From positions 310,001 through 374,000 of the forward strand of contig NZ_JAGQCE010000001.1 in NCBI RefSeq assembly GCF_024345995.1: a DNA stretch of 64,000 nt. Reading direction: 5' to 3'. This DNA comes from Synechococcus sp. Cruz-7E5 (GTDB taxonomy: Bacteria > Cyanobacteriota > Cyanobacteriia > PCC-6307 > Cyanobiaceae). This document shows, piece after piece, positions 1 through 64,000 of this stretch. The number at the start of each line of letters is the position of its first letter. Within the stretch, counting starts at the first letter, position 1. Below the pieces are notes generated by a model. That model did no database searches and had not been told where the DNA came from. It saw only the letters and a program-made list of their open reading frames with translations. The position numbers and the translations under genes are program-made.

Positions 1-64
1 CCACGACGATCTGCTCGACGTGGGCAACGACGAACGGGGCCGGGTGGTCTACCGGGAGCCCTGA
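1..64 (+). CDS. 3' end of an unidentified protein-coding gene
   Basis: Reading from base 2, twenty codons run to a TGA at 62-64 (protein end ...GNDERGRVVYREP). The rest lies outside the window, so no function can be assigned. The codon choice is GC-rich like that of its neighbours. Its stop codon directly abuts the stop codon of the convergent gene at 65, with no base between them. It could be a chance reading frame, but the abutting stops fit the tight packing seen elsewhere. Confidence 0.5.
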   Translation, partial: HDDLLDVGNDERGRVVYREP

Positions 65-787
65 TCAGACGAGCTGGCCGTCAGCCAGTCGCAGAGTCGG
101 CTGCTTGAGCTGCTCGTTGAAGAAGCGGCGCAGCTGGCCGGCCGCCTTGACCGGTTGGCCGTAGGCACTGCCGCCGTGGTGCAAGGGGAAGGACGCCCAT
201 TCACCAGCCAGGCGCGCCATCGCCTCATCACAGAGCTGGCCCCTGTCAATCGCCGCCAGGGCGCCACGCTGATCAGCCAGATAGAGGGCTGCCTGGTCCT
301 GGTTGGCGGGCCCGAAGCCGCGCAGACCGAGACGGCGACTGGCCGCCTCCCAGGTGGCTGGCAGCATCTGGTATGCCCCGGCGGCGGCACTGGCGTAGCG
401 CTTCACCACCACTGTGTCGGGGTGACGCTCCAGGGAGGACACCAGCTCGCCGCCGTAGAGGGTGCGGTAGCCATCGGGGGAACCATTCGCCCAGGTGCCC
501 TCGGCGTAGCGGATCGTGGCCAGCAGGGCCCGCCGTTGGCGGGTGAGGGGATAGCGAACTGCAGTCGGGGCAGGTGCACGGACCGTGACAGTTGGAGCTG
601 CAGGACGCGGTTGCGCAGCTGTTGCCGGCTTGGAGGCAAGCGGAGGGGGTGTGGGCAGCGTCGGCGGAACGGCAGCCAGAGCAGCGCCATAGCGGCTGGA
701 GATCAGCGAAGGCAGGACCAGCAGCAGAGCGGTGCTGCCGAGGGCCTGGATGGTTCCGCGGGGTGCTGATGTTCCCTTACCAACCAT
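65..787 (-). CDS. secreted GH104 lysozyme-like (lambda endolysin-type) transglycosylase
   Basis: Predicted muralytic enzyme of 240 residues. An N-terminal hydrophobic segment (about 16-39, ending ALAA) looks like a signal peptide and is followed by a Pro/Ala-rich linker (about 40-80). The catalytic domain (about 83-227) resembles the lambda R endolysin fold family GH104: RYAEGT with the likely catalytic Glu96, YGGEL at 111-115, GAYQML at 137-142, a DQ-AL block near 164-168 and IDRG at 180-183. Lambda R cleaves glycan strands without water, giving anhydro-muramic ends; whether this enzyme does so is inference. ATG start at 785-787. It is a lone gene, with no holin or other phage gene nearby, so a wall-remodelling role is more likely than prophage lysis. 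Confidence 0.8.
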   Translation of the reverse strand: MVGKGTSAPRGTIQALGSTALLLVLPSLISSRYGAALAAVPPTLPTPPPLASKPATAAQPRPAAPTVTVRAPAPTAVRYPLTRQRRALLATIRYAEGTWANGSPDGYRTLYGGELVSSLERHPDTVVVKRYASAAAGAYQMLPATWEAASRRLGLRGFGPANQDQAALYLADQRGALAAIDRGQLCDEAMARLAGEWASFPLHHGGSAYGQPVKAAGQLRRFFNEQLKQPTLRLADGQLV

Positions 788-1000
788 GCCGTATCAAATT
801 CTTAAAGTTTGCAAAATTGTGATGGTTGAAACACCTATCCGGCGCCGACTGCCTGGCGGGCTGGACAAATGGGGCGCTGCCGTGCTTTTCAATCCACCCG
901 CGAGGTCATCACGCGCCGAAGCAGGCGCCAGCACAGGTGCCCCCATTACTTCAGCTACCACACCCGCCTGGATCGACAAGCCCCCGCCGACGGCTTGAAT

Positions 1001-1017
1001 GATCAGTGCCACTGATC
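1001..1017 (-). terminator. hairpin downstream of trpS
   Basis: GATCAGT, GCC, ACTGATC form a perfect 7-bp stem with a 3-nt loop, 17-33 bases beyond the trpS stop. No T-run follows on either strand, so intrinsic termination is uncertain. The surrounding 788-1033 spacer holds no convincing ORF and presumably also carries the promoter of the gene at 65-787. Confidence 0.3.
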
Positions 1018-1033
1018 CAGTTCAGGGCAGTGA

Positions 1034-2050
1034 TCAGCGTGCCGGCAGAAATCCCATCGCCGTGCGCACCCGCTCCAGAGATGCCTCGGCCACCGCGCTG
1101 GCACGCTCCCGACCACTGCGCAGGACCTGATCGAGGTAGCCCGGCTCGGCGAGGATCTCGTCGTAGCGCTCCTGCAGGGGACGAAGGGCCTCCACGGCCG
1201 CCTCGGCCAGCAGGGGTTTGAACTGGCCCCAGCCCATCTGGGCGCACTGCCGTGCAGCGGCCTCTCGGCCCACCCCACTCAGCAGCGCATACAGCCCCAG
1301 CAGATTGTCTGCCTCAGGCCGCTCGGGGTTGCCGAACTCCAACCCCATCACCGGATCGGTCTTGGCCCGTTTGATCTTGCGGGTGATCAACTCGGGGGGA
1401 TCGAGCAGGTTGATGCGAGAACCCTCATTGGGGTCGCTCTTGCTCATCTTGCTGCGACCATCCACCAGGCTCATCACCCGGGCCCCTTCAGCCAGGATCA
1501 ATGGCTCCGGCACCTTCAGCAGCGGCCGCTCTTCGGGTGCGAAGCGGGCGTTGATCCGTTGCTGGGCGATGTCGCGGGCCAGCTCCAGATGCTGCTTCTG
1601 GTCTTCGCCCACCGGCACCAGATCGGCGTCGTAGAGAAGGATGTCCGCCGCCATCAGCACGGGGTAATCCAGCAGACCCACTGAAACGTTCTCCCCCTGC
1701 TTGCGCGCCTTCTCCTTGAACTGGATCATCCGCTCCAGCCAGTTCAGAGGCGTGACGCAGTTCAGCAGCCAGGTGAGCTCACTGTGGGCCGCGACCTGGC
1801 TCTGCACAAAGACACTGGAGAGCTCAGGATCGATGCCGCTGGCCAGGTAAAGCGCAGCGGTGCGGCGCGTGTTCTCCGCCAGCTGCGCCGGATCGTGGGG
1901 AACGGTGATGGCATGTAGATCCACCACACAGAAAAACGTGTCGTGGTCGTGCTGAAGGCTGACCCAGTTGCGGATGGCTCCGAGCCAGTTGCCCAGGTGC
2001 AGTGCACCGGTGGGTTGGACACCGGAGAGAACCCTGGGCCTGCCGCTCAC
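1034..2050 (-). CDS. trpS: tryptophanyl-tRNA synthetase
   Basis: Class I aminoacyl-tRNA synthetase charging tRNA-Trp with tryptophan in the cytoplasm; 338 residues, the usual bacterial length. The HIGH-type signature is HLGN at 18-21 and the KMSKS loop is at 201-205 (GRSKMSKSDPNEG). The start is GTG at 2048-2050, overlapping the TGA of the upstream gene as GTGA, so translation is probably coupled to it. Identification is secure; only the start codon is inferred from the overlap. Confidence 0.97.
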   Translation of the reverse strand: MSGRPRVLSGVQPTGALHLGNWLGAIRNWVSLQHDHDTFFCVVDLHAITVPHDPAQLAENTRRTAALYLASGIDPELSSVFVQSQVAAHSELTWLLNCVTPLNWLERMIQFKEKARKQGENVSVGLLDYPVLMAADILLYDADLVPVGEDQKQHLELARDIAQQRINARFAPEERPLLKVPEPLILAEGARVMSLVDGRSKMSKSDPNEGSRINLLDPPELITRKIKRAKTDPVMGLEFGNPERPEADNLLGLYALLSGVGREAAARQCAQMGWGQFKPLLAEAAVEALRPLQERYDEILAEPGYLDQVLRSGRERASAVAEASLERVRTAMGFLPAR

Positions 2051-2655
2051 GGTTGCGTCTCAGCCGTTTCGGCGGGAGGAACGGACGGATCCGGGCTGTC
2101 CTGACTGACGACCTCGGCCTGGCTGGTGGCCTGCTCCGGTTCCGAGATCACCACCTCGAGGGCCTGTTCAGAAGGCTCGGCAGCCTCCGCGGCAACGAGC
2201 TCGGGGGCCTCGGCCTCCACCTCGGGGGCAGGGGCCTGGGGACGGCTGGGCCGCGCGAAGGGATCCGGACGGCTGGAGCGACGCTCACCACGACCCTCAG
2301 CAGGGGCACGCCGGGCCCGTTGCCCGTCGCGGGGGGCTGCCTCGTTTCGGGGAGCACCGCCCTGGGAACGGTGCTCCGCCAGCAGGGCATCCAGTTGACC
2401 CTGCTCCAGCAGCTGGGCCACGGTGCGGATCGAGAAACCGAGGGCCGCCACGGTGGAGCGAAGCTGGAAGGCCTCCTGAACGGCCTGGGCAGCCCTCAGC
2501 TCGTTGTCGCTCAGGCGGATGCGAAAGCCTCCGGCCTCCCGCTCACGGCCGCCGCCACCACCGCCACCGCCGCCGCGGCCGGTCTCGATGCGCCGGGCAC
2601 GGGCGGGCTGGTCCTGCTCAGGCTGGGGCACTGCTGCTGTGTTCTCGTCGGCCAT
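2047..2655 (-). CDS. hypothetical basic/low-complexity protein upstream of trpS
   Basis: About 202 residues from ATG at 2653-2655; a TTG five codons upstream is possible. No enzyme family is recognised. A nine-glycine run follows a basic stretch (ARARRIETGR), then a compact segment (GFRIRLSDNELRAAQAVQ and following, about 50 residues) that looks folded and could be a small helical nucleic-acid-binding domain. The second half is Arg/Pro/Glu/Ala-rich and disordered. The layout (basic Gly-rich plus acidic tail) recalls RNA-binding or ribosome-associated proteins, but that is a guess. It is linked to trpS by a 4-bp GTGA overlap. Confidence 0.75.
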   Translation of the reverse strand: MADENTAAVPQPEQDQPARARRIETGRGGGGGGGGGREREAGGFRIRLSDNELRAAQAVQEAFQLRSTVAALGFSIRTVAQLLEQGQLDALLAEHRSQGGAPRNEAAPRDGQRARRAPAEGRGERRSSRPDPFARPSRPQAPAPEVEAEAPELVAAEAAEPSEQALEVVISEPEQATSQAEVVSQDSPDPSVPPAETAETQP

Positions 2656-2699
2656 CGCCGGAGCCTTCAATCAGGGGGCAAGTGTGCCGCATCAACGGT

Positions 2700-3197
2700 T
2701 CATGGGGCCATCAGCCAGAGCATTCGGTGGGCTTCGGCGCTGCCGGAGCGGGCGAGAACCAGCAACGGCAACGGCCTTGGGCCGGACATGGCGAAAGCGT
2801 GCCGGTAACGGTCGAGAAAGGCGAGGTAGGCCTGCAGGGTCCAGCCGTGGTGGCCCCGCTCCTGGGCCTGCCAGTGGCGTTTCAGGGCCAGCCGGCAGGC
2901 CTCCTCACCGAACTCGCGCCAACAGTGGGCCTCAGCCGCCGCCGGGCTCAGGCCATCCCGGCAACAGCGGCGGAAGGCCTCCAGCTCGGGGGCCGCAGCC
3001 GTGCAATCCGGCGGCAACTCCGCCGCCAGCCGCTCCACCGCCAGCGCCTCAAGCCGCAACCAGCAGCGATCCAGGAGCAGCACCGGCAGACCCCCGTGCC
3101 AGTGCCGCTCCAGTTGCTGCAGCTGCAGAAACCGGGCCAGCTCCTGCTCCAGCCGGGGGGTGAGCATCAGACTGGCGGCCGGGGCCGTTTTAACCAT
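2700..3197 (-). CDS. conserved hypothetical cyanobacterial protein
   Basis: About 165 residues from ATG at 3195-3197; the frame stays open to 3308 but that part would run across the start region of the divergent gene at 3302. Rich in Leu, Arg, Trp and Cys (QLERHWHGGLPVLLLDRCW; FRRCCRDG), largely alpha-helical by eye, with no signal peptide or clear membrane span. No family could be named. It lies 44 bp upstream of the gene ending at 2655 on the same strand and may share its transcript. Confidence 0.6.
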   Translation of the reverse strand: MVKTAPAASLMLTPRLEQELARFLQLQQLERHWHGGLPVLLLDRCWLRLEALAVERLAAELPPDCTAAAPELEAFRRCCRDGLSPAAAEAHCWREFGEEACRLALKRHWQAQERGHHGWTLQAYLAFLDRYRHAFAMSGPRPLPLLVLARSGSAEAHRMLWLMAP

Positions 3198-3301
3198 GGC
3201 AAGGCCGCTCGACCTGACCAGTCTGGGGGTGATCCGGGCGGCCTGGGCAGGAGTGGGCGGCTGAGCTAGAGAGGCACTGCTTCGGCAGCGCCGCACCAAC
3301 C

Positions 3302-4699
3302 TTGACAACCCCAGCCGACTCCACCGCTGCCGCCAGCTCCGCTGCCGGAGACCAGTCGCGGAGCTGGCGGCCTGGGATGCCCTGGATGCCGGCCGCCCTG
3401 GTGCTGGCCGGCGGTCTGCTTCTGGGCGACAGCCTGCACGGCAGTGTTTCCGGTGCCGTGGTGGTTGCCGCGGCGGCTGGGGGCCTGTGGTGGCTCAGCC
3501 GTGGCAAGGCCACGATCCAACCCAGGCTTCCCTCCAGCTGGAGCGGCTGGATCGAGCGCTGCGACGGGCTGCTGAATCAGTTTGAGCAGCTCCAGCCCAC
3601 GCAGAACGATCCGGCGGCCGCCGCCGAACAGGAGAGCCGGCGGCTGCAGCTGCAGCAGCTGCGCGAACGTCAGCCGCGACAGCGGCTGCAGGTGGGTCTG
3701 GCCGGGGTCTCTCTGCCGCCACAGAGCCTGCAGCCTGAGCTGATCCGTGCACTCAAGGCCCCCCTGCCCCTCTGCCTGCACTGGGGCCATCCACTGCCGA
3801 GCCACAGCCCCGACTGGAGCTGGCCCCTGCTGTTCCAGCAGTGCGACCTGCTGCTCATTCACCTGGAGACCCCCCTTAGAGCGGCGGATCTGCGCTGGCT
3901 CGAATCCCTGCCCAGGGGCCAGGCCGTGTTCTTGCTGGTGGCGCGCCCCGGCCCAGGACCACAGCCGGATCTCGAGCAGGAGTTGCGCGCCCAGCTGCCC
4001 GCGACACTCGCCAATCAGGTCATCCTCTGGAGCGGCGAGGAGAACCAACTCAGCCGTGCTCTTGAACCCTGCAGCCGGATGCTGCGCGCCAGCGGCAGGG
4101 CCATGTTGCTGCAGACCGAACTGCGCTGCCTCGAGAGCCTGCACGGCGACTGGCAAGCCAGGCTGGAAGTTCTACGCCGGGGGCGTCTCGATGGCCTGGT
4201 GAGACGCACCCAGTGGCTGGTGGCCGGCGGGGTGTTCGCGGCCCCCATGCCCAGCGTCGATGTGCTGGTGCTGGCGGTGGCCAATGGACTGATGCTCAAG
4301 GAAATGGCCGAGCTCTGGGATTGCCCCTGGCAACTGGCTCAGTTGCGCGAGGCCGCGACCGAGCTGGCCAAGGCGGCCCTGGCCCTGGGAGTGACGGAGT
4401 GGACCAGCCAGGCCTTGCTCTCGGCCATGCGCCTGGAGGGCACCACCTGGCTGGTGGGGGGGGCGCTGCAGGCCCTTAGCGCCGCCTATCTCACCCGTGT
4501 GGTGGCCCATGCCATGGCCGACGTGCTCGCCCTCTCCTGCGGTGTGCCCGAAATGGATCTGCAGGTTCTGCGGCAGCAGGCCCCCCTGCTGGTGGCCAGG
4601 GCCGCGGAAGCTGAGCGGCTCGACTGGATGGGGTTCCTCAGCCAGGGGCAGACCTGGTGGCGCAGCCAGGCGAGCCGGGGACTGGAAGCAGCAGGCTGA
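3302..4699 (+). CDS. DUF697/YcjF-like membrane protein with a degenerate GTPase-like domain
   Basis: 465 residues, TTG start at 3302. Two N-terminal hydrophobic segments (about 29-43 and 48-65) predict membrane anchoring. Residues about 129-225 follow the outline of an Era-like GTPase (strand LQVGLAGV, later CDLLLIHLETPLRAADLRWL), but the P-loop position reads GVSLPPQSLQPEL, without the GxxxxGK[ST] motif. The C-terminal third (about 300-450) has alternating hydrophobic helices typical of DUF697 (PSVDVLVLAVANGLMLKEMA; LGVTEWTSQALLSA). Role unknown. The family assignment rests on pattern recall, not on a search. Confidence 0.7.
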   Translation: MTTPADSTAAASSAAGDQSRSWRPGMPWMPAALVLAGGLLLGDSLHGSVSGAVVVAAAAGGLWWLSRGKATIQPRLPSSWSGWIERCDGLLNQFEQLQPTQNDPAAAAEQESRRLQLQQLRERQPRQRLQVGLAGVSLPPQSLQPELIRALKAPLPLCLHWGHPLPSHSPDWSWPLLFQQCDLLLIHLETPLRAADLRWLESLPRGQAVFLLVARPGPGPQPDLEQELRAQLPATLANQVILWSGEENQLSRALEPCSRMLRASGRAMLLQTELRCLESLHGDWQARLEVLRRGRLDGLVRRTQWLVAGGVFAAPMPSVDVLVLAVANGLMLKEMAELWDCPWQLAQLREAATELAKAALALGVTEWTSQALLSAMRLEGTTWLVGGALQALSAAYLTRVVAHAMADVLALSCGVPEMDLQVLRQQAPLLVARAAEAERLDWMGFLSQGQTWWRSQASRGLEAAG

Positions 4700-4721
4700 A
4701 GCCCGCAATTAAAATATCTTC

Positions 4722-4750
4722 ATGAAGTCTTGATGAAGATGTTCATGAAG
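4722..4750 (+). promoter_or_regulatory. three phased ATGAAG repeats upstream of psbA
   Basis: ATGAAG occurs at 4722-4727, 4733-4738 and 4745-4750, i.e. at 11- and 12-bp steps, about one helical turn. The surrounding bases are also similar (TTCATGAAGT, TTGATGAAGA, TTCATGAAGT). On the other strand this reads CTTCAT repeats. Direct repeats on one DNA face are the usual target form of OmpR/PhoB-family regulators, for which RpaB would be the obvious candidate; the sequence does not match the HLR1 consensus I recall, so the regulator is unknown. Confidence 0.4.
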
Positions 4751-4802
4751 TTCTTTTTAAGCGGGAAACGTTTCAAGGCTTTCGCTGGCCAGATGGAAGG
4801 CT

Positions 4803-4831
4803 TTGCTTAACGTCAATGGGTGCCCATAACG
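4803..4831 (+). promoter_or_regulatory. candidate psbA promoter with ATGGG-NN-CCCAT element
   Basis: TTGCTT (4803-4808), a 17-bp spacer and ATAACG (4826-4831) give a plausible sigma-70-type promoter, implying a leader of about 70 nt. An inverted repeat, ATGGG-TG-CCCAT (4816-4827), lies in the spacer and over the -10 edge, where a bound protein would block or steer polymerase. The bases just before the psbA ATG are pyrimidine-rich and have no Shine-Dalgarno match. The transcription start is not known. Confidence 0.35.
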
Positions 4832-4909
4832 GCCAGTCCCAGAATCAGCGCCCTGAGCCTGATCTGGAACTGATCACCTGGGTTAATCCATCCCGTCCTC
4901 ATTCCTCCA

Positions 4910-5986
4910 ATGACCACGGCCGTTCGCAGCGGACGCGCTGGCAACTGGGAAAACTTCTGTCAGTGGGTCACCTCCACCGATAACCGCATTTATGTCGGTT
5001 GGTTCGGTGTGCTGATGATCCCCTGCCTCCTGGCAGCCACCATCTGCTTCATCATTGCCTTCATCGCCGCTCCCCCCGTCGACATCGATGGCATCAGGGA
5101 GCCCGTCGCAGGATCATTCCTGTATGGCAACAACATCATCTCCGGCGCCGTTGTTCCTTCCAGCAACGCCATCGGCCTGCACTTCTACCCGATCTGGGAA
5201 GCCGCCAGCCTCGACGAGTGGCTCTACAACGGCGGGCCCTACCAGCTGGTGGTCTTCCACTTCCTGATCGGCATCTCCTGCTACATGGGCCGCCAGTGGG
5301 AACTCTCCTACCGCCTCGGCATGCGTCCCTGGATCTGCGTGGCCTATTCGGCACCCCTCTCGGCCGCGTTCGCCGTGTTCCTGATCTACCCCTTCGGTCA
5401 GGGCTCCTTCTCCGACGGCATGCCCCTCGGCATCTCCGGCACCTTCAACTTCATGCTGGTGTTCCAGGCTGAGCACAACATCCTGATGCACCCATTCCAC
5501 ATGCTGGGTGTGGCTGGAGTGTTCGGCGGCTCCCTGTTCTCCGCCATGCACGGTTCACTTGTCACCAGCTCCCTGGTGCGTGAAACCACCGAGAGCGAGA
5601 GCCAGAACTACGGCTACAAGTTCGGCCAGGAGGAAGAGACCTACAACATCGTGGCTGCCCACGGTTACTTCGGTCGCCTGATCTTCCAGTACGCCTCCTT
5701 CAACAACAGCCGCAGCCTGCACTTCTTCCTGGCTGCATGGCCGGTTGTCGGCATCTGGTTCACCTCCCTGGGCGTGAGCACGATGGCCTTCAACCTGAAC
5801 GGCTTCAACTTCAACCAATCGATCCTGGATTCCCAGGGCCGGGTGCTCAACACCTGGGCCGACGTGCTCAACCGGGCCAACCTCGGGTTCGAGGTGATGC
5901 ACGAGCGCAACGCCCACAACTTCCCGCTGGATCTGGCTGCCAGCGAGATCGTGCCCCTGGCGCTGACCGCCCCCTCCATCGGCTGA
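4910..5986 (+). CDS. psbA: photosystem II reaction centre protein D1
   Basis: 358 residues; thylakoid membrane protein with five transmembrane helices that, with D2, holds P680, pheophytin, QB and ligands of the Mn4CaO5 cluster. Compared with the standard D1 numbering the N-terminus is one residue short. The residue equivalent to 130 is Gln (CAG at 5294-5296), the D1:1 form, not Glu. The QB-pocket block [13 protein letters not shown] is intact. The C-terminal Mn ligands are present ([15 protein letters not shown]331, E332, H336, D341, and A343 after processing), followed by a 15-residue extension removed by CtpA. ATG start; an intrinsic terminator follows at 6029, so it is probably monocistronic. 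Many cyanobacteria carry several psbA copies; only one lies here. Confidence 0.99.
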
Positions 5987-6028
5987 TCCCAGCTCAGCCC
6001 CAAGGGGCCACAGCCAGAATCAGCTCAG

Positions 6029-6053
6029 CCCCTGCCACCGGCGGGGGTTTTTT
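6029..6053 (+). terminator. intrinsic terminator of psbA
   Basis: CCCCTGCC (6029-6036), loop ACC, GGCGGGGG (6040-6047) form an 8-bp stem with one T-G wobble, followed at once by six Ts (6048-6053). It starts 43 bases after the psbA stop. Confidence 0.9.
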
Positions 6054-6080
6054 GTTGCAGATGCTCTGATCGCTGTGCCG

Positions 6081-6185
6081 TTTCTGCGACCGACGTTTCT
6101 GCGATCGGCGTTTCTGCGATCGGCGTTTCTGCAATCGAAGTGACTGAGATCGACCTGACTGCGATCGCCGCTGCTGCATCCGTGG
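6081..6185 (+). repeat. degenerate 15-bp tandem repeat, about seven units
   Basis: Units start at 6081, 6096, 6111, 6126, 6141, 6156 and 6171. The second and third are identical (TTTCTGCGATCGGCG); the outer ones diverge, and the sixth contains a full HIP1 octamer (GCGATCGC at 6161-6168). The array lies between the psbA terminator and the mntC start. Its length is a multiple of three, so both strands read as 5-residue peptide repeats, but those frames have no other coding signs. Confidence 0.85.
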
Positions 6186-6217
6186 CTTGTAGATTTGCAT
6201 CTTGATGAGCAGGGTCT

Positions 6218-7198
6218 TTGGTCGCTCGGATCGGCGCTGACGGAAGGGCCAAAAGCCGGCATCGTTCCTATGGGTCTCTGGTCCTGCTGGTCGCAGCCAC
6301 GGTGCTGGCAGCCCTGACCAGTTGCCGCGGCACAGGCCCCGGGGCCTCCTCCCCCAGCACCGGCGCGGACCAGGACCGTCCCCTGGTGATCACCACCTTC
6401 ACCGTGCTGGCCGACATGGCCAGCAACGTGGCCGGCGATCACCTGCGGGTGGAATCAATCACCAAGCAGGGGGTGGAGATCCACGGCTACGAGCCCACCC
6501 CCGGCGATCTGCGCCGGGTCGAGGGGGCCATCCTTCTGCTGGAGAACGGCCTGAACCTGGAGCGCTGGAGCGATCGCTTCCTGGCAGGGATGCCAGAACT
6601 GAAACGAGCCACCCTCACCGCTGGGATCACCCCCCTGCCGATCACAGAGGATGCCTATCGGGGAAAACCCAATCCCCATGCCTGGATGTCCCCCCGCCTC
6701 GCAGAGATCTACGTGGAGAACATCCGCCAGGCCTTCAGCCAGCTCGATCCGGCCAACGCCGAGGATTACCGCCGCCGCGCCGAGGCCTACCGCGGCCAGC
6801 TGAGGGCCCTCGACCAGGAGTTGCGTCGGGAACTGGCCACGATCCCGCCGCCCAGGCGGGTGCTGGCCAGTTGCGAGGGGGCCTTCACCTACCTGGCAAA
6901 GGACTACGGCCTCGATGAGGCCTACCTCTGGCCGGTGAACTCCGAATCCCAGGTCACCCCCCAGCGGATGGCGCGGCTGATCGCCACCGTGCGCCAGCGT
7001 CAGGTGCCGGCGGTGTTCTGCGAGAGCACTGTCAGCGACAAGGTGCAGCGCCAGGTGGCCGAGCAGACGGGCGCCCGCTTCGGTGGTGTGTTCTACGTCG
7101 ATTCGCTCTCCTCGCCCCAGGGAGAAGCGCCGACCCTGCTGCAGCTGCAGCGCCACAACGTCCGCACCCTGATCCAGGGCCTGAAGGGAGGGAGCTGA
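6218..7198 (+). CDS. mntC: manganese ABC transporter substrate-binding lipoprotein
   Basis: 326 residues; captures Mn2+ in the periplasm for the membrane transporter encoded next. Signal segment at about 19-35 with lipobox LTSC, lipid attachment at Cys36. Cluster A-I metal-binding protein with the Mn-type ligand set at His89 (EIHGYEP), His154 (NPHAWMS), Glu220 (SCEGAF) and Asp295 (VDSLS); zinc proteins have His at the third position and a His-rich loop, both absent. Cys219 and Cys268 (VFCEST) match the disulfide pair I recall from Synechocystis MntC, and all these positions fall on the same residue numbers, which supports the TTG start at 6218. First gene of mntC-mntA-mntB. Confidence 0.93.
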   Translation: MVARIGADGRAKSRHRSYGSLVLLVAATVLAALTSCRGTGPGASSPSTGADQDRPLVITTFTVLADMASNVAGDHLRVESITKQGVEIHGYEPTPGDLRRVEGAILLLENGLNLERWSDRFLAGMPELKRATLTAGITPLPITEDAYRGKPNPHAWMSPRLAEIYVENIRQAFSQLDPANAEDYRRRAEAYRGQLRALDQELRRELATIPPPRRVLASCEGAFTYLAKDYGLDEAYLWPVNSESQVTPQRMARLIATVRQRQVPAVFCESTVSDKVQRQVAEQTGARFGGVFYVDSLSSPQGEAPTLLQLQRHNVRTLIQGLKGGS

Positions 7199-7202
7199 AC
7201 CC

Positions 7203-8021
7203 ATGGCCACCCACCCGGATCTGGCCCCCAACGCCGAGCGCATCCGCGTCAGCCACCTCTGTGTGAGCTACCACGGGGTCGTGGCCCTGCATGAGGTGTC
7301 CCTGCGGGTGAATGCCGGCAGCATCTGTGGCCTGGTGGGTACCAACGGCGCCGGCAAATCAACCCTGTTCAAGGCGCTGATGGGCTTTGTGCGGCCCTCC
7401 CAGGGGGAAATCAGCATCAATGGCCTGCCGTTGCGCCAGGCGCTGCGCCGCCAGGCGGTGGCCTACGTGCCCCAGATGGAGAGTGTGGACTGGAACTTCC
7501 CGATCCACGTGGCCAACGTGGTGATGATGGGTCGCTACGGCGGCATGAACCTGCTGCGCATTCCCGGCCGTGACGACCACCGGGCCGTGCGTGAGAGCCT
7601 CGAGCGGGTGGAGCTCTGGCCCCTGCGCCATCGTCAGATCGGTGAACTCTCCGGCGGTCAGCGCAAGCGGGCCTTCCTGGCGCGGGCCCTGGCCCAGGGT
7701 GCATCCGTGCTGCTGCTCGATGAACCTTTCGCCGGCGTCGACATCCGCACGGAGCGGCTGATGATCGAACTGTTCCAGCAGTTCCGCGCCGAGGGCCGCA
7801 GTCTGCTGATCTCCACCCACGACCTCTCCCATGTCACTGGCTTCTGTGATGAGGTGGTGCTGATCAACAAGACGGTCCTGGCCTACGGCGACACCTCCGA
7901 GGTGTTCACCGAGGAGAACCTGGCCCGTACCTTCGGCGGCAGCCCGGCGCAGTTGCTCACCAGCCCTGGCCTCGAGCCGCGCCCTGAACCGGGAAGCGAA
8001 CCCTGGAGGAGCGAGCCCTGA
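7203..8021 (+). CDS. mntA: manganese ABC transporter ATP-binding protein
   Basis: 272-residue ATPase subunit of the Mn2+ importer, on the cytoplasmic face. Walker A GTNGAGKST (about residues 47-55), ABC signature LSGGQRKR (about 149-156) and Walker B VLLLDEP (about 169-175) followed by the switch His in STHDLSH. The start ATG lies 4 bp after the mntC stop and the TGA shares its last base with the mntB ATG, so the three genes form one operon. The Pro/Glu-rich last 20 residues are not conserved in ABC ATPases. Gene naming follows the Synechocystis mntCAB operon. Confidence 0.92.
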   Translation: MATHPDLAPNAERIRVSHLCVSYHGVVALHEVSLRVNAGSICGLVGTNGAGKSTLFKALMGFVRPSQGEISINGLPLRQALRRQAVAYVPQMESVDWNFPIHVANVVMMGRYGGMNLLRIPGRDDHRAVRESLERVELWPLRHRQIGELSGGQRKRAFLARALAQGASVLLLDEPFAGVDIRTERLMIELFQQFRAEGRSLLISTHDLSHVTGFCDEVVLINKTVLAYGDTSEVFTEENLARTFGGSPAQLLTSPGLEPRPEPGSEPWRSEP

Positions 8022-8860
8022 TGGATCCCCTGCTCTGGCTGCTGGAGCCCCTGCGCCACGACTTCATGGTGCGGGCCCTGCTGGTGAGTGCGCTGGTGGC
8101 TGGCGTCTGCGGGCTGCTCTCCTGCTTCATGACCCTCAAGGGCTGGGCCCTGATGGGGGATGCGGTGTCGCACGCGGTGATGCCGGGCGTGGTGATCGCC
8201 TATGCGCTCAACCTGCCTTTCGCCCTGGGCGCCTTTGTCTTCGGGGTGGGCTCGGTGGCGGCGATCGGCTACATCAAGCAGATGACCCGGATCAAGGAAG
8301 ACACGGTGATCGGGCTGGTGTTCACGGGATTCTTCGCGCTCGGCCTCACCCTGGTCTCGAAGGTGCGCAGCACCTTCGACCTCACCCACATCCTCTTCGG
8401 CAACGTGCTGGGGATCAGCGGCGAGGACATCCGTCAGACGGTGTTGATCAGCCTGCTGGTGCTGCTGGTTCTGCTGCTGTTCCGGCGCGATCTGATCCTG
8501 TTCTGCTTCGACCCCACCCACGCCCGCTCGATCGGCGTGAACACCGGCTTCCTCCACTACCTGCTGCTCTCGGCTCTCTCCCTGGCGGCGGTGGCCGGAC
8601 TGCAGACCGTGGGCATCATCCTGGTGGTGGCGATGCTGGTGACACCTGGAGCCACCGCCTACCTGCTCACCGACCGCTTTGACCGCATGACCTGGATCGC
8701 GATCGGCTCGGCGATTCTCTCCAGTGTGCTGGGCATCTACTGGAGTTACTGGATGGATGCCTCCACAGCCGGCTGCATCGTGCTGGTGCAGACAGGGCTG
8801 TTTCTGCTCAGTTTCCTGTTCGCACCACGGCACGGCCTGCTGGCCCAGCAGCGTCGTTGA
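8021..8860 (+). CDS. mntB: manganese ABC transporter permease
   Basis: 279 residues with about eight hydrophobic segments; ABC-3 family integral membrane subunit that forms the Mn2+ channel. Recognisable blocks are the early LKGWALMGDAVSHAVMPG loop with its coupling helix, and GVNTGFLHYLLLSALSLAAV further on. TGATG overlap with mntA (shared base 8021). In Synechocystis this operon is repressed by Mn2+ through the ManS/ManR two-component system; no binding site could be identified here. Confidence 0.92.
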   Translation: MDPLLWLLEPLRHDFMVRALLVSALVAGVCGLLSCFMTLKGWALMGDAVSHAVMPGVVIAYALNLPFALGAFVFGVGSVAAIGYIKQMTRIKEDTVIGLVFTGFFALGLTLVSKVRSTFDLTHILFGNVLGISGEDIRQTVLISLLVLLVLLLFRRDLILFCFDPTHARSIGVNTGFLHYLLLSALSLAAVAGLQTVGIILVVAMLVTPGATAYLLTDRFDRMTWIAIGSAILSSVLGIYWSYWMDASTAGCIVLVQTGLFLLSFLFAPRHGLLAQQRR

Positions 8861-10035
8861 CAGCTGTGGAGCAGCCAAGGCCCAGCCAGAGCTGGCCCTG
8901 GTGGCCCCTGCTGCCCCTCTACCCCTACGGCCGCCGTCGCACCCTGGTGCGCACGCTCATTCCCGGGCAGGTGTGGAGTTTCGAGCAGCTGCAGGGAATT
9001 TTCTACGTGGCCGTGCCGATCCGGATGACGGTGCTGCGCCTGCGCAAGGGGCTGCTGCTTTACGCGCCGGTGCCCCCCACCGAAGAGCTGCTGGGGGAGC
9101 TGCGGGCCCTGGAGCGGCTCCACGGAGCGGTGCGCACGATCGTGCTGCCCACCAGCTCGGGCCTGGAGCACAAGCTGCCGGTGCCGGCCATGGCGCGGGC
9201 CTTTCCCGAAGCCGAGGTCTGGGTGAGTCCGCAGCAGTGGAGCTTTCCGCTGCCGCTGCCGCTGCCATGGCTGGGGTTTCCCCGCTCCCGTACCCGGGTG
9301 CTGTTTGCGGATGGGGTGCCCCATGGGGAGGAGCTCAGCTGGCATCCCCTCGGCCCCCTCCACCTGGGGACCGGCACCTTCATGGAGGTGGCCTGTCTGC
9401 ACCAGTTCAGCGGAGCCCTGCTGGTCACCGACGCCCTGGTGGCGATCCCACCGGCGCCGCCCCAGCTGTTCGAGGCCGATCCCACACCGCTGCTCTTCCA
9501 TGGCCGCGACCGAGGCGACCAGCCGTTGATCGACACCCCCGAGCAACGGCGGCGAGGCTGGTGGCGGATGGTGCTGTTCGCCTCCTACCTGCGCCCCGGT
9601 TCGGTGCAGGTTCCAGGTCTGAGGGAGGTGCTCAGCCAGGCGTGGCAACCGGGTCTGCGCCAGTCCAGGTCCTATTTCGGCCTGTACCCCTTTCGCTGGT
9701 CGCCAGGCTGGGAGGCGGAGTTCAAGGCTCTGCTGGGCTCCCGCGGCGAAGCCCGGTTACAGGTGGCACCGGTGCTGGAACGGCTGGTGTTCCCCCGCTG
9801 CCAGGAAGCCTTGCTCAGCTGGCTGGAGAGCCTCGCCGAGCTGGAGCCGCTGCGCTGGCTGGTGCCTGCCCATTACGACGCCCCAGTGGCCTGCTCCAAA
9901 GATGATCTGCTGAGCCTGGCCAAAAGCATTCGGCAACGACCATGGGCCAGCTCCGATGGTTCCTGGGCCTACCTGGCGAGCATCGATAGAACCCTGCTGC
10001 GCTGGGGCGTGGTGCCCAGCGAGCCAGGAGGCTGA
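8857..10035 (+). CDS. DUF4336 domain protein
   Basis: 392 residues. The N-terminal block (WPLLPLYPYGRRRTLVRTL, then WSFEQLQGIFYVAVPIRMTVL) is typical of DUF4336, a cyanobacterial and plastid family related in fold to metallo-beta-lactamases. The usual HxHxDH metal motif is not visible (the closest block is TSSGLEHKLPVPA), so hydrolase activity is doubtful. Start TTG at 8857 overlaps the mntB stop by 4 bp (TTGA); a GTG at 8869 is an alternative. Its position suggests co-transcription with the Mn transporter, but a link to Mn use is only inference. Confidence 0.75.
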   Translation: MTAVEQPRPSQSWPWWPLLPLYPYGRRRTLVRTLIPGQVWSFEQLQGIFYVAVPIRMTVLRLRKGLLLYAPVPPTEELLGELRALERLHGAVRTIVLPTSSGLEHKLPVPAMARAFPEAEVWVSPQQWSFPLPLPLPWLGFPRSRTRVLFADGVPHGEELSWHPLGPLHLGTGTFMEVACLHQFSGALLVTDALVAIPPAPPQLFEADPTPLLFHGRDRGDQPLIDTPEQRRRGWWRMVLFASYLRPGSVQVPGLREVLSQAWQPGLRQSRSYFGLYPFRWSPGWEAEFKALLGSRGEARLQVAPVLERLVFPRCQEALLSWLESLAELEPLRWLVPAHYDAPVACSKDDLLSLAKSIRQRPWASSDGSWAYLASIDRTLLRWGVVPSEPGG

Positions 10036-10068
10036 TCAGGGCCGATGCCTGATCCGCGAAACCGAGGC

Positions 10069-10416
10069 TCAGAGCTTGAGTTCACCCGGATCGGCATCCA
10101 GACCACCCTCGCCGAAGAGGGTGGTTTCCAGCTCCATCCGCTGCTCCATCTGGCGCAGGAAGTAGCCTGTCATCATCGCGGAAGCAAGCAGACCAGCGAG
10201 GTTGTCGCGGCTGGTCTGAATCTTCACTTCAAACTGCTCACCGGGGAGCATCCCCAGCAATCCCTGAACGTTGTGGCGAATGATGTCCTGGATGTCACCG
10301 CTGGCGGAGCGAGCGACCCGCTGAAGCACATCGGGTGACTGGTCCTGCAGGTATTGAATCAGGGAATTCCCGCTGATCGATTCGCTGTCGGTGGTCAGGA
10401 ACTCCGGGTTGAACAT
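10069..10416 (-). CDS. DUF760 domain protein
   Basis: 115-residue soluble protein of the DUF760 family, found in cyanobacteria and chloroplasts. Typical stretches are LIQYLQDQSPDVLQRVARS, HNVQGLLGMLP and TSRDNLAGLLASAMMTGYFL, all predicted helical. Function unknown; I recall plant relatives tied to chloroplast protein turnover, but nothing in the sequence shows that here. ATG at 10414-10416. Convergent with the DUF4336 gene, 33 bp apart. Confidence 0.85.
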   Translation of the reverse strand: MFNPEFLTTDSESISGNSLIQYLQDQSPDVLQRVARSASGDIQDIIRHNVQGLLGMLPGEQFEVKIQTSRDNLAGLLASAMMTGYFLRQMEQRMELETTLFGEGGLDADPGELKL

Positions 10417-10469
10417 GCCCCTCCGGCGTGATCCGTTTCTGGAGATGCACCTTAACGCAAGGTTTCAGA

Positions 10470-11075
10470 TCATCCCCGGCCGGCCATGGGTGGGAACCGT
10501 ATCGGGCCGAGTTGGCGCAGGGGCCAGTAACGGAACACGGCGGTGCCGATCACATGGTCGACCGGCAGGGGTCCCCAGAGGTGGGAGTCGAGACTGGCAT
10601 TGCGGTTATCACCCATCACCAGCAGGTGGCCTGGCGGAACGGTGAGGGGTGGGAACTCATAGTTGATGGGCTCAAGCCGCCATGGTTCGCTCACCACCGC
10701 GCCATTGCGCAACAGTTCACCAGCGGCCACCTCGATCACATCACCAGGCACCCCGACCACCCGTTTGATCAGGGCGGCCCGGGGGTCGTAGCCGGCGGCG
10801 AGCAGGGGATCGGGCGGGCGAAACACCACGATCGCTCCGAGCGGCAGAACCTGAGCCAGCCGGGGCCTGAGCTTCTCCACCAGGATCCGGTCCTCCAGCT
10901 GGAGGGTGGGGAGCATGGAGCCGGAGGGGATCCAGCGGGGCTCCATCACCTGCCAGCGCAGCAGCAGGGCCAGCCCCACCCAGAGCAACAGGGGAATCAG
11001 CTGGCGGGCCATCCCCCAGCGGCGGCTGGCGGCGGCTGGGGTCGGTGCCGAAGGGGCTGGAGCGGGATTGGGCAT
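10470..11075 (-). CDS. lepB: signal peptidase I
   Basis: 201-residue membrane serine protease that removes signal peptides from exported proteins. One transmembrane segment (about 25-40) follows a Pro/Ala-rich cytoplasmic tail. Catalytic Ser53 lies in PSGSMLPTL and the general-base Lys104 in ALIKRVVGVPGD; box E is GDNRNASLDSHLWGPL (155-170). The length fits the short cyanobacterial/plastid type. It is divergent from menD, with 32 bp between the two starts. Confidence 0.95.
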   Translation of the reverse strand: MPNPAPAPSAPTPAAASRRWGMARQLIPLLLWVGLALLLRWQVMEPRWIPSGSMLPTLQLEDRILVEKLRPRLAQVLPLGAIVVFRPPDPLLAAGYDPRAALIKRVVGVPGDVIEVAAGELLRNGAVVSEPWRLEPINYEFPPLTVPPGHLLVMGDNRNASLDSHLWGPLPVDHVIGTAVFRYWPLRQLGPIRFPPMAGRG

Positions 11076-11107
11076 GATCGCTCCATCCTGAAGCGGCGAC
11101 GGACCCA

Positions 11108-12904
11108 GTGAGCCAGGAGCTGCCCCCCCTGCAGGGGGATCGGGCTGAGGCCAACCTCAGGGCGGCGGTGTACCTGCTGCTGGAGTTGACGGCCCTTGGC
11201 ATGGAGCGGGTCGTGCTCTGCCCGGGAAGCCGCTCAGGGCCGCTGGCAGCAGCGGCAGGGCTGCTGCTGCCAGGGGGCCTGAAGCTGCACACGGCCATCG
11301 ATGAGCGCTCGGCGGGGTTCTTTGCCCTCGGCCTGGCCAGGGCCGAGGGCAAACCGGCCGTGGTGATCACCACCTCCGGCACCGCCGTGGCCAACCTGCT
11401 GCCAGCGGTGGTGGAGGCCGACAGGGGCGCCATTCCGCTGCTGCTGCTCAGCGCCGACCGTCCGCAGCGTCTAAAGAACTGCGGCGCCAACCAGACCGTG
11501 AATCAGGAGGACTTCCTCGCCCCCTGCTGCCGCTGGTTCGCCCAGGCTGACAGCCGCGGTCTGGCCGCGATGGACCGGGCTGCCCTTCAGGCCCTGGCCA
11601 GGCGGGCCAACCGGATGACCCTGGCCGCTCCGATGGGTCCGGTGCACCTGAATCTGCCCTTCGAGGAGCCACTCCATGCCGGGGCGGAAGCCCTGCAGCG
11701 CCTGGCCCATGAGCTTGCCGCCATGGGTGGGTGCCCAGCCGGACGTAGCCCTCGTTCCAGTCGGGAGCATGAAGCCGGCGCTGACCTGCTCGGGCTGGAT
11801 CCCGACCTACCCGGCGTGATCGTGGCGGGGCCCTGGCGGGGCAGTCCTGGACAGTGGCCCGCCTTTGCCGCGGCGCTGGGGCGCTGGCAACGACGCTGTG
11901 GCTGGCCGCTGCTGGCGGATGGGCTCTCCGGCCTGCGGGGTCAGGCCGGGCTGGAGCTGGTGGCCGGCTATGACCTGATCCTGGAGAATCCCGACCCCGC
12001 TCTGGTGCCCCCCCAGATGCTGAGGCTGGGGCCCCTGCCCGCCAGCCGACGGCTGCAGCGCTGGCTGGAGAGCTGTGGGGGCCATCAGGTGCTGATCAGC
12101 GAAGGGGATCCGCGCCCGCTCGATCCCCTGGGCACGGTCCAGGCCAGCCGCAGTGACGGACTCTCGGCCTGGTGCTCTGCCCTGCCGGCCACCTGCTGGC
12201 AGGCAGGGCAGACCGCCAAGGCCAACCAGGCCTTTCTGGCCAGCTGGCAAGCCGCCGAGAGCCGCACCCAGACCTGGTTGAACGCCCAGCTGACGCACAA
12301 GGCGGCCGGCAGCCGACCCGATGAACCCAGCCTGGCCAGGGCTCTCAGCCAGCTGTTGCCGTCAGGCCTGGCCGTGATGCTGGCCAGCAGCAGCCCCGTG
12401 CGCGACTGGGAGAGTTTTGCCGATCCCGGCGGCCCTGCCAGACCCGTGTATGGCTTCCGGGGGGCCTCCGGCATCGATGGCACGCTCTCCCTGGCGGCCG
12501 GGCTGGCGGAGAGCCTCGGTGAGCTGGTGCTGCTCTGCGGCGACCTGGCCCTGCTCCACGACGCCAATGGCTGGCTCTGGCACCACCAACTGCGGGGCAG
12601 ACTCACGGTCGTGCTGATCGAGAACGGCGGCGGCGGCATCTTCGAGCAACTGCCGATCCGGGCCCCAGCTTCCCTGGATTTCGAGCGCCTCTTCGCCATG
12701 GGTCAGCCCCTGGACCACACCGTCCTGGCCTCCGCCCACGGGGTGCCCTCTCGCCGGATCGGGTCTCTGGCAGAGCTGGGCGACGCCCTGGCCTGGGCCC
12801 TTGAGCAGCCGGTGGCCCTGCTGGAGGTGAGGACCGATCGACAGGCGGATGCTCTGCTGCGCCAGCGCTTGCGTCAGGACGCCCCCGCCCGCGGCTCAGA
12901 ATGA
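11108..12904 (+). CDS. menD: 2-succinyl-5-enolpyruvyl-6-hydroxy-3-cyclohexene-1-carboxylate synthase
   Basis: 598 residues. Thiamine-diphosphate enzyme that adds the succinic semialdehyde unit from 2-oxoglutarate to isochorismate, the first committed step of phylloquinone/menaquinone synthesis; in cyanobacteria phylloquinone serves photosystem I. N-terminal block [13 protein letters not shown] and [15 protein letters not shown] with the conserved Glu; C-terminal ThDP-binding motif [11 protein letters not shown] (near residue 478) then [16 protein letters not shown] start at 11108-11110. menB follows 22 bp downstream. Confidence 0.95.
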
Positions 12905-12926
12905 ATCCCCTTCAGCCCCCGCCGCG

Positions 12927-13823
<897 letters not shown>

Positions 13824-14166
13824 CGCCACTGCAGGTCATCGCCTGCTGAAGCTCAAGGCACCACCGGCCTGCTGGTTGAGATGCTGCAGCAATGGGCCTT
13901 TGATCGCCTCAGACTGGCCAGATGATGGCCAACCACCATGGGTCGGCCTGAGTACAACAAAGTGTGCTGCAGATCCCGGCCTGGAGCAATCTCAGGCCCA
14001 GCGAATCCGGCGTTCCTGCGCCTGTGAATCATCCAGAATCGTCACGAGTTTTTCGCGAGCGGCCGTTCATGGCACGACTCCGGGATTCATGGCCTTCCAC
14101 TGACAGGCTGCTCAGGAGCCATTTCGATAACGTAGGTGTCAAGAGCATTTCAACGTTCACCTGGCC
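13824..14166. other. intergenic stretch without a recognisable gene
   Basis: 343 bp between menB and the L,D-transpeptidase gene. No frame shows a start, Shine-Dalgarno and conserved peptide together; no tRNA or terminator with a T-run is visible. Two ATGG-rich palindromic bits (TGGCCA twice, near 13917-13933) are the only pattern. It presumably holds the promoter of the downstream gene. Confidence 0.5.
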
Positions 14167-14847
14167 GTGCCTCCCCGCTTCCTGTTCCCCCTGGTGACCC
14201 TGCTGGTTGGTGGAGGCCTGCTCGCACCAGCCGGTGCCCTGGCCGAGGTGCAGCAGCCCAAGTCCTCGACACCCAGGCCATGGCATCCCCCGATCACGCT
14301 CCCCCATACCCCGGCTATACAGCCTCTGCCCCAGAGCCCAACCCCGCAGCAACGCCAGGCGCTGCCCAAGCCAGAACCAGACGCCGCAGTGGCAATTGCC
14401 TCGCCGCTGCCTGAGCGCAGCCTGGTGCTTCACCGCGGCAAGCGGCAGGTGGTGGTGGTGGAGAACGGCCGTGAACTGCGCCGGTTCCCTGTGGGTGTGG
14501 GCATGCCCGGCTGGGAAACCCCCCTGGGCCGCTTCCAGGTGATCGAGATGGCGCCCGATCCGGCCTGGAAGCACCCTGTGAGCGGCAAGATCTACCCCCC
14601 CGGCCCGAACAATCCCCTGGGTAGCCGCTGGATCGGCTTCCACCGCGACTGCGCCGGCAAGCGCGGTTTCAACGGTCAGCAGCACCTGGAAGTGAAGGGC
14701 TGCGTCAGTGCCGGCTTCCACGGCACACCCCAGCGGGAGAGCATCGGTCAGGCGGTCTCCCACGGCTGCGTTCGCATGTACGACGAGAACGTGCGCGACC
14801 TCTTCGAGCTCGTGCGCATGGGCATGGTGGTGACGGTGCTTCCCTGA
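14167..14847 (+). CDS. L,D-transpeptidase (YkuD family), exported
   Basis: 226 residues. N-terminal signal peptide (about 1-26, ending ALA), then a Pro-rich linker (about 30-70), then a YkuD catalytic domain: GMPGWETPLGRFQVIE and the active-site block GFHGTP...SHGCVRM, with the catalytic Cys in SHGCVRM and the partner His in FHGTP. Such enzymes make 3-3 peptide crosslinks or anchor proteins in peptidoglycan. GTG start at 14167. A hairpin and the glgA gene follow. Confidence 0.88.
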   Translation: MPPRFLFPLVTLLVGGGLLAPAGALAEVQQPKSSTPRPWHPPITLPHTPAIQPLPQSPTPQQRQALPKPEPDAAVAIASPLPERSLVLHRGKRQVVVVENGRELRRFPVGVGMPGWETPLGRFQVIEMAPDPAWKHPVSGKIYPPGPNNPLGSRWIGFHRDCAGKRGFNGQQHLEVKGCVSAGFHGTPQRESIGQAVSHGCVRMYDENVRDLFELVRMGMVVTVLP

Positions 14848-14851
14848 TCCC

Positions 14852-14876
14852 CTGGGCTGCAGCCAGGCTGGCCCAG
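14852..14876 (+). terminator. strong hairpin between the L,D-transpeptidase gene and glgA
   Basis: CTGGGC, TG, CAGC, loop CAG, GCTG, GCCCAG: a 10-bp stem interrupted by one 2-nt bulge, four bases after the transpeptidase stop. No T-run follows, so it may act as an attenuator or processing site rather than a classical terminator. Confidence 0.4.
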
Positions 14877-14920
14877 CGGGGCAGCAAACGTAGAGTTCGG
14901 CCCTCCCCTGGGTTCTTCCC

Positions 14921-16513
14921 ATGCGCGTGTTATTCGCCGCCGCCGAGTGCGCCCCGATGATCAAGGTGGGGGGCATGGGCGATGTGGTGGGGTCCCTGCC
15001 GCCGGCAGTGGCGGCACTTGGCCATGACGTGCGCACGATCATGCCGGGCTACAGCAAGCTCTGGAGCCGCCTGGAGATCCCCAGAGAGCCGGTCTGGCGA
15101 GGACAGGCGATGGGCAACGACTTTGCCGTTTACGAAACCCGCCATCCCAGCAATGGGCTGCCGCTCTATCTGGTCGGCCATCCGGTGTTCGATCCGGAGC
15201 GCATCTACGGCGGAGAAGATGAGGATTGGCGCTTCACATTCTTCGCTAATGCCGCCGCCGAATTCGCCTGGAACCACTGGAAACCGGAGGTGTTTCACTG
15301 CCATGACTGGCACACCGGCATGATCCCGGTCTGGATGCACCAGGACCCCGAGATCAGCACGGTCTTCACCATCCACAACCTTGAATACCAGGGTCCCTGG
15401 CGCTGGAAGCTCGAGCGCATGACCTGGATCCCCTGGTACATGCAGGGGGATCACACCATGGCCGCCGCCCTGCTCTATGCCGATCGGGTCAACGCCGTTT
15501 CCCCCACCTATGCCCAGGAAATCCGCACGCCCGAATACGGCGAACGCCTCGATGGCCTGCTGAATTTCATCAGCGGCAAGTTGCGGGGCATCCTCAACGG
15601 CATCGACACCGAAGCCTGGAACCCGGCCACCGACAGCCTTCTGCCCGCCTGCTACAGCACCACCGACATGGCCCCGAGGGCAACCAACAAACGGGTGCTG
15701 CAGGAGCGCATGGGGCTGGGGGTCAGCCCCAACACCTATCTGATGGGAATGGTGAGCCGCCTGGTGGACCAGAAGGGGGTGGATCTGCTGCTGCAGGTGG
15801 CCGACCGGGTACTGGCCTATTCCGACAGCCAGATCGTGGTGCTGGGCACAGGCGACCGCAACTACGAATCGGGCCTGTGGCAGATGGCCTCCCGCCATCC
15901 CGGCCGCTTCTCCGTCTTCCTCACCTACGACGACGCCCTGGCACGTCTGATCTACGCCGGTGCCGATGCCTTCCTGATGCCCAGCCGATTCGAGCCCTGC
16001 GGCATCAGCCAGATGCTGGCGATGCGCTACGGCTGCATCCCGGTCGTGCGCAAGGTGGGCGGCCTGGTCGACACCGTCCAGCCCCATGTGCCAGCCGACC
16101 ACAGCGGCACCGGCTTCTGCTTCGATCGCTATGAGCCGGTCGACTTCTACACCGCGATCGTGCGCTCCTGGGAGGCCTACCGCCACAGCCACAGCTGGCG
16201 GGAACTGCAGTTGCGCGCCATGGCCGTCGACCACAGCTGGACCCGCTCAGCCCTGGAGTACGACGCCATGTATCGCGATGTGCGTGGGGTGAAGCAGCCC
16301 ACCCCCTCAGCCGCCGATGTGGAGCAGTTCTCCCTCGGCCAGGATGCCGATCCCAGCCTCGTCCAGACCGGCGGCTCTGCCAAGACGGCTGCAGCCGCGA
16401 ATTCGGTTGCAGCAGTGACATCGGCTGAAACCGAGGCCCAACCCCGCAGGCCAGAAGGGAGCGGTGGTCCCCGCAATCCCTTCTCCGCCCTCCTGCGCCG
16501 CAGCCAGAGCTGA
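14921..16513 (+). CDS. glgA: glycogen synthase (ADP-glucose)
   Basis: 530 residues. GT5 family glucosyltransferase that extends alpha-1,4-glucan with ADP-glucose, the main carbon store of cyanobacteria. N-terminal ADP-glucose loop [10 protein letters not shown] (about 15-24); [11 protein letters not shown] and the C-terminal [26 protein letters not shown] block with the conserved Glu are present. The last 50 residues (Ala/Thr/Glu-rich) extend past the catalytic core and are probably disordered. The next gene starts 3 bp later. Confidence 0.96.
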
Positions 16514-16515
16514 GC

Positions 16516-17247
16516 GTGGAACGCTCCGGCTCCGAGCTGCCGGTCGTTTACGAAAGCCCCTGGCGGGCACTGGGGCGGGATCTGCGCGCCGTGGCCGCCA
16601 GCTGCGCTCTGGCCCTGAGGCGGATCTGGCGGCGCCAGTGGCAGGGGGATCTGCCCACGCCACAGTTCTGGCCCCGGCGCCAGGCAACCCTGTTCTGGCC
16701 TGCCGCGCTGCTGCTGGCTCTACTCCTGCTGGCGCTGGCGGGGAGATTCGCGATTGGGCAGCGGCACCCACTGCTCGCTGAAAGGCCGGTGGAGATGGAT
16801 GGGTCAGGGCCATCAGCATCGGTTGTATCGCCTCCGTTATCGATTGATCCGGCCGTTGACCCGGCACAGGCCCCGGAGGCCCCGGTTGAAGCCAAAGAAG
16901 ACCGCCGGGAGCCGAGGGAGACAGTTGGCACCTCTCCTGAGCCGGTGCCCCCGCCTCAGGCAACCCCCAGCGCCAGCGAAACCCCGATCCAGTTACCGCC
17001 GGGATTCAGTGATGAATCGGGGCTGGTGCTGGCGGCTCCCACAGGCGGCCGCGGCGGCGGCGTGCTGAGGCTGCGGATCTCAGAGGCCTTCAATTCCCTC
17101 CCGGAGAGCGAGCGGCAAGGGCTGGCGCAGCAGTGGTGGCAGCAGTCCCTTGACCTGGGCTACGAGCAATTGCGGCTGCTCGACACCAGTGACGCAGAAC
17201 TGGGCCGGAATGCCGTCGTGGGCGGGGGCATGATTCTGCTCGATTGA
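16516..17247 (+). CDS. hypothetical single-pass membrane protein
   Basis: 243 residues from GTG at 16516, 2 bp after the glgA stop. A cationic N-terminus (RRIWRRQWQG) precedes one transmembrane helix at about 58-80. A Pro/Glu/Ala-rich linker (about 85-170) leads to a small C-terminal domain (VLRLRISEAFNSLPESERQ ... RNAVVGGGMILLD). The order suggests a short cytoplasmic part and an exposed C-terminal domain. No family recognised. It sits between glgA and murF with 2- and 4-bp spacers, so it is very likely in one operon with both. Confidence 0.75.
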   Translation: MERSGSELPVVYESPWRALGRDLRAVAASCALALRRIWRRQWQGDLPTPQFWPRRQATLFWPAALLLALLLLALAGRFAIGQRHPLLAERPVEMDGSGPSASVVSPPLSIDPAVDPAQAPEAPVEAKEDRREPRETVGTSPEPVPPPQATPSASETPIQLPPGFSDESGLVLAAPTGGRGGGVLRLRISEAFNSLPESERQGLAQQWWQQSLDLGYEQLRLLDTSDAELGRNAVVGGGMILLD

Positions 17248-17251
17248 TCCG

Positions 17252-18703
17252 ATGCGGGCGGAAGCGATGCGGCTGGCGAACCTGGTGGAGCTGTGGGGAA
17301 AGCCGATCGAAGCGGCTCCCGCCGATCCGGCGGCGAGCTTCAGCCGCATCGGCACCGACAGCCGTGAGCTGGAGCCCGGCTGCCTGTTCGTGCCGCTGGT
17401 GGGGGAGCGCTTTGATGGCCATCGCTTCCTGGAGGCGGCTCTGGAGCAGGGGGCGCTGGCCGCCCTGGCCCAGCGAGACCGCCTCAGCGCCGAGCAGGCC
17501 GAAGCCCTGGTGGGCGCGAGAGGAGGACGGATCTGGCTGGTGGACGACACCCAGGCGGCTTACCAGGAGCTGGGGCGTCTCTGGCGCCGCCAGGGCAGCG
17601 CTCCGGTGATCGCCGTGACCGGCTCAGCCGGCAAGACCACCACCCGCGAGCTGATCCGCGCCGTGCTGGCCCCCCTCGGTCCGGTGCTCGCGAGTGTGGG
17701 CAACGAAAACAACGACATCGGCGTGCCGCTCACCCTGCTCAAGGCCGGCGGGGAGCATCGGGCCGTGGTGGTGGAGATGGGCATGCGCGGTCTGGGGGAG
17801 ATCGAGCGGCTGAGCCGCTGTGCCGAGCCCGACATCAGCGTGATCACCAACATCGGCACGGCCCACATCGGCCGGCTGGGCAGCCGCGAGGCGATCGCCA
17901 CGGCCAAGTGCGAGATCGTCTCGGCTCTGCGCTCCGATGGGCTGGTGGTGATCCCGGCCGGTGACCCCCTGCTCGAGACCAGCCTCGCCGCCGTCTGGAG
18001 CGGCCGGGTGATCCGCGTTGCCCTCCACGACGACCCGCCGGGGCCAGAGCCTGCCCAGGTGCTTGGCCGGATCCAGGCCGGCGCCGACGGCGAGCGCCTC
18101 ATCTGGGGACTGGCGGAGCCGGGGGCGGCGGAGCACAGCACCGAGTTGCCCTTACCGGGCCGCCACAATGCCCGCAACCTGCTGCTTGCCCTGGCCGTGG
18201 CCAGCGAGCTGGGGGTGGATCCACTGCAGCTGCGCCGCCTGGAAGTGGCCCTGCCGGGCGGGCGCAGCCGGCGAATCAGCCTGGGGGGGATCGAGGTGCT
18301 CGATGAGACCTACAACGCCTCCCCCGAAGCGATGCTGGCGGCGCTGGATCTGCTGGCGGCCCAGCCGGGCCGGCGCTTCGCGGCGCTGGGCACCATGCTC
18401 GAGCTGGGGGAGCAGAGCAGCGAGCTGCACCGCCGGGTGGGAGAGCGGGCCAGGGCCCTCGGGCTCGATGGCCTGGTGATCGTGGCGAGCGGAACCGAAG
18501 GGGAGGCCCTGCTGGCGGGGGCCTCCGGCCTGCCGCTTCTGGAGCGGCTCGATTCGCCCGCCGAAGCCGCCCGGACGCTGCTGGGCTGGCTGGAGGATGG
18601 CGACCACCTGCTGCTCAAGGCCAGCCGTGGGGTGGCCCTGGAGCGCCTGCTGCCGCTGCTGGAGCGAGGCCTCAGCCCTGCGGCGGGATCCAGTCGGCCT
18701 TGA
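17252..18703 (+). CDS. murF: UDP-N-acetylmuramoyl-tripeptide--D-alanyl-D-alanine ligase
   Basis: 483 residues. Cytoplasmic Mur ligase that adds D-Ala-D-Ala to the UDP-MurNAc-tripeptide, completing the peptidoglycan precursor. ATP-binding loop [12 protein letters not shown], then [13 protein letters not shown] and [18 protein letters not shown]; the ligase motif [17 protein letters not shown] is also present. ATG at 17252; a second ATG five codons on is possible. Its 3' end overlaps the convergent glmU by 32 bp. Confidence 0.96.
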
Positions 18704-20024
18704 TCAACTGACGGGCGCGGCCCAGGGCCAGGGCCCCAGCCGGCACGTCGCGGGTGAGGGTGGAGCCTGCCCCCACGGTGACGCCGGCACCCAGGACGAT
18801 CGGTGCCACCAGCACCGAATTGGCGCCGGTCTTGCTGCCGGCGCCGATCACAGTGCGGTGCTTGCGCACGCCGTCGAAGTTGGCAGTGATCGTGCCCGCC
18901 CCCACATTCACCTCCGCCCCCAGATCAGCGTCACCGAGGTAGCTGAGGTGGTTGGCCTTGCAGCCCGAGGCCAGATGGCTGTTCTTGACCTCCACGAAAT
19001 TGCCGATGCGGCAGCCGCTCTCCAGCCGCGCACCCGCGCGGAGCTGGGCGAAGGGACCCACCACGCAACCCCCGGCCACACTCACATCGCGCAGCACGGA
19101 GTAGAGCACCTCCACGCCGTCCTCGAGCTGGCTGTCCTCGATCAGGCAACCGGGGCCGATGCGGCAGCCACTGCCGATGCTGGTGCTGCCCCGGAAATGG
19201 CACTGGGGCTCCACCAGCACATCCCGGCCGAAGCGGGTGCCCTCACTGAGGGTGCAGCTGGCTGGATCCACGAAGCTCACCCCCTCCGCCATCCAGTGGC
19301 AGCGGAGCCGTTCCTGCAGGACCGCCTCACACTGGGCGAGCTGCAGGCGGTCGTTGATGCCGGCGATTTCGGCTGAGTCCGCCACCTCCACGTGCACGGC
19401 GGGGCTGAGCAGCGCCACGGTGTCGGTGAGGTAAAGCTCCCCCTGGTCGTTGTCGGTGCTCAGCTTCGGCAGCACCTCGGCCAGGGCGCGCCAGTTGAAG
19501 CAATAGATCCCGGCGTTGGTGAGATCGTTGCGGCGCTGCTCCTCGCTGCAGTCGCGGTGCTCGACGATCGCCTCCACCTGGCCCTGGTCATCGGTGAACA
19601 CCCGGCCATACCCACTGGGATCAGCCAGCCGCGCCGTGAGCAGGCTCACCGCGGCCCCGGCGGCCCGGTGCCGCTCCAGCAGCGCCTCCAGAGTGGCGGG
19701 CCGCAGCAGAGGCACATCGCCATTGAGCACCAGCAGTTCCCCCTCGAAGTCCGCCAGAGGTTCCAGCAGTTGCTGCACGGCATGGCCCGTGCCGTTCTGC
19801 GGTTGCTGCAACACGAACTCCAGACCCTCCAGGCCGGCCAGGACGGAGCGCACCCGTTCGGCCTGGTGACCCACGATCAACACCTGCCTCTGGGGATCGA
19901 GGTGGCGACAGCTGGCCAGCACCCGCTCCACCAGGGTGACCCCTGCCAGAGACTGCAGCACCTTGGGCAGATCGCTCTTCATCCGGGTGCCCTTTCCAGC
20001 GGCCAGCACGGCAACGGCGAGCAT
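18672..20024 (-). CDS. glmU: bifunctional UDP-GlcNAc pyrophosphorylase / glucosamine-1-phosphate acetyltransferase
   Basis: 450 residues from ATG 20022-20024; the frame continues to 20480 but that extension lies inside the neighbouring gene and is not conserved. Makes UDP-GlcNAc for peptidoglycan and lipopolysaccharide. N-terminal uridyltransferase loop [15 protein letters not shown] (residues 8-21 region); C-terminal left-handed beta-helix acetyltransferase with hexapeptide repeats ([29 protein letters not shown]). Last gene of upp-aroA-mnmC-like-glmU. It converges on murF. Confidence 0.97.
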
Positions 20025-20053
20025 CGGCGGATCAAGGCGGCTGGGCACGGAAT

Positions 20054-20995
20054 CTACCGGCCTCCTCTGTGCAGTCCCCAGCGCCGCCGCCAGGCACTGG
20101 ACGGCTCCGCCCCGCTGAGGGCCTGGGCCCTCTGGCGATCGGCCAGGATCACGCCGCTTTCTGCCTGTCCCCCGGGGTCGCGGTAGGGCTCGCCGGCCCG
20201 GCTGGCCAGGTGCTCCCGCTCCATCAGCGAAAGGGGACGCCACCAGGGCGAGGACATCTCCAGCGCCTGGGCGGCCACCGTGCCATGGCTCCAGACCTGA
20301 ACGGCACCGGCTTGGACAGCGGCTGCGGCTGCGTCGGAGCGCAGCGCCGCCAGCCGCAGGCCAGCCTCCACCAGGCTGCGGCGTGGGGCGGCGGCCGAGC
20401 AGTAGGTGAGCAGACGCCCCCGGGGGGCCAGCAGCGCAACCAGCGCAGCCAGGAACTCCTGGCTCCAGAGCTGGGGGCAATGGCGCGGCGAGAAGGCATC
20501 GAGCATCACCAGATCGCAGCGCCCCGCGGCCTGCGCCAGCACCCCCCTGATCTCCTCACGTGCATCACCCCAGCGCATCTCCCCCCGGCCGTGGGGGCTC
20601 AGCCAGTGGCTCGTGTCCCGCAGCTGCTGGAGCAGATCCAACCCGAGCGCTGGCTGCCACTGCCGGCGGAAGGAGGGCTCAGCCAGGGCCAGGGCCAGGG
20701 GGGCCGGGTCGATCTCCAGGCCGAACCAGCGCAGGCGAAGCCCCAGGGGGACCGCAGCTTCGAGCAGGGCGGCGCTGTTGGTGCCCAGCCCCACGCAGAC
20801 ATCCACCACCAGGAGCTCCTCCCCGGCGCTGAAGCGCTCCAGCTGGGCCGGCTGCACATAGGTGCGCCGCGCCTCGAGCAGGGCGCCACTGCGGCAGTGA
20901 AACCCCTCGTCGAACTCAGCGCTGTGCAGGCTGAAACTGCCGTCCTCGGTGACGCGGGGGCTGAGATGGTCCGCCAGCGGAACCCCGGGGTTCAC
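20054..20995 (-). CDS. MnmC-like SAM-dependent methyltransferase (DUF752)
   Basis: 313 residues, GTG start at 20993-20995 overlapping the aroA stop (GTGA). N-terminal [23 protein letters not shown] is the start typical of the methyltransferase half of MnmC; SAM loop [18 protein letters not shown], and the conserved [13 protein letters not shown] motif follows. In bacteria this domain completes mnm5s2U at the tRNA wobble base. The oxidase domain of full MnmC is absent, as is common in cyanobacteria. tRNA specificity is inferred from the family. Confidence 0.85.
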
Positions 20996-22356
20996 CCAGC
21001 CTGACCGCCTGGGTCGGCCTGCAGGCGCGCCAGATCCTCCCAGAAGCCCGGATAGGAGACAGCCGCCGCCTCGCTGCGGTGCAGCCGGGTGGTGCCGCCG
21101 GCCACCTGGGCCGCCACCCCCAGGCTCATGGCCACCCGGTGATCGGTTTCGCTGTCGACCTCGGCGCCATGGAGCGGGCGGCCACCCTCGATCACCAGGC
21201 CGTCAGCGGTCTCCTCCAGGCTTGCTCCCAGCAGCCTCAGCTGGCGGGCCATCACGGCCAGACGGTCCGTTTCCTTGACGCGCAGTTCCTCTGCATCACG
21301 GATTCGGCTCACCCCCTCGGCGCAACAGGCCGCCACCGCCAGGATCGGGATCTCATCCACCAGCCGAGGGATGAGATCGCCACCGATCTCGAACGCCTTC
21401 AGCGGGCCATGGCTGACGCGCACATCCCCCACCGGCTCACCGGCCACATCGCGCGGATTGAGCACCTCCAGCCTGGCTTCCATCTGCTCCAGCACCTCGA
21501 GGATGCCGGTGCGGGTGGGGTTGAGGCCCACGTTCTCCACGAGGATCTCGGCCCCGGGGGTGATGGCGGCTGCCACCAGCCAGAAGGCCGCCGAGCTGAT
21601 GTCTCCCGGCACCACCACCGGCAGGCCGCGCAGGCTGGCCCCGGGATGAAGACAGATCATGCGACCCATTTCGCCACCGACCTCGAGATCGGCACCAAAG
21701 GCACGCAGCATGCGCTCACTGTGATCACGGGAGCGGGCCGGCTCGATCACGGTGGTGGAGCCGCTGGCCGTGAGAGCTGCCAGCAGCAGGGCCGATTTCA
21801 CCTGGGCCGAGGCCACAGGGGTACCGATCACGGCGCCATGGAGCTGGCTGCCTTCGATCGCCAGCGGAGCGAGGTTGCCGCCCGCCCGTCCGCGGATCAG
21901 CGCGCCCATGCCGGCCAGGGGCTGGCCGACCCGGGCCATGGGCCGACCGCGCAGGGAGGCATCGCCATTGAGCACGAAATGACGGCCGGTGCGGCCTGCC
22001 AGCAGCCCCAGCATGAGGCGCATGGTGGTGCCGGAATTGCCGCAGTCGAGCACGTCATCGGGCTCCATCAGGCCATCGAGGCCGACCCCATGCACCAGCA
22101 CCGGTTCGCCGACATGGATCGGGCTGATCGTGACCCCCATGGCCCGCAGGCAGGCCGCCGTGCTGAGGGGATCCTCGGCGGGCAGCAGACCCTCGATACG
22201 GGTCTCGCCTTCGGCGATGGCGCCGAAGAGCAGGGCCCGGTGGGAAATCGATTTGTCACCCGGCACCCGCACCGTGCCGCGCAGGCTGCGCCCCCGGCCG
22301 GCGCCGGCGGTGGAGCCCAGGGTCAGGGGGCTACCGGAGGCGGGGGCGACGGCCAT
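20992..22356 (-). CDS. aroA: 3-phosphoshikimate 1-carboxyvinyltransferase (EPSP synthase)
   Basis: 454 residues. Joins shikimate-3-phosphate and PEP in the aromatic amino-acid pathway. N-terminal [20 protein letters not shown] and [17 protein letters not shown]; the blocks [17 protein letters not shown] and [15 protein letters not shown] identify the class II sequence group (relatives of the Agrobacterium CP4 enzyme) rather than the enterobacterial class I. The residue after GNS is Gly, not the Ala found in CP4, so glyphosate tolerance cannot be assumed. 36 bp downstream of upp on the same strand. Confidence 0.96.
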
Positions 22357-22392
22357 GCGATCGGAAGTGGGATGGAACGGGAATCGGGGAGC

Positions 22393-23094
22393 CTAGGGCT
22401 GAGCTTCTTCTGGAAACTCCGCTTCTTCTGGAAACACCGGCGACTGGGAGCCATGGAGCCGATCACCGGCATCCCCCAGGCCGGGAACGATTCGAAAGGC
22501 CTCATCCAGCTCGGGATCGATGCAGGCGGTGTACACCGTGAGATCCGGGAAGCGCTTGCCTAGGGCCCCCAGCCCGGGACTGGCCGCCAGGGCCGTGATC
22601 ACCCTCAGGCGCTGCCCGCTCACTCCCAGGCCCTCCAGGCGCTCCAGCACCTGAATCAGGCTGCCGCCGGTGGCCAGCATCGGGTCGAAGACCATCACCC
22701 CCACCCGCTCGCCGATGCGCTCCGGCAGCGTGTCGAGGTAGCAGTGGGCTTCGCCCGTGTGCTCATCCCGCACCAGACCGACATGGGCCACCCGGGCGGA
22801 GGGCAACACCGTCTGGGCACCGGCCCAGAGCCCCAGCCCTGCGCGCAGCACCGGCACGGCCAGCACCGGCACCGACGGGTCCACCACCATCCCCTCCGTG
22901 ACGGCCAGGGGGGTCTGTACCTGCAGGGATCGCTGGGGCAACCAGTCGCGCACAGCTTCGTAGGTGAGCCAGCGGCCCAGCTCGGTCATGGCGGTGGCGA
23001 ACAGCGGCGAGGGGGTCTCCTGATCCCGCAGCACGGTCAGCCAGTGGGCGATCAGGGGATGGGGTGGAACAACCACCCGCAACGACATGGTCAT
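22393..23094 (-). CDS. upp: uracil phosphoribosyltransferase
   Basis: 233 residues, ATG at 23092-23094 with a second ATG two codons on. Salvage enzyme converting uracil and PRPP to UMP. LRAGLGLWAG and the PRPP loop VMVFDPMLATGGSL are typical. The C-terminus ends in an unusual acidic tail with a six-residue unit repeated (VFPEEA, EFPEEA), encoded by an 18-bp tandem duplication. The start overlaps the start region of the divergent pentapeptide-repeat gene. Confidence 0.93.
   Translation of the reverse strand: MTMSLRVVVPPHPLIAHWLTVLRDQETPSPLFATAMTELGRWLTYEAVRDWLPQRSLQVQTPLAVTEGMVVDPSVPVLAVPVLRAGLGLWAGAQTVLPSARVAHVGLVRDEHTGEAHCYLDTLPERIGERVGVMVFDPMLATGGSLIQVLERLEGLGVSGQRLRVITALAASPGLGALGKRFPDLTVYTACIDPELDEAFRIVPGLGDAGDRLHGSQSPVFPEEAEFPEEAQP
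22403..22435 (-). repeat. 18-bp tandem duplication in the 3' end of upp
   Basis: GCTTCTTCTGGAAAC occurs at 22403-22417 and again at 22421-22435, an 18-bp period that keeps the frame and adds one six-residue unit to the Upp tail. Confidence 0.85.
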
Positions 23095-23686
23095 GTGCCA
23101 TAGCTTGAGCTGTCACGCTACGTGCGCTTTGCCGTCTGCTCTTCGGGTTTCAAGGCCCCACCCGTCTCGTCGGCGCCGCGTCCTCCGGCGTTGGTTTTCG
23201 CTGCTTGCGGGCCTGATCATGCTGGTGGGCAGCTCGCTGCTCGTTGGGGTGGGGAGTGCCTCGGCGATCACAGCACCCGAGCTGCGGGGCCAGCGGTCAC
23301 TGCAGGATCTGCAGCCCGACATGCACGGCCGTGACCTGCACCAGGAGGAGTTCCTCAAAGCCTCGATGAGCGGCTTCGACCTCAGCGGCAGCGATCTGCG
23401 CGGGGCCGTCTTCAACTCCAGCGACCTCACCAACAGCAATCTGAGCGGGGCCAACCTCGAAGACGCCGTGGCCTTCGCCACCCGCTTCGACGGGGCCGAT
23501 CTGAGCGGAGCCGTGCTGCGTAACGCCATGCTCATGCAGAGCCGCTTCACGGGCGCACAGATCGAGGGAGCGGATTTCAGCGACGCTGTCCTGGACCTCT
23601 CCCAGCTCAAGGCCCTCTGTTCCCGCGCTGATGGCGTCAACCCCACCACTGGGGCCTCCACGGTGGAAAGCCTGGGCTGCCGGTAG
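23087..23686 (+). CDS. exported pentapeptide-repeat protein
   Basis: Up to 199 residues. After an Arg-rich stretch and a hydrophobic segment (LLAGLIMLVGSSLLVGVGSASA) there is a likely signal cleavage before ITAPELRG. The mature part has A(D/N)LxX-type repeats (SGFDLSGSDLRGAVFNSSDL; ANLEDA; ADLSGA; ADFSDA), which form a right-handed beta-helix; similar proteins sit in the thylakoid lumen. The start is uncertain: ATG 23087 lies inside the upp 5' end, and a TTG at 23129 would avoid most of that overlap. Function unknown. Confidence 0.8.
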   Translation: MVMCHSLSCHATCALPSALRVSRPHPSRRRRVLRRWFSLLAGLIMLVGSSLLVGVGSASAITAPELRGQRSLQDLQPDMHGRDLHQEEFLKASMSGFDLSGSDLRGAVFNSSDLTNSNLSGANLEDAVAFATRFDGADLSGAVLRNAMLMQSRFTGAQIEGADFSDAVLDLSQLKALCSRADGVNPTTGASTVESLGCR

Positions 23687-23691
23687 CATCT

Positions 23692-23826
23692 GAATCCGGT
23701 TCCGGTGGGGATCAGCCACCGGGGGCAAGGGGGAAAGTCCGGTGCAAATCCGGCGCTGTCCCGCAGCTGTGCAGCCCGTGCTCCGGTCAATCGCCGACGC
23801 ACGAGCCAGTCAGAACACCCGCCGGT
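23692..23826 (+). ncRNA. cobalamin riboswitch (AdoCbl-type)
   Basis: The conserved core is plain: GGGGGAAAGTCCGGTGCAAA and CCGGCGCTGTCCCGCAGCTG at 23730-23770, then the B12 box GCCAGTCAGAACACCCGCC at 23804-23822. The 5' arm carries the paired GGTGG/CCACC element. The start of hupE lies about 40 nt further. A 5-bp inverted repeat (CCGGT 23822-23826, ACCGG 23849-23853) could form the expression platform in front of the start codon. Expected action: cobalamin binding lowers expression of the cobalt-uptake genes downstream. Confidence 0.93.
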
Positions 23827-23864
23827 TCTCCCTCTTGTGCCGGCGCGGACCGGATTTCCAGACC

Positions 23865-24575
23865 ATGACCTCCCTCTCAGGGGATCCGGCTCGGCTGCGG
23901 CAGCCAGCACGGCCACCCCAGCACGCTCACCGACCTACCCAATCCACCTCTGCCACCTCCGGCTCCCGGCGCATCACTGCAGGACCCATCGCTCTGCTGG
24001 GACTGGTGCCTCTGCTTTTGGTTTCGTTGTTGGCGGCTCCGGCCTCGGCCCACCATCTGATGGAGGTGTTCGGGCTGAGGGAAGGGGCCATGGCCGGTTT
24101 CCTCAGTGGACTCGGCCATCCCCTGCTCGGTCCTGACCATCTGCTGTTTCTGCTCAGCCTGGGGTTGGTGGGGCTGCAGCAACCGCTGCGCTGGGTGATT
24201 GCCCTGCTGACGATCGGCCTGGGCTCCACCGCCCTCGGCCTGGTGCTGCCGGTGCTGCCCGGCAGCGAGCTGCTGGTGGCCCTTTCGCTCGTGGCAACCG
24301 GTCTGGTGGTGCTCGGCCGCTGGCCCAGCTGGATCCTGCTGCCCGCCATCGCCCTGCACGGCAGTGTCCTGAGCCAGCCGGTGCTCGGCTGGTCGATCTC
24401 GGCCCAGATGGTTTACCTGCTTGGTCTGCTGCTCAGCCAGGGCGCTCTGCTGATCACGGCCGTCACCCTGGTGCGCTCCTGGGCCCGGCGGCTTCAAGCC
24501 GCCAACCTGCGCTTGCTGGCGGGGCTGCTGATCGGTATCGGCGCCACGTTCGCCTGGACCCAGCTGGTGCCCTGA
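23865..24575 (+). CDS. hupE: HupE/UreJ-type cobalt (or nickel) permease under B12 riboswitch control
   Basis: 236 residues from ATG 23865; upstream in-frame sequence is the riboswitch and is not translated. A leader with a signal-like segment (PIALLGLVPLLLVSLLAAPASA) precedes the mature start HHLMEVFGL. Six or so hydrophobic helices follow; the family metal motif is GLGHPLLGPDHLLFLLSLG. HupE proteins move Co2+ or Ni2+. The cobalamin riboswitch and the cobW neighbour 2 bp downstream point to cobalt. No hydrogenase or urease gene is nearby. Confidence 0.9.
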   Translation: MTSLSGDPARLRQPARPPQHAHRPTQSTSATSGSRRITAGPIALLGLVPLLLVSLLAAPASAHHLMEVFGLREGAMAGFLSGLGHPLLGPDHLLFLLSLGLVGLQQPLRWVIALLTIGLGSTALGLVLPVLPGSELLVALSLVATGLVVLGRWPSWILLPAIALHGSVLSQPVLGWSISAQMVYLLGLLLSQGALLITAVTLVRSWARRLQAANLRLLAGLLIGIGATFAWTQLVP

Positions 24576-24577
24576 CG

Positions 24578-25687
24578 ATGGAAGTTCCAACCGCAGCCCC
24601 GCTGGCGCGGCTCGCCAACCGGAGGCTGCCAGTCACCGTCGTGACTGGATTTCTGGGTGCCGGCAAGACCACTCTGCTGCGCCATCTGCTGCTCAACAGC
24701 GGCCAGCGCCTGGCGGTGCTGGTGAATGAGTTCGGCGAAGTGGGCATTGATGGAGCCCTGTTGCGCAGCTGCGGCTTCTGCCCCGAAGACGAGCTGGAGG
24801 GTCGGCTGGTGGAGCTGGCCAATGGCTGCCTCTGCTGCACCGTCCAGGACGAGTTCCTGCCCACCATGCAGATCCTGCTGGCCCAGGCCGATCGCCTCGA
24901 CGGCATCGTGGTCGAAACCAGCGGTCTGGCCCTGCCCGAACCGCTGGTCCAGGCCTTTCAGTGGCCCGAGATCCGCACCCGCACCCGCGTCAATGGCGTG
25001 GTGGCGGTGGTCGATGGCGAAGCCCTCGCCCAGGGCAGCGTGGTGGGCGATCCGGCGGCCCTGGAACGCCAGCGGGCGGCGGACCCCAGCCTCGACCATC
25101 TCAGCGACCTCGAAGATCTCTTCCGCGACCAGCTGGCGGCGGCCGATCTGGTGCTGATGAGCCGGGCCGATCGACTCGATGCCTCCCAGAGCGCGGACGT
25201 CCAGCGACAGCTGGCTCCGCTCTGCCGCCGCGGAGTGCAGGTGCTGCCCATGGTCCGTGGCGAGGTGCCTGCCGAGCTGATGCTGGGCCTGGAGAGGATT
25301 GAGCCGGCCGGGGCACTCCACGACGATCATCACGGCCATGGCGATGACCACGACCACGGAGATGCCCACAGCCATGTGCCGATGCAGTCACTGGCTCTGA
25401 AGCTGCCCGGCCACTTCGACCGCCAGATCCTGGAACGCCTGTTGATCGAGCAGATCGTGGAGCAGGTCATTCTGCGGCTCAAGGGCTGGTTGCACCAGAG
25501 CGGCAAGCCAAGACCCCTGCAGATTCAGGCGGTCGGTCCACGGCTCGACAGCTGGTACGACCGTCAGCCCCTCGAGCCCAGCGCCGCAGCAAACCCTGGC
25601 CTGGAGCTGGTGGTGCTGGGCCTGCGCCTCGACAAAGACCGGCTGGAGCAGGTCCTGGGCAGCGCGGCCCTCAGCCCACTGGCCTGA
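24578..25687 (+). CDS. cobW: CobW-type GTPase metallochaperone
   Basis: 369 residues. COG0523 G3E GTPase: Walker A GFLGAGKTT (24-32), the metal-binding CLCC at 84-87, ETSGLALPEP near 113-122, and a His-rich loop of eight His between 248 and 266. The C-terminal CobW_C domain follows. Such proteins load metal into client sites; CobW is tied to cobalt delivery for cobalamin. Co-operonic with hupE (2-bp gap) behind the B12 riboswitch, which supports cobalt over zinc; the client, possibly CobN encoded 35 kb away, is inference. Confidence 0.9.
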   Translation: MEVPTAAPLARLANRRLPVTVVTGFLGAGKTTLLRHLLLNSGQRLAVLVNEFGEVGIDGALLRSCGFCPEDELEGRLVELANGCLCCTVQDEFLPTMQILLAQADRLDGIVVETSGLALPEPLVQAFQWPEIRTRTRVNGVVAVVDGEALAQGSVVGDPAALERQRAADPSLDHLSDLEDLFRDQLAAADLVLMSRADRLDASQSADVQRQLAPLCRRGVQVLPMVRGEVPAELMLGLERIEPAGALHDDHHGHGDDHDHGDAHSHVPMQSLALKLPGHFDRQILERLLIEQIVEQVILRLKGWLHQSGKPRPLQIQAVGPRLDSWYDRQPLEPSAAANPGLELVVLGLRLDKDRLEQVLGSAALSPLA

Positions 25688-25695
25688 CACGGCCC

Positions 25696-26073
25696 TCAAT
25701 CCAGCGGGAAGGCCCCCTTGGCACAGATCCCGTCCCAGCAGAGGGCATGGTCCTCCTGCCAGCGGCCGCTCACCGACTGCCAGGGACCGCTGGAACGACG
25801 CATCTCAACGGTGCCTCGCCCGTCGTGGCGGAACACGACCCGAAGACCATCGAGGTCGATCTGCCAACGCTCCCCCACCGCTTGCACCGTCATCACGCAG
25901 GGGTGCCAGGGTCCGTCCTCGAGGCGACATTCGACCTTGTAGGCGGGTGGCTCGGCCCCCAGCGCCTGTCGCGAGAACCAGCCAAGCCCTGCCACCAGGG
26001 CTGCCGCCATGGTCAGCACCGCGACGGCTGACAAGGGCCGACGCCCAGACCATGCCAGGAATGGGCCGTGCAT
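25696..26073 (-). CDS. hypothetical exported protein
   Basis: 125 residues. Basic start and hydrophobic segment (about 15-39, LSAVAVLTMAAALVAGLGWF then ALGA) give a signal peptide. The mature part is small, Trp-rich and has four Cys (VECRLEDGPWHPC and HALCWDGICAKG), spaced as two possible disulfides. No family recognised. ATG at 26071-26073. Convergent with cobW, 8 bp apart. Confidence 0.65.
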   Translation of the reverse strand: MHGPFLAWSGRRPLSAVAVLTMAAALVAGLGWFSRQALGAEPPAYKVECRLEDGPWHPCVMTVQAVGERWQIDLDGLRVVFRHDGRGTVEMRRSSGPWQSVSGRWQEDHALCWDGICAKGAFPLD

Positions 26074-26171
26074 GGCTGGGGTCTCCTCCGTCTCACCCTT
26101 TCAAGCTGGATCTGGCCCTGGCGAAGGGGGAACATGGGCTGCCAAGATTTAACAAACGCCCCGGCTGCCTG

Positions 26172-26453
26172 GTGCCCCGCTTTCACGCCCGTGTGCTGGT
26201 CTCCCTGAGGCCCTCGGTTCTGGATCCAGCCGGTGAGGCCACCCGCGCCGCCACCAGCCGCCTGGGGGTGGAGGGGGTCAGCCGCCTGCGCATCGGCAAG
26301 GCAGTGGAGCTGGAGATCGAAGCTCCCGATGCCGACACCGCCCGCTCGCGAGTGGAGTTGCTCAGCGACCGGCTGCTGGCCAATCCCGTGATCGAGAACT
26401 GGGAACTGGAGCTCAGCGAGATCGCCGCCAACGGAGCGGACCTCTCGGCATGA
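26172..26453 (+). CDS. purS: phosphoribosylformylglycinamidine synthase subunit PurS
   Basis: 93 residues from GTG at 26172-26174. The open frame runs upstream but without conservation; the real protein begins [21 protein letters not shown]. Small alpha/beta protein that bridges PurL and PurQ in the FGAM synthase complex of purine synthesis. [20 protein letters not shown] is typical. Overlaps purQ by 4 bp (ATGA). Confidence 0.93.
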
Positions 26454-27103
26454 CGATCGGTGTGGTGGTCTTCCCCGGCTCCAACTGCGACCGGGACGTG
26501 GGCTGGGCAGCCGAGGGCTGCCTGGGAATTCCGACCCGCTTCCTCTGGCATGAGGAGCGCGACCTGAACGGCCTGGATGCCGTGGTGTTGCCTGGCGGCT
26601 TCAGCTATGGCGACTACCTCCGCTGCGGCGCGATCGCCCGTTTCGCTCCTGTGCTGGAGGAAGTGGCGGAGTTTGCCGCCAGGGGTGGCCCGGTGCTGGG
26701 GATCTGCAATGGCTTTCAGATGCTCACCGAACTCGGCCTGCTCCCCGGTGCCCTGACCCGCAACAGCCGCCTCCACTTCATCTGTGAACCAACCGCCCTG
26801 ACGGTGAGCCCTGGCAGCTGCCTCTGGCTCTCCGGCTACGGGGAGGACGAAGAGATCAAGCTGCCGATTGCCCATGGCGAAGGGCGCTATCAGTGCGAGC
26901 CGTCCACCCTCGAGGCCATGGAGCAGTCCGGCCAGGTGGTCCTGCGCTACCAGAACAATCCCAACGGCTCCGTGGGCGATGTGGCTGGGTTGGCTAATCC
27001 GGCTGGAAACGTGCTCGGACTGATGCCCCACCCGGAGCGGGCCTGCGACCCCCGCACCGGCGGGCTCGATGGTCAGCGCCTGTTCGCCAGCCTGCTGGGC
27101 TGA
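26450..27103 (+). CDS. purQ: phosphoribosylformylglycinamidine synthase subunit PurQ
   Basis: 217 residues; class I glutamine amidotransferase that supplies ammonia to PurL. N-terminal [16 protein letters not shown]; nucleophile Cys in [20 protein letters not shown]; the His/Glu pair in LMPHPERA near the C-terminus. ATGA-coupled to purS. purL is not in this window. Confidence 0.97.
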
Positions 27104-27123
27104 ACGCTCCCCCATCAGCGCGC

Positions 27124-27148
27124 AAAAAAGGGGGCCAGTGGCCCCCTT
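27124..27148 (-). terminator. intrinsic terminator of the peroxiredoxin gene
   Basis: GGGGGCC (27130-27136), loop AGT, GGCCCCC (27140-27146), flanked by AAAAAA (27124-27129), which is a T-run on the minus strand. It ends the peroxiredoxin transcript and may also slow transcription from purQ, which stops 20 bp away on the other strand. Confidence 0.88.
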
Positions 27149-27178
27149 CGCTGCATCCGGTGCCCGAAGGCCGATTGA

Positions 27179-27769
27179 TCAGTTGACCGCGGCGAAGAAC
27201 TCCTTGCTGCCGACGGGGTCAGGGTTCATGGTCTTCTCACCCGGCGTCCAGTTGGCGGGGCAGACCTCATCGGGGTTGGCCTTGACATGCTGGAAGGCCT
27301 GCAGAACCCGCAGGGTCTCATCAACGTTGCGGCCCACCGCCAGGTTGTTGATGGTGGCGTGCTGAATCACACCTTCAGGATCGATGATGAACAGGCCGCG
27401 CAGGGCCACGCCGGCGTCTTCATCAAGCACGTTGTAGGCGGAAGCGATCTCTTTCTTGAGGTCGGCCACCAGGGGATAGGCGATGTCGCCGATGCCACCC
27501 TGCTTCCGATCCGTCTGGATCCAGGCCAGGTGGGAGAACTGGCTGTCCACCGACACGCCCAGCACCTCGGTGTTGCGGCTGGCGAAATCGCTGTAACGGT
27601 CGCTGAAGGCGGTGATCTCCGTGGGGCAGACGAAGGTGAAATCAAGCGGGTAGAAGAACAGCACCACGTACTTGCCGCGGTACTGGGAGAGGGTGACCGT
27701 CTGGAACTCCTGATCCACCACTGCGGTGGCTGTGAATTCAGGGGCCTGCAGACCGACGAGCCGGGACAT
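27179..27769 (-). CDS. 2-Cys peroxiredoxin
   Basis: 196-residue thiol peroxidase that reduces H2O2 and organic peroxides with thioredoxin. Peroxidatic Cys48 in DFTFVCPTE, resolving Cys170 in DEVCPANW. The GG(L/I)G loop is GGIG at 91-94, while the C-terminal motif that goes with over-oxidation sensitivity, YF, reads FF at 191-192. ATG start; own terminator at 27124. Cyanobacterial homologues are abundant antioxidant enzymes. Confidence 0.95.
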
Positions 27770-27883
27770 GCTTGAAAAGTGGGTGACGAACGGGAAAGCA
27801 GGGAACTCAGTCCGAACTCGGACCGACTACCACTTGCGACCGCAACAATTTATCACGGAACCCTGGCAAGAGTGGCCCTTACG

Positions 27884-28249
27884 ATGAAGGAGGCGACGAC
27901 GGCTGATGCCCCGCCCCCGTTCCACAGCCTTGACCTGATGTCCTGGGACCCTGTCCTGCTTCGCAAATACAACAACACCGGCCACTTCCGCCTGCTCAAC
28001 CAGCTGCGCAGCGAGCTCAAAACCAGCCCCCTCAACCGTGAGGAACCCGGCGACAGCGACGGAGGCGGTCGTTCACGCACCGGCACCCTGGTGCGTGCCG
28101 TGGATGTGCGCCCCCAGGTCTATGGCCGTGCCCGGCGCTATGCGGGTCCGGCGCCGGCTCCCAACCTGCCTCCGGCCAGCGCCGGCTCAGAAGGGGGCTC
28201 TGCCTCCGTCAGCTTCCGCGAGCGCCTTAACGCCATCGAGATGCGCTGA
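27884..28249 (+). CDS. conserved hypothetical protein
   Basis: 121 residues from ATG 27884; a later ATG (27938, MSWDPVLLRKYNNTGHFR) would give about 103. The N-terminal half has a folded block (LLRKYNNTGHFRLLNQLRSEL); a Pro/Ser/Gly-rich linker leads to a conserved-looking tail SVSFRERLNAIEMR. I have seen the tail and the KYNNTGHFR block in cyanobacteria only, with no known function. Soluble; no membrane segment. Confidence 0.7.
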   Translation: MKEATTADAPPPFHSLDLMSWDPVLLRKYNNTGHFRLLNQLRSELKTSPLNREEPGDSDGGGRSRTGTLVRAVDVRPQVYGRARRYAGPAPAPNLPPASAGSEGGSASVSFRERLNAIEMR

Positions 28250-28288
28250 CCCGAACAAACCCGATGGACCTCAATTTGACGCCAGAAA

Positions 28289-28362
28289 TGGCTCGGGGGA
28301 GACTTGAACTCCCGACCTTGGGGTTATGAATCCCACGCTCTAACCAGCTGAGCTACCGAGCC
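28289..28362 (-). tRNA. trnM-CAT: tRNA-Met (CAT), elongator type
   Basis: 74 nt. The 7-bp acceptor stem is GGCTCGG / CCGAGCC with discriminator A; D-arm GCTCAGCTGGTTAGAGC; anticodon loop TTCATAA, anticodon CAT complementary to 28326-28328; T-arm GGGAGTTCAAGTCTCCC. CCA is not encoded. The acceptor and D-loop match elongator rather than initiator tRNA-Met. The last anticodon-stem pair is an A-C mismatch. A tRNA-Ile (lysidine, CAT) is an alternative but less likely. Confidence 0.93.
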
Positions 28363-28387
28363 CGGTTGTAAGGACTTTAAACGATCG

Positions 28388-28419
28388 ACCTCCCTCTCCC
28401 GACCGGGGAAGGGGGAGGT
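28388..28419 (-). terminator. hairpin downstream of the M23 peptidase gene
   Basis: ACCTCCC (28388-28394) pairs with GGGAGGT (28413-28419), with an inner CCC/GGGG pairing and a short loop. It lies 15-46 bases past the stop on the minus strand. There is no T-run; it could separate the peptidase gene from the tRNA. Confidence 0.45.
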
Positions 28420-28433
28420 GGCAAGGATGGAGA

Positions 28434-29525
28434 TCAGGCCCTGCCGGGGAGGAATTGAAGCGGATTGACGGCGCCACGGCCAGCGGGGTGGATCTCGAAG
28501 TGGAGGTGGGGACCTGTGCTGCGGCCGGTGCTGCCCATCGCCGCGATCTGGGTGCCCTGGGAGACCTGCTGTCCCACCCGCACCAGCACCCGACTGTTGT
28601 GACCGTAGAGCGACTTGCTGCCGTCAGGGTGCTGGATCTCCACCAGGTAGCCGTAGCCGCCGTCGTGCCAGCCGGCGTAGGACACCTGACCACCCTGGGC
28701 CGCCACAATCGGCGTACCCACATTGCTGGCGATGTCGATGCCCTTGTGCATCCGTCCCCAGCGCCAGCCGTAGCCCGAGCTGAACACGCCGCGGGCTGGC
28801 CAGATCCAACCACTGCCGAGCTGGGAAGGAGTCGTTCGCTGATCACCCGGGCGGTTGAAACCGGGAAGCTCGGGCCAGCTCAGACCACCGCTGCCCGTGG
28901 GCTTGAGTCCGAGCACCATGCGCGAGCGGGGGGCAGCAGCCCTGGACACACGGATCTGGCTTCCTTCCACCAGGCGAGCCGCTTCAAGCCCAGGATTCAG
29001 CCGCAGCAGATCCTGGATGCTGAGCTTGTAACGCTGGGCAAGCTTCACCAGGTTGTCGCCGAAACGCACTACGCCGGTGCTCTCCAGCGGGGGGGGCTCA
29101 GAGCGGGGAGCCGAGCGGCGCAGCTCACTGGTGTCGAGGGAGGCAAGCTGTTTGGCCGTCGAAGCTTTGTAGGACGGGAGGACCACCCAGTCGCCCCGGC
29201 TGAAGGCGTGATCTTCATTGACGTCGTTGAGCTTGGCCAGGGGGGTTTCCTGAATCCGCAACTGGCTGGCCAGCTCCTCGAGGCTGATGTCGTCGCGGGT
29301 GCGGACCCAGAGCTTGTCGCGGAACGAGCTCGGCAACGAGGCCAGCAGTTGGGGTTCGCCGATTGGAGGCAGAGCCGCCATCGATGGATCGGACTCCAGC
29401 CGCTCGGGCATCGATTCGAAACCGGGCCGGCGCGCGTCGGCGATGCCTGGGATGGCGCCGACAGCCACGAGGGAGAGAACCGGCATGGTTCCCAGCAGCG
29501 GCAAGATCAGATGCGAAGGCTTCAT
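28434..29525 (-). CDS. exported LysM/M23 family peptidoglycan endopeptidase
   Basis: 363 residues from ATG 29523-29525, which starts a good signal peptide (MKPSHLILPLLGTMPVLSLV). Two LysM-like segments follow (RTRDDISLEELASQL..., and VVRFGDNLVKLAQRYKLSIQDLLRLNPGL). The C-terminal peptidase M23 domain has the zinc ligands in GRMHKGIDI and GPHLHFEIH. Cleaves peptide crosslinks of peptidoglycan or acts as an activator of amidases, in the periplasm. The open frame upstream of the chosen start is not conserved. Confidence 0.92.
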   Translation of the reverse strand: MKPSHLILPLLGTMPVLSLVAVGAIPGIADARRPGFESMPERLESDPSMAALPPIGEPQLLASLPSSFRDKLWVRTRDDISLEELASQLRIQETPLAKLNDVNEDHAFSRGDWVVLPSYKASTAKQLASLDTSELRRSAPRSEPPPLESTGVVRFGDNLVKLAQRYKLSIQDLLRLNPGLEAARLVEGSQIRVSRAAAPRSRMVLGLKPTGSGGLSWPELPGFNRPGDQRTTPSQLGSGWIWPARGVFSSGYGWRWGRMHKGIDIASNVGTPIVAAQGGQVSYAGWHDGGYGYLVEIQHPDGSKSLYGHNSRVLVRVGQQVSQGTQIAAMGSTGRSTGPHLHFEIHPAGRGAVNPLQFLPGRA

Positions 29526-29669
29526 GCAGAAATTCACCCGTTGGACAAGGCCCGGTGGAGAAGCCACCATCCCCGAGCCGCGCCGAGGGTAGCGGCATGA
29601 ACCATCGGGCACAAGCCTCTGGGGTCAGCCAATGGATCGTCATGGACGATCCAGGAAGCGGCTGATCGC

Positions 29670-30155
29670 TCAAACACCAGTCTCCAACTGGCGCAAGGCC
29701 TCGAACAAGACCACGGCCACCGAGACCGAGAGATTCAAGCTGCGCACCCCTCCACCGTGTCGAACCGAGCCGGCCATCGGGATCGTCAGCCGCAGTTCGG
29801 CCAGCTCCAGCAGCTCCGGCGGTAGACCGTCGCTCTCCCGCCCGAACAGCAGCCAGTCGTCGCTGCGGAAGCTGCATTGGTGGTAAGGCTGATCGGCCTG
29901 GCTGCTCAACGCCAGCAGCCGCCCTCCACGCCGCTGCTGCTCGGCTCGGAGGGCCTCGAACCCCGGATGGAGGTGCAAGTGCACCCAGGGCCAGTAGTCG
30001 AGCCCCGCACGCTTGAGCTGGCGGTCGTCGAGGCTGAAGCCAAGGGGTTCGATCAGGTGCAGCTCCGCCCCGGTGGCCGCACAGGTGCGGGCCACATTGC
30101 CGGTGTTGGGGGGTATCTGGGGCTGGAAGAGCACCACCCGGGGAAGGTCGCTCAC
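29670..30155 (-). CDS. trmL: tRNA (cytidine/uridine-34-2'-O)-methyltransferase
   Basis: 161 residues from GTG at 30153-30155, overlapping the cobU stop as GTGA; the upstream open frame lies in cobU. SPOUT family enzyme that methylates the ribose of the wobble base in some tRNAs. PQIPPNTGNVARTCAATG, then WLLFGRESDGLPPELL and the knot IPMAGSVRHGGGVRSLNLS. Last gene of the Psb32-like/pcxA/cobU/trmL run. Confidence 0.94.
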   Translation of the reverse strand: MSDLPRVVLFQPQIPPNTGNVARTCAATGAELHLIEPLGFSLDDRQLKRAGLDYWPWVHLHLHPGFEALRAEQQRRGGRLLALSSQADQPYHQCSFRSDDWLLFGRESDGLPPELLELAELRLTIPMAGSVRHGGGVRSLNLSVSVAVVLFEALRQLETGV

Positions 30156-30718
30156 GATTCCGGCACCGGCTGGCTGAGGGCATGCAGATCCAGGGCGCGG
30201 CCCTGGATCACCAGCCAGCTGGCCTGGGCCAGGGGCTGCAACCGCTGCTGCAGCCCCCCCAGCCGATCCCGGAAACGGCCGCCGATCACGGTGGGAGGCA
30301 CCACCCCCCAGCCGGTCTCCTCCGTCACGATCAGCTGAGGCGCGCAACAGCTCATCAGCGCCTCCAGCAGGCCCAGCTGCCGTCGCTCCCAGGCATCGGC
30401 GGTGAGATCGAGGTGATGGGCAAGCCAGGTGCCGAGGGAATCGATCAGCAGGTGGTGGTCGGCGGGGGCACGCCCCAGGGCCGACTCCAGCTCCCCCTCC
30501 ACCTCCCAGGTGGCCCAGTGACCGGGTCGCCGGCGCCGGTGCAATTGCAGGCGCTGCTGCCAGGCCGGATCATCCACAGCAACAGCTCCGGTGGCGATAT
30601 AAAGCACCGGTCGGCCACTGTTGGCGACCAGATGCTCGGCCCAGCGGCTCTTGCCACTGCGACTGGGCCCACTCACCAGGGTGAGCCCGGCCCCGGCACG
30701 TTGCTCAACCACCCCCAT
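30152..30718 (-). CDS. cobU: adenosylcobinamide kinase / guanylyltransferase
   Basis: 188 residues. Phosphorylates adenosylcobinamide and then transfers GMP, activating the corrinoid for nucleotide-loop attachment. P-loop SGPSRSGKSRWAE (GPSRSGKS at 17-24), then LYIATGAVAVDDPAWQQRL with the conserved DP, and VTEETGWGVVP. ATG 30716-30718, overlapping pcxA by 14 bp; GTGA overlap with trmL. One of four cobalamin-related loci in this window. Confidence 0.94.
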   Translation of the reverse strand: MGVVEQRAGAGLTLVSGPSRSGKSRWAEHLVANSGRPVLYIATGAVAVDDPAWQQRLQLHRRRRPGHWATWEVEGELESALGRAPADHHLLIDSLGTWLAHHLDLTADAWERRQLGLLEALMSCCAPQLIVTEETGWGVVPPTVIGGRFRDRLGGLQQRLQPLAQASWLVIQGRALDLHALSQPVPES

Positions 30719-31847
30719 TCATGTTGCGCAGAGTGGCCACCGAAGATGGCGAAACACGGTTGAGATAACGGAAGATCCAATACTTGAAAATCGTTGCAAG
30801 GATCACCGGAAATGTGGCTATGAACAAGAGAATGAAATTCTCCCGTTGCGGCAATCCCAGGTGATTGGCCACACCATCGAGCAGAACAGTCCAGCCCTCT
30901 GGGCTATGAAAGCCAACAAAGATATCGGTGAACAGGATGATGGCAAAAGCTTTGGCACTGTCGCTCAGTCCATAAACCAGCTCATCAAGGAACCCGCGCA
31001 GCACGCGGATTTCCTCCTGCCCGAAGACACAGACCAGAACGAAGCCCGCCATGGCAAACAGATCGGAGAGCACGTTCTTGATGGCGCGGGTGCTCTGACT
31101 GTCCGCTTCCTGTTTGAGCTCTTCGGCCCGGAGCGCAAGCGCCTGGTGCAGCTCCTCATTGGTCGGCAGGACAGAGCCCTTGAGCAGGGCGGCGAACTCG
31201 ATCTCGGCCTTGTAGATCCGCAGTTTCTCCACAGCCGCCTCCTCCAGCTGTGGCTTGGTGTAACTCAGAAAAGGCACATCGGGCGCAAAGCGATCCACCA
31301 GGGGGGAGATCACGAAGGAGCGGCTGGCCTGCTGCATCAACAGCGGCACCAGCACCAGCAACAGCAGGACGCGCAGAGACACAAGCGTGGTGTCGCGGCG
31401 GCGGCGAAAGCCCGCCACCACGGTGGCCTCGGCTTCCGGATCCAGCTGCTGGCGTACCCGCTCGACGGCACCCATCAGGCTGCGGGGCAGCAGTTCGGGG
31501 CTGCGACTGAGGCTGGCCGAACCTGAACGCGAGCTGTAGCGGGCTTCGACGGACTCGATCAGCTGCAGCTGCCGCTGTTGCTGTGAATCCAGTTCATGGC
31601 GGCGGGGCTTGAGCTCCTCGAGGCTCTCGCGGCAGAGCTGCAGGGCCGCCCGGAACCGGCGCAACATCTGGTTGCGGACCTGCCGGGGCACGCTCAGCTC
31701 CAGGTCCGTGCGGACGGGCCGATCGGCGAAGAACTCGATCTCGATGCTCTGGATCAGCAGGGCGGCCTCATAGGCGCGTTCAAGCTGCTGAACAAGATCG
31801 CTGGAGCGTGCCTTGCCGAAAGTACCCATCCAGTCGCGCAGGGCCAT
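30705..31847 (-). CDS. pxcA: proton extrusion protein PxcA (CemA/Ycf10 family)
   Basis: 380 residues. Inner-membrane protein needed in Synechocystis for light-induced proton extrusion and related to chloroplast CemA. The N-terminal half is soluble and helical (RAYEAALLIQSIEIEFFADR); about four membrane segments lie in the C-terminal half (VSLRVLLLLVLVPLLMQQ; DLFAMAGFVLVCVFGQEE; AKAFAIILFTDIFVGFHSPEGW; ENFILLFIATFPVILATIFK). The block SDSAKAFAIILFTDIFVGFH is family-typical. Follows the TPM gene by 6 bp and overlaps cobU. Confidence 0.93.
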   Translation of the reverse strand: MALRDWMGTFGKARSSDLVQQLERAYEAALLIQSIEIEFFADRPVRTDLELSVPRQVRNQMLRRFRAALQLCRESLEELKPRRHELDSQQQRQLQLIESVEARYSSRSGSASLSRSPELLPRSLMGAVERVRQQLDPEAEATVVAGFRRRRDTTLVSLRVLLLLVLVPLLMQQASRSFVISPLVDRFAPDVPFLSYTKPQLEEAAVEKLRIYKAEIEFAALLKGSVLPTNEELHQALALRAEELKQEADSQSTRAIKNVLSDLFAMAGFVLVCVFGQEEIRVLRGFLDELVYGLSDSAKAFAIILFTDIFVGFHSPEGWTVLLDGVANHLGLPQRENFILLFIATFPVILATIFKYWIFRYLNRVSPSSVATLRNMNGGG

Positions 31848-31853
31848 CGGTGA

Positions 31854-32528
31854 TCAGCGGGAGAAAACCCACCAGGTGAGCATCGGCACGATCGTGCCCA
31901 CCACCAGCAGCACGATCACCCACTGGAAGCCTTTGCTGTTGGCCGTCTCCTCCCGGCTGGGGATGTTGCTCACCACGGGGGCGGCAGTCTCTTCAAGGGG
32001 CGGTCCAGGATCTTCTCCGCCCTGGAGCACCGTTCCCAGACGATCCAAGGCATTGAGGGAGGCCTGACGGTAGCGGCCCCCCAGCCGCAGCGGAACCGCC
32101 ATGGTGCTGTCGGCGGTGTCGCGCAGAAGCGAGGCCGGCAGCTGCTCCAGCAGCTCGGGGCTGGCCACCACCGCAGCGGTGTTGGTCTGGGCATCGATCA
32201 ACAGCAGCAGCGAAACACCGGAGCCGGGCTCGGAGGCCGACCACGACTCCAGGGCCTGCTGGCCGAGGGCATCTAGTTCGAGGCCGTAGTCAAGGCGGGG
32301 AACGGTTAGCAATCGCGCCTGGACGTGATCGCTCTCCAGGTCGGCCAGGCGGCGCTCCAGCTCCGCCGAGCTGGCGCGGCTGAACAACCCGGCGGTGTCG
32401 ATCAGATGCTGCGAGCCTGGCGGCGTGGGCAGGTCACGGATCCCCACCGCCCAGACAGCGGGAGCCGCAGCCAGGAGGGAGATCACCAGCACGGTGATCA
32501 CGGCCATCAATCGGGGCAAAAGTTGCAC
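31854..32528 (-). CDS. TPM-domain membrane protein, Psb32-like
   Basis: 224 residues from GTG at 32526-32528, or ATG at 32505-32507. Signal segment (about 5-28, ending VWA), TPM domain about 30-165 beginning IRDLPTPPGSQHLIDTAGLFS, and a C-terminal membrane anchor (WVIVLLVVGTIVPMLTWWVF). In cyanobacteria such TPM proteins include Psb32, linked to photosystem II repair; in plants TLP18.3. Assignment to Psb32 proper needs a comparison. First gene of the operon with pxcA, cobU and trmL. Confidence 0.82.
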   Translation of the reverse strand: MQLLPRLMAVITVLVISLLAAAPAVWAVGIRDLPTPPGSQHLIDTAGLFSRASSAELERRLADLESDHVQARLLTVPRLDYGLELDALGQQALESWSASEPGSGVSLLLLIDAQTNTAAVVASPELLEQLPASLLRDTADSTMAVPLRLGGRYRQASLNALDRLGTVLQGGEDPGPPLEETAAPVVSNIPSREETANSKGFQWVIVLLVVGTIVPMLTWWVFSR

Positions 32529-32682
32529 GGGCAGCGGAGGACGGATCGTTGCCCCACAGTTTGCCTTCAGCTGGCCAGACTGTCGCGGTTGACGGCCTCA
32601 ATAGCCGCGGGGATCTGTCCAGGCCTGCCTCCGCTCAGCCAGCAATGTCGCCTGGGAGTGGCCAGGCTGGCAGTCCGAATCC

Positions 32683-33408
32683 GTGTCAGCGTTCACGCTG
32701 AACATCAGCCGTCCCGTGTCGACCATGCCCACCCCGGCCCGTTTCACTCTGGCGGCAGGGTTGCTGGGGCTGGGGCTCTGCCTGCTCAATCAGCTCACCG
32801 CTGCAGAGCTGAACCCCGCCCTGGAGCGCGCCGGGGTGCTGGCCAGCCTGATGGCGGTGGGGCTGATGCTGGTGGCCGTGCTCTGGACCCGGGCCGTGCC
32901 GCTCACCCCGGAGCGGGTGGAGCTGCAGGGGAAGCAGGGGCTGGAGCTGGATTCCCTGCTGCCCCAGGAGCTGGGGCTGGAGCTGGCCTGGGGCAGCCGC
33001 CTGCTGCTCACCGCCACCCCGGCCGCCAGTCTGCTGATCCACTGGAGGGGCAAGACCCTGCTGCGGCGGGGTCTGCTGGGGACCAGCACCTTCGAGCCGG
33101 GGGAGATCTGCCGTCGGTCCACCAGCACCGCCCGGGCCATCTCCCTTGTCAACCTGAAGCTCTACCCAGGCCGCGACGAGTTCCGCTGCCTACCGGAGGG
33201 AACGCCCGCTGTGCTGGTGCAACCCATCGGCAGTGAGGGCTGGCTGCTGGCTGGCGGCTGGTCGCCGCGCTGCTTCAGCCGCGGCGACGAGCTCTGGGTC
33301 GAGGGCTGGGCCGAGAAGCTCAGAACGTCACTGGAGCAGGCGGGCGTTTTTCCTTCGACGGAGGAGGCACCTTCAGCTCCGAGCGCACCCTTCCCCCCGG
33401 GGTCATGA
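32683..33408 (+). CDS. cofactor assembly of complex C subunit B (CCB2/CCB4-type)
   Basis: 241 residues from GTG 32683; an ATG at 32725 (MPTPARF) is an alternative. Two membrane helices (FTLAAGLLGLGLCLLNQL and LASLMAVGLMLVAVLW), then a soluble domain with PLTPERVELQGKQGLELD, SRLLLTATPAASLLIHWRGK and TLLRRGLLGTS. This family helps attach haem c' to cytochrome b6 of the b6f complex. The last 30 residues are Pro/Ser-rich and overlap lptC on the opposite strand by 89 bp. Confidence 0.85.
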   Translation: MSAFTLNISRPVSTMPTPARFTLAAGLLGLGLCLLNQLTAAELNPALERAGVLASLMAVGLMLVAVLWTRAVPLTPERVELQGKQGLELDSLLPQELGLELAWGSRLLLTATPAASLLIHWRGKTLLRRGLLGTSTFEPGEICRRSTSTARAISLVNLKLYPGRDEFRCLPEGTPAVLVQPIGSEGWLLAGGWSPRCFSRGDELWVEGWAEKLRTSLEQAGVFPSTEEAPSAPSAPFPPGS

Positions 33409-34456
33409 ACTCAGCCTGGCCCTTGGCTCCGACCTTTCCGAACAGCTGCTCGCTGCGGGTGATCTGCTGGTTCTGATCACGCTCGAGCTGAACGTCCCCC
33501 CGGGCTTCGATGGCCTGGTTGTCCCAGCGCCAGAGGCATTCCCTGGCCTGGAGACGCTCGCCGGGCTGGCGCAGGCGGCAACCGCTGGGGATGATCGCCG
33601 TTTTCTCGTTCAGAACCAGCCGCAGCGAGTCGCCGGCCACGTGCAGCTGATCGACCACGCCGGTGAAGGGCAGGGCCGTGCTGAGCACCTGCTCCTTGGA
33701 GTTCCAGCGGGTGCGCTGGGCATCCAGCACCGCCTTCCGGGAGGGATCGACGAAGCGCACCGGCGCCAGGAGATCCACCACCTCCTCGCGAGTGTTCCCT
33801 TCCAGCGCCGAACCGGTGACGGTCTGGACGGTGCCCTTCTCAGCGGCGGGGCGCCGCTCACCCTTCACCGGACCCGCCGCCACCAGGGCACCCGTGTCAG
33901 CCAGCCAGTCGGCCTTGCTGGCGCGCAGATCGAGCTCCGGCTGCTGCAGGCGGGTCTTGCCGCGCAACTCCAGTTTGTCCTTGTCGAGCAGGAACTTGGC
34001 CGTGGTGGCACTCAGGCGGCTCCGGCCTTCCTTGAGCAGGGGCTTCCCCTCGATCTCCATCACCTGCCGACTTGGCGTCCAACGCACCCGATCACCGGTG
34101 ATCAGCGAGCCCCTGGGACCGAGCACCAGGATGCGTACCTTGCCTTCCAGCTGTATCACCTCGCCGTCATTGATCACCAGGCCGCTGGTGGCCTCCACCT
34201 TGTAGCGGGGCTTGCCGGCGGCGTAGATCACCCCGCGGGGTTGGGTGGCGCGGGCGACCCGCCGCTGCAGGTCGTAACGGGCCTGGGGGCTGGTGAGCTC
34301 CCAGGCCGGACGACCCTTGCCATCCTGCTGGCGCAGGTTGAGCGAACGGAACACGAAGGGTTGAGGTTCCTTGGGTTTGCTGGCCTTGCGCTCGCAGCCC
34401 AGCAAGGCCACCAGCGGCAGTCCGAGAATCAGGGCAGCTGCCAACACGGCCCTCAC
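33320..34456 (-). CDS. lptC: LPS export protein LptC, lipoprotein form
   Basis: 378 residues, GTG start at 34454-34456 (GTGA overlap with metG). N-terminal hydrophobic segment and lipobox LLGC (Cys21). The body has the LptC/OstA-like beta repeats (GEVIQLEGKVRILVLGPRGS; RLSATTAKFLLDKDKLELRG; ARECLWRWDNQAIEARGDV), longer than the roughly 190-residue enteric LptC, as in cyanobacteria. Role: passes lipopolysaccharide across the periplasm from LptB2FG to LptA/D. Confidence 0.88.
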   Translation of the reverse strand: MRAVLAAALILGLPLVALLGCERKASKPKEPQPFVFRSLNLRQQDGKGRPAWELTSPQARYDLQRRVARATQPRGVIYAAGKPRYKVEATSGLVINDGEVIQLEGKVRILVLGPRGSLITGDRVRWTPSRQVMEIEGKPLLKEGRSRLSATTAKFLLDKDKLELRGKTRLQQPELDLRASKADWLADTGALVAAGPVKGERRPAAEKGTVQTVTGSALEGNTREEVVDLLAPVRFVDPSRKAVLDAQRTRWNSKEQVLSTALPFTGVVDQLHVAGDSLRLVLNEKTAIIPSGCRLRQPGERLQARECLWRWDNQAIEARGDVQLERDQNQQITRSEQLFGKVGAKGQAEFMTPGGRVRSELKVPPPSKEKRPPAPVTF

Positions 34457-36042
34457 AGCGAGCCATCCAGTTCAAGGCGGGCCATCACCGGTTCCGGCTC
34501 AGGCAGGAGGGTGCCCGCCACCAGAGCACCCCAGCTCAGACGCTCCTGCCAGGGGACCTGCGCGCCAGTGGGGCTGCTCTGGCCTCCAGGCGCGGCACCA
34601 CTGGGCGCCGGTGGCTGATTCAGCTGAAGCAGCATGCGCGCGGAGAGGTCGGGGAGGATCGGAGCCAGCAGCAGCGCCACGTGCCTGGCTGCCTCCAGCA
34701 CCGCGTAGAGGTCGTCGGCCACCTGCTGCCGCTGGCCCTCCTGCTTCATCCGGCTCCAGGGTGCCTGGTCGTTGAGGTAGCCATTGGCGCTGATGGCTAG
34801 CTGCAGAGCCGCGGCGGCTGCCTGGCGGAAATCCAGCCGCTCCATGCCATCGATCACCTGCTCGCGCGCCACCAGGGCCGCCTGGGCCAGCGGATGGCTG
34901 CTGCCCACGTCCTCACTGGGAAAAGGAATCGCCTGATCGAACCAGCGGCGGGCCATCGAGGAGGTGCGGTTGAGCAGGTTGCCGATCGTGTTGGCCAGGT
35001 CATTGTTGACCAGGTCGCTGAAGCGCTGCTGCTGCACATCGCCATCCTCGCCGAAGGGGATGTCGCGCAGCAGATACCAGCGCACGGCATCGGGGCCGCA
35101 GCGCTCCAGCAGCTCCCCCGGATCGAGCACATTGCCCAGGGATTTGCCCATCTTCTGCCCCTCCCGGGTGAGAAAGCCATGGCCGAACACCCGCTCCGGC
35201 AGCTCCAGCCCTGCCGAGAGCAGCATCGCCGGCCAGTAGACCGCATGGAAGCGCAGGATGTCCTTGCCGATCACGTGGATGCTCGCCGGCCAGCCCCGCT
35301 GACTCAGCAGAGCCAGGTCGGGCGGATCGCCAGGCTCCAGCAGGGCCGTCAGGTAGCCGAGCAGGGCGTCAAACCAGACGTAAAAGGTGTGGCCCTCATG
35401 GCCAGGCACCGGGATGCCCCAGGGCAGGTCCAGTCGGGACATGGAAAAGTCGCGCAGCCCCTGGGCCACGAAGTTCTCCACTTCCCGTCGGCGACTGGCT
35501 GGAGCGATGAAACCGGGTCGCTGGATCAGCTCCTCGATTGCCTGCTGGTAGCGGGAGAGCCGAAAGAAGAGATTGAGCTCGTCACGCCATTCCAGCGGCC
35601 GCTGGTGGGTACTGCACTGGGGCGCGCGGGCCTCAGGCGGATCGTCCTTGAATTCCTCGCAGGCCACGCAGTACCAGCCCCGCTGGCGCCCTTCCACCAC
35701 GTCGCCGGCCGCTTCGACCCGCCGGTAAAACTGCTCCACCAGCAGGCGGTGACGGGGCTCGGTGGTGCGGATGAAGCGGTCGTGGCTGATCTGCCAGCGC
35801 TGCCACAGGTCGCGGTATTGATCGCTCACCTGGTCGCAGTGGGCCTGGGGGGTGAGCCCGGCCGCCTCGGCGGTGCGCTGGATCTTGAGGCCGTGCTCGT
35901 CACAGCCCGTGATGAACAGCACCGGCCGACCCATCAACCGCTGAAAGCGGGCCAGGGCATCACAGGCGAGCGTGGTGTAGGCGCTGCCGAGATGGGGCTT
36001 GTCGTTGACGTAATAAAGCGGAGTGGTGAGGGTGTAAGTCAT
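34453..36042 (-). CDS. metG: methionyl-tRNA synthetase
   Basis: 529 residues. Class I synthetase for Met-tRNA (initiation and elongation). HIGH-type motif PHLGSAYTT near residue 17; KMSKS-type KMGKS in EGQKMGKSLGN; a single CxxC-type zinc knuckle (YCVACEEF then a later Cys). It has no C-terminal tRNA-binding extension, like other cyanobacterial enzymes. ATG at 36040-36042; coupled to lptC by a 4-bp overlap. Confidence 0.96.
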   Translation of the reverse strand: MTYTLTTPLYYVNDKPHLGSAYTTLACDALARFQRLMGRPVLFITGCDEHGLKIQRTAEAAGLTPQAHCDQVSDQYRDLWQRWQISHDRFIRTTEPRHRLLVEQFYRRVEAAGDVVEGRQRGWYCVACEEFKDDPPEARAPQCSTHQRPLEWRDELNLFFRLSRYQQAIEELIQRPGFIAPASRRREVENFVAQGLRDFSMSRLDLPWGIPVPGHEGHTFYVWFDALLGYLTALLEPGDPPDLALLSQRGWPASIHVIGKDILRFHAVYWPAMLLSAGLELPERVFGHGFLTREGQKMGKSLGNVLDPGELLERCGPDAVRWYLLRDIPFGEDGDVQQQRFSDLVNNDLANTIGNLLNRTSSMARRWFDQAIPFPSEDVGSSHPLAQAALVAREQVIDGMERLDFRQAAAAALQLAISANGYLNDQAPWSRMKQEGQRQQVADDLYAVLEAARHVALLLAPILPDLSARMLLQLNQPPAPSGAAPGGQSSPTGAQVPWQERLSWGALVAGTLLPEPEPVMARLELDGSL

Positions 36043-36185
36043 CGGCGGTGGTGAAGGGCCCGCTGCGCCGCCAGAGCGACCCTGCGCCGGGGACGGATCC
36101 TACCGAGTGCCACTCCCAGACCCTCCCCGGGGCAGCGGCGGACCGGTACCTCGGCACAATCGGGGTCGCGAAGTCAGCCACCCAG

Positions 36186-38024
36186 ATGGGAGCACGAGAG
36201 GATCAGGCGGCCGTGGTGGTCTGGGGTGGCGGCAGCGGCGGAGTGGCCGCTGCCCTCCAGGCTGCCCGGGGCGGCGCCGACACCCTCCTGCTCACGCCAG
36301 GGCCCTGGCTGGGGGGCATGGTGAGTGCGGCGGGGGTCTGCGCTCCGGATGGGAACGAACTCAGCCCCTGGCAGAGCGGGCTCTGGGGAGCGCTGCTGCG
36401 AGCCCTGCAGCGGCAGGAGCCCGAAGGTCTCGACCAGAACTGGGTGAGCTGTTTCGGCTGGCGGCCCGCCAGCGCCGAGCGGGTGCTGCGTGGCTGGGTG
36501 GACGCCGAGCCCCGGCTGCGCTGGTGGAGCGGCTGCCGGCTGCAGCAGCTGGAGCGCTCCGGCCCCCGGCTCACGGCCCTGGTTCTGGAGCACCGGGGTG
36601 AGCTGGTGCGGCTGGCCCTGCAGCTCGCCATCGACGGCAGCGATCGCGGAGATCTGCTGCCCCTGGCGGAGGCACCCTTTCGCCTGGGCTGGGAGGCCAG
36701 CGACGACTGGAATGAACCCAGCGCCCCCAGTCGCGAACGATTGGAGCACGATCCCTTTTTCCAGCTCCAGCCGGTGCAGTCCCCCACCTGGGTGGTGCTG
36801 GCGCAGGAGTCGGACGGGCCCTGCCCTGCAGTTGGCACCCCAGCTCCCCCGTTCGAGCGGGCCACCCAGACATTCGGCCTGGAGCGCACCCTCAGTTACG
36901 GCCGCCTGCCCGGGGGCTTGGTGATGCTCAACTGGCCGCTGCATGGCAACGACTGGCACGACGGCCTGGAGCGGGCTTTCAGCGCCGATCCCGGCGACCA
37001 GGCGGAGCTGGAACAAGCCATGCAGCAGCACAGCCTGGCGTTTCTGGCCGCGCTGCGGGAGGCATCCGGCGGTTGGCTGCAGCCGGCCCGTGTGTTCCCT
37101 GAGACCGCCGGGGGCGGCTCTGAGCTGGCAGGCCCCTCAGCCCTGGCCCTGATGCCCTACTGGCGGGAAGGGCGGCGAATGGTGGGCCACAGCCTGGTGC
37201 TGGAGCAGGATCTGCTTCCCCTGATCCCGGCCGGCACCAAGGGCAGCTCCGACGACAACGGGGCCTGGATCGGGCCGATCCCTGTCGATGGAGAGGGCCG
37301 CTGCAGCGCCATTGCCGTGGGCAACTACGCCAACGATCACCACTACCCCGGCGAAGACTGGCCCCTGGCCGCCAAGAGCTGCCGCTGGGGTGGCCGCTGG
37401 AGCGGCACGCCGTTCATGGTTCCCTACGGGGCGCTGGTGAGCGCCGATCTCGACAATCTGCTGGCGGCCGACAAGGCCATCAGCTGCAGTCACATGGCCA
37501 ACGGCGCCACCCGGCTGCAGCCGCTGATCCTCAACATCGGCCAGGCCGCCGGGGCAGCGGCGGCCCTCTGCGTCGCCTCCGGCACGGCGGCGGCCACCCT
37601 CGACGTGCGGCTTCTGCAGGAGGCACTGATCAGCGACCCGGTGGCCCCGGCCGGGCCGATGCCCCTCTGGGACACCCCCTGGCACCATCCCGACTGGAAG
37701 CAGCGCCAGCGCCGTGCTCTGCAGGATCCCGGGCGGCTGCAGCCACGGGGAAACCTGGCAGCCAGCCAACCGCCCAGTCCCTTCCATGCGCCGGAAGAAC
37801 CCCATGAAGAAGCCTTCGCCGGCACCCTGGTGCCTGATGGAGCCGGGGGATACACCCTCATGGGCGATGGTCGCCCCTGGCCGCTGATCACCCTGGAGCC
37901 GGGTCTGCACCATTGGCTGCGTCGGCAGGAAGCTGCGCGGCCAGTGCGCTTGATCGGTGTGGCCAATCCCTGGGGTCCCTGGCTGAGGGTGTCGCGGCTG
38001 GAGGCGGGATCGGCGCCGCCCTAA
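36186..38024 (+). CDS. FAD-dependent oxidoreductase
   Basis: 612 residues from ATG 36186; the open frame before it is not conserved and lies in the metG promoter region. N-terminal Rossmann dinucleotide motif VVVWGGGSGGVAAALQAARGG; later motifs PFMVPYGALVSADLDNLLAADKAIS and RLQPLILNIGQAAGAAAAL are those of the FAD-dependent oxidoreductase family that includes glycine-oxidase-like and xanthan-lyase-like proteins. Substrate unknown. Its stop overlaps that of the convergent rnb gene by 4 bp. Confidence 0.85.
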   Translation: MGAREDQAAVVVWGGGSGGVAAALQAARGGADTLLLTPGPWLGGMVSAAGVCAPDGNELSPWQSGLWGALLRALQRQEPEGLDQNWVSCFGWRPASAERVLRGWVDAEPRLRWWSGCRLQQLERSGPRLTALVLEHRGELVRLALQLAIDGSDRGDLLPLAEAPFRLGWEASDDWNEPSAPSRERLEHDPFFQLQPVQSPTWVVLAQESDGPCPAVGTPAPPFERATQTFGLERTLSYGRLPGGLVMLNWPLHGNDWHDGLERAFSADPGDQAELEQAMQQHSLAFLAALREASGGWLQPARVFPETAGGGSELAGPSALALMPYWREGRRMVGHSLVLEQDLLPLIPAGTKGSSDDNGAWIGPIPVDGEGRCSAIAVGNYANDHHYPGEDWPLAAKSCRWGGRWSGTPFMVPYGALVSADLDNLLAADKAISCSHMANGATRLQPLILNIGQAAGAAAALCVASGTAAATLDVRLLQEALISDPVAPAGPMPLWDTPWHHPDWKQRQRRALQDPGRLQPRGNLAASQPPSPFHAPEEPHEEAFAGTLVPDGAGGYTLMGDGRPWPLITLEPGLHHWLRRQEAARPVRLIGVANPWGPWLRVSRLEAGSAPP

Positions 38025-40045
38025 CGGGCCTCCAGCCGCAGCAGATCGGAGAGGGAATCCACCTGCTGGACCTGAACGGTGAGCGCATCCCCTGGCTGGC
38101 ACGACTCAGGAGCGCGCACGGCCTGATCCATCGCCAGGGCCTCCAAGTGCACCAGGGCCAGGCGGTCCTGGGGCCGGAGCCAGCGCAGGAAGATCGCCTG
38201 CCAGCGCTCACCCCGGTGCTGCTCGAACCAGACCTGCTGCCAGTGGCGCTGGTCCTCTCGGCTGATCTGGATCCCCTCGCGAATCACCGGATCAAGCTCT
38301 TTGAGCAGCTCCTCCATCTGGGTCGCCTCGAGGGGCTCCTGACCGGCCAGGCTGGCGGCCAGCTGCCGCTGGGCCACCAGATCGGCGTAGCGACGAATCG
38401 GCGAGGTGACCTGCACATAAGCCGGCAACCCCAGGCTGAAATGGGGGCTGACCGCTGCGCTCGTACTGCCGCGGCTGAGGCAGCGGCGCAGGGCCGCGTG
38501 GCGGACGGGACCATCCGGAAGGGCCTGGAGTTCACTCTCGGGCGGCAACTCACTCACCGGCTGGCCACGGAACGGCATGGCCAGGCCCAGCTCGGCGGCA
38601 TGGGAGGCCACCACCGAACCCGTGAGGATCATCGCTTCCGCCACCAGGGCCCGCGCCGGCGAGGGATCGGTGATCTCCAGTTCGGCGTGGTCGCCCTTGC
38701 AGCGGATCCGTCCTTCGCTCTGCTCCATCGAGAGAGCCCCCTGGGCCTCACGCCAGCGGCGGCGGCGCTCGAGCAGGCGCTGCAGCTGGGCGAGGTCAGG
38801 TTCCTCGGGCGGGGCCAGATCGATCAGGGCATCGCCATCGTTGTAGGTGAGGCGGTATGTAGGGCGAATCCAGCTGCGCACGAGCTCATGGCGGGCCACG
38901 CTGCCGTCGTCGGCCAGCTCCATCGCACAGCTCCAGGCGGCGCAGCGCTGCCCCTGGCGCAGGCTGAAGGGACCCACCGCCAGGGGCAAGGGGAACATCG
39001 GCACCACCCCGGAAGCGAGATAGAGGCTGGAGGCCCGTCGTCTGGCCTCCAGATCGAGGGGGGTGCCGCTCGCCACCAGCCGCCCCGGATCGGCGATGTG
39101 AACCCACAGCCGCCAGCCGCCGCCAGCCAGCGACTCCAGCGCAACGGCGTCATCAATCTCCTCGGTGTCGGCGTCATCGATGGTGTAGCTCCGCAGGGCG
39201 GTGAGATCCCGGCGGCTCTCATCTCCGGGCAGCTCCAGCTCGGCCTGGGCCAGCAGCCTCTCGGCCTCCTCCAGCAGGGCTGAATCAAACCCCTGCTCCC
39301 AGACGCTGCTGCGCAGGGAAGGGAGGGCATGGGGCTGCCACTGGCCCAGGTCAACCAGCAGGCGGCGCACCGGACCGGGTTCGATGGCGCAGTGGGCCGC
39401 CTGCAGACAGCGGCGCAGCTCCGGATCGGGCAGATCATCGATCTCGCCGCCGGCGAAGGCCAGCAACTGCTGCAGCTGCCTGGTCTGGGCTGGATCGAGC
39501 TCTGCAGGATTCAGGGGGGTGCGCTGCCGCAGCAGGTCGTGCCACTGCTGCAGGCGCCGCTCCTCCAGCACCTGACGGTACCGATCGTGGCGAAGCTGGC
39601 GCAGATCGTGCAGCGAACGGGGGTGCACCCTGCCCTGACGCCAGCGGAACAAGTGCTGCTCGCCCTGTTGCAGCCAGCACCAGCAGGCGGCCCGCACAGC
39701 CGGACTGTCTGAGCCCGCCACCAGCTCGGTGAATTCGTCAAGGCCGATCCCCTCCTCAGGGGGTGCCTCCACAAGCAGAAGCCATGCCGCCCCTAGATCA
39801 CGGCGGCCGGGTGATGCAGCCGCCAAGGCGGATGGCACCAGCTGCCAGGGCGGCTGCTCCAGCCGTGTCGGCGGCTCGTGGACCCCTGGCAAGGCAGCCA
39901 GCAGATCGATCTGTCGCATCGGGATGGTCTGGGACTTGCCTTCCCAGCCGGTCCTGAGGCGGGCACGGCTGCCAGTTATGGCCTCGATCAGGGCAAGTTC
40001 AGGCCCTTTCGAGCCGATCAGACCGACCAGATCTCCCGGTTGCAA
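38021..40045 (-). CDS. rnb: RNase II-family exoribonuclease
   Basis: 674 residues, TTG start at 40043-40045. Processive 3'-5' exoribonuclease. The RNB catalytic domain has the metal-binding Asp cluster DDADTEEIDDAVAL (from about residue 289) and QVTSPIRRYADLVAQRQLAASL. No N-terminal cold-shock pair of the enteric type is obvious; a basic N-terminal part replaces it. Lies 34 bp after rpsR, the rpmG-rpsR-rnb order seen in many cyanobacteria. Confidence 0.93.
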   Translation of the reverse strand: MQPGDLVGLIGSKGPELALIEAITGSRARLRTGWEGKSQTIPMRQIDLLAALPGVHEPPTRLEQPPWQLVPSALAAASPGRRDLGAAWLLLVEAPPEEGIGLDEFTELVAGSDSPAVRAACWCWLQQGEQHLFRWRQGRVHPRSLHDLRQLRHDRYRQVLEERRLQQWHDLLRQRTPLNPAELDPAQTRQLQQLLAFAGGEIDDLPDPELRRCLQAAHCAIEPGPVRRLLVDLGQWQPHALPSLRSSVWEQGFDSALLEEAERLLAQAELELPGDESRRDLTALRSYTIDDADTEEIDDAVALESLAGGGWRLWVHIADPGRLVASGTPLDLEARRRASSLYLASGVVPMFPLPLAVGPFSLRQGQRCAAWSCAMELADDGSVARHELVRSWIRPTYRLTYNDGDALIDLAPPEEPDLAQLQRLLERRRRWREAQGALSMEQSEGRIRCKGDHAELEITDPSPARALVAEAMILTGSVVASHAAELGLAMPFRGQPVSELPPESELQALPDGPVRHAALRRCLSRGSTSAAVSPHFSLGLPAYVQVTSPIRRYADLVAQRQLAASLAGQEPLEATQMEELLKELDPVIREGIQISREDQRHWQQVWFEQHRGERWQAIFLRWLRPQDRLALVHLEALAMDQAVRAPESCQPGDALTVQVQQVDSLSDLLRLEAR

Positions 40046-40079
40046 ATGCCGTGCTCCGCAAGGGCAGGGGAAGGGCCGC

Positions 40080-40301
40080 TCAGCCTTCGGGGTTCACGAA
40101 GGGGAGCAGCGCCACAATCCGGGCCCGCTTGACGGAGTTGGTGAGATCTCGCTGCTGCTTGGCGGTGAGACCTGAGAGTCGACGAGGAAGGATCTTGCCG
40201 CGCTCGGTGATGAACTTCTTGAGCAGATCGACGTCCTTGTAGTCGATCGGATCACCGGGCTTGATCGGTGAAAGGCGCTTCTTGAAAAAGGAACTGGACA
40301 T
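40080..40301 (-). CDS. rpsR: 30S ribosomal protein S18
   Basis: 73 residues, typical of bacterial/plastid S18: [20 protein letters not shown] then [20 protein letters not shown] and [13 protein letters not shown]-like end ([17 protein letters not shown]). Binds 16S rRNA with S6. ATG 40299-40301. Operon with rpmG upstream and rnb downstream. Confidence 0.98.
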
Positions 40302-40375
40302 GGGTTGGCGGAAACGGACGGGGAACGGAAGGGCGAGCTGCTGGGGTCAGTGCCGAGGGCTATGACCCTGTGACC

Positions 40376-40570
40376 TCACTTGATCTCTTTGTGGACCGTG
40401 CTCTTGTTGCAGTGAGGGCAGAATTTCTTCAGCTCCAGCCGTTCGGTGGTGTTGCGGCGATTCTTCTGGGAGGTGTACCGGGACACCCCAGGAGAGCGCT
40501 TGGCGGGATTGGACCGGCATTCGGTGCACTCGAGAGTGATCACGATCCGGACGCCCTTGTTCTTGGCCAT
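40376..40570 (-). CDS. rpmG: 50S ribosomal protein L33
   Basis: 64 residues from ATG 40568-40570; the frame is open further but the conserved protein starts [19 protein letters not shown]. Zinc-ribbon form with CTEC and FCPHC. 74 bp upstream of rpsR. Divergent from pheT with 110 bp between the starts, which must hold both promoters. Confidence 0.98.
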
Positions 40571-40680
40571 AGGAAGGACGTGCGCCGCTTGATGCGAGGC
40601 GTAATGACAATCCGACACCTTACCCCGCCGTGCTCCGGCATTCCGATCCTTAGGATCTGGGCGTTGATTGATGCAGGCGG

Positions 40681-43167
40681 ATGCGGGTCTCGCTCCAGTG
40701 GTTGCGGGAACTTGTCTCCTGTGATGAACCGGTTCAGGAGCTCGCCGAGCGCCTCTCTATCGCCGGCTTCGAGGTGGAGGCGATCGACGACCTCGCCAGC
40801 CAGGCCGAGGGCGTGGTCGTCGGCTATGTAGAAGACAGGCAGCCCCACCCCGATGCCGACCGGCTGAGCGTCTGTCAGCTGCGGGTAAGCCCTCCGGGCT
40901 CAGATCAACCGCTGCTCCAGGTGGTCTGCGGGGCCGCCAACGTGCGCGCCGGAATCCATGTGCCCGTGGCCCTGGTGGGGGCCCACCTAAGTGCGGTGGA
41001 TCTGACCATCCAGGCCAGCGAACTTCGGGGCGTGGCCAGCACGGGAATGATCTGCTCCCTCAAGGAGCTGGGTCTGGCCGACAGCTCCGATGGCATCGCT
41101 GTGCTTGATGAGCTGCTGGAGACAGTGCCCCCGCTGGGAGCCCCGGTGGCGGCAGCCCTCGGCCTCGACGACCAGGTGCTGGAGCTGGCGATCACAGCCA
41201 ACCGCCCCGATGGCCTCTCGATGCTGGGCATCGCCCGCGAAGTGGCCGCCCTGACCGGCGGCCAGCTCAGCCTGCCCCCCGCCGCGCCGGTGATCCCCGC
41301 CGAGCCGCTGCCGGTGGAGCCGGCCAGCGCGGCGGCGATCGAAACCGGCGGCCTGTTCAGCCTCACTGCCCTCACAGGAGTGCGTGTGGAGCCCTCCCCT
41401 GCCTGGCTGCAACGTCGCCTGGAGCGGGCCGGCCTGCGGCCGATCAACAACGTGGTCGACATCACCAACCTGGTGATGCTGGAAACAGGTCAGCCCCTGC
41501 ATGCCTTCGACCAGGGCCGACTGGCGGTGCTGGGGGGGCGTCCGGCCAATGCAGCGGCCGATTCGGTGGCAGATCCGGCGGACCTCGGGCTGCGCTCCGC
41601 CCATGCAGCTGAGGCCTTTGAGGCCCTTGATGGCTCCAGCCATCAACTCAGCCCCGAAGCGCTGGTGGTGACCTACGCCAACCAGCCGATCGCCCTGGCC
41701 GGGGTGATCGGCGGTGCCGGAACGGCTGTGCAACCAGACACCGAGACCCTGTGGCTGGAGGCGGCGATGTTCAGCGCCGAGGCCGTCCGCCGCAGTGCCC
41801 GCAGCGTGGGCCTGCGCACCGACGCCAGCGCCCGCTTCGAGAAAGGACTCCCGCTCGAAGTCACCCTGTTGGCCGCCGACCGGGCCGTGCAGCTGCTCCA
41901 GAACCTGGCGGGCGCCCGGGTGCAGGGCCGCTGGCTGCACCAGCGGCCCCATCAGCCGGCCGATCCCATGCGCCTGCGCCGCGATGCCCTGCACAACCTG
42001 CTCGGTCCGGTGCTGGTCGACGGCCAGGAAGAAGATCTGGCCGAAGGCCGCATCGAGCAGACCCTCACCGCCCTGGGCTGCAACCTGCAGGCCGATGAAG
42101 AGGGCTGGCTGGTGACGGTGCCCCCGTCACGATCGATGGACCTCACCAGAGAGGTGGATCTGATCGAAGAGGTGGCCAGGCTCGTGGGCTACGACCACTT
42201 CGCCAGCCACCTGCCCGACCCGATCGAACCGGGCGGACTCGAGGCCGGCCAGCAGGCGGAGCGGTGGCTGAGGCAAGCGCTCTGTCACGCCGGGCTGCAG
42301 GAAACCTGTGCCTTCTCGCTGGTGCCTGCCCAGGGTTTGGTTGAGCATTCGCCAAGGCTGGGGCTCACCAATCCCCTTCTAACCGACTACGGCCATCTGC
42401 GCGACAGCCTGCTGGATGAATTGCTGCTGGCAGCTCGCCGGAACCTGCAGGCCTCGATGCCCGGTTTCTGGGCCTTCGAGATCGGCCGTGTCTTCCAGAT
42501 CGAGTCGGACAGCCTGATCGAGCGCAGCGAGCTGGCCGGAGTGCTCTGCGGCGAGCGGCGCTCGGAACTCTGGAGCAGCGCCGGCAAGGGGCGCAGCCCC
42601 GACTACTTCGAAGCCCGTGGTGTTCTGCAGCAGGCCCTGGCCACCTTGAAGATTCCCTGCGAGGACCGCGCCACCAGCCACCATCCCCTGCTCCACCCCG
42701 GTCGGGCCGCCGAGCTGCTGGTGGAGGGCCGGGTGGCCGGTTGGTTCGGACAACTCCATCCTGAGCGGGCGGAGGCCCTTGATCTGCCGGAGGCCACCCA
42801 CCTGTTCCAGCTCGCTCTGATACCGCTGCTCAGCGCCGCAACCCGGCGCAACCGCTGGCAGCCAGCCTTCGCTCCCTTCGCCACCGTGCCGGCCTCCGAG
42901 CGCGACCTGGCCCTGGTGGTGCCCGACAGCGTCACCGCCGCCCAGCTGCTGAGCGCGATCCGCAAGGCGGGCAAACCCCTGTTGGAATCAGCGGAACTGA
43001 TCGATCGCTACCAGGGCAGCCAGGTGGAGGCGGGGAACGCCAGCCAGGCATTCCGGCTGCGCTACCGCGACGCCCGCCGCACTCTCACCGAGTCGGAGGT
43101 GGAGCAGGCCCACACGAAGATCCTGGGCGCCCTTCAGAAGCAGTTCGGAGCCGCCAGGCGTTCCTAG
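40681..43167 (+). CDS. pheT: phenylalanyl-tRNA synthetase beta subunit
   Basis: 828 residues. With PheS it charges tRNA-Phe. B1 domain start [26 protein letters not shown]-like OB fold ([20 protein letters not shown]), B3/B4 editing region ([20 protein letters not shown]), B5 and the FDX-ACB anticodon domain at the C-terminus ([20 protein letters not shown]). pheS is not in the window, as is usual for cyanobacteria. Confidence 0.98.
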
Positions 43168-43209
43168 GGCTGGTCCTTCCACTCCACTGCACCACTGCAC
43201 CCCGATGGC

Positions 43210-44610
43210 TCAGTCAGCGGGGGTTTCCCAGGTGCGTTCCAGCACGGCGAGGGCCTCCACGTGCTGGGTCTGGGGAAAGAAGTCGATCGGCTGAACCCGC
43301 AGGAGACGCAGGGTTCCCGGGGCCGTGAGCCTGGCCAGGTCGCGCGCCAGGGTGGCCGGGTTGCAGCTCAGGTAAGCCACCCGCTCGGGCGGTGCGGCCA
43401 GGATCGCTTCGCAGACCCGCTCCGGCAAACCCTTGCGGGGCGGATCGAGCAGTAGCCCGTGGGCTCCCTCCAGGGCTTCGGGCAGGGCCAGAGCCACATC
43501 AGCGGCCTCAAGGGTCAGACCATTGAGCCCGTTGAGTCCGGCGTTGAGCCGGGCCTGCTCCACGCTGGAGGGGTGCTGCTCCAGGCCCAGCACCCGAGCA
43601 CCGGCGGCGGCCAGGGGCAGGCTGAACGTGCCGATCCCGCAGTAGGCATCGACGAGGCGGCGGCCAGGGGCAGGGAGTAGGGCCTCGATCAGCAGGGGCA
43701 CCAGGCGCTCGGCCTGGGCGGTGTGCACCTGGAAGAAGGTGTCGGGACCGATCCGGAGCTCGAGGCCCGCAAAGCTGTCGTTCAGCCAGGGACGACCGGC
43801 AATCTCCAGGGTGCGCGGTCCCATCAGAGTGTTGGTGGGCAGGGGCTGGATGTTGAGGCCGACGCCAACCAGCTCAGGCCAGCGCTCCATCCAGATTTCC
43901 GCCATGGCCGCCAGGTCGGGCAGGTCACTGTGGCTGCTGATCAGAGTGAGCAGCACCTCACCGCTGTGGTGCCCGACTCGCAGGGCCAGGTGGCGAAGGC
44001 CGCCGCCCTCAGTCAGATCCACATCCACAGGCCAGTCGCTCTGCTCCAGATCGCGCTTGAGCGGAGCGATCAGGCAATCGATGCGGGGATCGAGAACCGG
44101 GCAGCGGTTCATGTTCACGATCCGGTGGGTGCCGCTGCGGTAGAAACCCGCCCGCAATTGCCCATCGGGACAGCGCTCCAGGGGGATCGTGGTGCGGTTG
44201 CGATACCCCAGGGGGGTGGCTGAGGCCAGGATGGGCTCCACCTCAAGAGTCTGACCGCCGATGCGGCGCAGGGCCTGCTGGACCAGTTCCTGCTTCCAGG
44301 CCAGCTGGGCCTGATCGCTGAGGTGCTGCACGCCGCAACCACCGCAGTCGGAGGCAAGGATGCAGGGGGGCTGACGCCGCTCAGGGGCATCGTTGTGCCG
44401 CTCGAGCGGATGGGCCACCAGATGGCGCTGGGCCTTGTGGTGCACCCGGGCACGCACCCGCTCCCCCGGTAAGGCATCGGGCACGAAGACCACCAGGTCG
44501 GGAGCCGTCTCCTCATCGGAGGCGATGCGCGCCACACCCTGGCCGTGATGGTTGAGACCGGAAATGCACAGATCCAGGTCCGTTCCTGGGACCGGCAAGG
44601 GAAGTCCCAT
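43210..44610 (-). CDS. rlmD: 23S rRNA (uracil-5-)-methyltransferase, RlmD/RumA type
   Basis: 466 residues from ATG 44608-44610; a TTG at 44638-44640 would add ten. TRAM-like N-terminal domain, then an iron-sulfur site (ILASDCGGCGVQHLS with a later NRCPVL) and the SAM-dependent methyltransferase core DAYCGIGTFSLPLAAAGARV; the catalytic Cys is in VAYLSCNPATLARDL. Methylates a uracil of 23S rRNA; RlmD versus RlmCD-type specificity is not fixed by sequence alone. Divergent from apcD. Confidence 0.92.
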   Translation of the reverse strand: MGLPLPVPGTDLDLCISGLNHHGQGVARIASDEETAPDLVVFVPDALPGERVRARVHHKAQRHLVAHPLERHNDAPERRQPPCILASDCGGCGVQHLSDQAQLAWKQELVQQALRRIGGQTLEVEPILASATPLGYRNRTTIPLERCPDGQLRAGFYRSGTHRIVNMNRCPVLDPRIDCLIAPLKRDLEQSDWPVDVDLTEGGGLRHLALRVGHHSGEVLLTLISSHSDLPDLAAMAEIWMERWPELVGVGLNIQPLPTNTLMGPRTLEIAGRPWLNDSFAGLELRIGPDTFFQVHTAQAERLVPLLIEALLPAPGRRLVDAYCGIGTFSLPLAAAGARVLGLEQHPSSVEQARLNAGLNGLNGLTLEAADVALALPEALEGAHGLLLDPPRKGLPERVCEAILAAPPERVAYLSCNPATLARDLARLTAPGTLRLLRVQPIDFFPQTQHVEALAVLERTWETPAD

Positions 44611-44731
44611 CGGGATCGGAGCGCTTTGGACGTTGAGCAAACCCTAGATGCAAAGGGGCGTTACATCTGAAGACGTCCTCCGGCAAGGGGGTTCCCGGAT
44701 CGATAAAGTGATCTGGCGCCTGGTGTCCTCG

Positions 44732-45226
44732 ATGAGCGTCGTTCGGGATCTGATCCTCCAAGCCGATGATCAGCTGCGGTATCCCAGCGGCGGAGAGCTC
44801 CGCTCGATGGCGCAGTACCTCTCTGGCGGTCCCCAGCGCATTCGCGTGGCCAGGGCCTTGACGGAGAACGAGAAAAAGATTGTCGACGAGGCCGCGCGCC
44901 TCCTTTTCTCCCGCAAGCCCGAGTACGTGGCCCAGGGAGGCAATGCCTACGGCCAGAAGCAGCGGGCCCAGTGCCTGCGTGATTTCAGCTGGTATCTGCG
45001 CCTGGTCACCTACGGCGTACTGGCTGGTAGCACCGAGAAGATCCAGGAGATCGGCCTCAACGGGGCCCGTGAGATGTACAACAGCCTCGGTGTGCCCATG
45101 GCCGGCATGGTCGAGAGCATGCGAGCCTTGAAGGAAGCTTCCCTGGCCCTGCTCGGCACCGATGACGCCGCCAGCGCTTCCCCTTACTTCGACTACCTGA
45201 TCCAGGGTATGCAGACCCCTCTCTGA
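44732..45226 (+). CDS. apcD: allophycocyanin alpha-B subunit
   Basis: 164 residues from ATG 44732; an open frame further upstream adds non-conserved residues. Phycobiliprotein of the phycobilisome core that passes energy to the photosystems, in several cyanobacteria mainly to photosystem I. Bilin-binding Cys81 lies in [27 protein letters not shown] at 71-75 and [22 protein letters not shown] near the C-terminus. Its presence shows the organism has phycobilisomes. A terminator-like element follows. Confidence 0.97.
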
Positions 45227-45253
45227 GCCTGGGGGCAGCAGCATCTTTTTTTT
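45209..45253 (+). terminator. imperfect terminator spanning the apcD stop codon
   Basis: ATGC (45209-45212) pairs with GCAT (45241-45244) and CCCC (45216-45219) with GGGG (45231-45234), with mismatches between, followed one base later by eight Ts (45246-45253). The T-run is the longest in the neighbourhood; the stem is imperfect. Confidence 0.45.
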
Positions 45254-46312
45254 CAAGGGCTTTCCGACGCCCGACTAAAACGTTCAAGGTCAGTCAGTCG
45301 ATTTGGCCTGACTTCTTAATGATGGGCACCCATTCACCCCAGGGGATGCAGTCACCCTTGGGGATACAGGTCATAGCCCCTCATTCATGGAGTGCGATCG
45401 GGCTGTGCGAGATCCACCAGTCATGCCAGGAGTCTCACCATGGTCTAAGCATGAGTCTTGATCTTGGGCTCTTATGAGACGCCAGGGATTGGCTTCAGCG
45501 CCCTGCTGATGTCAGCCCCAGGAGATCGAACATCACAACCAGCCCCTGCCGACCCTCCCGCAAACCCTCATCGCTCCATTGAGAACTATCTAGGTCGTCT
45601 CAGCATTGACCAGAACCAAGCCCCAGAGCGGGACGCATACAAGATCATCACGACTGGTCCAACAGGATGGACCTGCCGCCAGGAGCGTCCTCTGAACGGC
45701 AACCGCTTAACCAGACCCCGCAGCCAAAGCAATTTTCAGCGGGGGAGCAGGAGGTCACTCATGAAATTCATCCGTGTCGCAATTCAAGACCTATTCTGCG
45801 TCCTGAACTGGACAAACAAGTCCATACCGAGACCAAGGACTGGTCTGATCCTGCTTCTCACTCGAGATCATCCAGAAGGAGGCTGAGCTCGGGCTTGGCT
45901 CGTCTCGAAAGGCGTGATTTCAGCATCGCCCCAGGAAGCAGGGCACTGTTCATGCAGCCAGAATCGATGGCGTACCTGTGTCTACAGCAGGTACGCAGAA
46001 AGATTGAAGCTGGCTATGACTGGCTTTTCAGCAGTTCCACAGGCCCTGGACTTCGTGTCCAAGCGCAGCTGGACAGGCACTGCTGCCGAAAAGAAAAGAA
46101 CACCCCGCCCAAGCGCCTGATGCCCTGGTGGCGCTCAGGAGGAGATTGAGCAACCACAAAACAGAATGCGATCGAGCGATCACCAAGCCGAAGAGCGGAA
46201 TCCTCGATCTCGCCAACACTCCTGGAAGCAGCTCGCATTTCTCATCCGAGACGATTACAGAGACTCATATAGAGTCTTAGCTGAGATGCTCGCGAGAGCT
46301 TTGGCGCCCCGT
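45227..46312. other. 1.1-kb gene-poor stretch, composition shifted
   Basis: No convincing gene between apcD and the J-domain protein gene. The base composition is visibly less GC-rich and the codon pattern of the open frames (45458-45886, 45667-46149 on +) lacks the GC3 bias of real genes here; neither has a recognisable domain or Shine-Dalgarno. Several hairpins occur: ATGGG-CA-CCCAT at 45322-45333; CCCCA...TGGGG with inner GGG/CCC at 45337-45363; a perfect 8-bp stem CGTACCTG/CAGGTACG with 9-nt loop at 45971-45995; AGACTC-ATATA-GAGTCT at 46261-46277. It may be decayed genes, a regulatory region or an RNA locus. Confidence 0.55.
45971..45995. repeat. perfect 8-bp inverted repeat in the gene-poor stretch
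   Basis: CGTACCTG (45971-45978), loop TGTCTACAG, CAGGTACG (45988-45995). No T-run on either side. It is the strongest hairpin in the 45.2-46.3 kb region. Confidence 0.7.
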
Positions 46313-47359
46313 TCAGGCCGGCCGGCGGTAGAGCTCCTTGAGCAATTGATAGGCCTCATTGAGGCGGCGCATCGCGTCGGCGCTGCCTCCTGAATCGGGG
46401 TGGTGGCTCATGGCCTGCTCGCGGTAGGCCTCACGGATCTGGTTGAGACTGAGCTGGTGGCCCGGGGCCGTCGGCAGGGCCAGCACCTTCAACGCGCCAT
46501 GCAACGTCATCGTGTGCTCCAGGCTCTGGAAGGAAGTTCCCTGACGTCGACGGCGGAAGCGATGCACGAAGCGACGGATCAGGGTGGGGATCCGCAACGT
46601 GAGTGTGCCGGTGCTGAAGGGATCCTCAAGCAAGCCAGCGGCCACGATCACCCGGTTGAACCTGGGCGGTCCAGGCGACCACCCACTCACGAAGCCACTG
46701 ATCCACTGTTCCATCAAGGTCCAGGTGAACGGCCTCCCCTCCGATTGATCCGACTGAGCCCAGATATCGCGGGCCAGCCAGAGCATGGCCGCCTCCAACA
46801 CCGCCTCGTTTGCGGCCGTGCCGTAGAGGCTGAGCCAATGCTCATCAACAGCAACCAACGCCTGATCCAGTTCAGGAGCATCCACTGAGGGCAGCGGTTC
46901 TCGGGCAGTGGCAGGCGGTGGATGCAGGCTGCGTCTCAGCCTCGCCGACGACTGACGCACGAAGCCGGGCAGATCAATGCCGGCCGAACCCGCGACGTCA
47001 CGGGGCTGCTTGGGCAGCGCGCGACTGGGAGATCTGGCCAACAGCTGGAGTGAGGGCTGATCTGAAAACTGAGGCTCTCCATCCCCTGCATCAAGTGTGA
47101 GCAGCTCGGCCGCCTGCTCGGTGACCAGCACCAGGGCCCGGCAGCCATCCAGCTCCTCTTCAACCCCGGCCTCATCCTCCTCTCTCTCCTCCTCCAGAGC
47201 GTCGGCGTTGGGGAAGAGATCGTCCAGCAGGCGCTCAAGCAGAGCCCCGCGGCTGCGGTGACCCAGCTGTCTGCACAGCTCATCGATCTGCTCCACCTGG
47301 GCGACGGGGAGGATCAGCTGAATTCTCTGGCGATCCGCCTTCGTGTCGTCGGGGGGCAC
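46313..47359 (-). CDS. protein with N-terminal ribbon-helix-helix-like and C-terminal J domains
   Basis: 348 residues, GTG start at 47357-47359. Residues about 11-49 (RIQLILPVAQVEQIDELCRQ then SRGALLERLLDDLF) fit a strand-helix-helix DNA-binding unit of the ribbon-helix-helix type. An acidic stretch (about 54-71) and a middle domain (about 155-260, with LDQALVAVDEHWLSLYGTAA) follow. The C-terminal 60 residues are a J domain: ALKVLALP, then SLNQIREAYREQAMSHHPDS with HPD at 320-322, and ADAMRRLNEAYQLLKELY. J domains call Hsp70 (DnaK) to a target. No Gly/Phe region or zinc fingers. Target unknown. Confidence 0.8.
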   Translation of the reverse strand: MPPDDTKADRQRIQLILPVAQVEQIDELCRQLGHRSRGALLERLLDDLFPNADALEEEREEDEAGVEEELDGCRALVLVTEQAAELLTLDAGDGEPQFSDQPSLQLLARSPSRALPKQPRDVAGSAGIDLPGFVRQSSARLRRSLHPPPATAREPLPSVDAPELDQALVAVDEHWLSLYGTAANEAVLEAAMLWLARDIWAQSDQSEGRPFTWTLMEQWISGFVSGWSPGPPRFNRVIVAAGLLEDPFSTGTLTLRIPTLIRRFVHRFRRRRQGTSFQSLEHTMTLHGALKVLALPTAPGHQLSLNQIREAYREQAMSHHPDSGGSADAMRRLNEAYQLLKELYRRPA

Positions 47360-47379
47360 GGCAACCTGTTCAGGTCGGG

Positions 47380-49116
47380 CTAACGGCTCATCAACTGCCT
47401 GAGAAAGCGTTGCTGGACCTTGGCGGCCTCGTTGTAGCGATTCCGCAGCGTCTGAGTCTCCTGGGGGGAGGCCGGAGTGGATGTGCCCATGGGCACCTCC
47501 GCCACGGTGGATGAGCCTGCAGGCGTTTGGTTCAGCAGCCTCAGCGGTGGCAGCGGCGGCAACCAGGCAGGCACAATCGCGGGCCGCGGCAGCGGTGGGG
47601 GCGGTGTGGGCCGGGCGCTGGCGGGCTTGGCAGGTCGACGGACAGGAGCAGTCGGAGCGGGGGTGATGGTCTGGGCAGGGCGGGCTGCGGCGGCTGGAGC
47701 CGCAGGCCTCTGACCGCCAGCGACCGCCGGCGGGGCCGCCGCTGGAGTGGTCTTGCGCTTGGCTGCTGCTGCCGCCTCGGCAGCAGCAGCTCGGGCGATC
47801 TCAACCTGGCGTTCCCGCTCGCGCAGCTGGGCGAGCTGATAGGCAGGCACGACGCTGAGCAGATGACCCGGGGTGGCATCAGCCGGGTAGACCATGCTCA
47901 CCTTGACGCGGTTGTTGACACCGGGGCGAAGGTTCAACGAACTCAGGGAGAGGCTTTCACCGGAGCGCATGCCCACATGAACTTCGCGATAGCCCTCGTC
48001 GGTTTCGATCCCGATCGATCCGCGAAACGCGGTGAACTGACGACCATTGGCTGTGGGATGGCTGAAAACCAGGTCATGGAAGCCTGAGCCCTTCAGATTC
48101 ATCTCGACATCGAAGCGCACGCCGTATGTGCCCACGTTGTCGAGAGAGGAATCGACCATGCGGCTGGCCAGGGGATTCACCTGGATATCCCTGGTGCCGA
48201 AATGGTGGCGATTGGTGCTGGTAAAGGGCACATGCAGAGGGCCCTGGTTGAGATCGTGGTTGATGCTGGCCTGGAAGGCATCGCCGAGGGCCACCCCACC
48301 GACCCTGGAAAACACCTGGCGATTCTGGATCTTGGGGAGCATGCTCAGATAGATCCGGCCTGGAGCCAGTACACCCTGGTCGAGAACAGCCAACAGATCG
48401 GAGTCGGTACGTGGATCCTCAGCGGCCACAACCGCCATCTGGAAAGGACCATCACTGCGGCCGCTGAGCAGGCCGTTGGCAATGCCACGGGCGGGAAGCC
48501 GGGTGTGGAACAGAACGGCCCGGCTGTTGGCTGGAATCGTGAATCGTTCGGGCAGCTTGGGATCAAGCTGATTGCGCAGCATGATCACAGCTGTGGCATC
48601 GCCAGGCCCTGTATTCCAGGGCCTCGGACCCAGGGGCTTGACCCCCATCAGGTGATTCGCCAGATAGGGCGCCTCGAAACTGTTGCGCACAGCGCCACGG
48701 TCGAAGCGGAGCGTGACCGGCCTGGAGCCGGGATTCATCACGATCGTGGCCAGGGTGAGCTGCCCACGCACCAGGCCGTAGCCGAGGCGGGTGGCATCTT
48801 CGGGGTAATACTTGTGATGCATGTGCAACCCGAATTCACCGTTGAAAGTGAATTCGGTGTTGCTGAGTCTCTGACCGGTTTCCCTGGCCACTGCTGATCC
48901 GGGGGCCGTGTTCACCAGGATGCCCGGGCCGAACACCTCTTCCGGCTGGTTGGAGTGCAGCACCGGTACGGCGTTGAAACGCCCCTGCAGAGGGCGCGCT
49001 GCCTGCCCTGCCATCAGCTGCACGTATGAGGCCCTAGCAGCAGGTGCCTCCAGAACCGCGCCGGCCCCGGACAGGGTGGCTATCGCAGCGAGACCAATGG
49101 GACCAAATCTTCTCAC
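47380..49116 (-). CDS. exported DUF3370 protein
   Basis: 578 residues from GTG 49114-49116, which opens a signal peptide (RRFGPIGLAAIATLSGAG, cleavage near ARAS). The large beta-rich middle part (SYVQLMAGQAARPLQGRFNA ... GIETDEGYREVHVGMRSGES) matches the cyanobacterial DUF3370 family, found outside the cytoplasm. After residue about 440 comes an Ala-rich helix (EIARAAAAEAAAAAKRK), then a Pro/Ala-rich linker and a short tail that is not part of the family. Function unknown. The open frame upstream of the chosen start to 49290 looks non-coding. Confidence 0.82.
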   Translation of the reverse strand: MRRFGPIGLAAIATLSGAGAVLEAPAARASYVQLMAGQAARPLQGRFNAVPVLHSNQPEEVFGPGILVNTAPGSAVARETGQRLSNTEFTFNGEFGLHMHHKYYPEDATRLGYGLVRGQLTLATIVMNPGSRPVTLRFDRGAVRNSFEAPYLANHLMGVKPLGPRPWNTGPGDATAVIMLRNQLDPKLPERFTIPANSRAVLFHTRLPARGIANGLLSGRSDGPFQMAVVAAEDPRTDSDLLAVLDQGVLAPGRIYLSMLPKIQNRQVFSRVGGVALGDAFQASINHDLNQGPLHVPFTSTNRHHFGTRDIQVNPLASRMVDSSLDNVGTYGVRFDVEMNLKGSGFHDLVFSHPTANGRQFTAFRGSIGIETDEGYREVHVGMRSGESLSLSSLNLRPGVNNRVKVSMVYPADATPGHLLSVVPAYQLAQLRERERQVEIARAAAAEAAAAAKRKTTPAAAPPAVAGGQRPAAPAAAARPAQTITPAPTAPVRRPAKPASARPTPPPPLPRPAIVPAWLPPLPPLRLLNQTPAGSSTVAEVPMGTSTPASPQETQTLRNRYNEAAKVQQRFLRQLMSR

Positions 49117-49374
49117 TCTGATTCTCTGCTGGGACGGTGTTTCGGTTTTGCGGTGGCATCTTCCGCAGCCGCTGGGCCAGGACCCTTGACTGGGGCGAGG
49201 TCTCGCAGGCACCTGCTCCGTGGCCCCATCGAGGAGGAGACGGCGCATATGGGGTGGACCGCTCGCTAGAACCGTCCTTACACGTGACATTTTCTCATGT
49301 TTCCTCCCCTGCCCTGCTTTGGTGGTTCAGGCTGCGACCCCGAAACCAGCCGCCGTCAGCATCAGGAGCGCAAG

Positions 49375-49491
49375 ATGCGCATGCTCACCTACTGGCGGGA
49401 CGGGGTCGAGCGGCAACTGGCGGCGGTGAATGCCGCGATCAGCACGCTGGAGAAACAGATCGCCCGCGATGCATCCCCGGATCAGGGCTGA
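49375..49491 (+). CDS. possible 38-codon small protein
   Basis: ATG at 49375 has an AGGAG six bases upstream (AGGAGCGCAAG before the ATG), one of the clearest Shine-Dalgarno sites in the window. It encodes MRMLTYWRDGVERQLAAVNA and a further 18 residues, an amphipathic helix with a Leu/Ile heptad (LAAVNAAISTLEKQIA). It ends 53 bp inside the 3' end of the convergent sigma-factor gene. Short helical proteins of this kind exist in picocyanobacteria, but I cannot name it. Confidence 0.45.
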   Translation: MRMLTYWRDGVERQLAAVNAAISTLEKQIARDASPDQG

Positions 49492-50242
49492 AGCTCAGGC
49501 TCTCCCCTTCCATCCGTTGCCTCAAGGTATCCAGCGCTCGAGCGAGCAAGCGATGCACCGTCATCGGGCTCACCTGCATCTTGCGGGCCGTGCCCCTGAG
49601 GCTCTGGCCCGCAAGCACCACCTCCTGGACGGCGGTGCGTTGGCGCAGCTCCAACTGGGCCAGCAGCGCCATGATCCGATCACCAGCGTCCCCTTCCCCG
49701 GGACCTTCCTCCGTTTCAGGCTCGGTGGCGGCGATCCGCTCCTCCTCCCCGTCCAGGCTGGTGAGTTTTCCCAGCTGGCGAAGTTGCTCGAAGCGCTGCC
49801 ACTGGGCCTCACTCAAGCCCAGCAGCCGCCTCAGGCTGGAGTTGGCCAGGGGCTCCGTGCGGCGGCTGCCTTCGGCGCTTCCGCCGGCCTGGTTCTGCTG
49901 CAGCCGGCGCAGGCGGTCCTCCAGCTCCCGCTGTCGCCGGGGGAGCCTGATCACAGGCGCCTGATCACGTAGGTAGTGCAGGATCGCCCCGCGGATGTGA
50001 TGGCGGGCAAAGGCCTCGAACGGGGTGCCCTGATCGCTCTGGAACAACTCGGCTGCCCTGAGCAGGCCCAGCAGGCCCACCTGAGTGAGATCGTCGCGGC
50101 CCTCGCGGCACAGGGAGCTGTAGTGATGGGCGATCGGTCGCACCAGTTCCAGGTGCCTGGCCACTCGGTCGTTGCGCTGGCGCAGACGCCGGCTCAAGCC
50201 AGAGCGGCTGGGGCGGGATTGAACAAGGGATGCGCTGGTCAT
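49439..50242 (-). CDS. RNA polymerase sigma factor, group 3 type
   Basis: 267 residues from ATG 50240-50242; the frame upstream is not conserved. Region 2: HLELVRPIAHHYSSLCREG then DDLTQVGLLGLLRAAELF and FEAFARHHIRGAILHYLRDQ. Region 4: LRQRTAVQEVVLAGQSLRGT with a helix-turn-helix ARKMQVSPMTVHRLLARAL. No region 1.2 or N-terminal extension, and a SigF/SigB-like region 2, so group 3 rather than SigA-like. In cyanobacteria such factors serve stress or surface-structure genes; the regulon is unknown. Confidence 0.88.
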   Translation of the reverse strand: MTSASLVQSRPSRSGLSRRLRQRNDRVARHLELVRPIAHHYSSLCREGRDDLTQVGLLGLLRAAELFQSDQGTPFEAFARHHIRGAILHYLRDQAPVIRLPRRQRELEDRLRRLQQNQAGGSAEGSRRTEPLANSSLRRLLGLSEAQWQRFEQLRQLGKLTSLDGEEERIAATEPETEEGPGEGDAGDRIMALLAQLELRQRTAVQEVVLAGQSLRGTARKMQVSPMTVHRLLARALDTLRQRMEGESLSFSPDPGMHRGRSVSPAC

Positions 50243-50446
50243 CGGAATCGAGAAAGGTGGATGTAGTTGGAGTTGGAGCCAGATCAAGGAGCCACGACCT
50301 CGGGTCGCTGCCCCTTTCCAGATACGGACCAGCCAGCAGGTCTCGGCAACCGTGAAACCACGGAATGGCCCGTTCGGTGGGTTCATGCCGTGTTGATCCG
50401 ATCCGTCCCGAGCCGATTCGCTCGAGCAAGCTTTCGATCGCAGGTC

Positions 50447-51277
50447 TCAGCCTCTCGCCGCCGCCGCCTGGAGCAGGGCCCAGGGGCCCTCACGTTGCAA
50501 CCAGGCCAGATCTGAGCCTTCACTCAGCAGCAGGTAGCCGGCAAACCCCAGAGCATTGACGCTGAAGCCCGCCACATGCTCCCGTTCCCGCCGCACCGTC
50601 AGGAACCAGTGGTCACTGAACATCAGGTTGTAAGGATGGCGAGGTCTGGGGTCGCAGGCGGGTTCGCCCAGACCGAGGGCCAGGGCATGGGCGTGGTAGG
50701 TGGCAGCCAGAGCTTGGGCTCCTTCGCCGGGCCTGCGGGGGCTGAGTCTGTAGGCCCAGGGCCAGGGTCCATCCGCTCCGGCCAACTGGGCTCGCAGCAG
50801 CCCATCCAGTGGGCAGGCCACCTGGTCGCCGTGGCGCGGCAGCAGCTGGAGGTGGCGGTGGGGCTGGCTTGCCCCGGCCTCGGCACAGCTGTTGAAGAAC
50901 CAGAGCCCGCCGGTGTCGGCATCGACCTTGGCGACCGCTGCCCAGTCGCCGTCCTCGAGCCAGCCTGACTGGGGCTCATAGGCCTGGGTGATCAGCAGGA
51001 CATGGCCCGCCTGGACGGGGTACTTGTTCAGCAGCACCAGATGGCTGTGTCCCAGCAGGCGCACCTGCAGCGGCGAATCCCAGGGGCGGAAAGGATTGGG
51101 CTTGGGACCCTGAGCCCGCAGGTGCTTCGGGGTGGCGGAGAGCAGGCGGCGCAGCTGAAAAGGTTCCCAGCCCTGGGGGGGGATCAGCTCCGTCTCCAGC
51201 GGAACGAGACTGCCGCTCTTGAGAGCATGACGGCCACGCTCGAGCGCCTCGACCCAGATGCTCTCAGTTCGCTCCAC
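50447..51277 (-). CDS. ATP adenylyltransferase (Ap4A phosphorylase)
   Basis: 276 residues from GTG 51275-51277. Splits diadenosine tetraphosphate with phosphate to ATP and ADP, or runs in reverse. Central HIT-like active site SQPHRHLQLLP with the HxHxQ nucleophile motif; N-terminal VRLLGHSHLVLLNKYPVQAGH and C-terminal RHPYNLMFSDHWFLTVRRER blocks are those of the APA1/2 family. Its start overlaps the spoIID-like gene by 14 bp. Last gene of the gpsA-phzF-spoIID run. Confidence 0.92.
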   Translation of the reverse strand: MERTESIWVEALERGRHALKSGSLVPLETELIPPQGWEPFQLRRLLSATPKHLRAQGPKPNPFRPWDSPLQVRLLGHSHLVLLNKYPVQAGHVLLITQAYEPQSGWLEDGDWAAVAKVDADTGGLWFFNSCAEAGASQPHRHLQLLPRHGDQVACPLDGLLRAQLAGADGPWPWAYRLSPRRPGEGAQALAATYHAHALALGLGEPACDPRPRHPYNLMFSDHWFLTVRREREHVAGFSVNALGFAGYLLLSEGSDLAWLQREGPWALLQAAAARG

Positions 51278-52232
51278 CGATCTGCAATCGTGCCAGGGAC
51301 GCCCCCTGGTAGTAGTGACCAAGGATCTGGTTGTAGCGCTGGCCCTGAATGGCCAGTTGCTGGGCACCCTCCTGGCTCATGCTTGCTCCCAGATGTCCAT
51401 GGGCCTCCAGGGTGATCTGGGAATTGGCCGCGTAGAGGCTCTCAACGATGCCCCCCTGGTAACTGAGGATGAGGCCATTGGTGCGCTCGGTGGCCTCCCT
51501 GGTGCGGGCCGTGACCGACTCCAGCCCCCGGTAGGCCTGCCAGCGGGTCGTGTCCCCCAGATGCCAGTAGCGGTTGGCGGGCCGGGCCAGATGGGCCAGG
51601 GCGTAGGAGCGGGCCGCCACCGCCTGGGCCTTGAGCGCCTCCATCGACCAGGAACTGGGCATTTCTGCCCCCACCACCGAGGCGATGTAGCGCTCCAGCG
51701 GCAGGTGGTTGATCGGGGTGATGCCGCTTCCCTCCCGCAGCAGGCGCAGGCGGCCCTCATAGGGCAGACCATTGACCAGCAAGGCCTGGCCGCCGGCGCT
51801 CTCCAACCAGAGATCAGCGCTGCCCTGGCTGCTCCAGTCCACAGATTCACCGGGACCGCCGCGGAGCAGCACCCGGCCATCGCCGTCCAGCAGCTGCCAG
51901 GGGCCCCTGGCAGAAAGTGTGGGCCGACCGGCCTGGCGCAGCAGGGCCACCCGCGCCTCCAGGGGAACGGGGCGCCCAGCGGCCGGCTCCGCCAGGGCCA
52001 GGTCTCCGCTGGGGGCCATGCCGGAAGAGGGAGGGGGGATGGCCGCGTCGGCGCGGCGCGCCTGGATCTCCTCCAGCTGCCGCGCCTCTGACTGACGGTC
52101 GGGGTCGTCGGCAGCCGTGGCCGGCAACAGAGCCTCCATAACCTTGGCGTCGAGGCTGGAGCGGGGCTCGGTGAACGCCTGCTGGGCCAGGAAGCCAAGG
52201 CCCAGCGCCACCACGCTCAGAGGCGCGGTCAC
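51264..52232 (-). CDS. SpoIID/LytB domain protein
   Basis: 322 residues from GTG 52230-52232, just after the phzF stop; the frame is open to 52376. Signal-like segment (VTAPLSVVALGLGFLAQQAF), then a linker and the SpoIID/LytB domain: INHLPLERYIASVVGAEMPSSW then SMEALKAQAVAARSYALAHL, and TNGLILSYQGGIVESLYAAN. In sporulating bacteria SpoIID strips glycans of peptide-free peptidoglycan; cyanobacteria carry it without spores, probably for wall remodelling. Confidence 0.88.
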   Translation of the reverse strand: MTAPLSVVALGLGFLAQQAFTEPRSSLDAKVMEALLPATAADDPDRQSEARQLEEIQARRADAAIPPPSSGMAPSGDLALAEPAAGRPVPLEARVALLRQAGRPTLSARGPWQLLDGDGRVLLRGGPGESVDWSSQGSADLWLESAGGQALLVNGLPYEGRLRLLREGSGITPINHLPLERYIASVVGAEMPSSWSMEALKAQAVAARSYALAHLARPANRYWHLGDTTRWQAYRGLESVTARTREATERTNGLILSYQGGIVESLYAANSQITLEAHGHLGASMSQEGAQQLAIQGQRYNQILGHYYQGASLARLQIGGAN

Positions 52233-52243
52233 GAGAACACGGT

Positions 52244-53173
52244 TCAGCCCTGGCCGGGCAGACAGCAGCTCCAGTCCTCGGCTTCTCCAGCCTCGACACC
52301 AGCGCTCAAGCGGCCATCCCACAGCAGTTGACCCGAACCCGACAGGCGGATCATGCCTGAAGACAGCCGTTCGCACACCATTCCGCCGCCCTGGGGGGAT
52401 GGTTGCCAGCCAACCACCCGCTCGCGGCGCAGCTGATCACACCACCACGGGGCCACCAGGGCATGGGCGGATCCAGTGACCGGATCTTCGCTTATGCCGA
52501 GGCCCGGTGCCAGGAAACGCAATTGGTAGTCGGCTGGAAACCCCTGCACCGTGGGGGAATGGCCGCTGGCCGCCACCGCCTGCATCAGCACCAGGCCCTG
52601 GCGCACTTCTCCGCGCAGCTCCTGAGCGAGAGAGTCCCCATCCAGGCCAGCCAGGTCCAGCTCCGGCGGCAACAGCGCCACCCAGTAGCCCAGGGCCGAA
52701 CGCCAGCCGCGAACCGGCTTCACCCCCAGCAACCGATCCAGCTCAGCGGGCAGGGGCGAGGGCTCAAGGCCTGCTGAGGGGAGGACCAGCTGGGCACGGC
52801 CCGCAGCGGACTCGCTCAGGCTCACCAGCAGCGGTCCTGAGCGGCTGTGCAGGCGGATCGAGGTACCTCGCGCCAGCAGGCCCCAGTGGCCGAGAGCCAG
52901 GGCGGAGGCCAGGGTGGCGTGGCCACAGAGCGGCACTTCACAGCGCGGCGTGAACCAGCGCAGGGCCCACTCTCCCGCGGGCTCAGCCCCAGGCCCGAGG
53001 CTGCTGAGGGGCAGCAGGAACGCGGTCTCCGACTGGCGGAGCTGGCCGGCCACCGCCTGCATCCAGGCAGCCGGGGCTGGCTGCTCCAGGGCCACGACCG
53101 CGGCACCGTTGCCCTGGAGCGGTCGCTCGGCGAAAGCCGTGATCAGGACGGCGGGCAGGGTGCTGTCGCTCAT
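52244..53173 (-). CDS. PhzF-family isomerase/epimerase
   Basis: 309 residues, ATG 53171-53173, with an ATGA overlap with gpsA. Motifs FAERPLQGNGAAVVAL, RQSETAFLLP, RWFTPRCEVPLCGHATLASA and EDPVTGSAHALVAPWW are those of the PhzF fold. No other phenazine gene is nearby; the cellular role of such cyanobacterial members is unknown. Confidence 0.9.
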   Translation of the reverse strand: MSDSTLPAVLITAFAERPLQGNGAAVVALEQPAPAAWMQAVAGQLRQSETAFLLPLSSLGPGAEPAGEWALRWFTPRCEVPLCGHATLASALALGHWGLLARGTSIRLHSRSGPLLVSLSESAAGRAQLVLPSAGLEPSPLPAELDRLLGVKPVRGWRSALGYWVALLPPELDLAGLDGDSLAQELRGEVRQGLVLMQAVAASGHSPTVQGFPADYQLRFLAPGLGISEDPVTGSAHALVAPWWCDQLRRERVVGWQPSPQGGGMVCERLSSGMIRLSGSGQLLWDGRLSAGVEAGEAEDWSCCLPGQG

Positions 53174-54087
53174 CGTTCCTCAGCCTTGAGATCCCGCTCC
53201 ATCAGCGCGCGCACGGCCTCATGGGGGGTGATGCGCCCCTCGATCAGGGCCACCACCTGGGCGCAGATCGGCAAGCGGGCTCCACCCCGCTCCGCCAGGG
53301 CCAGGGCGGCGACGGCCGTTGATGGGCCCTCCACCGTGGCATCGATGGCAAGGATCGCCTCCTCGGCACTGAGTCCATCCGCCAGGTGCAGACCGAAGCG
53401 ATAGTTGCGGCTGAGACGACTGTTCGCTGTGGCCAGCAGATCTCCCAGCCCGGCAAGCCCATAGAGGGTGTCGGGAACTCCGCCCAGCTGCTGGCTGAGG
53501 CGGCCCATCTCCGCCAGACCCCTGGTGAGCAGGGAGGCCTTGGCGTTGGCTCCCAGGCCCAACCCATCACAGACACCGGCCGCCACGGCCATGACGTTCT
53601 TGAGAGCACCCGAGAGCTCGGTGCCGATCGGATCGGTGTTTGTGTAAAGCCGCAGTTGGTCGCTGCTGAGGCCCTGCTGCAGCGACTGGGCCAGATCAGA
53701 GTGACGTGAAGCCAGCACACTGGCCGCAGGCAGCCCCCTCTCGAGCTCGCCAGCCAGGTTGGGGCCACTCAGCACCAGGCTGGAGAGGCTGGGAATCGAG
53801 CGCTGCCAGAGCTGGGAGGCGGTGAGGTGGTACTGAAGGTTCAGGCCCTTCGTGCAACTGATCAGGGGCAACCCCGAGGGCCACCGGGGGGAGAGCCTCT
53901 GGGACAGCTCCGGCACGCCGGCCATGGCGATGGCGCAGAGGACCACGTCCTGGTCCGCCAGCAGGTCAGCGGGATCACCGCCATCGCGGCGCGACCAGCT
54001 GCTGAGCTGGTGGCCACCCTGCTGGAACACCCGGCCAAGGGCTCGGCCCCAAGCGCCTTGCCCGAAGATGCCAATGCGCAGTGCCAT
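53170..54087 (-). CDS. gpsA: NAD(P)H-dependent glycerol-3-phosphate dehydrogenase
   Basis: 305 residues from ATG 54085-54087; the frame extends further but conservation starts MALRIGIFGQGAWGRALGRV. Makes glycerol-3-phosphate for phospholipids from DHAP. Rossmann loop GQGAWGRA, then SCTKGLN, LSGPNLAGEL, ELSGALKNVMAVAAGVCDGL with the catalytic Lys, and GLAGLGDLLAT. First gene of the gpsA-phzF-spoIID-Ap4A phosphorylase operon; divergent from the SDR gene, 37 bp apart. Confidence 0.96.
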   Translation of the reverse strand: MALRIGIFGQGAWGRALGRVFQQGGHQLSSWSRRDGGDPADLLADQDVVLCAIAMAGVPELSQRLSPRWPSGLPLISCTKGLNLQYHLTASQLWQRSIPSLSSLVLSGPNLAGELERGLPAASVLASRHSDLAQSLQQGLSSDQLRLYTNTDPIGTELSGALKNVMAVAAGVCDGLGLGANAKASLLTRGLAEMGRLSQQLGGVPDTLYGLAGLGDLLATANSRLSRNYRFGLHLADGLSAEEAILAIDATVEGPSTAVAALALAERGGARLPICAQVVALIEGRITPHEAVRALMERDLKAEER

Positions 54088-54124
54088 CTCACCATGATGG
54101 GACATTCCTCTTTCGCCCCTTTCC

Positions 54125-54907
54125 ATGTCGATGCCAGCTCAGGGAGCTGGAGCCTCTGAAGGCGCCCAGGGGCTCTTCCACTGGCGGGGGGATGCCCTGG
54201 TGGTGGGCGGCGGCGGCATCGGCCAGGCGTTGCTCCAGGCTCTGGCGCAACGGGCCCCTGCCCTGCGGCTGTGGGCCACCAGCCGGCGGCCGTGGCCGGC
54301 GGGGAGAGTGGTGCCGCCCGAACGGGTCCTGGGCCTCGATCTCACGGACGACTCCAGCCTTGGGGCATGCGCCAGGAGGCTGCGGGAGGAGGAGGTGCAG
54401 CTGCGGCTGGTGATCAACACCGCCGGCCTGCTCCACGACGGTGACCTGCAACCGGAGAAGCGGCTGCAGCAGCTCCAGCGCAGCTCCCTGGAGCGCCTGT
54501 TCAGCGTGAATGCCTATGGCCCGGCGCTGCTGGCCCGATCCCTGGAACCCCTGCTGCCCCGCCAGGAGCCAGTGCACTTCGCCAGCCTCTCAGCCCGGGT
54601 GGGCAGCATCGGCGACAACCAGCTGGGTGGTTGGTATGGCTACCGGGCCGCGAAAGCGGCCCAGAACCAGCTGCTGCGCTGTCTGGCCCTGGAGTGGGAG
54701 CGCCGTCTGCCCCTGGCCTGCGTGAGCCTGCTGCATCCGGGCACCACCGCCACGGCGCTCTCCGAACCCTTTCGCCGTTCAGTGCCGGCGGAGCGGCTGT
54801 TCAAGCCTGAGCGGGCCGCCAACCAGCTGCTCGATGTGATCGCAGCCCAGGGGCCCGGCCACTCCGGCCGCTTCCTGGCCTGGGACGGGACGACGATTCC
54901 CTGGTGA
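54125..54907 (+). CDS. short-chain dehydrogenase/reductase
   Basis: 260 residues. Cofactor loop VVGGGGIGQALLQAL, then NTAGLLHDGDLQPEKR and the active-site YxxxK: GWYGYRAAKAAQNQLLRCLA, with a Ser in SLSARVGSIGDN. Soluble; substrate not inferable. The sequence is more like the CsgA-type SDRs than fatty-acid reductases (FabG). Confidence 0.9.
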   Translation: MSMPAQGAGASEGAQGLFHWRGDALVVGGGGIGQALLQALAQRAPALRLWATSRRPWPAGRVVPPERVLGLDLTDDSSLGACARRLREEEVQLRLVINTAGLLHDGDLQPEKRLQQLQRSSLERLFSVNAYGPALLARSLEPLLPRQEPVHFASLSARVGSIGDNQLGGWYGYRAAKAAQNQLLRCLALEWERRLPLACVSLLHPGTTATALSEPFRRSVPAERLFKPERAANQLLDVIAAQGPGHSGRFLAWDGTTIPW

Positions 54908-54917
54908 GGCTGGGGCC

Positions 54918-55322
54918 TCAGGCCTGGGGGGAGGGGGAGTGGGCGAATGACTGCAGCAGCTCCAGGGGGATCAGCTCCAGGCTGGAGGCCTCAGTTGCCT
55001 CCAGCCGCACCGGCGGTGCCACGCCGTCGTCGTGGGCCTCCAGCCAGCGGGCGGCACATACACACCAGTGGTCGCCGGCTTTGAGGCCTGCAAAGCCGTA
55101 GGCGGGCCTGGGGGTGCTGAGGTCGTTGCCCTGGGAGAGGGAATAGCGCAGAAACAGATCGGTGATGACGCAACAGACCGTGTGCCGGCCGTGGTCGGAG
55201 GGATCGGTGCGGCAGTGGCCATCGCGGAACCAGCCGGTCATCGGCTCACAACCACAGACCACCAGAGGCTGCCCCAGCACATTCAGCGACAACGGGCTGG
55301 GGGCTGTCGACGATTGATCCAC
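54918..55322 (-). CDS. DUF2237 protein
   Basis: 134 residues from GTG 55320-55322; the frame upstream is not conserved. Typical DUF2237 blocks: LNVLGQPLVVCGCEPMTGWF, HTVCCVITDLFLRYSLSQGNDL and GLKAGDHWCVCAARW. Several Cys and His suggest metal or redox chemistry, but the function is unknown. Convergent with the SDR gene, 10 bp apart. Confidence 0.88.
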   Translation of the reverse strand: MDQSSTAPSPLSLNVLGQPLVVCGCEPMTGWFRDGHCRTDPSDHGRHTVCCVITDLFLRYSLSQGNDLSTPRPAYGFAGLKAGDHWCVCAARWLEAHDDGVAPPVRLEATEASSLELIPLELLQSFAHSPSPQA

Positions 55323-55479
55323 GCAAAATCCCAGGCATGAACCCCGAGTCTGACCAGCGGCGGGCACGAAATCCAGCGGAGAGGTTGACGGATTCGGGGG
55401 GGCAGGCGTTAAAGCTCATTGAGCTGTGGTGTTGGAAGGCCTCCTTCTGCCGCCCTTCCGCCTTGCCTTCAACACCTTC

Positions 55480-55701
55480 ATGAGCTGGGATTACGCCGAA
55501 GACGCTGCCTTCATGGCCCTGTTTGACGCCTTCAAGGAAAGCGGTGAAACCTCCGCCATGGAATTTCTGGCCCATGGGGAGGGGGCCTTCCACTTCCAGG
55601 AACTCACCCAGAACGCCGCTGGAGAGGGCATTGATCTGAGCGACTCCAATGACCTGGAGGCCTTCCAGCAGGACGTGATCGACAGCCTTGAATCGCTCTG
55701 A
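55480..55701 (+). CDS. small conserved hypothetical protein
   Basis: 73 residues from ATG 55480 (MSWDYAEDAAFMALFDAFKE). Acidic, all-helical by eye (FHFQELTQNAAGEGIDLSDS). I recall this start in picocyanobacteria only, with no known function. The frame is open to 55426 but the extra residues look non-conserved. Convergent with the next gene, 3 bp apart. Confidence 0.7.
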   Translation: MSWDYAEDAAFMALFDAFKESGETSAMEFLAHGEGAFHFQELTQNAAGEGIDLSDSNDLEAFQQDVIDSLESL

Positions 55702-55704
55702 GCC

Positions 55705-55977
55705 TCAGCCGTAGAAGAAATCGATCTCCTTGGCCTTGAGGCCCTCCCAGCCGGCGGCCTTGAGCCTGGCATCGAGGCTGGCCTGGTCCAGATGCTTGGA
55801 GCCGGTCTTCACCACCCGGTTGCGCATCGACTTGCGCACGCCGCTGCGGGCTCGCTGAGCCTCCAGCGCCATCACCTCGTTGTAGAGGCTGAGCATTTCG
55901 GCAGGGATGGGGCTTCCATCGAGATCGAGGCCGGCGGCGATCGCCGCATCGACACCATCAGGACCGGCAATGGCCAT
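55705..55977 (-). CDS. small conserved cyanobacterial protein (possibly DUF4090)
   Basis: 90 residues from ATG 55975-55977 (MAIAGPDGVDAAIAAGLDLD). Middle SLYNEVMALEAQRARSGVRK and the tail GSKHLDQASLDARLKAAGWE then LKAKEIDFFYG are conserved-looking; I recall a similar tail in the DUF4090 family but cannot check it. Soluble; function unknown. Confidence 0.72.
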   Translation of the reverse strand: MAIAGPDGVDAAIAAGLDLDGSPIPAEMLSLYNEVMALEAQRARSGVRKSMRNRVVKTGSKHLDQASLDARLKAAGWEGLKAKEIDFFYG

Positions 55978-56039
55978 GGCAGAACAGGCAGAGACCAACT
56001 CAGCCTGCCACCGCCCCGGCAGCCCTGGAGCCGGTGGAA

Positions 56040-59000
56040 TCAGGCGCTGAAATAGCGGGCACGGCTATGAACAGCCACCAGGGCGGTGGTGCTCTGCTCG
56101 GGATCGAGCTGGTCGCTCTCATCCATGGTCAAGCCGATACGACCGGCATCGAGCCAGGTCAGCTGCTGGCGGGAATCGGCCACGTTGGGGCAGGCCGGAT
56201 AGCCAAAGGAATAGCGGCTGCCGCGGTAGCGCTGAGCCAGCACATCACGCAGGACCGACGGTTCCTCGGCCGCAAAGCCCAGCTCCCGTCTGATGCGGGC
56301 ATGGGTCCACTCCGCCAGCGCCTCGGCCATCTGAACGCCCAGCCCGTGGAAATAGAGATAGTCGGTGTAGCGATCGGCGGCGAAAAGCTCCCGTGCATAG
56401 ACGCTGGCCCGCTCGCCCATGGTCACCGCCTGCATCGGCAGCACATCACTGGGCCCGCCTTCACTGAGATCTCGGAAAAAATCGGCGATGCAGTAGCGAT
56501 TGCCGCCCCGCTGACGCGGCAGCTCGAAGCGCCCGAGAACCCGCTTGCTGCCATCGGGGTCGAACACCACAATGGCATTGCCGTCACGGCCGCATGGGTA
56601 GTAGCCATAGGCGACGCGGGGGGTGAGCAGGACCTCCTGCCGGCAGCGCTCGATCCAGCGCTGCAAGACGGGCTCGGCTGTCTCAACCAGCATCGCCTCA
56701 TAGGCCTGACGGCTCTGCTCCTGGCTCTTGCGGAGCTGCCACTGGCCGGCAAACAGGGCGTTGCGATCCAGATAGGCAAACACCTCATCGAGGGGGATCT
56801 CGCTCTCCTGAATCAGGCAACTGCCCAGGAAGGGGGGTTGCACGGCGGGCTCCTCCGGAACCACCTCGGATCGATGGCTGGTGACTTCCAGGTGGCTGGT
56901 GGCGTCAGGAGCGATGGCTGCCTCTGAAGTGGCAGCAGCCCCGTCTGCTGGGGAATCAGCAGCTGTGGCCTGATCAGGCTCGTCGATCCGTTCCGCCGCC
57001 GGCACAGGCTCGGGTTCGACCTCCTCCAAGCCGAGCCCCGCCGGAGCACCAGCGAGGAAGCCAAGGCGGTCATCCCACTGGCTGGTCTTGCGGGCCTCCG
57101 AAAGCGCATCCATGAAGCGCAGATCGGCAAAGGCATCGCGGCCATAGATCACCTGGCCGTTGTAAACCGAGCGGCAGTCCTTCTGCACGAAGCGGGGGGT
57201 AAGTGCCGCCCCACCGAGGATCACTGGAACGGTGATGCCAGCCTCATTGAAGGCCTGCAGATTGTCCTTCATGAAAGCTGTCGATTTCACCAACAGACCG
57301 CTCATCGCGATGCAGTCTGCCTGGTGAAGATGCTGGGCCTCAATGATCGCCTCTACCCCCTGCTTGATGCCAAGATTGATCACCTCATAGCCGTTGTTGG
57401 TCAGGATGATATCAACCAGGTTCTTGCCAATGTCGTGCACATCGCCCTTGACGGTGGCGATCAGGAACTTGGCCTTGGCACTGCTGACTCCATCTACCTT
57501 CTCCATATGCGGCTCAAGAAAAGCCACTGCCGCCTTCATCGTTTCGGCGCTCTGAAGCACGAAGGGGAGTTGCATCTGACCGGAGCCAAAAAGCTCCCCC
57601 ACCACCTTCATGCCATCAAGCAGAAAGGTGTTGATGATCTGCAGCGGCGGGTGGCTGGCCATGGCCTCCTCAAGTGCCGGCTCTAGCCCGATGCGTTCGC
57701 CATCGATGATGTGCTGACGCAGGCGCTCCTCCACGGGCAGATCGGCCAGGCTCGGACCCGATGCCCTTGCCTCTTTCGCACTCACCCCCTCGAACAGTCC
57801 GGTGAGCACGGTGAGGGGGTCGTAGATGCAGATCGCCCCTGCCGCCTCCGATTCGAAACGGCGGCGATCGTTGATCAGATCACGGCAGACCTGCTGATGC
57901 TCCTCGGTGATCTTGGCGAGGGGAAGGATCTTGGCGGGGCTGACGATGGCGGCATCCAGGCCCGCCTCGCAGCAATCGTGCAGGAAGACGGAATTGAGCA
58001 CGATCCGAGCCGCCGGAGAGAGCCCGAAGCTCACATTGCTCACTCCCAGCACCACATGAACGCCCGGCAGATGGGCGCGAATCAGGCGGATGGCCTCGAT
58101 CGTGGCGACGGCATTGCGCCGGTCCTCCTCAATGCCTGTGGAGATGGGCAGAGCCAGGGGGTCGTAGAAGATTTCATGGGCTGGGATTCCATACTCAACG
58201 GCATCGCGGTAGGCCCGCTGGGCGATGCAGAACTTGCGCTCCGCTGTGCGGGCCATTCCCTCCTCATCAATGGTGCCCACCACCACCCCAGCGCCATAGC
58301 GGCGGGCCAGCTCCAGCACCTTGAAGAAGCGCTCATCGCCATCCTCGTAGTTGGTGGAATTGAGAATGCACTTGCCACCAGCCACCTTCAGGCCGGCCTC
58401 CATCTTCTGCCACTCGGTTGAATCCAGCATCAGTGGCAGATTCACATTGGTGACCAGGCGACTGACCAGATCGTGCATGTCCTTCTCGCCGTCGCGACCG
58501 ACATAGTCGACGTTGACATCGAGCACATGGGCATTTTCCTTGATCTGGCCGCGAGCCAGGGCCACCAGACCGTCCCAGTCTTCGTCGTTGAGCAGATCAC
58601 GCACCTTCCTGGAGCCGCTGGCATTGAGCCGTTCGCCGATGATCAGGAACGAATTGTCCTGGTGATAAGGAGTGATGCCGTAGATCGAGGCCGCCGCCGG
58701 CTCCCACTGCAGAGCAGGACGCGCCAGCCGTTGCTCCGGCAGCCGCACGGGCCGGGGGCTGGGGTGCAGATGCGCAGCCAGATCGGCCAGTGCTGCGATA
58801 TGGCTGGGGGTGGTGCCGCAGCAGCCGCCGATCACCTGCACCCCCAGATCCTCGACGAAGTGAAGCAGCTGCATCCGCAGCTCCAGGGGTGTAAGCCGGT
58901 AGTGAGCCACCCCACCCACATTCTCCGGCAGTCCGGCGTTGGGAATGCAGCTGATCACAAACGGACTGTGCTCACTCAGGTAGCGGATGTGAGCCTTCAT

Positions 59001-59747
59001 CTGCTCTGGACCGGTGGCGCAATTGAGGCCGAGCACATCGATCGGGAAGGGCTCCAGAATCGAGACGACTGCGGCGATGTCGGAGCCCACCAGCATCGTG
59101 CCTGTGGTCTCCATCGTGACCGAGACCATCAACGGCCGACGCTGGCCGGCGGCCTCAAAGGCCTCCTCCAGTCCCTGGAGCGCCGCCTTGATCTGCAGCA
59201 CGTCCTGACAGGTCTCGACGATGAACAGATCGACATCACCCGCCAGCAGCCCCGCCGCCTGCTCACGGAAGGAAGCCTTCATCGTGTCGAAATCGATATG
59301 GCCCAGGGTGGGCAACTTCGTGGTGGGGCCCATGGAGCCCGCCACGAACCGAGGCTTGGCGGGGGTGCTGTAGCGATCGGCCATCTCGCGGGCCAGCTCG
59401 GCGGCCCGTTGGTTGAGGGCGAAAGCCTGATCCTCCAGCCCGTATTCCGCCAGCACGATCGAGGCCGCGCCGAAGGTGTCGGTTTCGATCACATCGCAGC
59501 CCGCCTCAAGAAACTGACGGTGCACGGCCTGCACGGCATCAGGGCGGGTGAAGACCAGGTTCTCGTTGCAGCCTTCGAGGGCGGCGCCACCGAAGTCCTC
59601 GGCGCTCAGATCCATCTGCTGCAGCGAGGTACCGGTCGCGCCATCGAACACGACCACGGGCCGATCAGGGCCGTGCAGGTGGTCCAGAAAGCCGACCCTG
59701 CCGGTTCCTGTCCTTGCCGCCGCCGCCCCGCCAACCAGTGCCGTCAT
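56040..59747 (-). CDS. metH: cobalamin-dependent methionine synthase
   Basis: 1235 residues; moves the methyl of methyl-THF to homocysteine via methylcobalamin. Domain order: homocysteine-binding (about 1-325, zinc site with [12 protein letters not shown]), pterin-binding (about 345-640, [12 protein letters not shown]), B12 cap and B12-binding (DVHDIGKN with the cobalt-ligating His771), then the AdoMet activation domain (about 990-1235, [14 protein letters not shown]). Between B12-binding and activation domains an Ala/Glu/Pro-rich linker (about 905-967) is longer than usual. No cobalamin-independent metE is in the window. ATG start. Confidence 0.97.
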
Positions 59748-59778
59748 CGCGTGATCGTGCCAGTGACCACTCTAGAAA

Positions 59779-60696
59779 TCAGTCGCGCAGGCGGATGCGG
59801 GTGACCCAGTGGTCGTAGCTGGGGTCCTTGCCCATGGTGATCTGGGTGAGCCGCTCCCGCAGCAGCTCCATCACAGGGCGCTCCGTGGGCAGATCGGTGG
59901 TCTCGACCCGCCGCACAGGGGTCACCCGTGCCGCAGTGCCGCTGAGAAACACCTCGTCGGCCACGAACAGCTCGGTCTTGTCGACCGCCCGCTCGATCAC
60001 AGGGATGTCGAGGGCACGGGCCAGCTCCAGGATGCTGGCTCGGGTGATGCCCTCCAGGATGTCCTGATCAACGCCCGGGGTGATCAGCACGCCCTCACGA
60101 ACGATGAAGAGGTTCATGCCACTGGCCTCACTGACCTTGCCGCGGCTGTTGAGCAGCAGGGCCTCATCGAATCCGCTCTTCACCGCCTCCGTCTTGGCCA
60201 GGGAGCTGGTGATGTAAGCGCCGCTGATCTTGCCGCGCAGGGGCAGGGAGCGGTCCTCCTGGCGGGTCCAGCTGCTGACGCGGCAGCTGACTCCATCGGG
60301 GGAGAGATAGTCGCCCAGCTCGATGCCATAGATCAGGAAGTCGGTCTCGATGTCGTGCAGACGCGGCGCGATGCCGAGATCACTGGTGTAGACGAACGGC
60401 CGCAGGTAGATCGGGGTGGTCGGACGGTTGGCCTGCAGAAAGGCGTCGATGGCGCTGAGAATCGTGCTCTCTTCCAGCTCAGCCAGCAGCAGTCGAGCGC
60501 TCTGGCTCAGTCGACGGGCGTGGCGGTCGGCGCGGAACAGCAGAATTTCGCCAGGATCGGAAGGGTTGGGCAGGGCCCGCATCCCCCCGAAGGCGCCGGT
60601 GCCGTAATGCAGCGCGTGGGTGGCCACCGAGAGGGTGGCCTCGGCGAACGGAACGCATCCGCCCTGGAACCAGGCGTAGGGGAGAAATTTCTGCAT
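59779..60696 (-). CDS. ilvE: branched-chain amino acid aminotransferase
   Basis: 305 residues from ATG 60694-60696; the frame is open to 60738 but conservation starts MQKFLPYAWFQGGCVPFAEA. Class IV PLP enzyme, last step of Val, Leu and Ile synthesis. HYGTGAFGGMRA, RPFVYTSDLGIAPRL, the PLP Lys in KISGAYITSSLAKTEA, and NSRGKVSEASGMNLFIVREG. 31 bp after metH's start; divergent from cobN. Confidence 0.95.
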   Translation of the reverse strand: MQKFLPYAWFQGGCVPFAEATLSVATHALHYGTGAFGGMRALPNPSDPGEILLFRADRHARRLSQSARLLLAELEESTILSAIDAFLQANRPTTPIYLRPFVYTSDLGIAPRLHDIETDFLIYGIELGDYLSPDGVSCRVSSWTRQEDRSLPLRGKISGAYITSSLAKTEAVKSGFDEALLLNSRGKVSEASGMNLFIVREGVLITPGVDQDILEGITRASILELARALDIPVIERAVDKTELFVADEVFLSGTAARVTPVRRVETTDLPTERPVMELLRERLTQITMGKDPSYDHWVTRIRLRD

Positions 60697-60785
60697 GCGG
60701 AGAAGCTTGGCTAGGGGGAGGAGCGGCCGGCTCCGCACCGTGGACGGGCCACGATCTTCTCACCGTCAGGACCGAGGATGGGCCG

Positions 60786-63700
60786 ATGCATCGGCTTGCG
60801 GCAGTTCCCGGCGCCACCGGCGACACGGATGGTCCCCTCTATGTGGAGCAGCCGTCGGCTCCCCTGTTGCTGCTCAGCAGCGCCGACACCGACCTGAGCG
60901 CCCTCGCGGGCCTGCTGCGCGACGAGCCGGCCCTGCTCAGCCAGGAGGTGCGCGGCCTCAATCTCGCGGCCCTGGATCACCCCGCCGTGATTGACCACTA
61001 TCTGGCCACCAGCCTGGGGGACACCCGGCTGGTGCTGGTGCGCCTGCTGGGGGGCCGGGGCCACTGGAGCTATGGACTCGAGCAGCTGCGCCGCTGGGCC
61101 AACTTCCCAGGCCGCCAGCTGGTGGTGGTGGCCGGCACCAGCGAAGACGAGAACGACCTGGCGAGCCTGGGCACTGTGGATCAGGCCCTGGCCCTGGCAT
61201 GCGGCCGCTGCCTGCGGGAAGGGGGGCGCGCCAACCTGCGCCGGGTGCTGCTCAGCCTCGGCGCCCTGCTGGTGGGGGAGCAGCCCGAGCCGCCGCTGAC
61301 CCAGCCCCTGCCCGATCCGGCACCCTACGACTGGCGGGCGGATCCCGGACCCCGGGTCGGCCTGGTGCTCTACCGCGCCCTGCTGCAGGCAGGCGACACC
61401 GCCCTGGCCGAGGCCACCCTGAGCGCCCTGCGCCGGCGCGGACTCTGCCCCAGGGCCCTGTGGGTGAGCGGCCTGCGCGATGGAGCGGTGCAACGCGGTG
61501 TGGCCGACCTGCTGGGGCGCGAAGGGGTGCAGGCGGTGCTCTGCACCACCTCCTTCGCCTCGGTGCAGTTCGAAGAGGCGGGCCTCGGCGCACCGCTCTG
61601 GGAGGCCCTGAACGTTCCGGTGCTGCAGCTGCTCTGCAGCAGCTGCAGCCGAGACCGCTGGCAGAGCAGCAGCATCGGCCTCAGCCCGCTCGATCTGAGC
61701 CTGCAGGTGGCGCTGCCGGAGCTGGATGGCCGCCTCACCACCCGGGTGGGGGCGTTCAAGGAGGCCGCCGACCGGGCCGATGAGCGGCTCACCACCGCTC
61801 TGCACCGTTACGAGCCGGATCCCGAGCGCCTCGACTGGATCGCCCAGCTGGTCCAGGCCTGGGTGAGCTTGCGCGGCACTCCCCCGGCCCAGCGGCGCCT
61901 GTCGCTGGTGCTTGCCAATTACCCCACCCGTAACAGCCGCCTGGCCAATGGCGTGGGTCTTGACACGCCCGCGAGTGCGGCGGCCATGCTGCACTGGCTG
62001 GCCGCCGCCGGCTACGACCTCGGCAAAGAGGAGGGGCTGCCTCAGGATGGCCAGGAGCTGATCCGTCGTTTGCTGGCGGGCCGCAGCAACGATGCCGAGA
62101 GCAGCCACCGGCCGCCCCTCGACCACCTGCCCCTGGCCACCTACGAGCTCTGGTATGGCGGGCTGCCGCAGCCGGGACGGGATCTGATCGAGCGGCGCTG
62201 GGGTTCCCCCGACAAGGACGGCGGACTGGAGCGCACCGCCAGCGGAGCCGGTTTCCCGATCCGAGGTCTGCGTTTCGGCCGCACCCATGTGCTGATCCAG
62301 CCGGAGCGGGGCTACGACCGCGACCCCAGCCTCAGCTACCACAGCCCCGATCTGCCCCCCACCCACGCCTATCTGGCCCAGTACCTCTGGTTGCGGGAGG
62401 TGGAGGGATCTCAGCTGGTGGTGCATGTGGGCAAGCACGGCAACCTGGAGTGGTTGCCGGGCAAGGGGCTGGGTCTCTCGAGCCAGTGTTTTCCCGAGTG
62501 GGCCCTGGGGCCGATGCCCCACCTCTATCCCTTCATCGTCAACGATCCCGGCGAAGGCTCCCAGGCCAAGCGCCGAGCCCAGGCCGTGATCCTCGACCAT
62601 CTCACCCCGCCCCTGGGGCGTGCGGGGTTGCACGGGCCGCTCCAGACGCTTGAGGCCCTGCTGGATGAGTACTGGGAAGCCTGCCAACTGGGCAGCGGGC
62701 GGGTGGCACCCCTGCGCCAGCGCCTGGCCGAGACCCTCGAGACCCTGGAGCTGCCCCTGGAGGCCTGTGATCTGGAGAGCCGTATCGATCGCGCCGACGG
62801 CTACCTCTGTGAGCTCAAGGAGGCCCAGATCCGCACGGGCCTGCACATCTACGGCCACTTGCCCTCCCCGGAGCCGCTGCTGGAGCTGCTGCTCTGCCTG
62901 GCGCGGCCACCGCTCGCAGAGGGGCCAGGACTGACCCAGGCCCTGGCGAAGGATCTGGGACTGACGTTCGATCCCTGGGCAGATCCGGAAGACGAGCCCC
63001 TGGATCCGGCCGACCGGCAGCTGCTGCTGACAGCCCTGGCCGCAGGCGGAGCCACGCCCACAGCGACAACTCCTGGCGGGACAACGACGGAGTCGGCCCA
63101 GGCCTGCCGCCGGATCGGTGATGGCGTGGCCCTGCTGGAGGCGTGGGCGCTTCAACTGCTGCGACCCCTGCTGGTGCCGCCAGTTGAGGCGTTGCTGGAG
63201 TCCAGGCCGACTCCCATGGTCGAGGCACAGCCCTGCGGCGCCGTCACCCGCTCGGTACTGGAAAGGGTGCGCGGCGACCTGATCCCACGGCTGCTGCGTT
63301 GCGGTGAGGCGGAGCGAGAAGCCTTTCTCGCAGGCGTGGCGGGGGAGCGCATCGCCGCCGGTCCCTCCGGGGCACCCACCCGCGGCCGTCCCGATCTCCT
63401 CCCCACCGGCCGCAACTTCTACAGCGTCGATCTGCGCGGACTGCCCAGCGAAGCTGCCTGGGACCTCGGACGGCGCAGCGCCGAGTTGCTGCTGGAGCTG
63501 CACCTGCAGGAGGAAGGTGAAGATCTGCGCCACCTGGCCCTCTCGGTCTGGGGGACAGCAACGATGCGCAACGGCGGTGAAGACATCGCCCAGGCTCTGG
63601 CCTTGATGGGGGTGCGGCCGGTATGGGACGGGCCTACCCGGCGGATGGTGGATTTGGAGGTGATCCCGCTGTCCCTGCTGGGGCGCCCCAGGGTGGATGT

Positions 63701-64000
63701 GACCCTGCGCATCTCCGGCCTGTTCCGGGATGCCTTCCCCCAGCTGGTGAGCTGGGTCAACCGGGCCACGGCCCTGGTGGCGGGTCTGCAGGAGGCGGAA
63801 TCGGATAATCCCCTGGCGGCGGCGCTGATGCGCGAAGGTCACTGCGCCAGGGTCTATGGCTCAGCGCCGGGGGCCTATGGGGCAGGACTGCAGGGCCTGA
63901 TCGACAGCGGCCAGTGGGAGGAGCGCAGCGATCTGGGCGAGGCCTACCTCAACTGGAGCAGCTGGCGTTATGAGGGCAGCGGTGAGGCGATCGCCGATCG
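60786..64000 (+). CDS. cobN: cobaltochelatase subunit CobN (3' end outside the window)
   Basis: 1071 codons are visible from ATG 60786 with no stop, so the gene is cut by the window edge; the family is about 1250 or more residues. The large subunit of the ATP-dependent chelatase that inserts cobalt into the corrin ring in the aerobic-type branch. LVRLLGGRGHWSYGLEQLRR near the N-terminus; the signature GKHGNLEWLPGKGLGLS (about residue 548) and YPFIVNDPGEGSQAKRRAQA; later DVTLRISGLFRDAFPQLVSW. A relative, ChlH, inserts magnesium; the length and motifs fit CobN. Divergent from ilvE. Confidence 0.93.
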   Translation, partial: MHRLAAVPGATGDTDGPLYVEQPSAPLLLLSSADTDLSALAGLLRDEPALLSQEVRGLNLAALDHPAVIDHYLATSLGDTRLVLVRLLGGRGHWSYGLEQLRRWANFPGRQLVVVAGTSEDENDLASLGTVDQALALACGRCLREGGRANLRRVLLSLGALLVGEQPEPPLTQPLPDPAPYDWRADPGPRVGLVLYRALLQAGDTALAEATLSALRRRGLCPRALWVSGLRDGAVQRGVADLLGREGVQAVLCTTSFASVQFEEAGLGAPLWEALNVPVLQLLCSSCSRDRWQSSSIGLSPLDLSLQVALPELDGRLTTRVGAFKEAADRADERLTTALHRYEPDPERLDWIAQLVQAWVSLRGTPPAQRRLSLVLANYPTRNSRLANGVGLDTPASAAAMLHWLAAAGYDLGKEEGLPQDGQELIRRLLAGRSNDAESSHRPPLDHLPLATYELWYGGLPQPGRDLIERRWGSPDKDGGLERTASGAGFPIRGLRFGRTHVLIQPERGYDRDPSLSYHSPDLPPTHAYLAQYLWLREVEGSQLVVHVGKHGNLEWLPGKGLGLSSQCFPEWALGPMPHLYPFIVNDPGEGSQAKRRAQAVILDHLTPPLGRAGLHGPLQTLEALLDEYWEACQLGSGRVAPLRQRLAETLETLELPLEACDLESRIDRADGYLCELKEAQIRTGLHIYGHLPSPEPLLELLLCLARPPLAEGPGLTQALAKDLGLTFDPWADPEDEPLDPADRQLLLTALAAGGATPTATTPGGTTTESAQACRRIGDGVALLEAWALQLLRPLLVPPVEALLESRPTPMVEAQPCGAVTRSVLERVRGDLIPRLLRCGEAEREAFLAGVAGERIAAGPSGAPTRGRPDLLPTGRNFYSVDLRGLPSEAAWDLGRRSAELLLELHLQEEGEDLRHLALSVWGTATMRNGGEDIAQALALMGVRPVWDGPTRRMVDLEVIPLSLLGRPRVDVTLRISGLFRDAFPQLVSWVNRATALVAGLQEAESDNPLAAALMREGHCARVYGSAPGAYGAGLQGLIDSGQWEERSDLGEAYLNWSSWRYEGSGEAIAD

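Follow-up and report, generated by a model that had tools for sequence, protein, structure and literature searches.

Does a cyanobacterial protein that joins a ribbon-helix-helix (RHH) segment to a J domain act on DNA and, if so, at which site? The question is raised by a gene at 46313..47359 (minus strand, GTG start, 348 amino acids; hereafter RHH-J) in a 64,000-nucleotide stretch of the Synechococcus sp. Cruz-7E5 genome, which we call the window. The initial annotation, made from the letters of the window and a list of its open reading frames, proposed that such a protein could bring DnaK to a DNA-bound complex, for example in replication or repressor control, as DnaJ does for plasmid initiators, and pointed to the gene-poor DNA next to the gene as a place to look for binding. 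In this study, we describe the domains, distribution, and surroundings of RHH-J. Two features are new relative to that annotation: a middle domain in the protein and a conserved dyad in the gene-poor DNA beside its gene.

Domain architecture of RHH-J

In an hmmscan search against Pfam-A, both domains of the proposed fusion exceeded their cut-offs. RHH_1 scored 25.1 bits (cut-off 20.5) over residues 12–46 (47222..47326, minus strand), and DnaJ scored 29.5 bits (cut-off 27.8) over residues 303–345, within a J domain that spans residues 286–345 (46325..46504, minus strand). The same search, extended to an E-value of 10, gave no domain besides these two. A search of 60 relatives yielded 27 loci with a full or near-full RHH-J, and the window together with 24 of the 26 other loci (the near-duplicates L002 and L007 were left out) was used for a 25-sequence alignment. 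The HPD motif of the J domain (46394–46402, minus strand), which had been described as intact, is kept in 25/25 aligned members. In the RHH segment, R12, L28, R35, R37, G38, and L45 are fully conserved. At E ≤ 1, DnaJ was matched in all 25 members and RHH_1 in 22 of them. Position 16, commonly D or E across the family alignment, corresponds to a residue that usually faces the DNA in RHH proteins, which counts against DNA binding by RHH-J. The fusion first described in the window is thus a real, family-wide architecture, and it would fit the predicted role in delivering DnaK to DNA. No direct support was obtained for a parallel to plasmid initiators or repressor control, as the locus is chromosomal, syntenic, and opposite dnaN.

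The AlphaFold2 model of full-length RHH-J, based on the 25 sequences, had a mean pLDDT of 68.3 and a pTM of 0.39. Its RHH part contains helices 19–32 and 37–48 at the places expected for an RHH unit; residues 11–17 were not assigned a strand in this monomer model, and the block of residues 11–50 has pLDDT values of 62–73. A low-confidence linker (residues 51–126) connects the RHH part to a helical middle region, and the J part consists of helices 286–292, 305–319, and 327–345. Among solved J domains, the J part is best matched by 2guz_B (VIA Z 10.0, rmsd 1.8 over 63 residues), and it also matches the DnaK-bound J domain 5nro_B (VIA Z 7.1, rmsd 2.5 over 57 residues).

The middle region, at about residues 153–280 (46520..46903, minus strand), is predicted to form a separate five-helix domain whose fold was not recognized. 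Modeled alone with AlphaFold2 (47 sequences), it reached a mean pLDDT of 88.4 and a pTM of 0.85. The region is strongly conserved, with W175, Y179, W194, W200, F211, W213, and LEDPF at 244–248 invariant in the 25 sequences. Foldseek searches of the middle domain against PDB and BFVD returned nothing at E ≤ 0.001, its best VIA Z was only 3.5, and its sole match to PDB sequences had an E-value of 1.3; this lack of a fold match does not show that the fold is new.

Distribution of RHH-J

When 388 genomes of the class were searched with a profile, full-length RHH-J was detected in 63 of the 64 genomes of the window's own family, which we call Cyanobiaceae after the names of its loci, and in none of the 324 other cyanobacteria. 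The best profile E-value in these 324 genomes was 1.4e-10, and the matches listed fall in the J part. Among the best 80 of 376 loci, the named organisms with the closest versions of this locus are Synechococcus sp. J7-Johnson (97% protein identity) and Synechococcus sp. 1G10 (94%). Phage records contained no full copy of RHH-J, only J-domain matches (in 17). Short ORFs of 64–125 amino acids that resemble the RHH part of RHH-J were seen in several family genomes (e.g., G394:C1:986093 and G232:C1:1346052). A literature search for the combination of RHH and J domains in cyanobacteria found nothing related, judging by title.

A conserved dyad beside RHH-J

The gene neighborhood was compared in the best 80 of 376 confirmed loci. 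The recurrent gene order is SpoIID, Ap4A phosphorylase, sigma factor, DUF3370, RHH-J, a gap, phycobilisome protein, rlmD, and pheT. In the window, a DUF3370 gene (47380..49290, minus strand) lies directly upstream of RHH-J and is preceded by a sigma-70-type factor gene (49439..50386, minus strand), while a phycobilisome protein gene (44648..45226, plus strand) converges on RHH-J from the far side of the gap. The sole tRNA in the window is a tRNA-Met at 28289–28362.

Comparison of 38 gaps downstream of RHH-J, one from the window and 37 from among the 80 loci, revealed one recurring dyad. In the window it occupies 45970..45996 in the gene-poor DNA, 317 bp past the RHH-J stop, with the layout GCGTACCTG-N9-CAGGTACGC and the complete sequence GCGTACCTG-TGTCTACAG-CAGGTACGC; the number of sites within three mismatches of its 23-bp core expected from 100 shuffles of the window was 0. 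The earlier suggestion that the gene-poor neighboring region matters is therefore strongly supported by a conserved dyad located there.

A wider tally covered 113 distinct family members, with identical proteins counted once. Their reading frames were found by two motifs, one of which is HPD, so that the tally says nothing on HPD conservation. CTG-N9-CAG was sought within 1.7 kb on the 3′ side of the gene, the most symmetric candidate was taken, and a loose-pattern filter was applied; arm positions 1 and 7–9 are set by this search pattern, and their invariance is not evidence. On the 3′ side of RHH-J, 94 members have a canonical dyad, and 12 have a high-light (HL) Prochlorococcus type, GTACTG-N9-CAGTAC as seen in an alignment of 12 loci, with L052 counted among these despite its degenerate left arm. 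As for the remaining seven, the sequence after the gene is 716 nt or shorter in six, and L074 has a copy with three mismatches. When only members with at least 900 nt downstream are considered, the dyad is present in 106/107, or in 107/107 if L074 is included; two of these 107 dyads (L052 and L074) are degenerate. Canonical dyads begin 194 to 1113 nt past the RHH-J stop (median 401). The dyad was also seen without the CTG-N9-CAG step, both in the comparison of 38 gaps, which was done first, and in the 12-locus alignment of the HL type.

RHH_1 is mostly a domain of regulators, and RHH-J is downstream of the DUF3370 and sigma genes, on their strand, in most of the best 80 of 376 loci (same-strand DUF3370 upstream in 70/80 and the sigma gene in 68/80, where some loci end too soon to tell), as would be expected if it were an ordinary transcription regulator of its own operon or of genes elsewhere and the dyad belonged to something else. 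However, both upstream genes are missing beside RHH-J in several Prochlorococcus, and seven Prochlorococcus loci (L120, L122, L127, L129, L130, L133, and L137) keep RHH-J without either of them; therefore, RHH-J is not tied to the DUF3370 and sigma genes. In addition, no recurring inverted repeat was found upstream of RHH-J in the nine Prochlorococcus loci scanned, and the dyad lies on the 3′ side of RHH-J in all 29 genomes with a hit in the search described below. We consider an ordinary regulatory role unlikely.

Symmetry of the dyad and its probable mode of recognition

Across 67 distinct canonical sites, arm positions 2, 5, and 6 agree between the two arms in 171 of 201 cells, whereas 2000 shuffles averaged 134 such cells and never exceeded 149; the test is generous, however, because kinship and the selection of sites by symmetry both inflate agreement. 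The spacer is partly symmetric: T is the commonest base at position 2 (38/67) and C at its partner position 8 (36/67), while at 38 of 71 sites the bases at the two ends of the spacer are complementary. No RHH residues were seen by eye to track the arm sequence, and the same RHH strand occurs with GCG or GAG arms among members, which counts against recognition of the dyad by RHH-J.

An RNA hairpin would also have inverted symmetry; it might act as a bidirectional terminator where host genes converge and at the ends of phage operons. The window strand at the dyad folds well as RNA (−28.9 kcal/mol, z −5.5, none of 200 shuffles as good), convergent genes flank the dyad both here and at many related loci, and its copies in viral contigs lie near terminase or thyX. 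However, in a hand count of asymmetric arm cells at the 67 sites, 25/32 were true mismatches in RNA and 7/32 were G-U pairs, which favors recognition as double-stranded DNA over an RNA hairpin. The arm sequence itself is conserved beyond what pairing would demand, the dyad occurs in about one copy per genome, and no T run stands beside it in the window. An Rfam search near the locus gave nothing, with one match at E 0.35 that fell far below its cut-off. An origin of the dyad as an RNA element appears quite improbable.

The dyad and the gene are not inseparable in every genome. The one family genome without full-length RHH-J (G323) is of the HL Prochlorococcus type and retains a broken remnant: at this locus (L259, G323:C1:877500-884500), most of RHH-J is gone, and the HL-type dyad is retained. 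This case argues against a strict dependence between dyad and RHH-J, or marks a recent loss. Two genomes, G016 (99% estimated completeness) and G033 (95%), have neither RHH-J nor the dyad pattern that was searched, which did not cover HL-type arms. Since rlmD is also missing from both, the whole region may be gone.

Copy number and chromosomal position

At two or fewer mismatches, the dyad was found in 29 of 40 family genomes, each of which has one hit beside RHH-J, on its 3′ side. The 40 genomes have 7 other hits at this threshold, spread over 5 genomes; the reversed control had 6. Multiple copies like those of matS were therefore not found in these 40 genomes: one dyad lies beside the gene, and other hits are at the control level. 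Most of the 11 genomes that gave no hit are Prochlorococcus in which the arms differ; among the 11, G075, G134, G212, and the HL strain G025 have a variant dyad beside RHH-J, as do G311 and G385. At one or fewer mismatches, the dyad is present in 27/64 family genomes and 1/324 others. In the Prochlorococcus-like genome G075, a second dyad was observed about 425 kb from RHH-J (L260, G075:C1:756000-764000).

With dnaN serving as a proxy for the origin, the distance from RHH-J to dnaN is 0.33–0.50 of the chromosome, with a median of 0.48, and is at least 0.45 in 29 of 32 single-contig genomes; these were taken regardless of closure, and G144, G191, G311, G376, and G385 were left out. The change point of TA skew falls no more than about 20 kb from the locus in five of six genomes and 40 kb off in G089. 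GC skew, whose change points were 17–95 kb away from the dyad, was rejected as a terminus locator. Because the locus lies opposite dnaN and near the TA-skew change point, we took it as the replication terminus region. Literature searches found no work on a palindrome at the Prochlorococcus replication terminus, and a search on picocyanobacteria and J-domain gave no text with 'replication terminus'.

Copies of the dyad in viral and mobile DNA

An exact match to the dyad pattern was found in at least 120 IMG/VR stretches, compared with 6 for the reversed pattern. Arms of the low-light Prochlorococcus type were not enriched in viral contigs (8 against 9 for the control), and the one HL-type pattern searched there was found in none. 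Eighty of the at least 120 stretches were analyzed. They include relatives of T7-like cyanopodoviruses, with 33 loci in one terminase cluster (query 62% identical to Synechococcus phage P60), and relatives of cyanosiphoviruses, with 14 loci (query 42% identical to KBS-S-2A). In these 80 stretches, the dyad is often close to terminase or thyX, and viral spacers vary widely. By eye, the dyads of these uncultivated cyanophage-like contigs (L269–L348) are often flanked by TGTCCA or CCAAAC motifs. Among cyanophage isolates, no dyad was found in the whole genomes of Syn5, KBS-S-2A, and MED4-184 or in parts of P60, S-CBP42, S-CBP4, and SS120-1. The viral carriers show that an adjacent RHH-J gene is not required for use of the dyad, a point against a dedicated role of RHH-J.

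A second copy of the dyad is also present in the window's own assembly, at 3306–3332 of a 10.4-kb contig (L258, G000:C20). This contig, which resembles a mobile element or a phage satellite, has one gene of phage-capsid type and also encodes a sigma region 2 protein and a DUF3854 protein with a helicase-like match. It had no near match in a plasmid collection.

The dyad as a possible recombination site

A site that occurs once per chromosome, opposite dnaN, and has palindromic arms around a short, partly symmetric spacer could be a dif-like site at which a conserved tyrosine recombinase of about 390 amino acids resolves chromosome dimers; RHH-J would then be an accessory factor or an unrelated neighbor. 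PF00589 is found in 40/40 family genomes, six of which have just one match, and a divergent tyrosine recombinase of about 390–450 amino acids recurs in Cyanobiaceae. The viral contigs with the dyad mostly lack an integrase, as PF00589 was matched in only 1 of 29 longer contigs (19–87 kb, which may be fragments). A regular-expression search for integrases in the 80 viral stretches found none but had no positive control, and the PF00589 result is the one on which we rely. The contig with a capsid-type gene in the window's assembly carries the dyad in the manner of mobile elements that exploit dif. On the other hand, recombinase matches at E ≤ 1e-96 were obtained for G016 and for 13 of the 23 non-family genomes searched, all of which lack the dyad at the thresholds used. 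No duplicated dyad was seen to flank an insertion in any of the 38 gaps scanned downstream of RHH-J, the arms and spacer of the dyad depart from the known dif consensus, and the widely differing viral spacers would hinder recombination with the host site. In three loci (L419, L421, and L423), the tyrosine recombinase gene was seen to adjoin a gene for a conserved P-loop protein, which by eye resembles cobalamin adenosyltransferase. The available text of Kono 2011 (PMC3025954) reports XerCD in cyanobacteria and a failure of dif prediction in 5/5 of them, and that of a later genome paper (PMC6416890) states that no dif sites are predicted in cyanobacteria. Since the recombinases are thus reported and their site is not predicted, a dif-like role of the dyad is a serious rival of, or complement to, recognition by RHH-J, even though we rate its chances well below even.

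Discussion

The reading that we prefer, with a probability of roughly 0.4, is that RHH dimers bind the terminus dyad and bring DnaK there, so that RHH-J would be a protein dedicated to the Cyanobiaceae chromosome terminus. Binding of the dyad, recruitment of DnaK to it, and the function of the resulting complex are what we infer from the domains, the coupling of gene and site, and their position. The steps may be pictured as follows. RHH dimers, probably two on the two half-sites, would bind the dyad, and the middle helical domain may hold the complex together or contact a partner. The C-terminal J domain would recruit and activate DnaK at the dyad. DnaK might then remodel whatever has assembled there as replication ends, with a recombinase, a translocase, or a replication-termination complex as candidates, and the whole may serve termination, dimer resolution, or terminus organization.

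A broader proposal is more tentative: an undescribed terminus system of Cyanobiaceae, consisting of a unique dyad opposite the origin and RHH-J loading DnaK there, with many uncultivated cyanophages carrying the dyad to exploit the same host factor. The dyad in phage-like contigs points to such a shared host factor. With a defined site and a protein that is a candidate to bind it, chromosome termination and dimer resolution become directly testable in the Prochlorococcus and marine Synechococcus lineage, and RHH-J and its dyad may be a missing piece in the finishing or separation of picocyanobacterial chromosomes. If the proposal is correct, a DNA-bound J protein at the chromosome terminus would represent a new use of the DnaK system.

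Comparison with known systems

Several known systems share part of this arrangement. In CbpA, as in RHH-J, a J domain is joined to DNA-binding ability; to our knowledge, neither CbpA nor any other DNA-binding J protein has an RHH module or a dedicated terminus site, unlike RHH-J. Tus acts at several non-palindromic, polar Ter sites, whereas the dyad described here is single and palindromic. For one cyanobacterial genome, the available text of its description reports no ter-like sequences or tus-like genes (PMC6416890). In the dif/Xer system, too, each chromosome has a single dyad-like site in its terminus region, and mobile elements carry copies of it, but the adjacent conserved gene here is RHH-J and not a recombinase.

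CdbA of Myxococcus is an RHH protein of chromosome organization whose depletion acts via PilZ-DnaK chaperones (PMC10313047). There, the RHH protein and the DnaK-type chaperones are separate proteins, and the available part of that paper mentions no J domain in CdbA. The closest analogue of RHH-J in anatomy and place is MatP, the Ter organizer of E. coli. According to the available text on MatP (PMC12756933), it too combines an RHH unit with a further helical domain, a bundle, and has its sites in the terminus region; matS is present in more than 20 copies in Ter, whereas one dyad lies beside RHH-J, and MatP ends in a C-terminal coiled coil where RHH-J has a J domain. If our proposal holds, RHH-J and its dyad would fill the place of the missing dif, MatP, and Tus in cyanobacteria.
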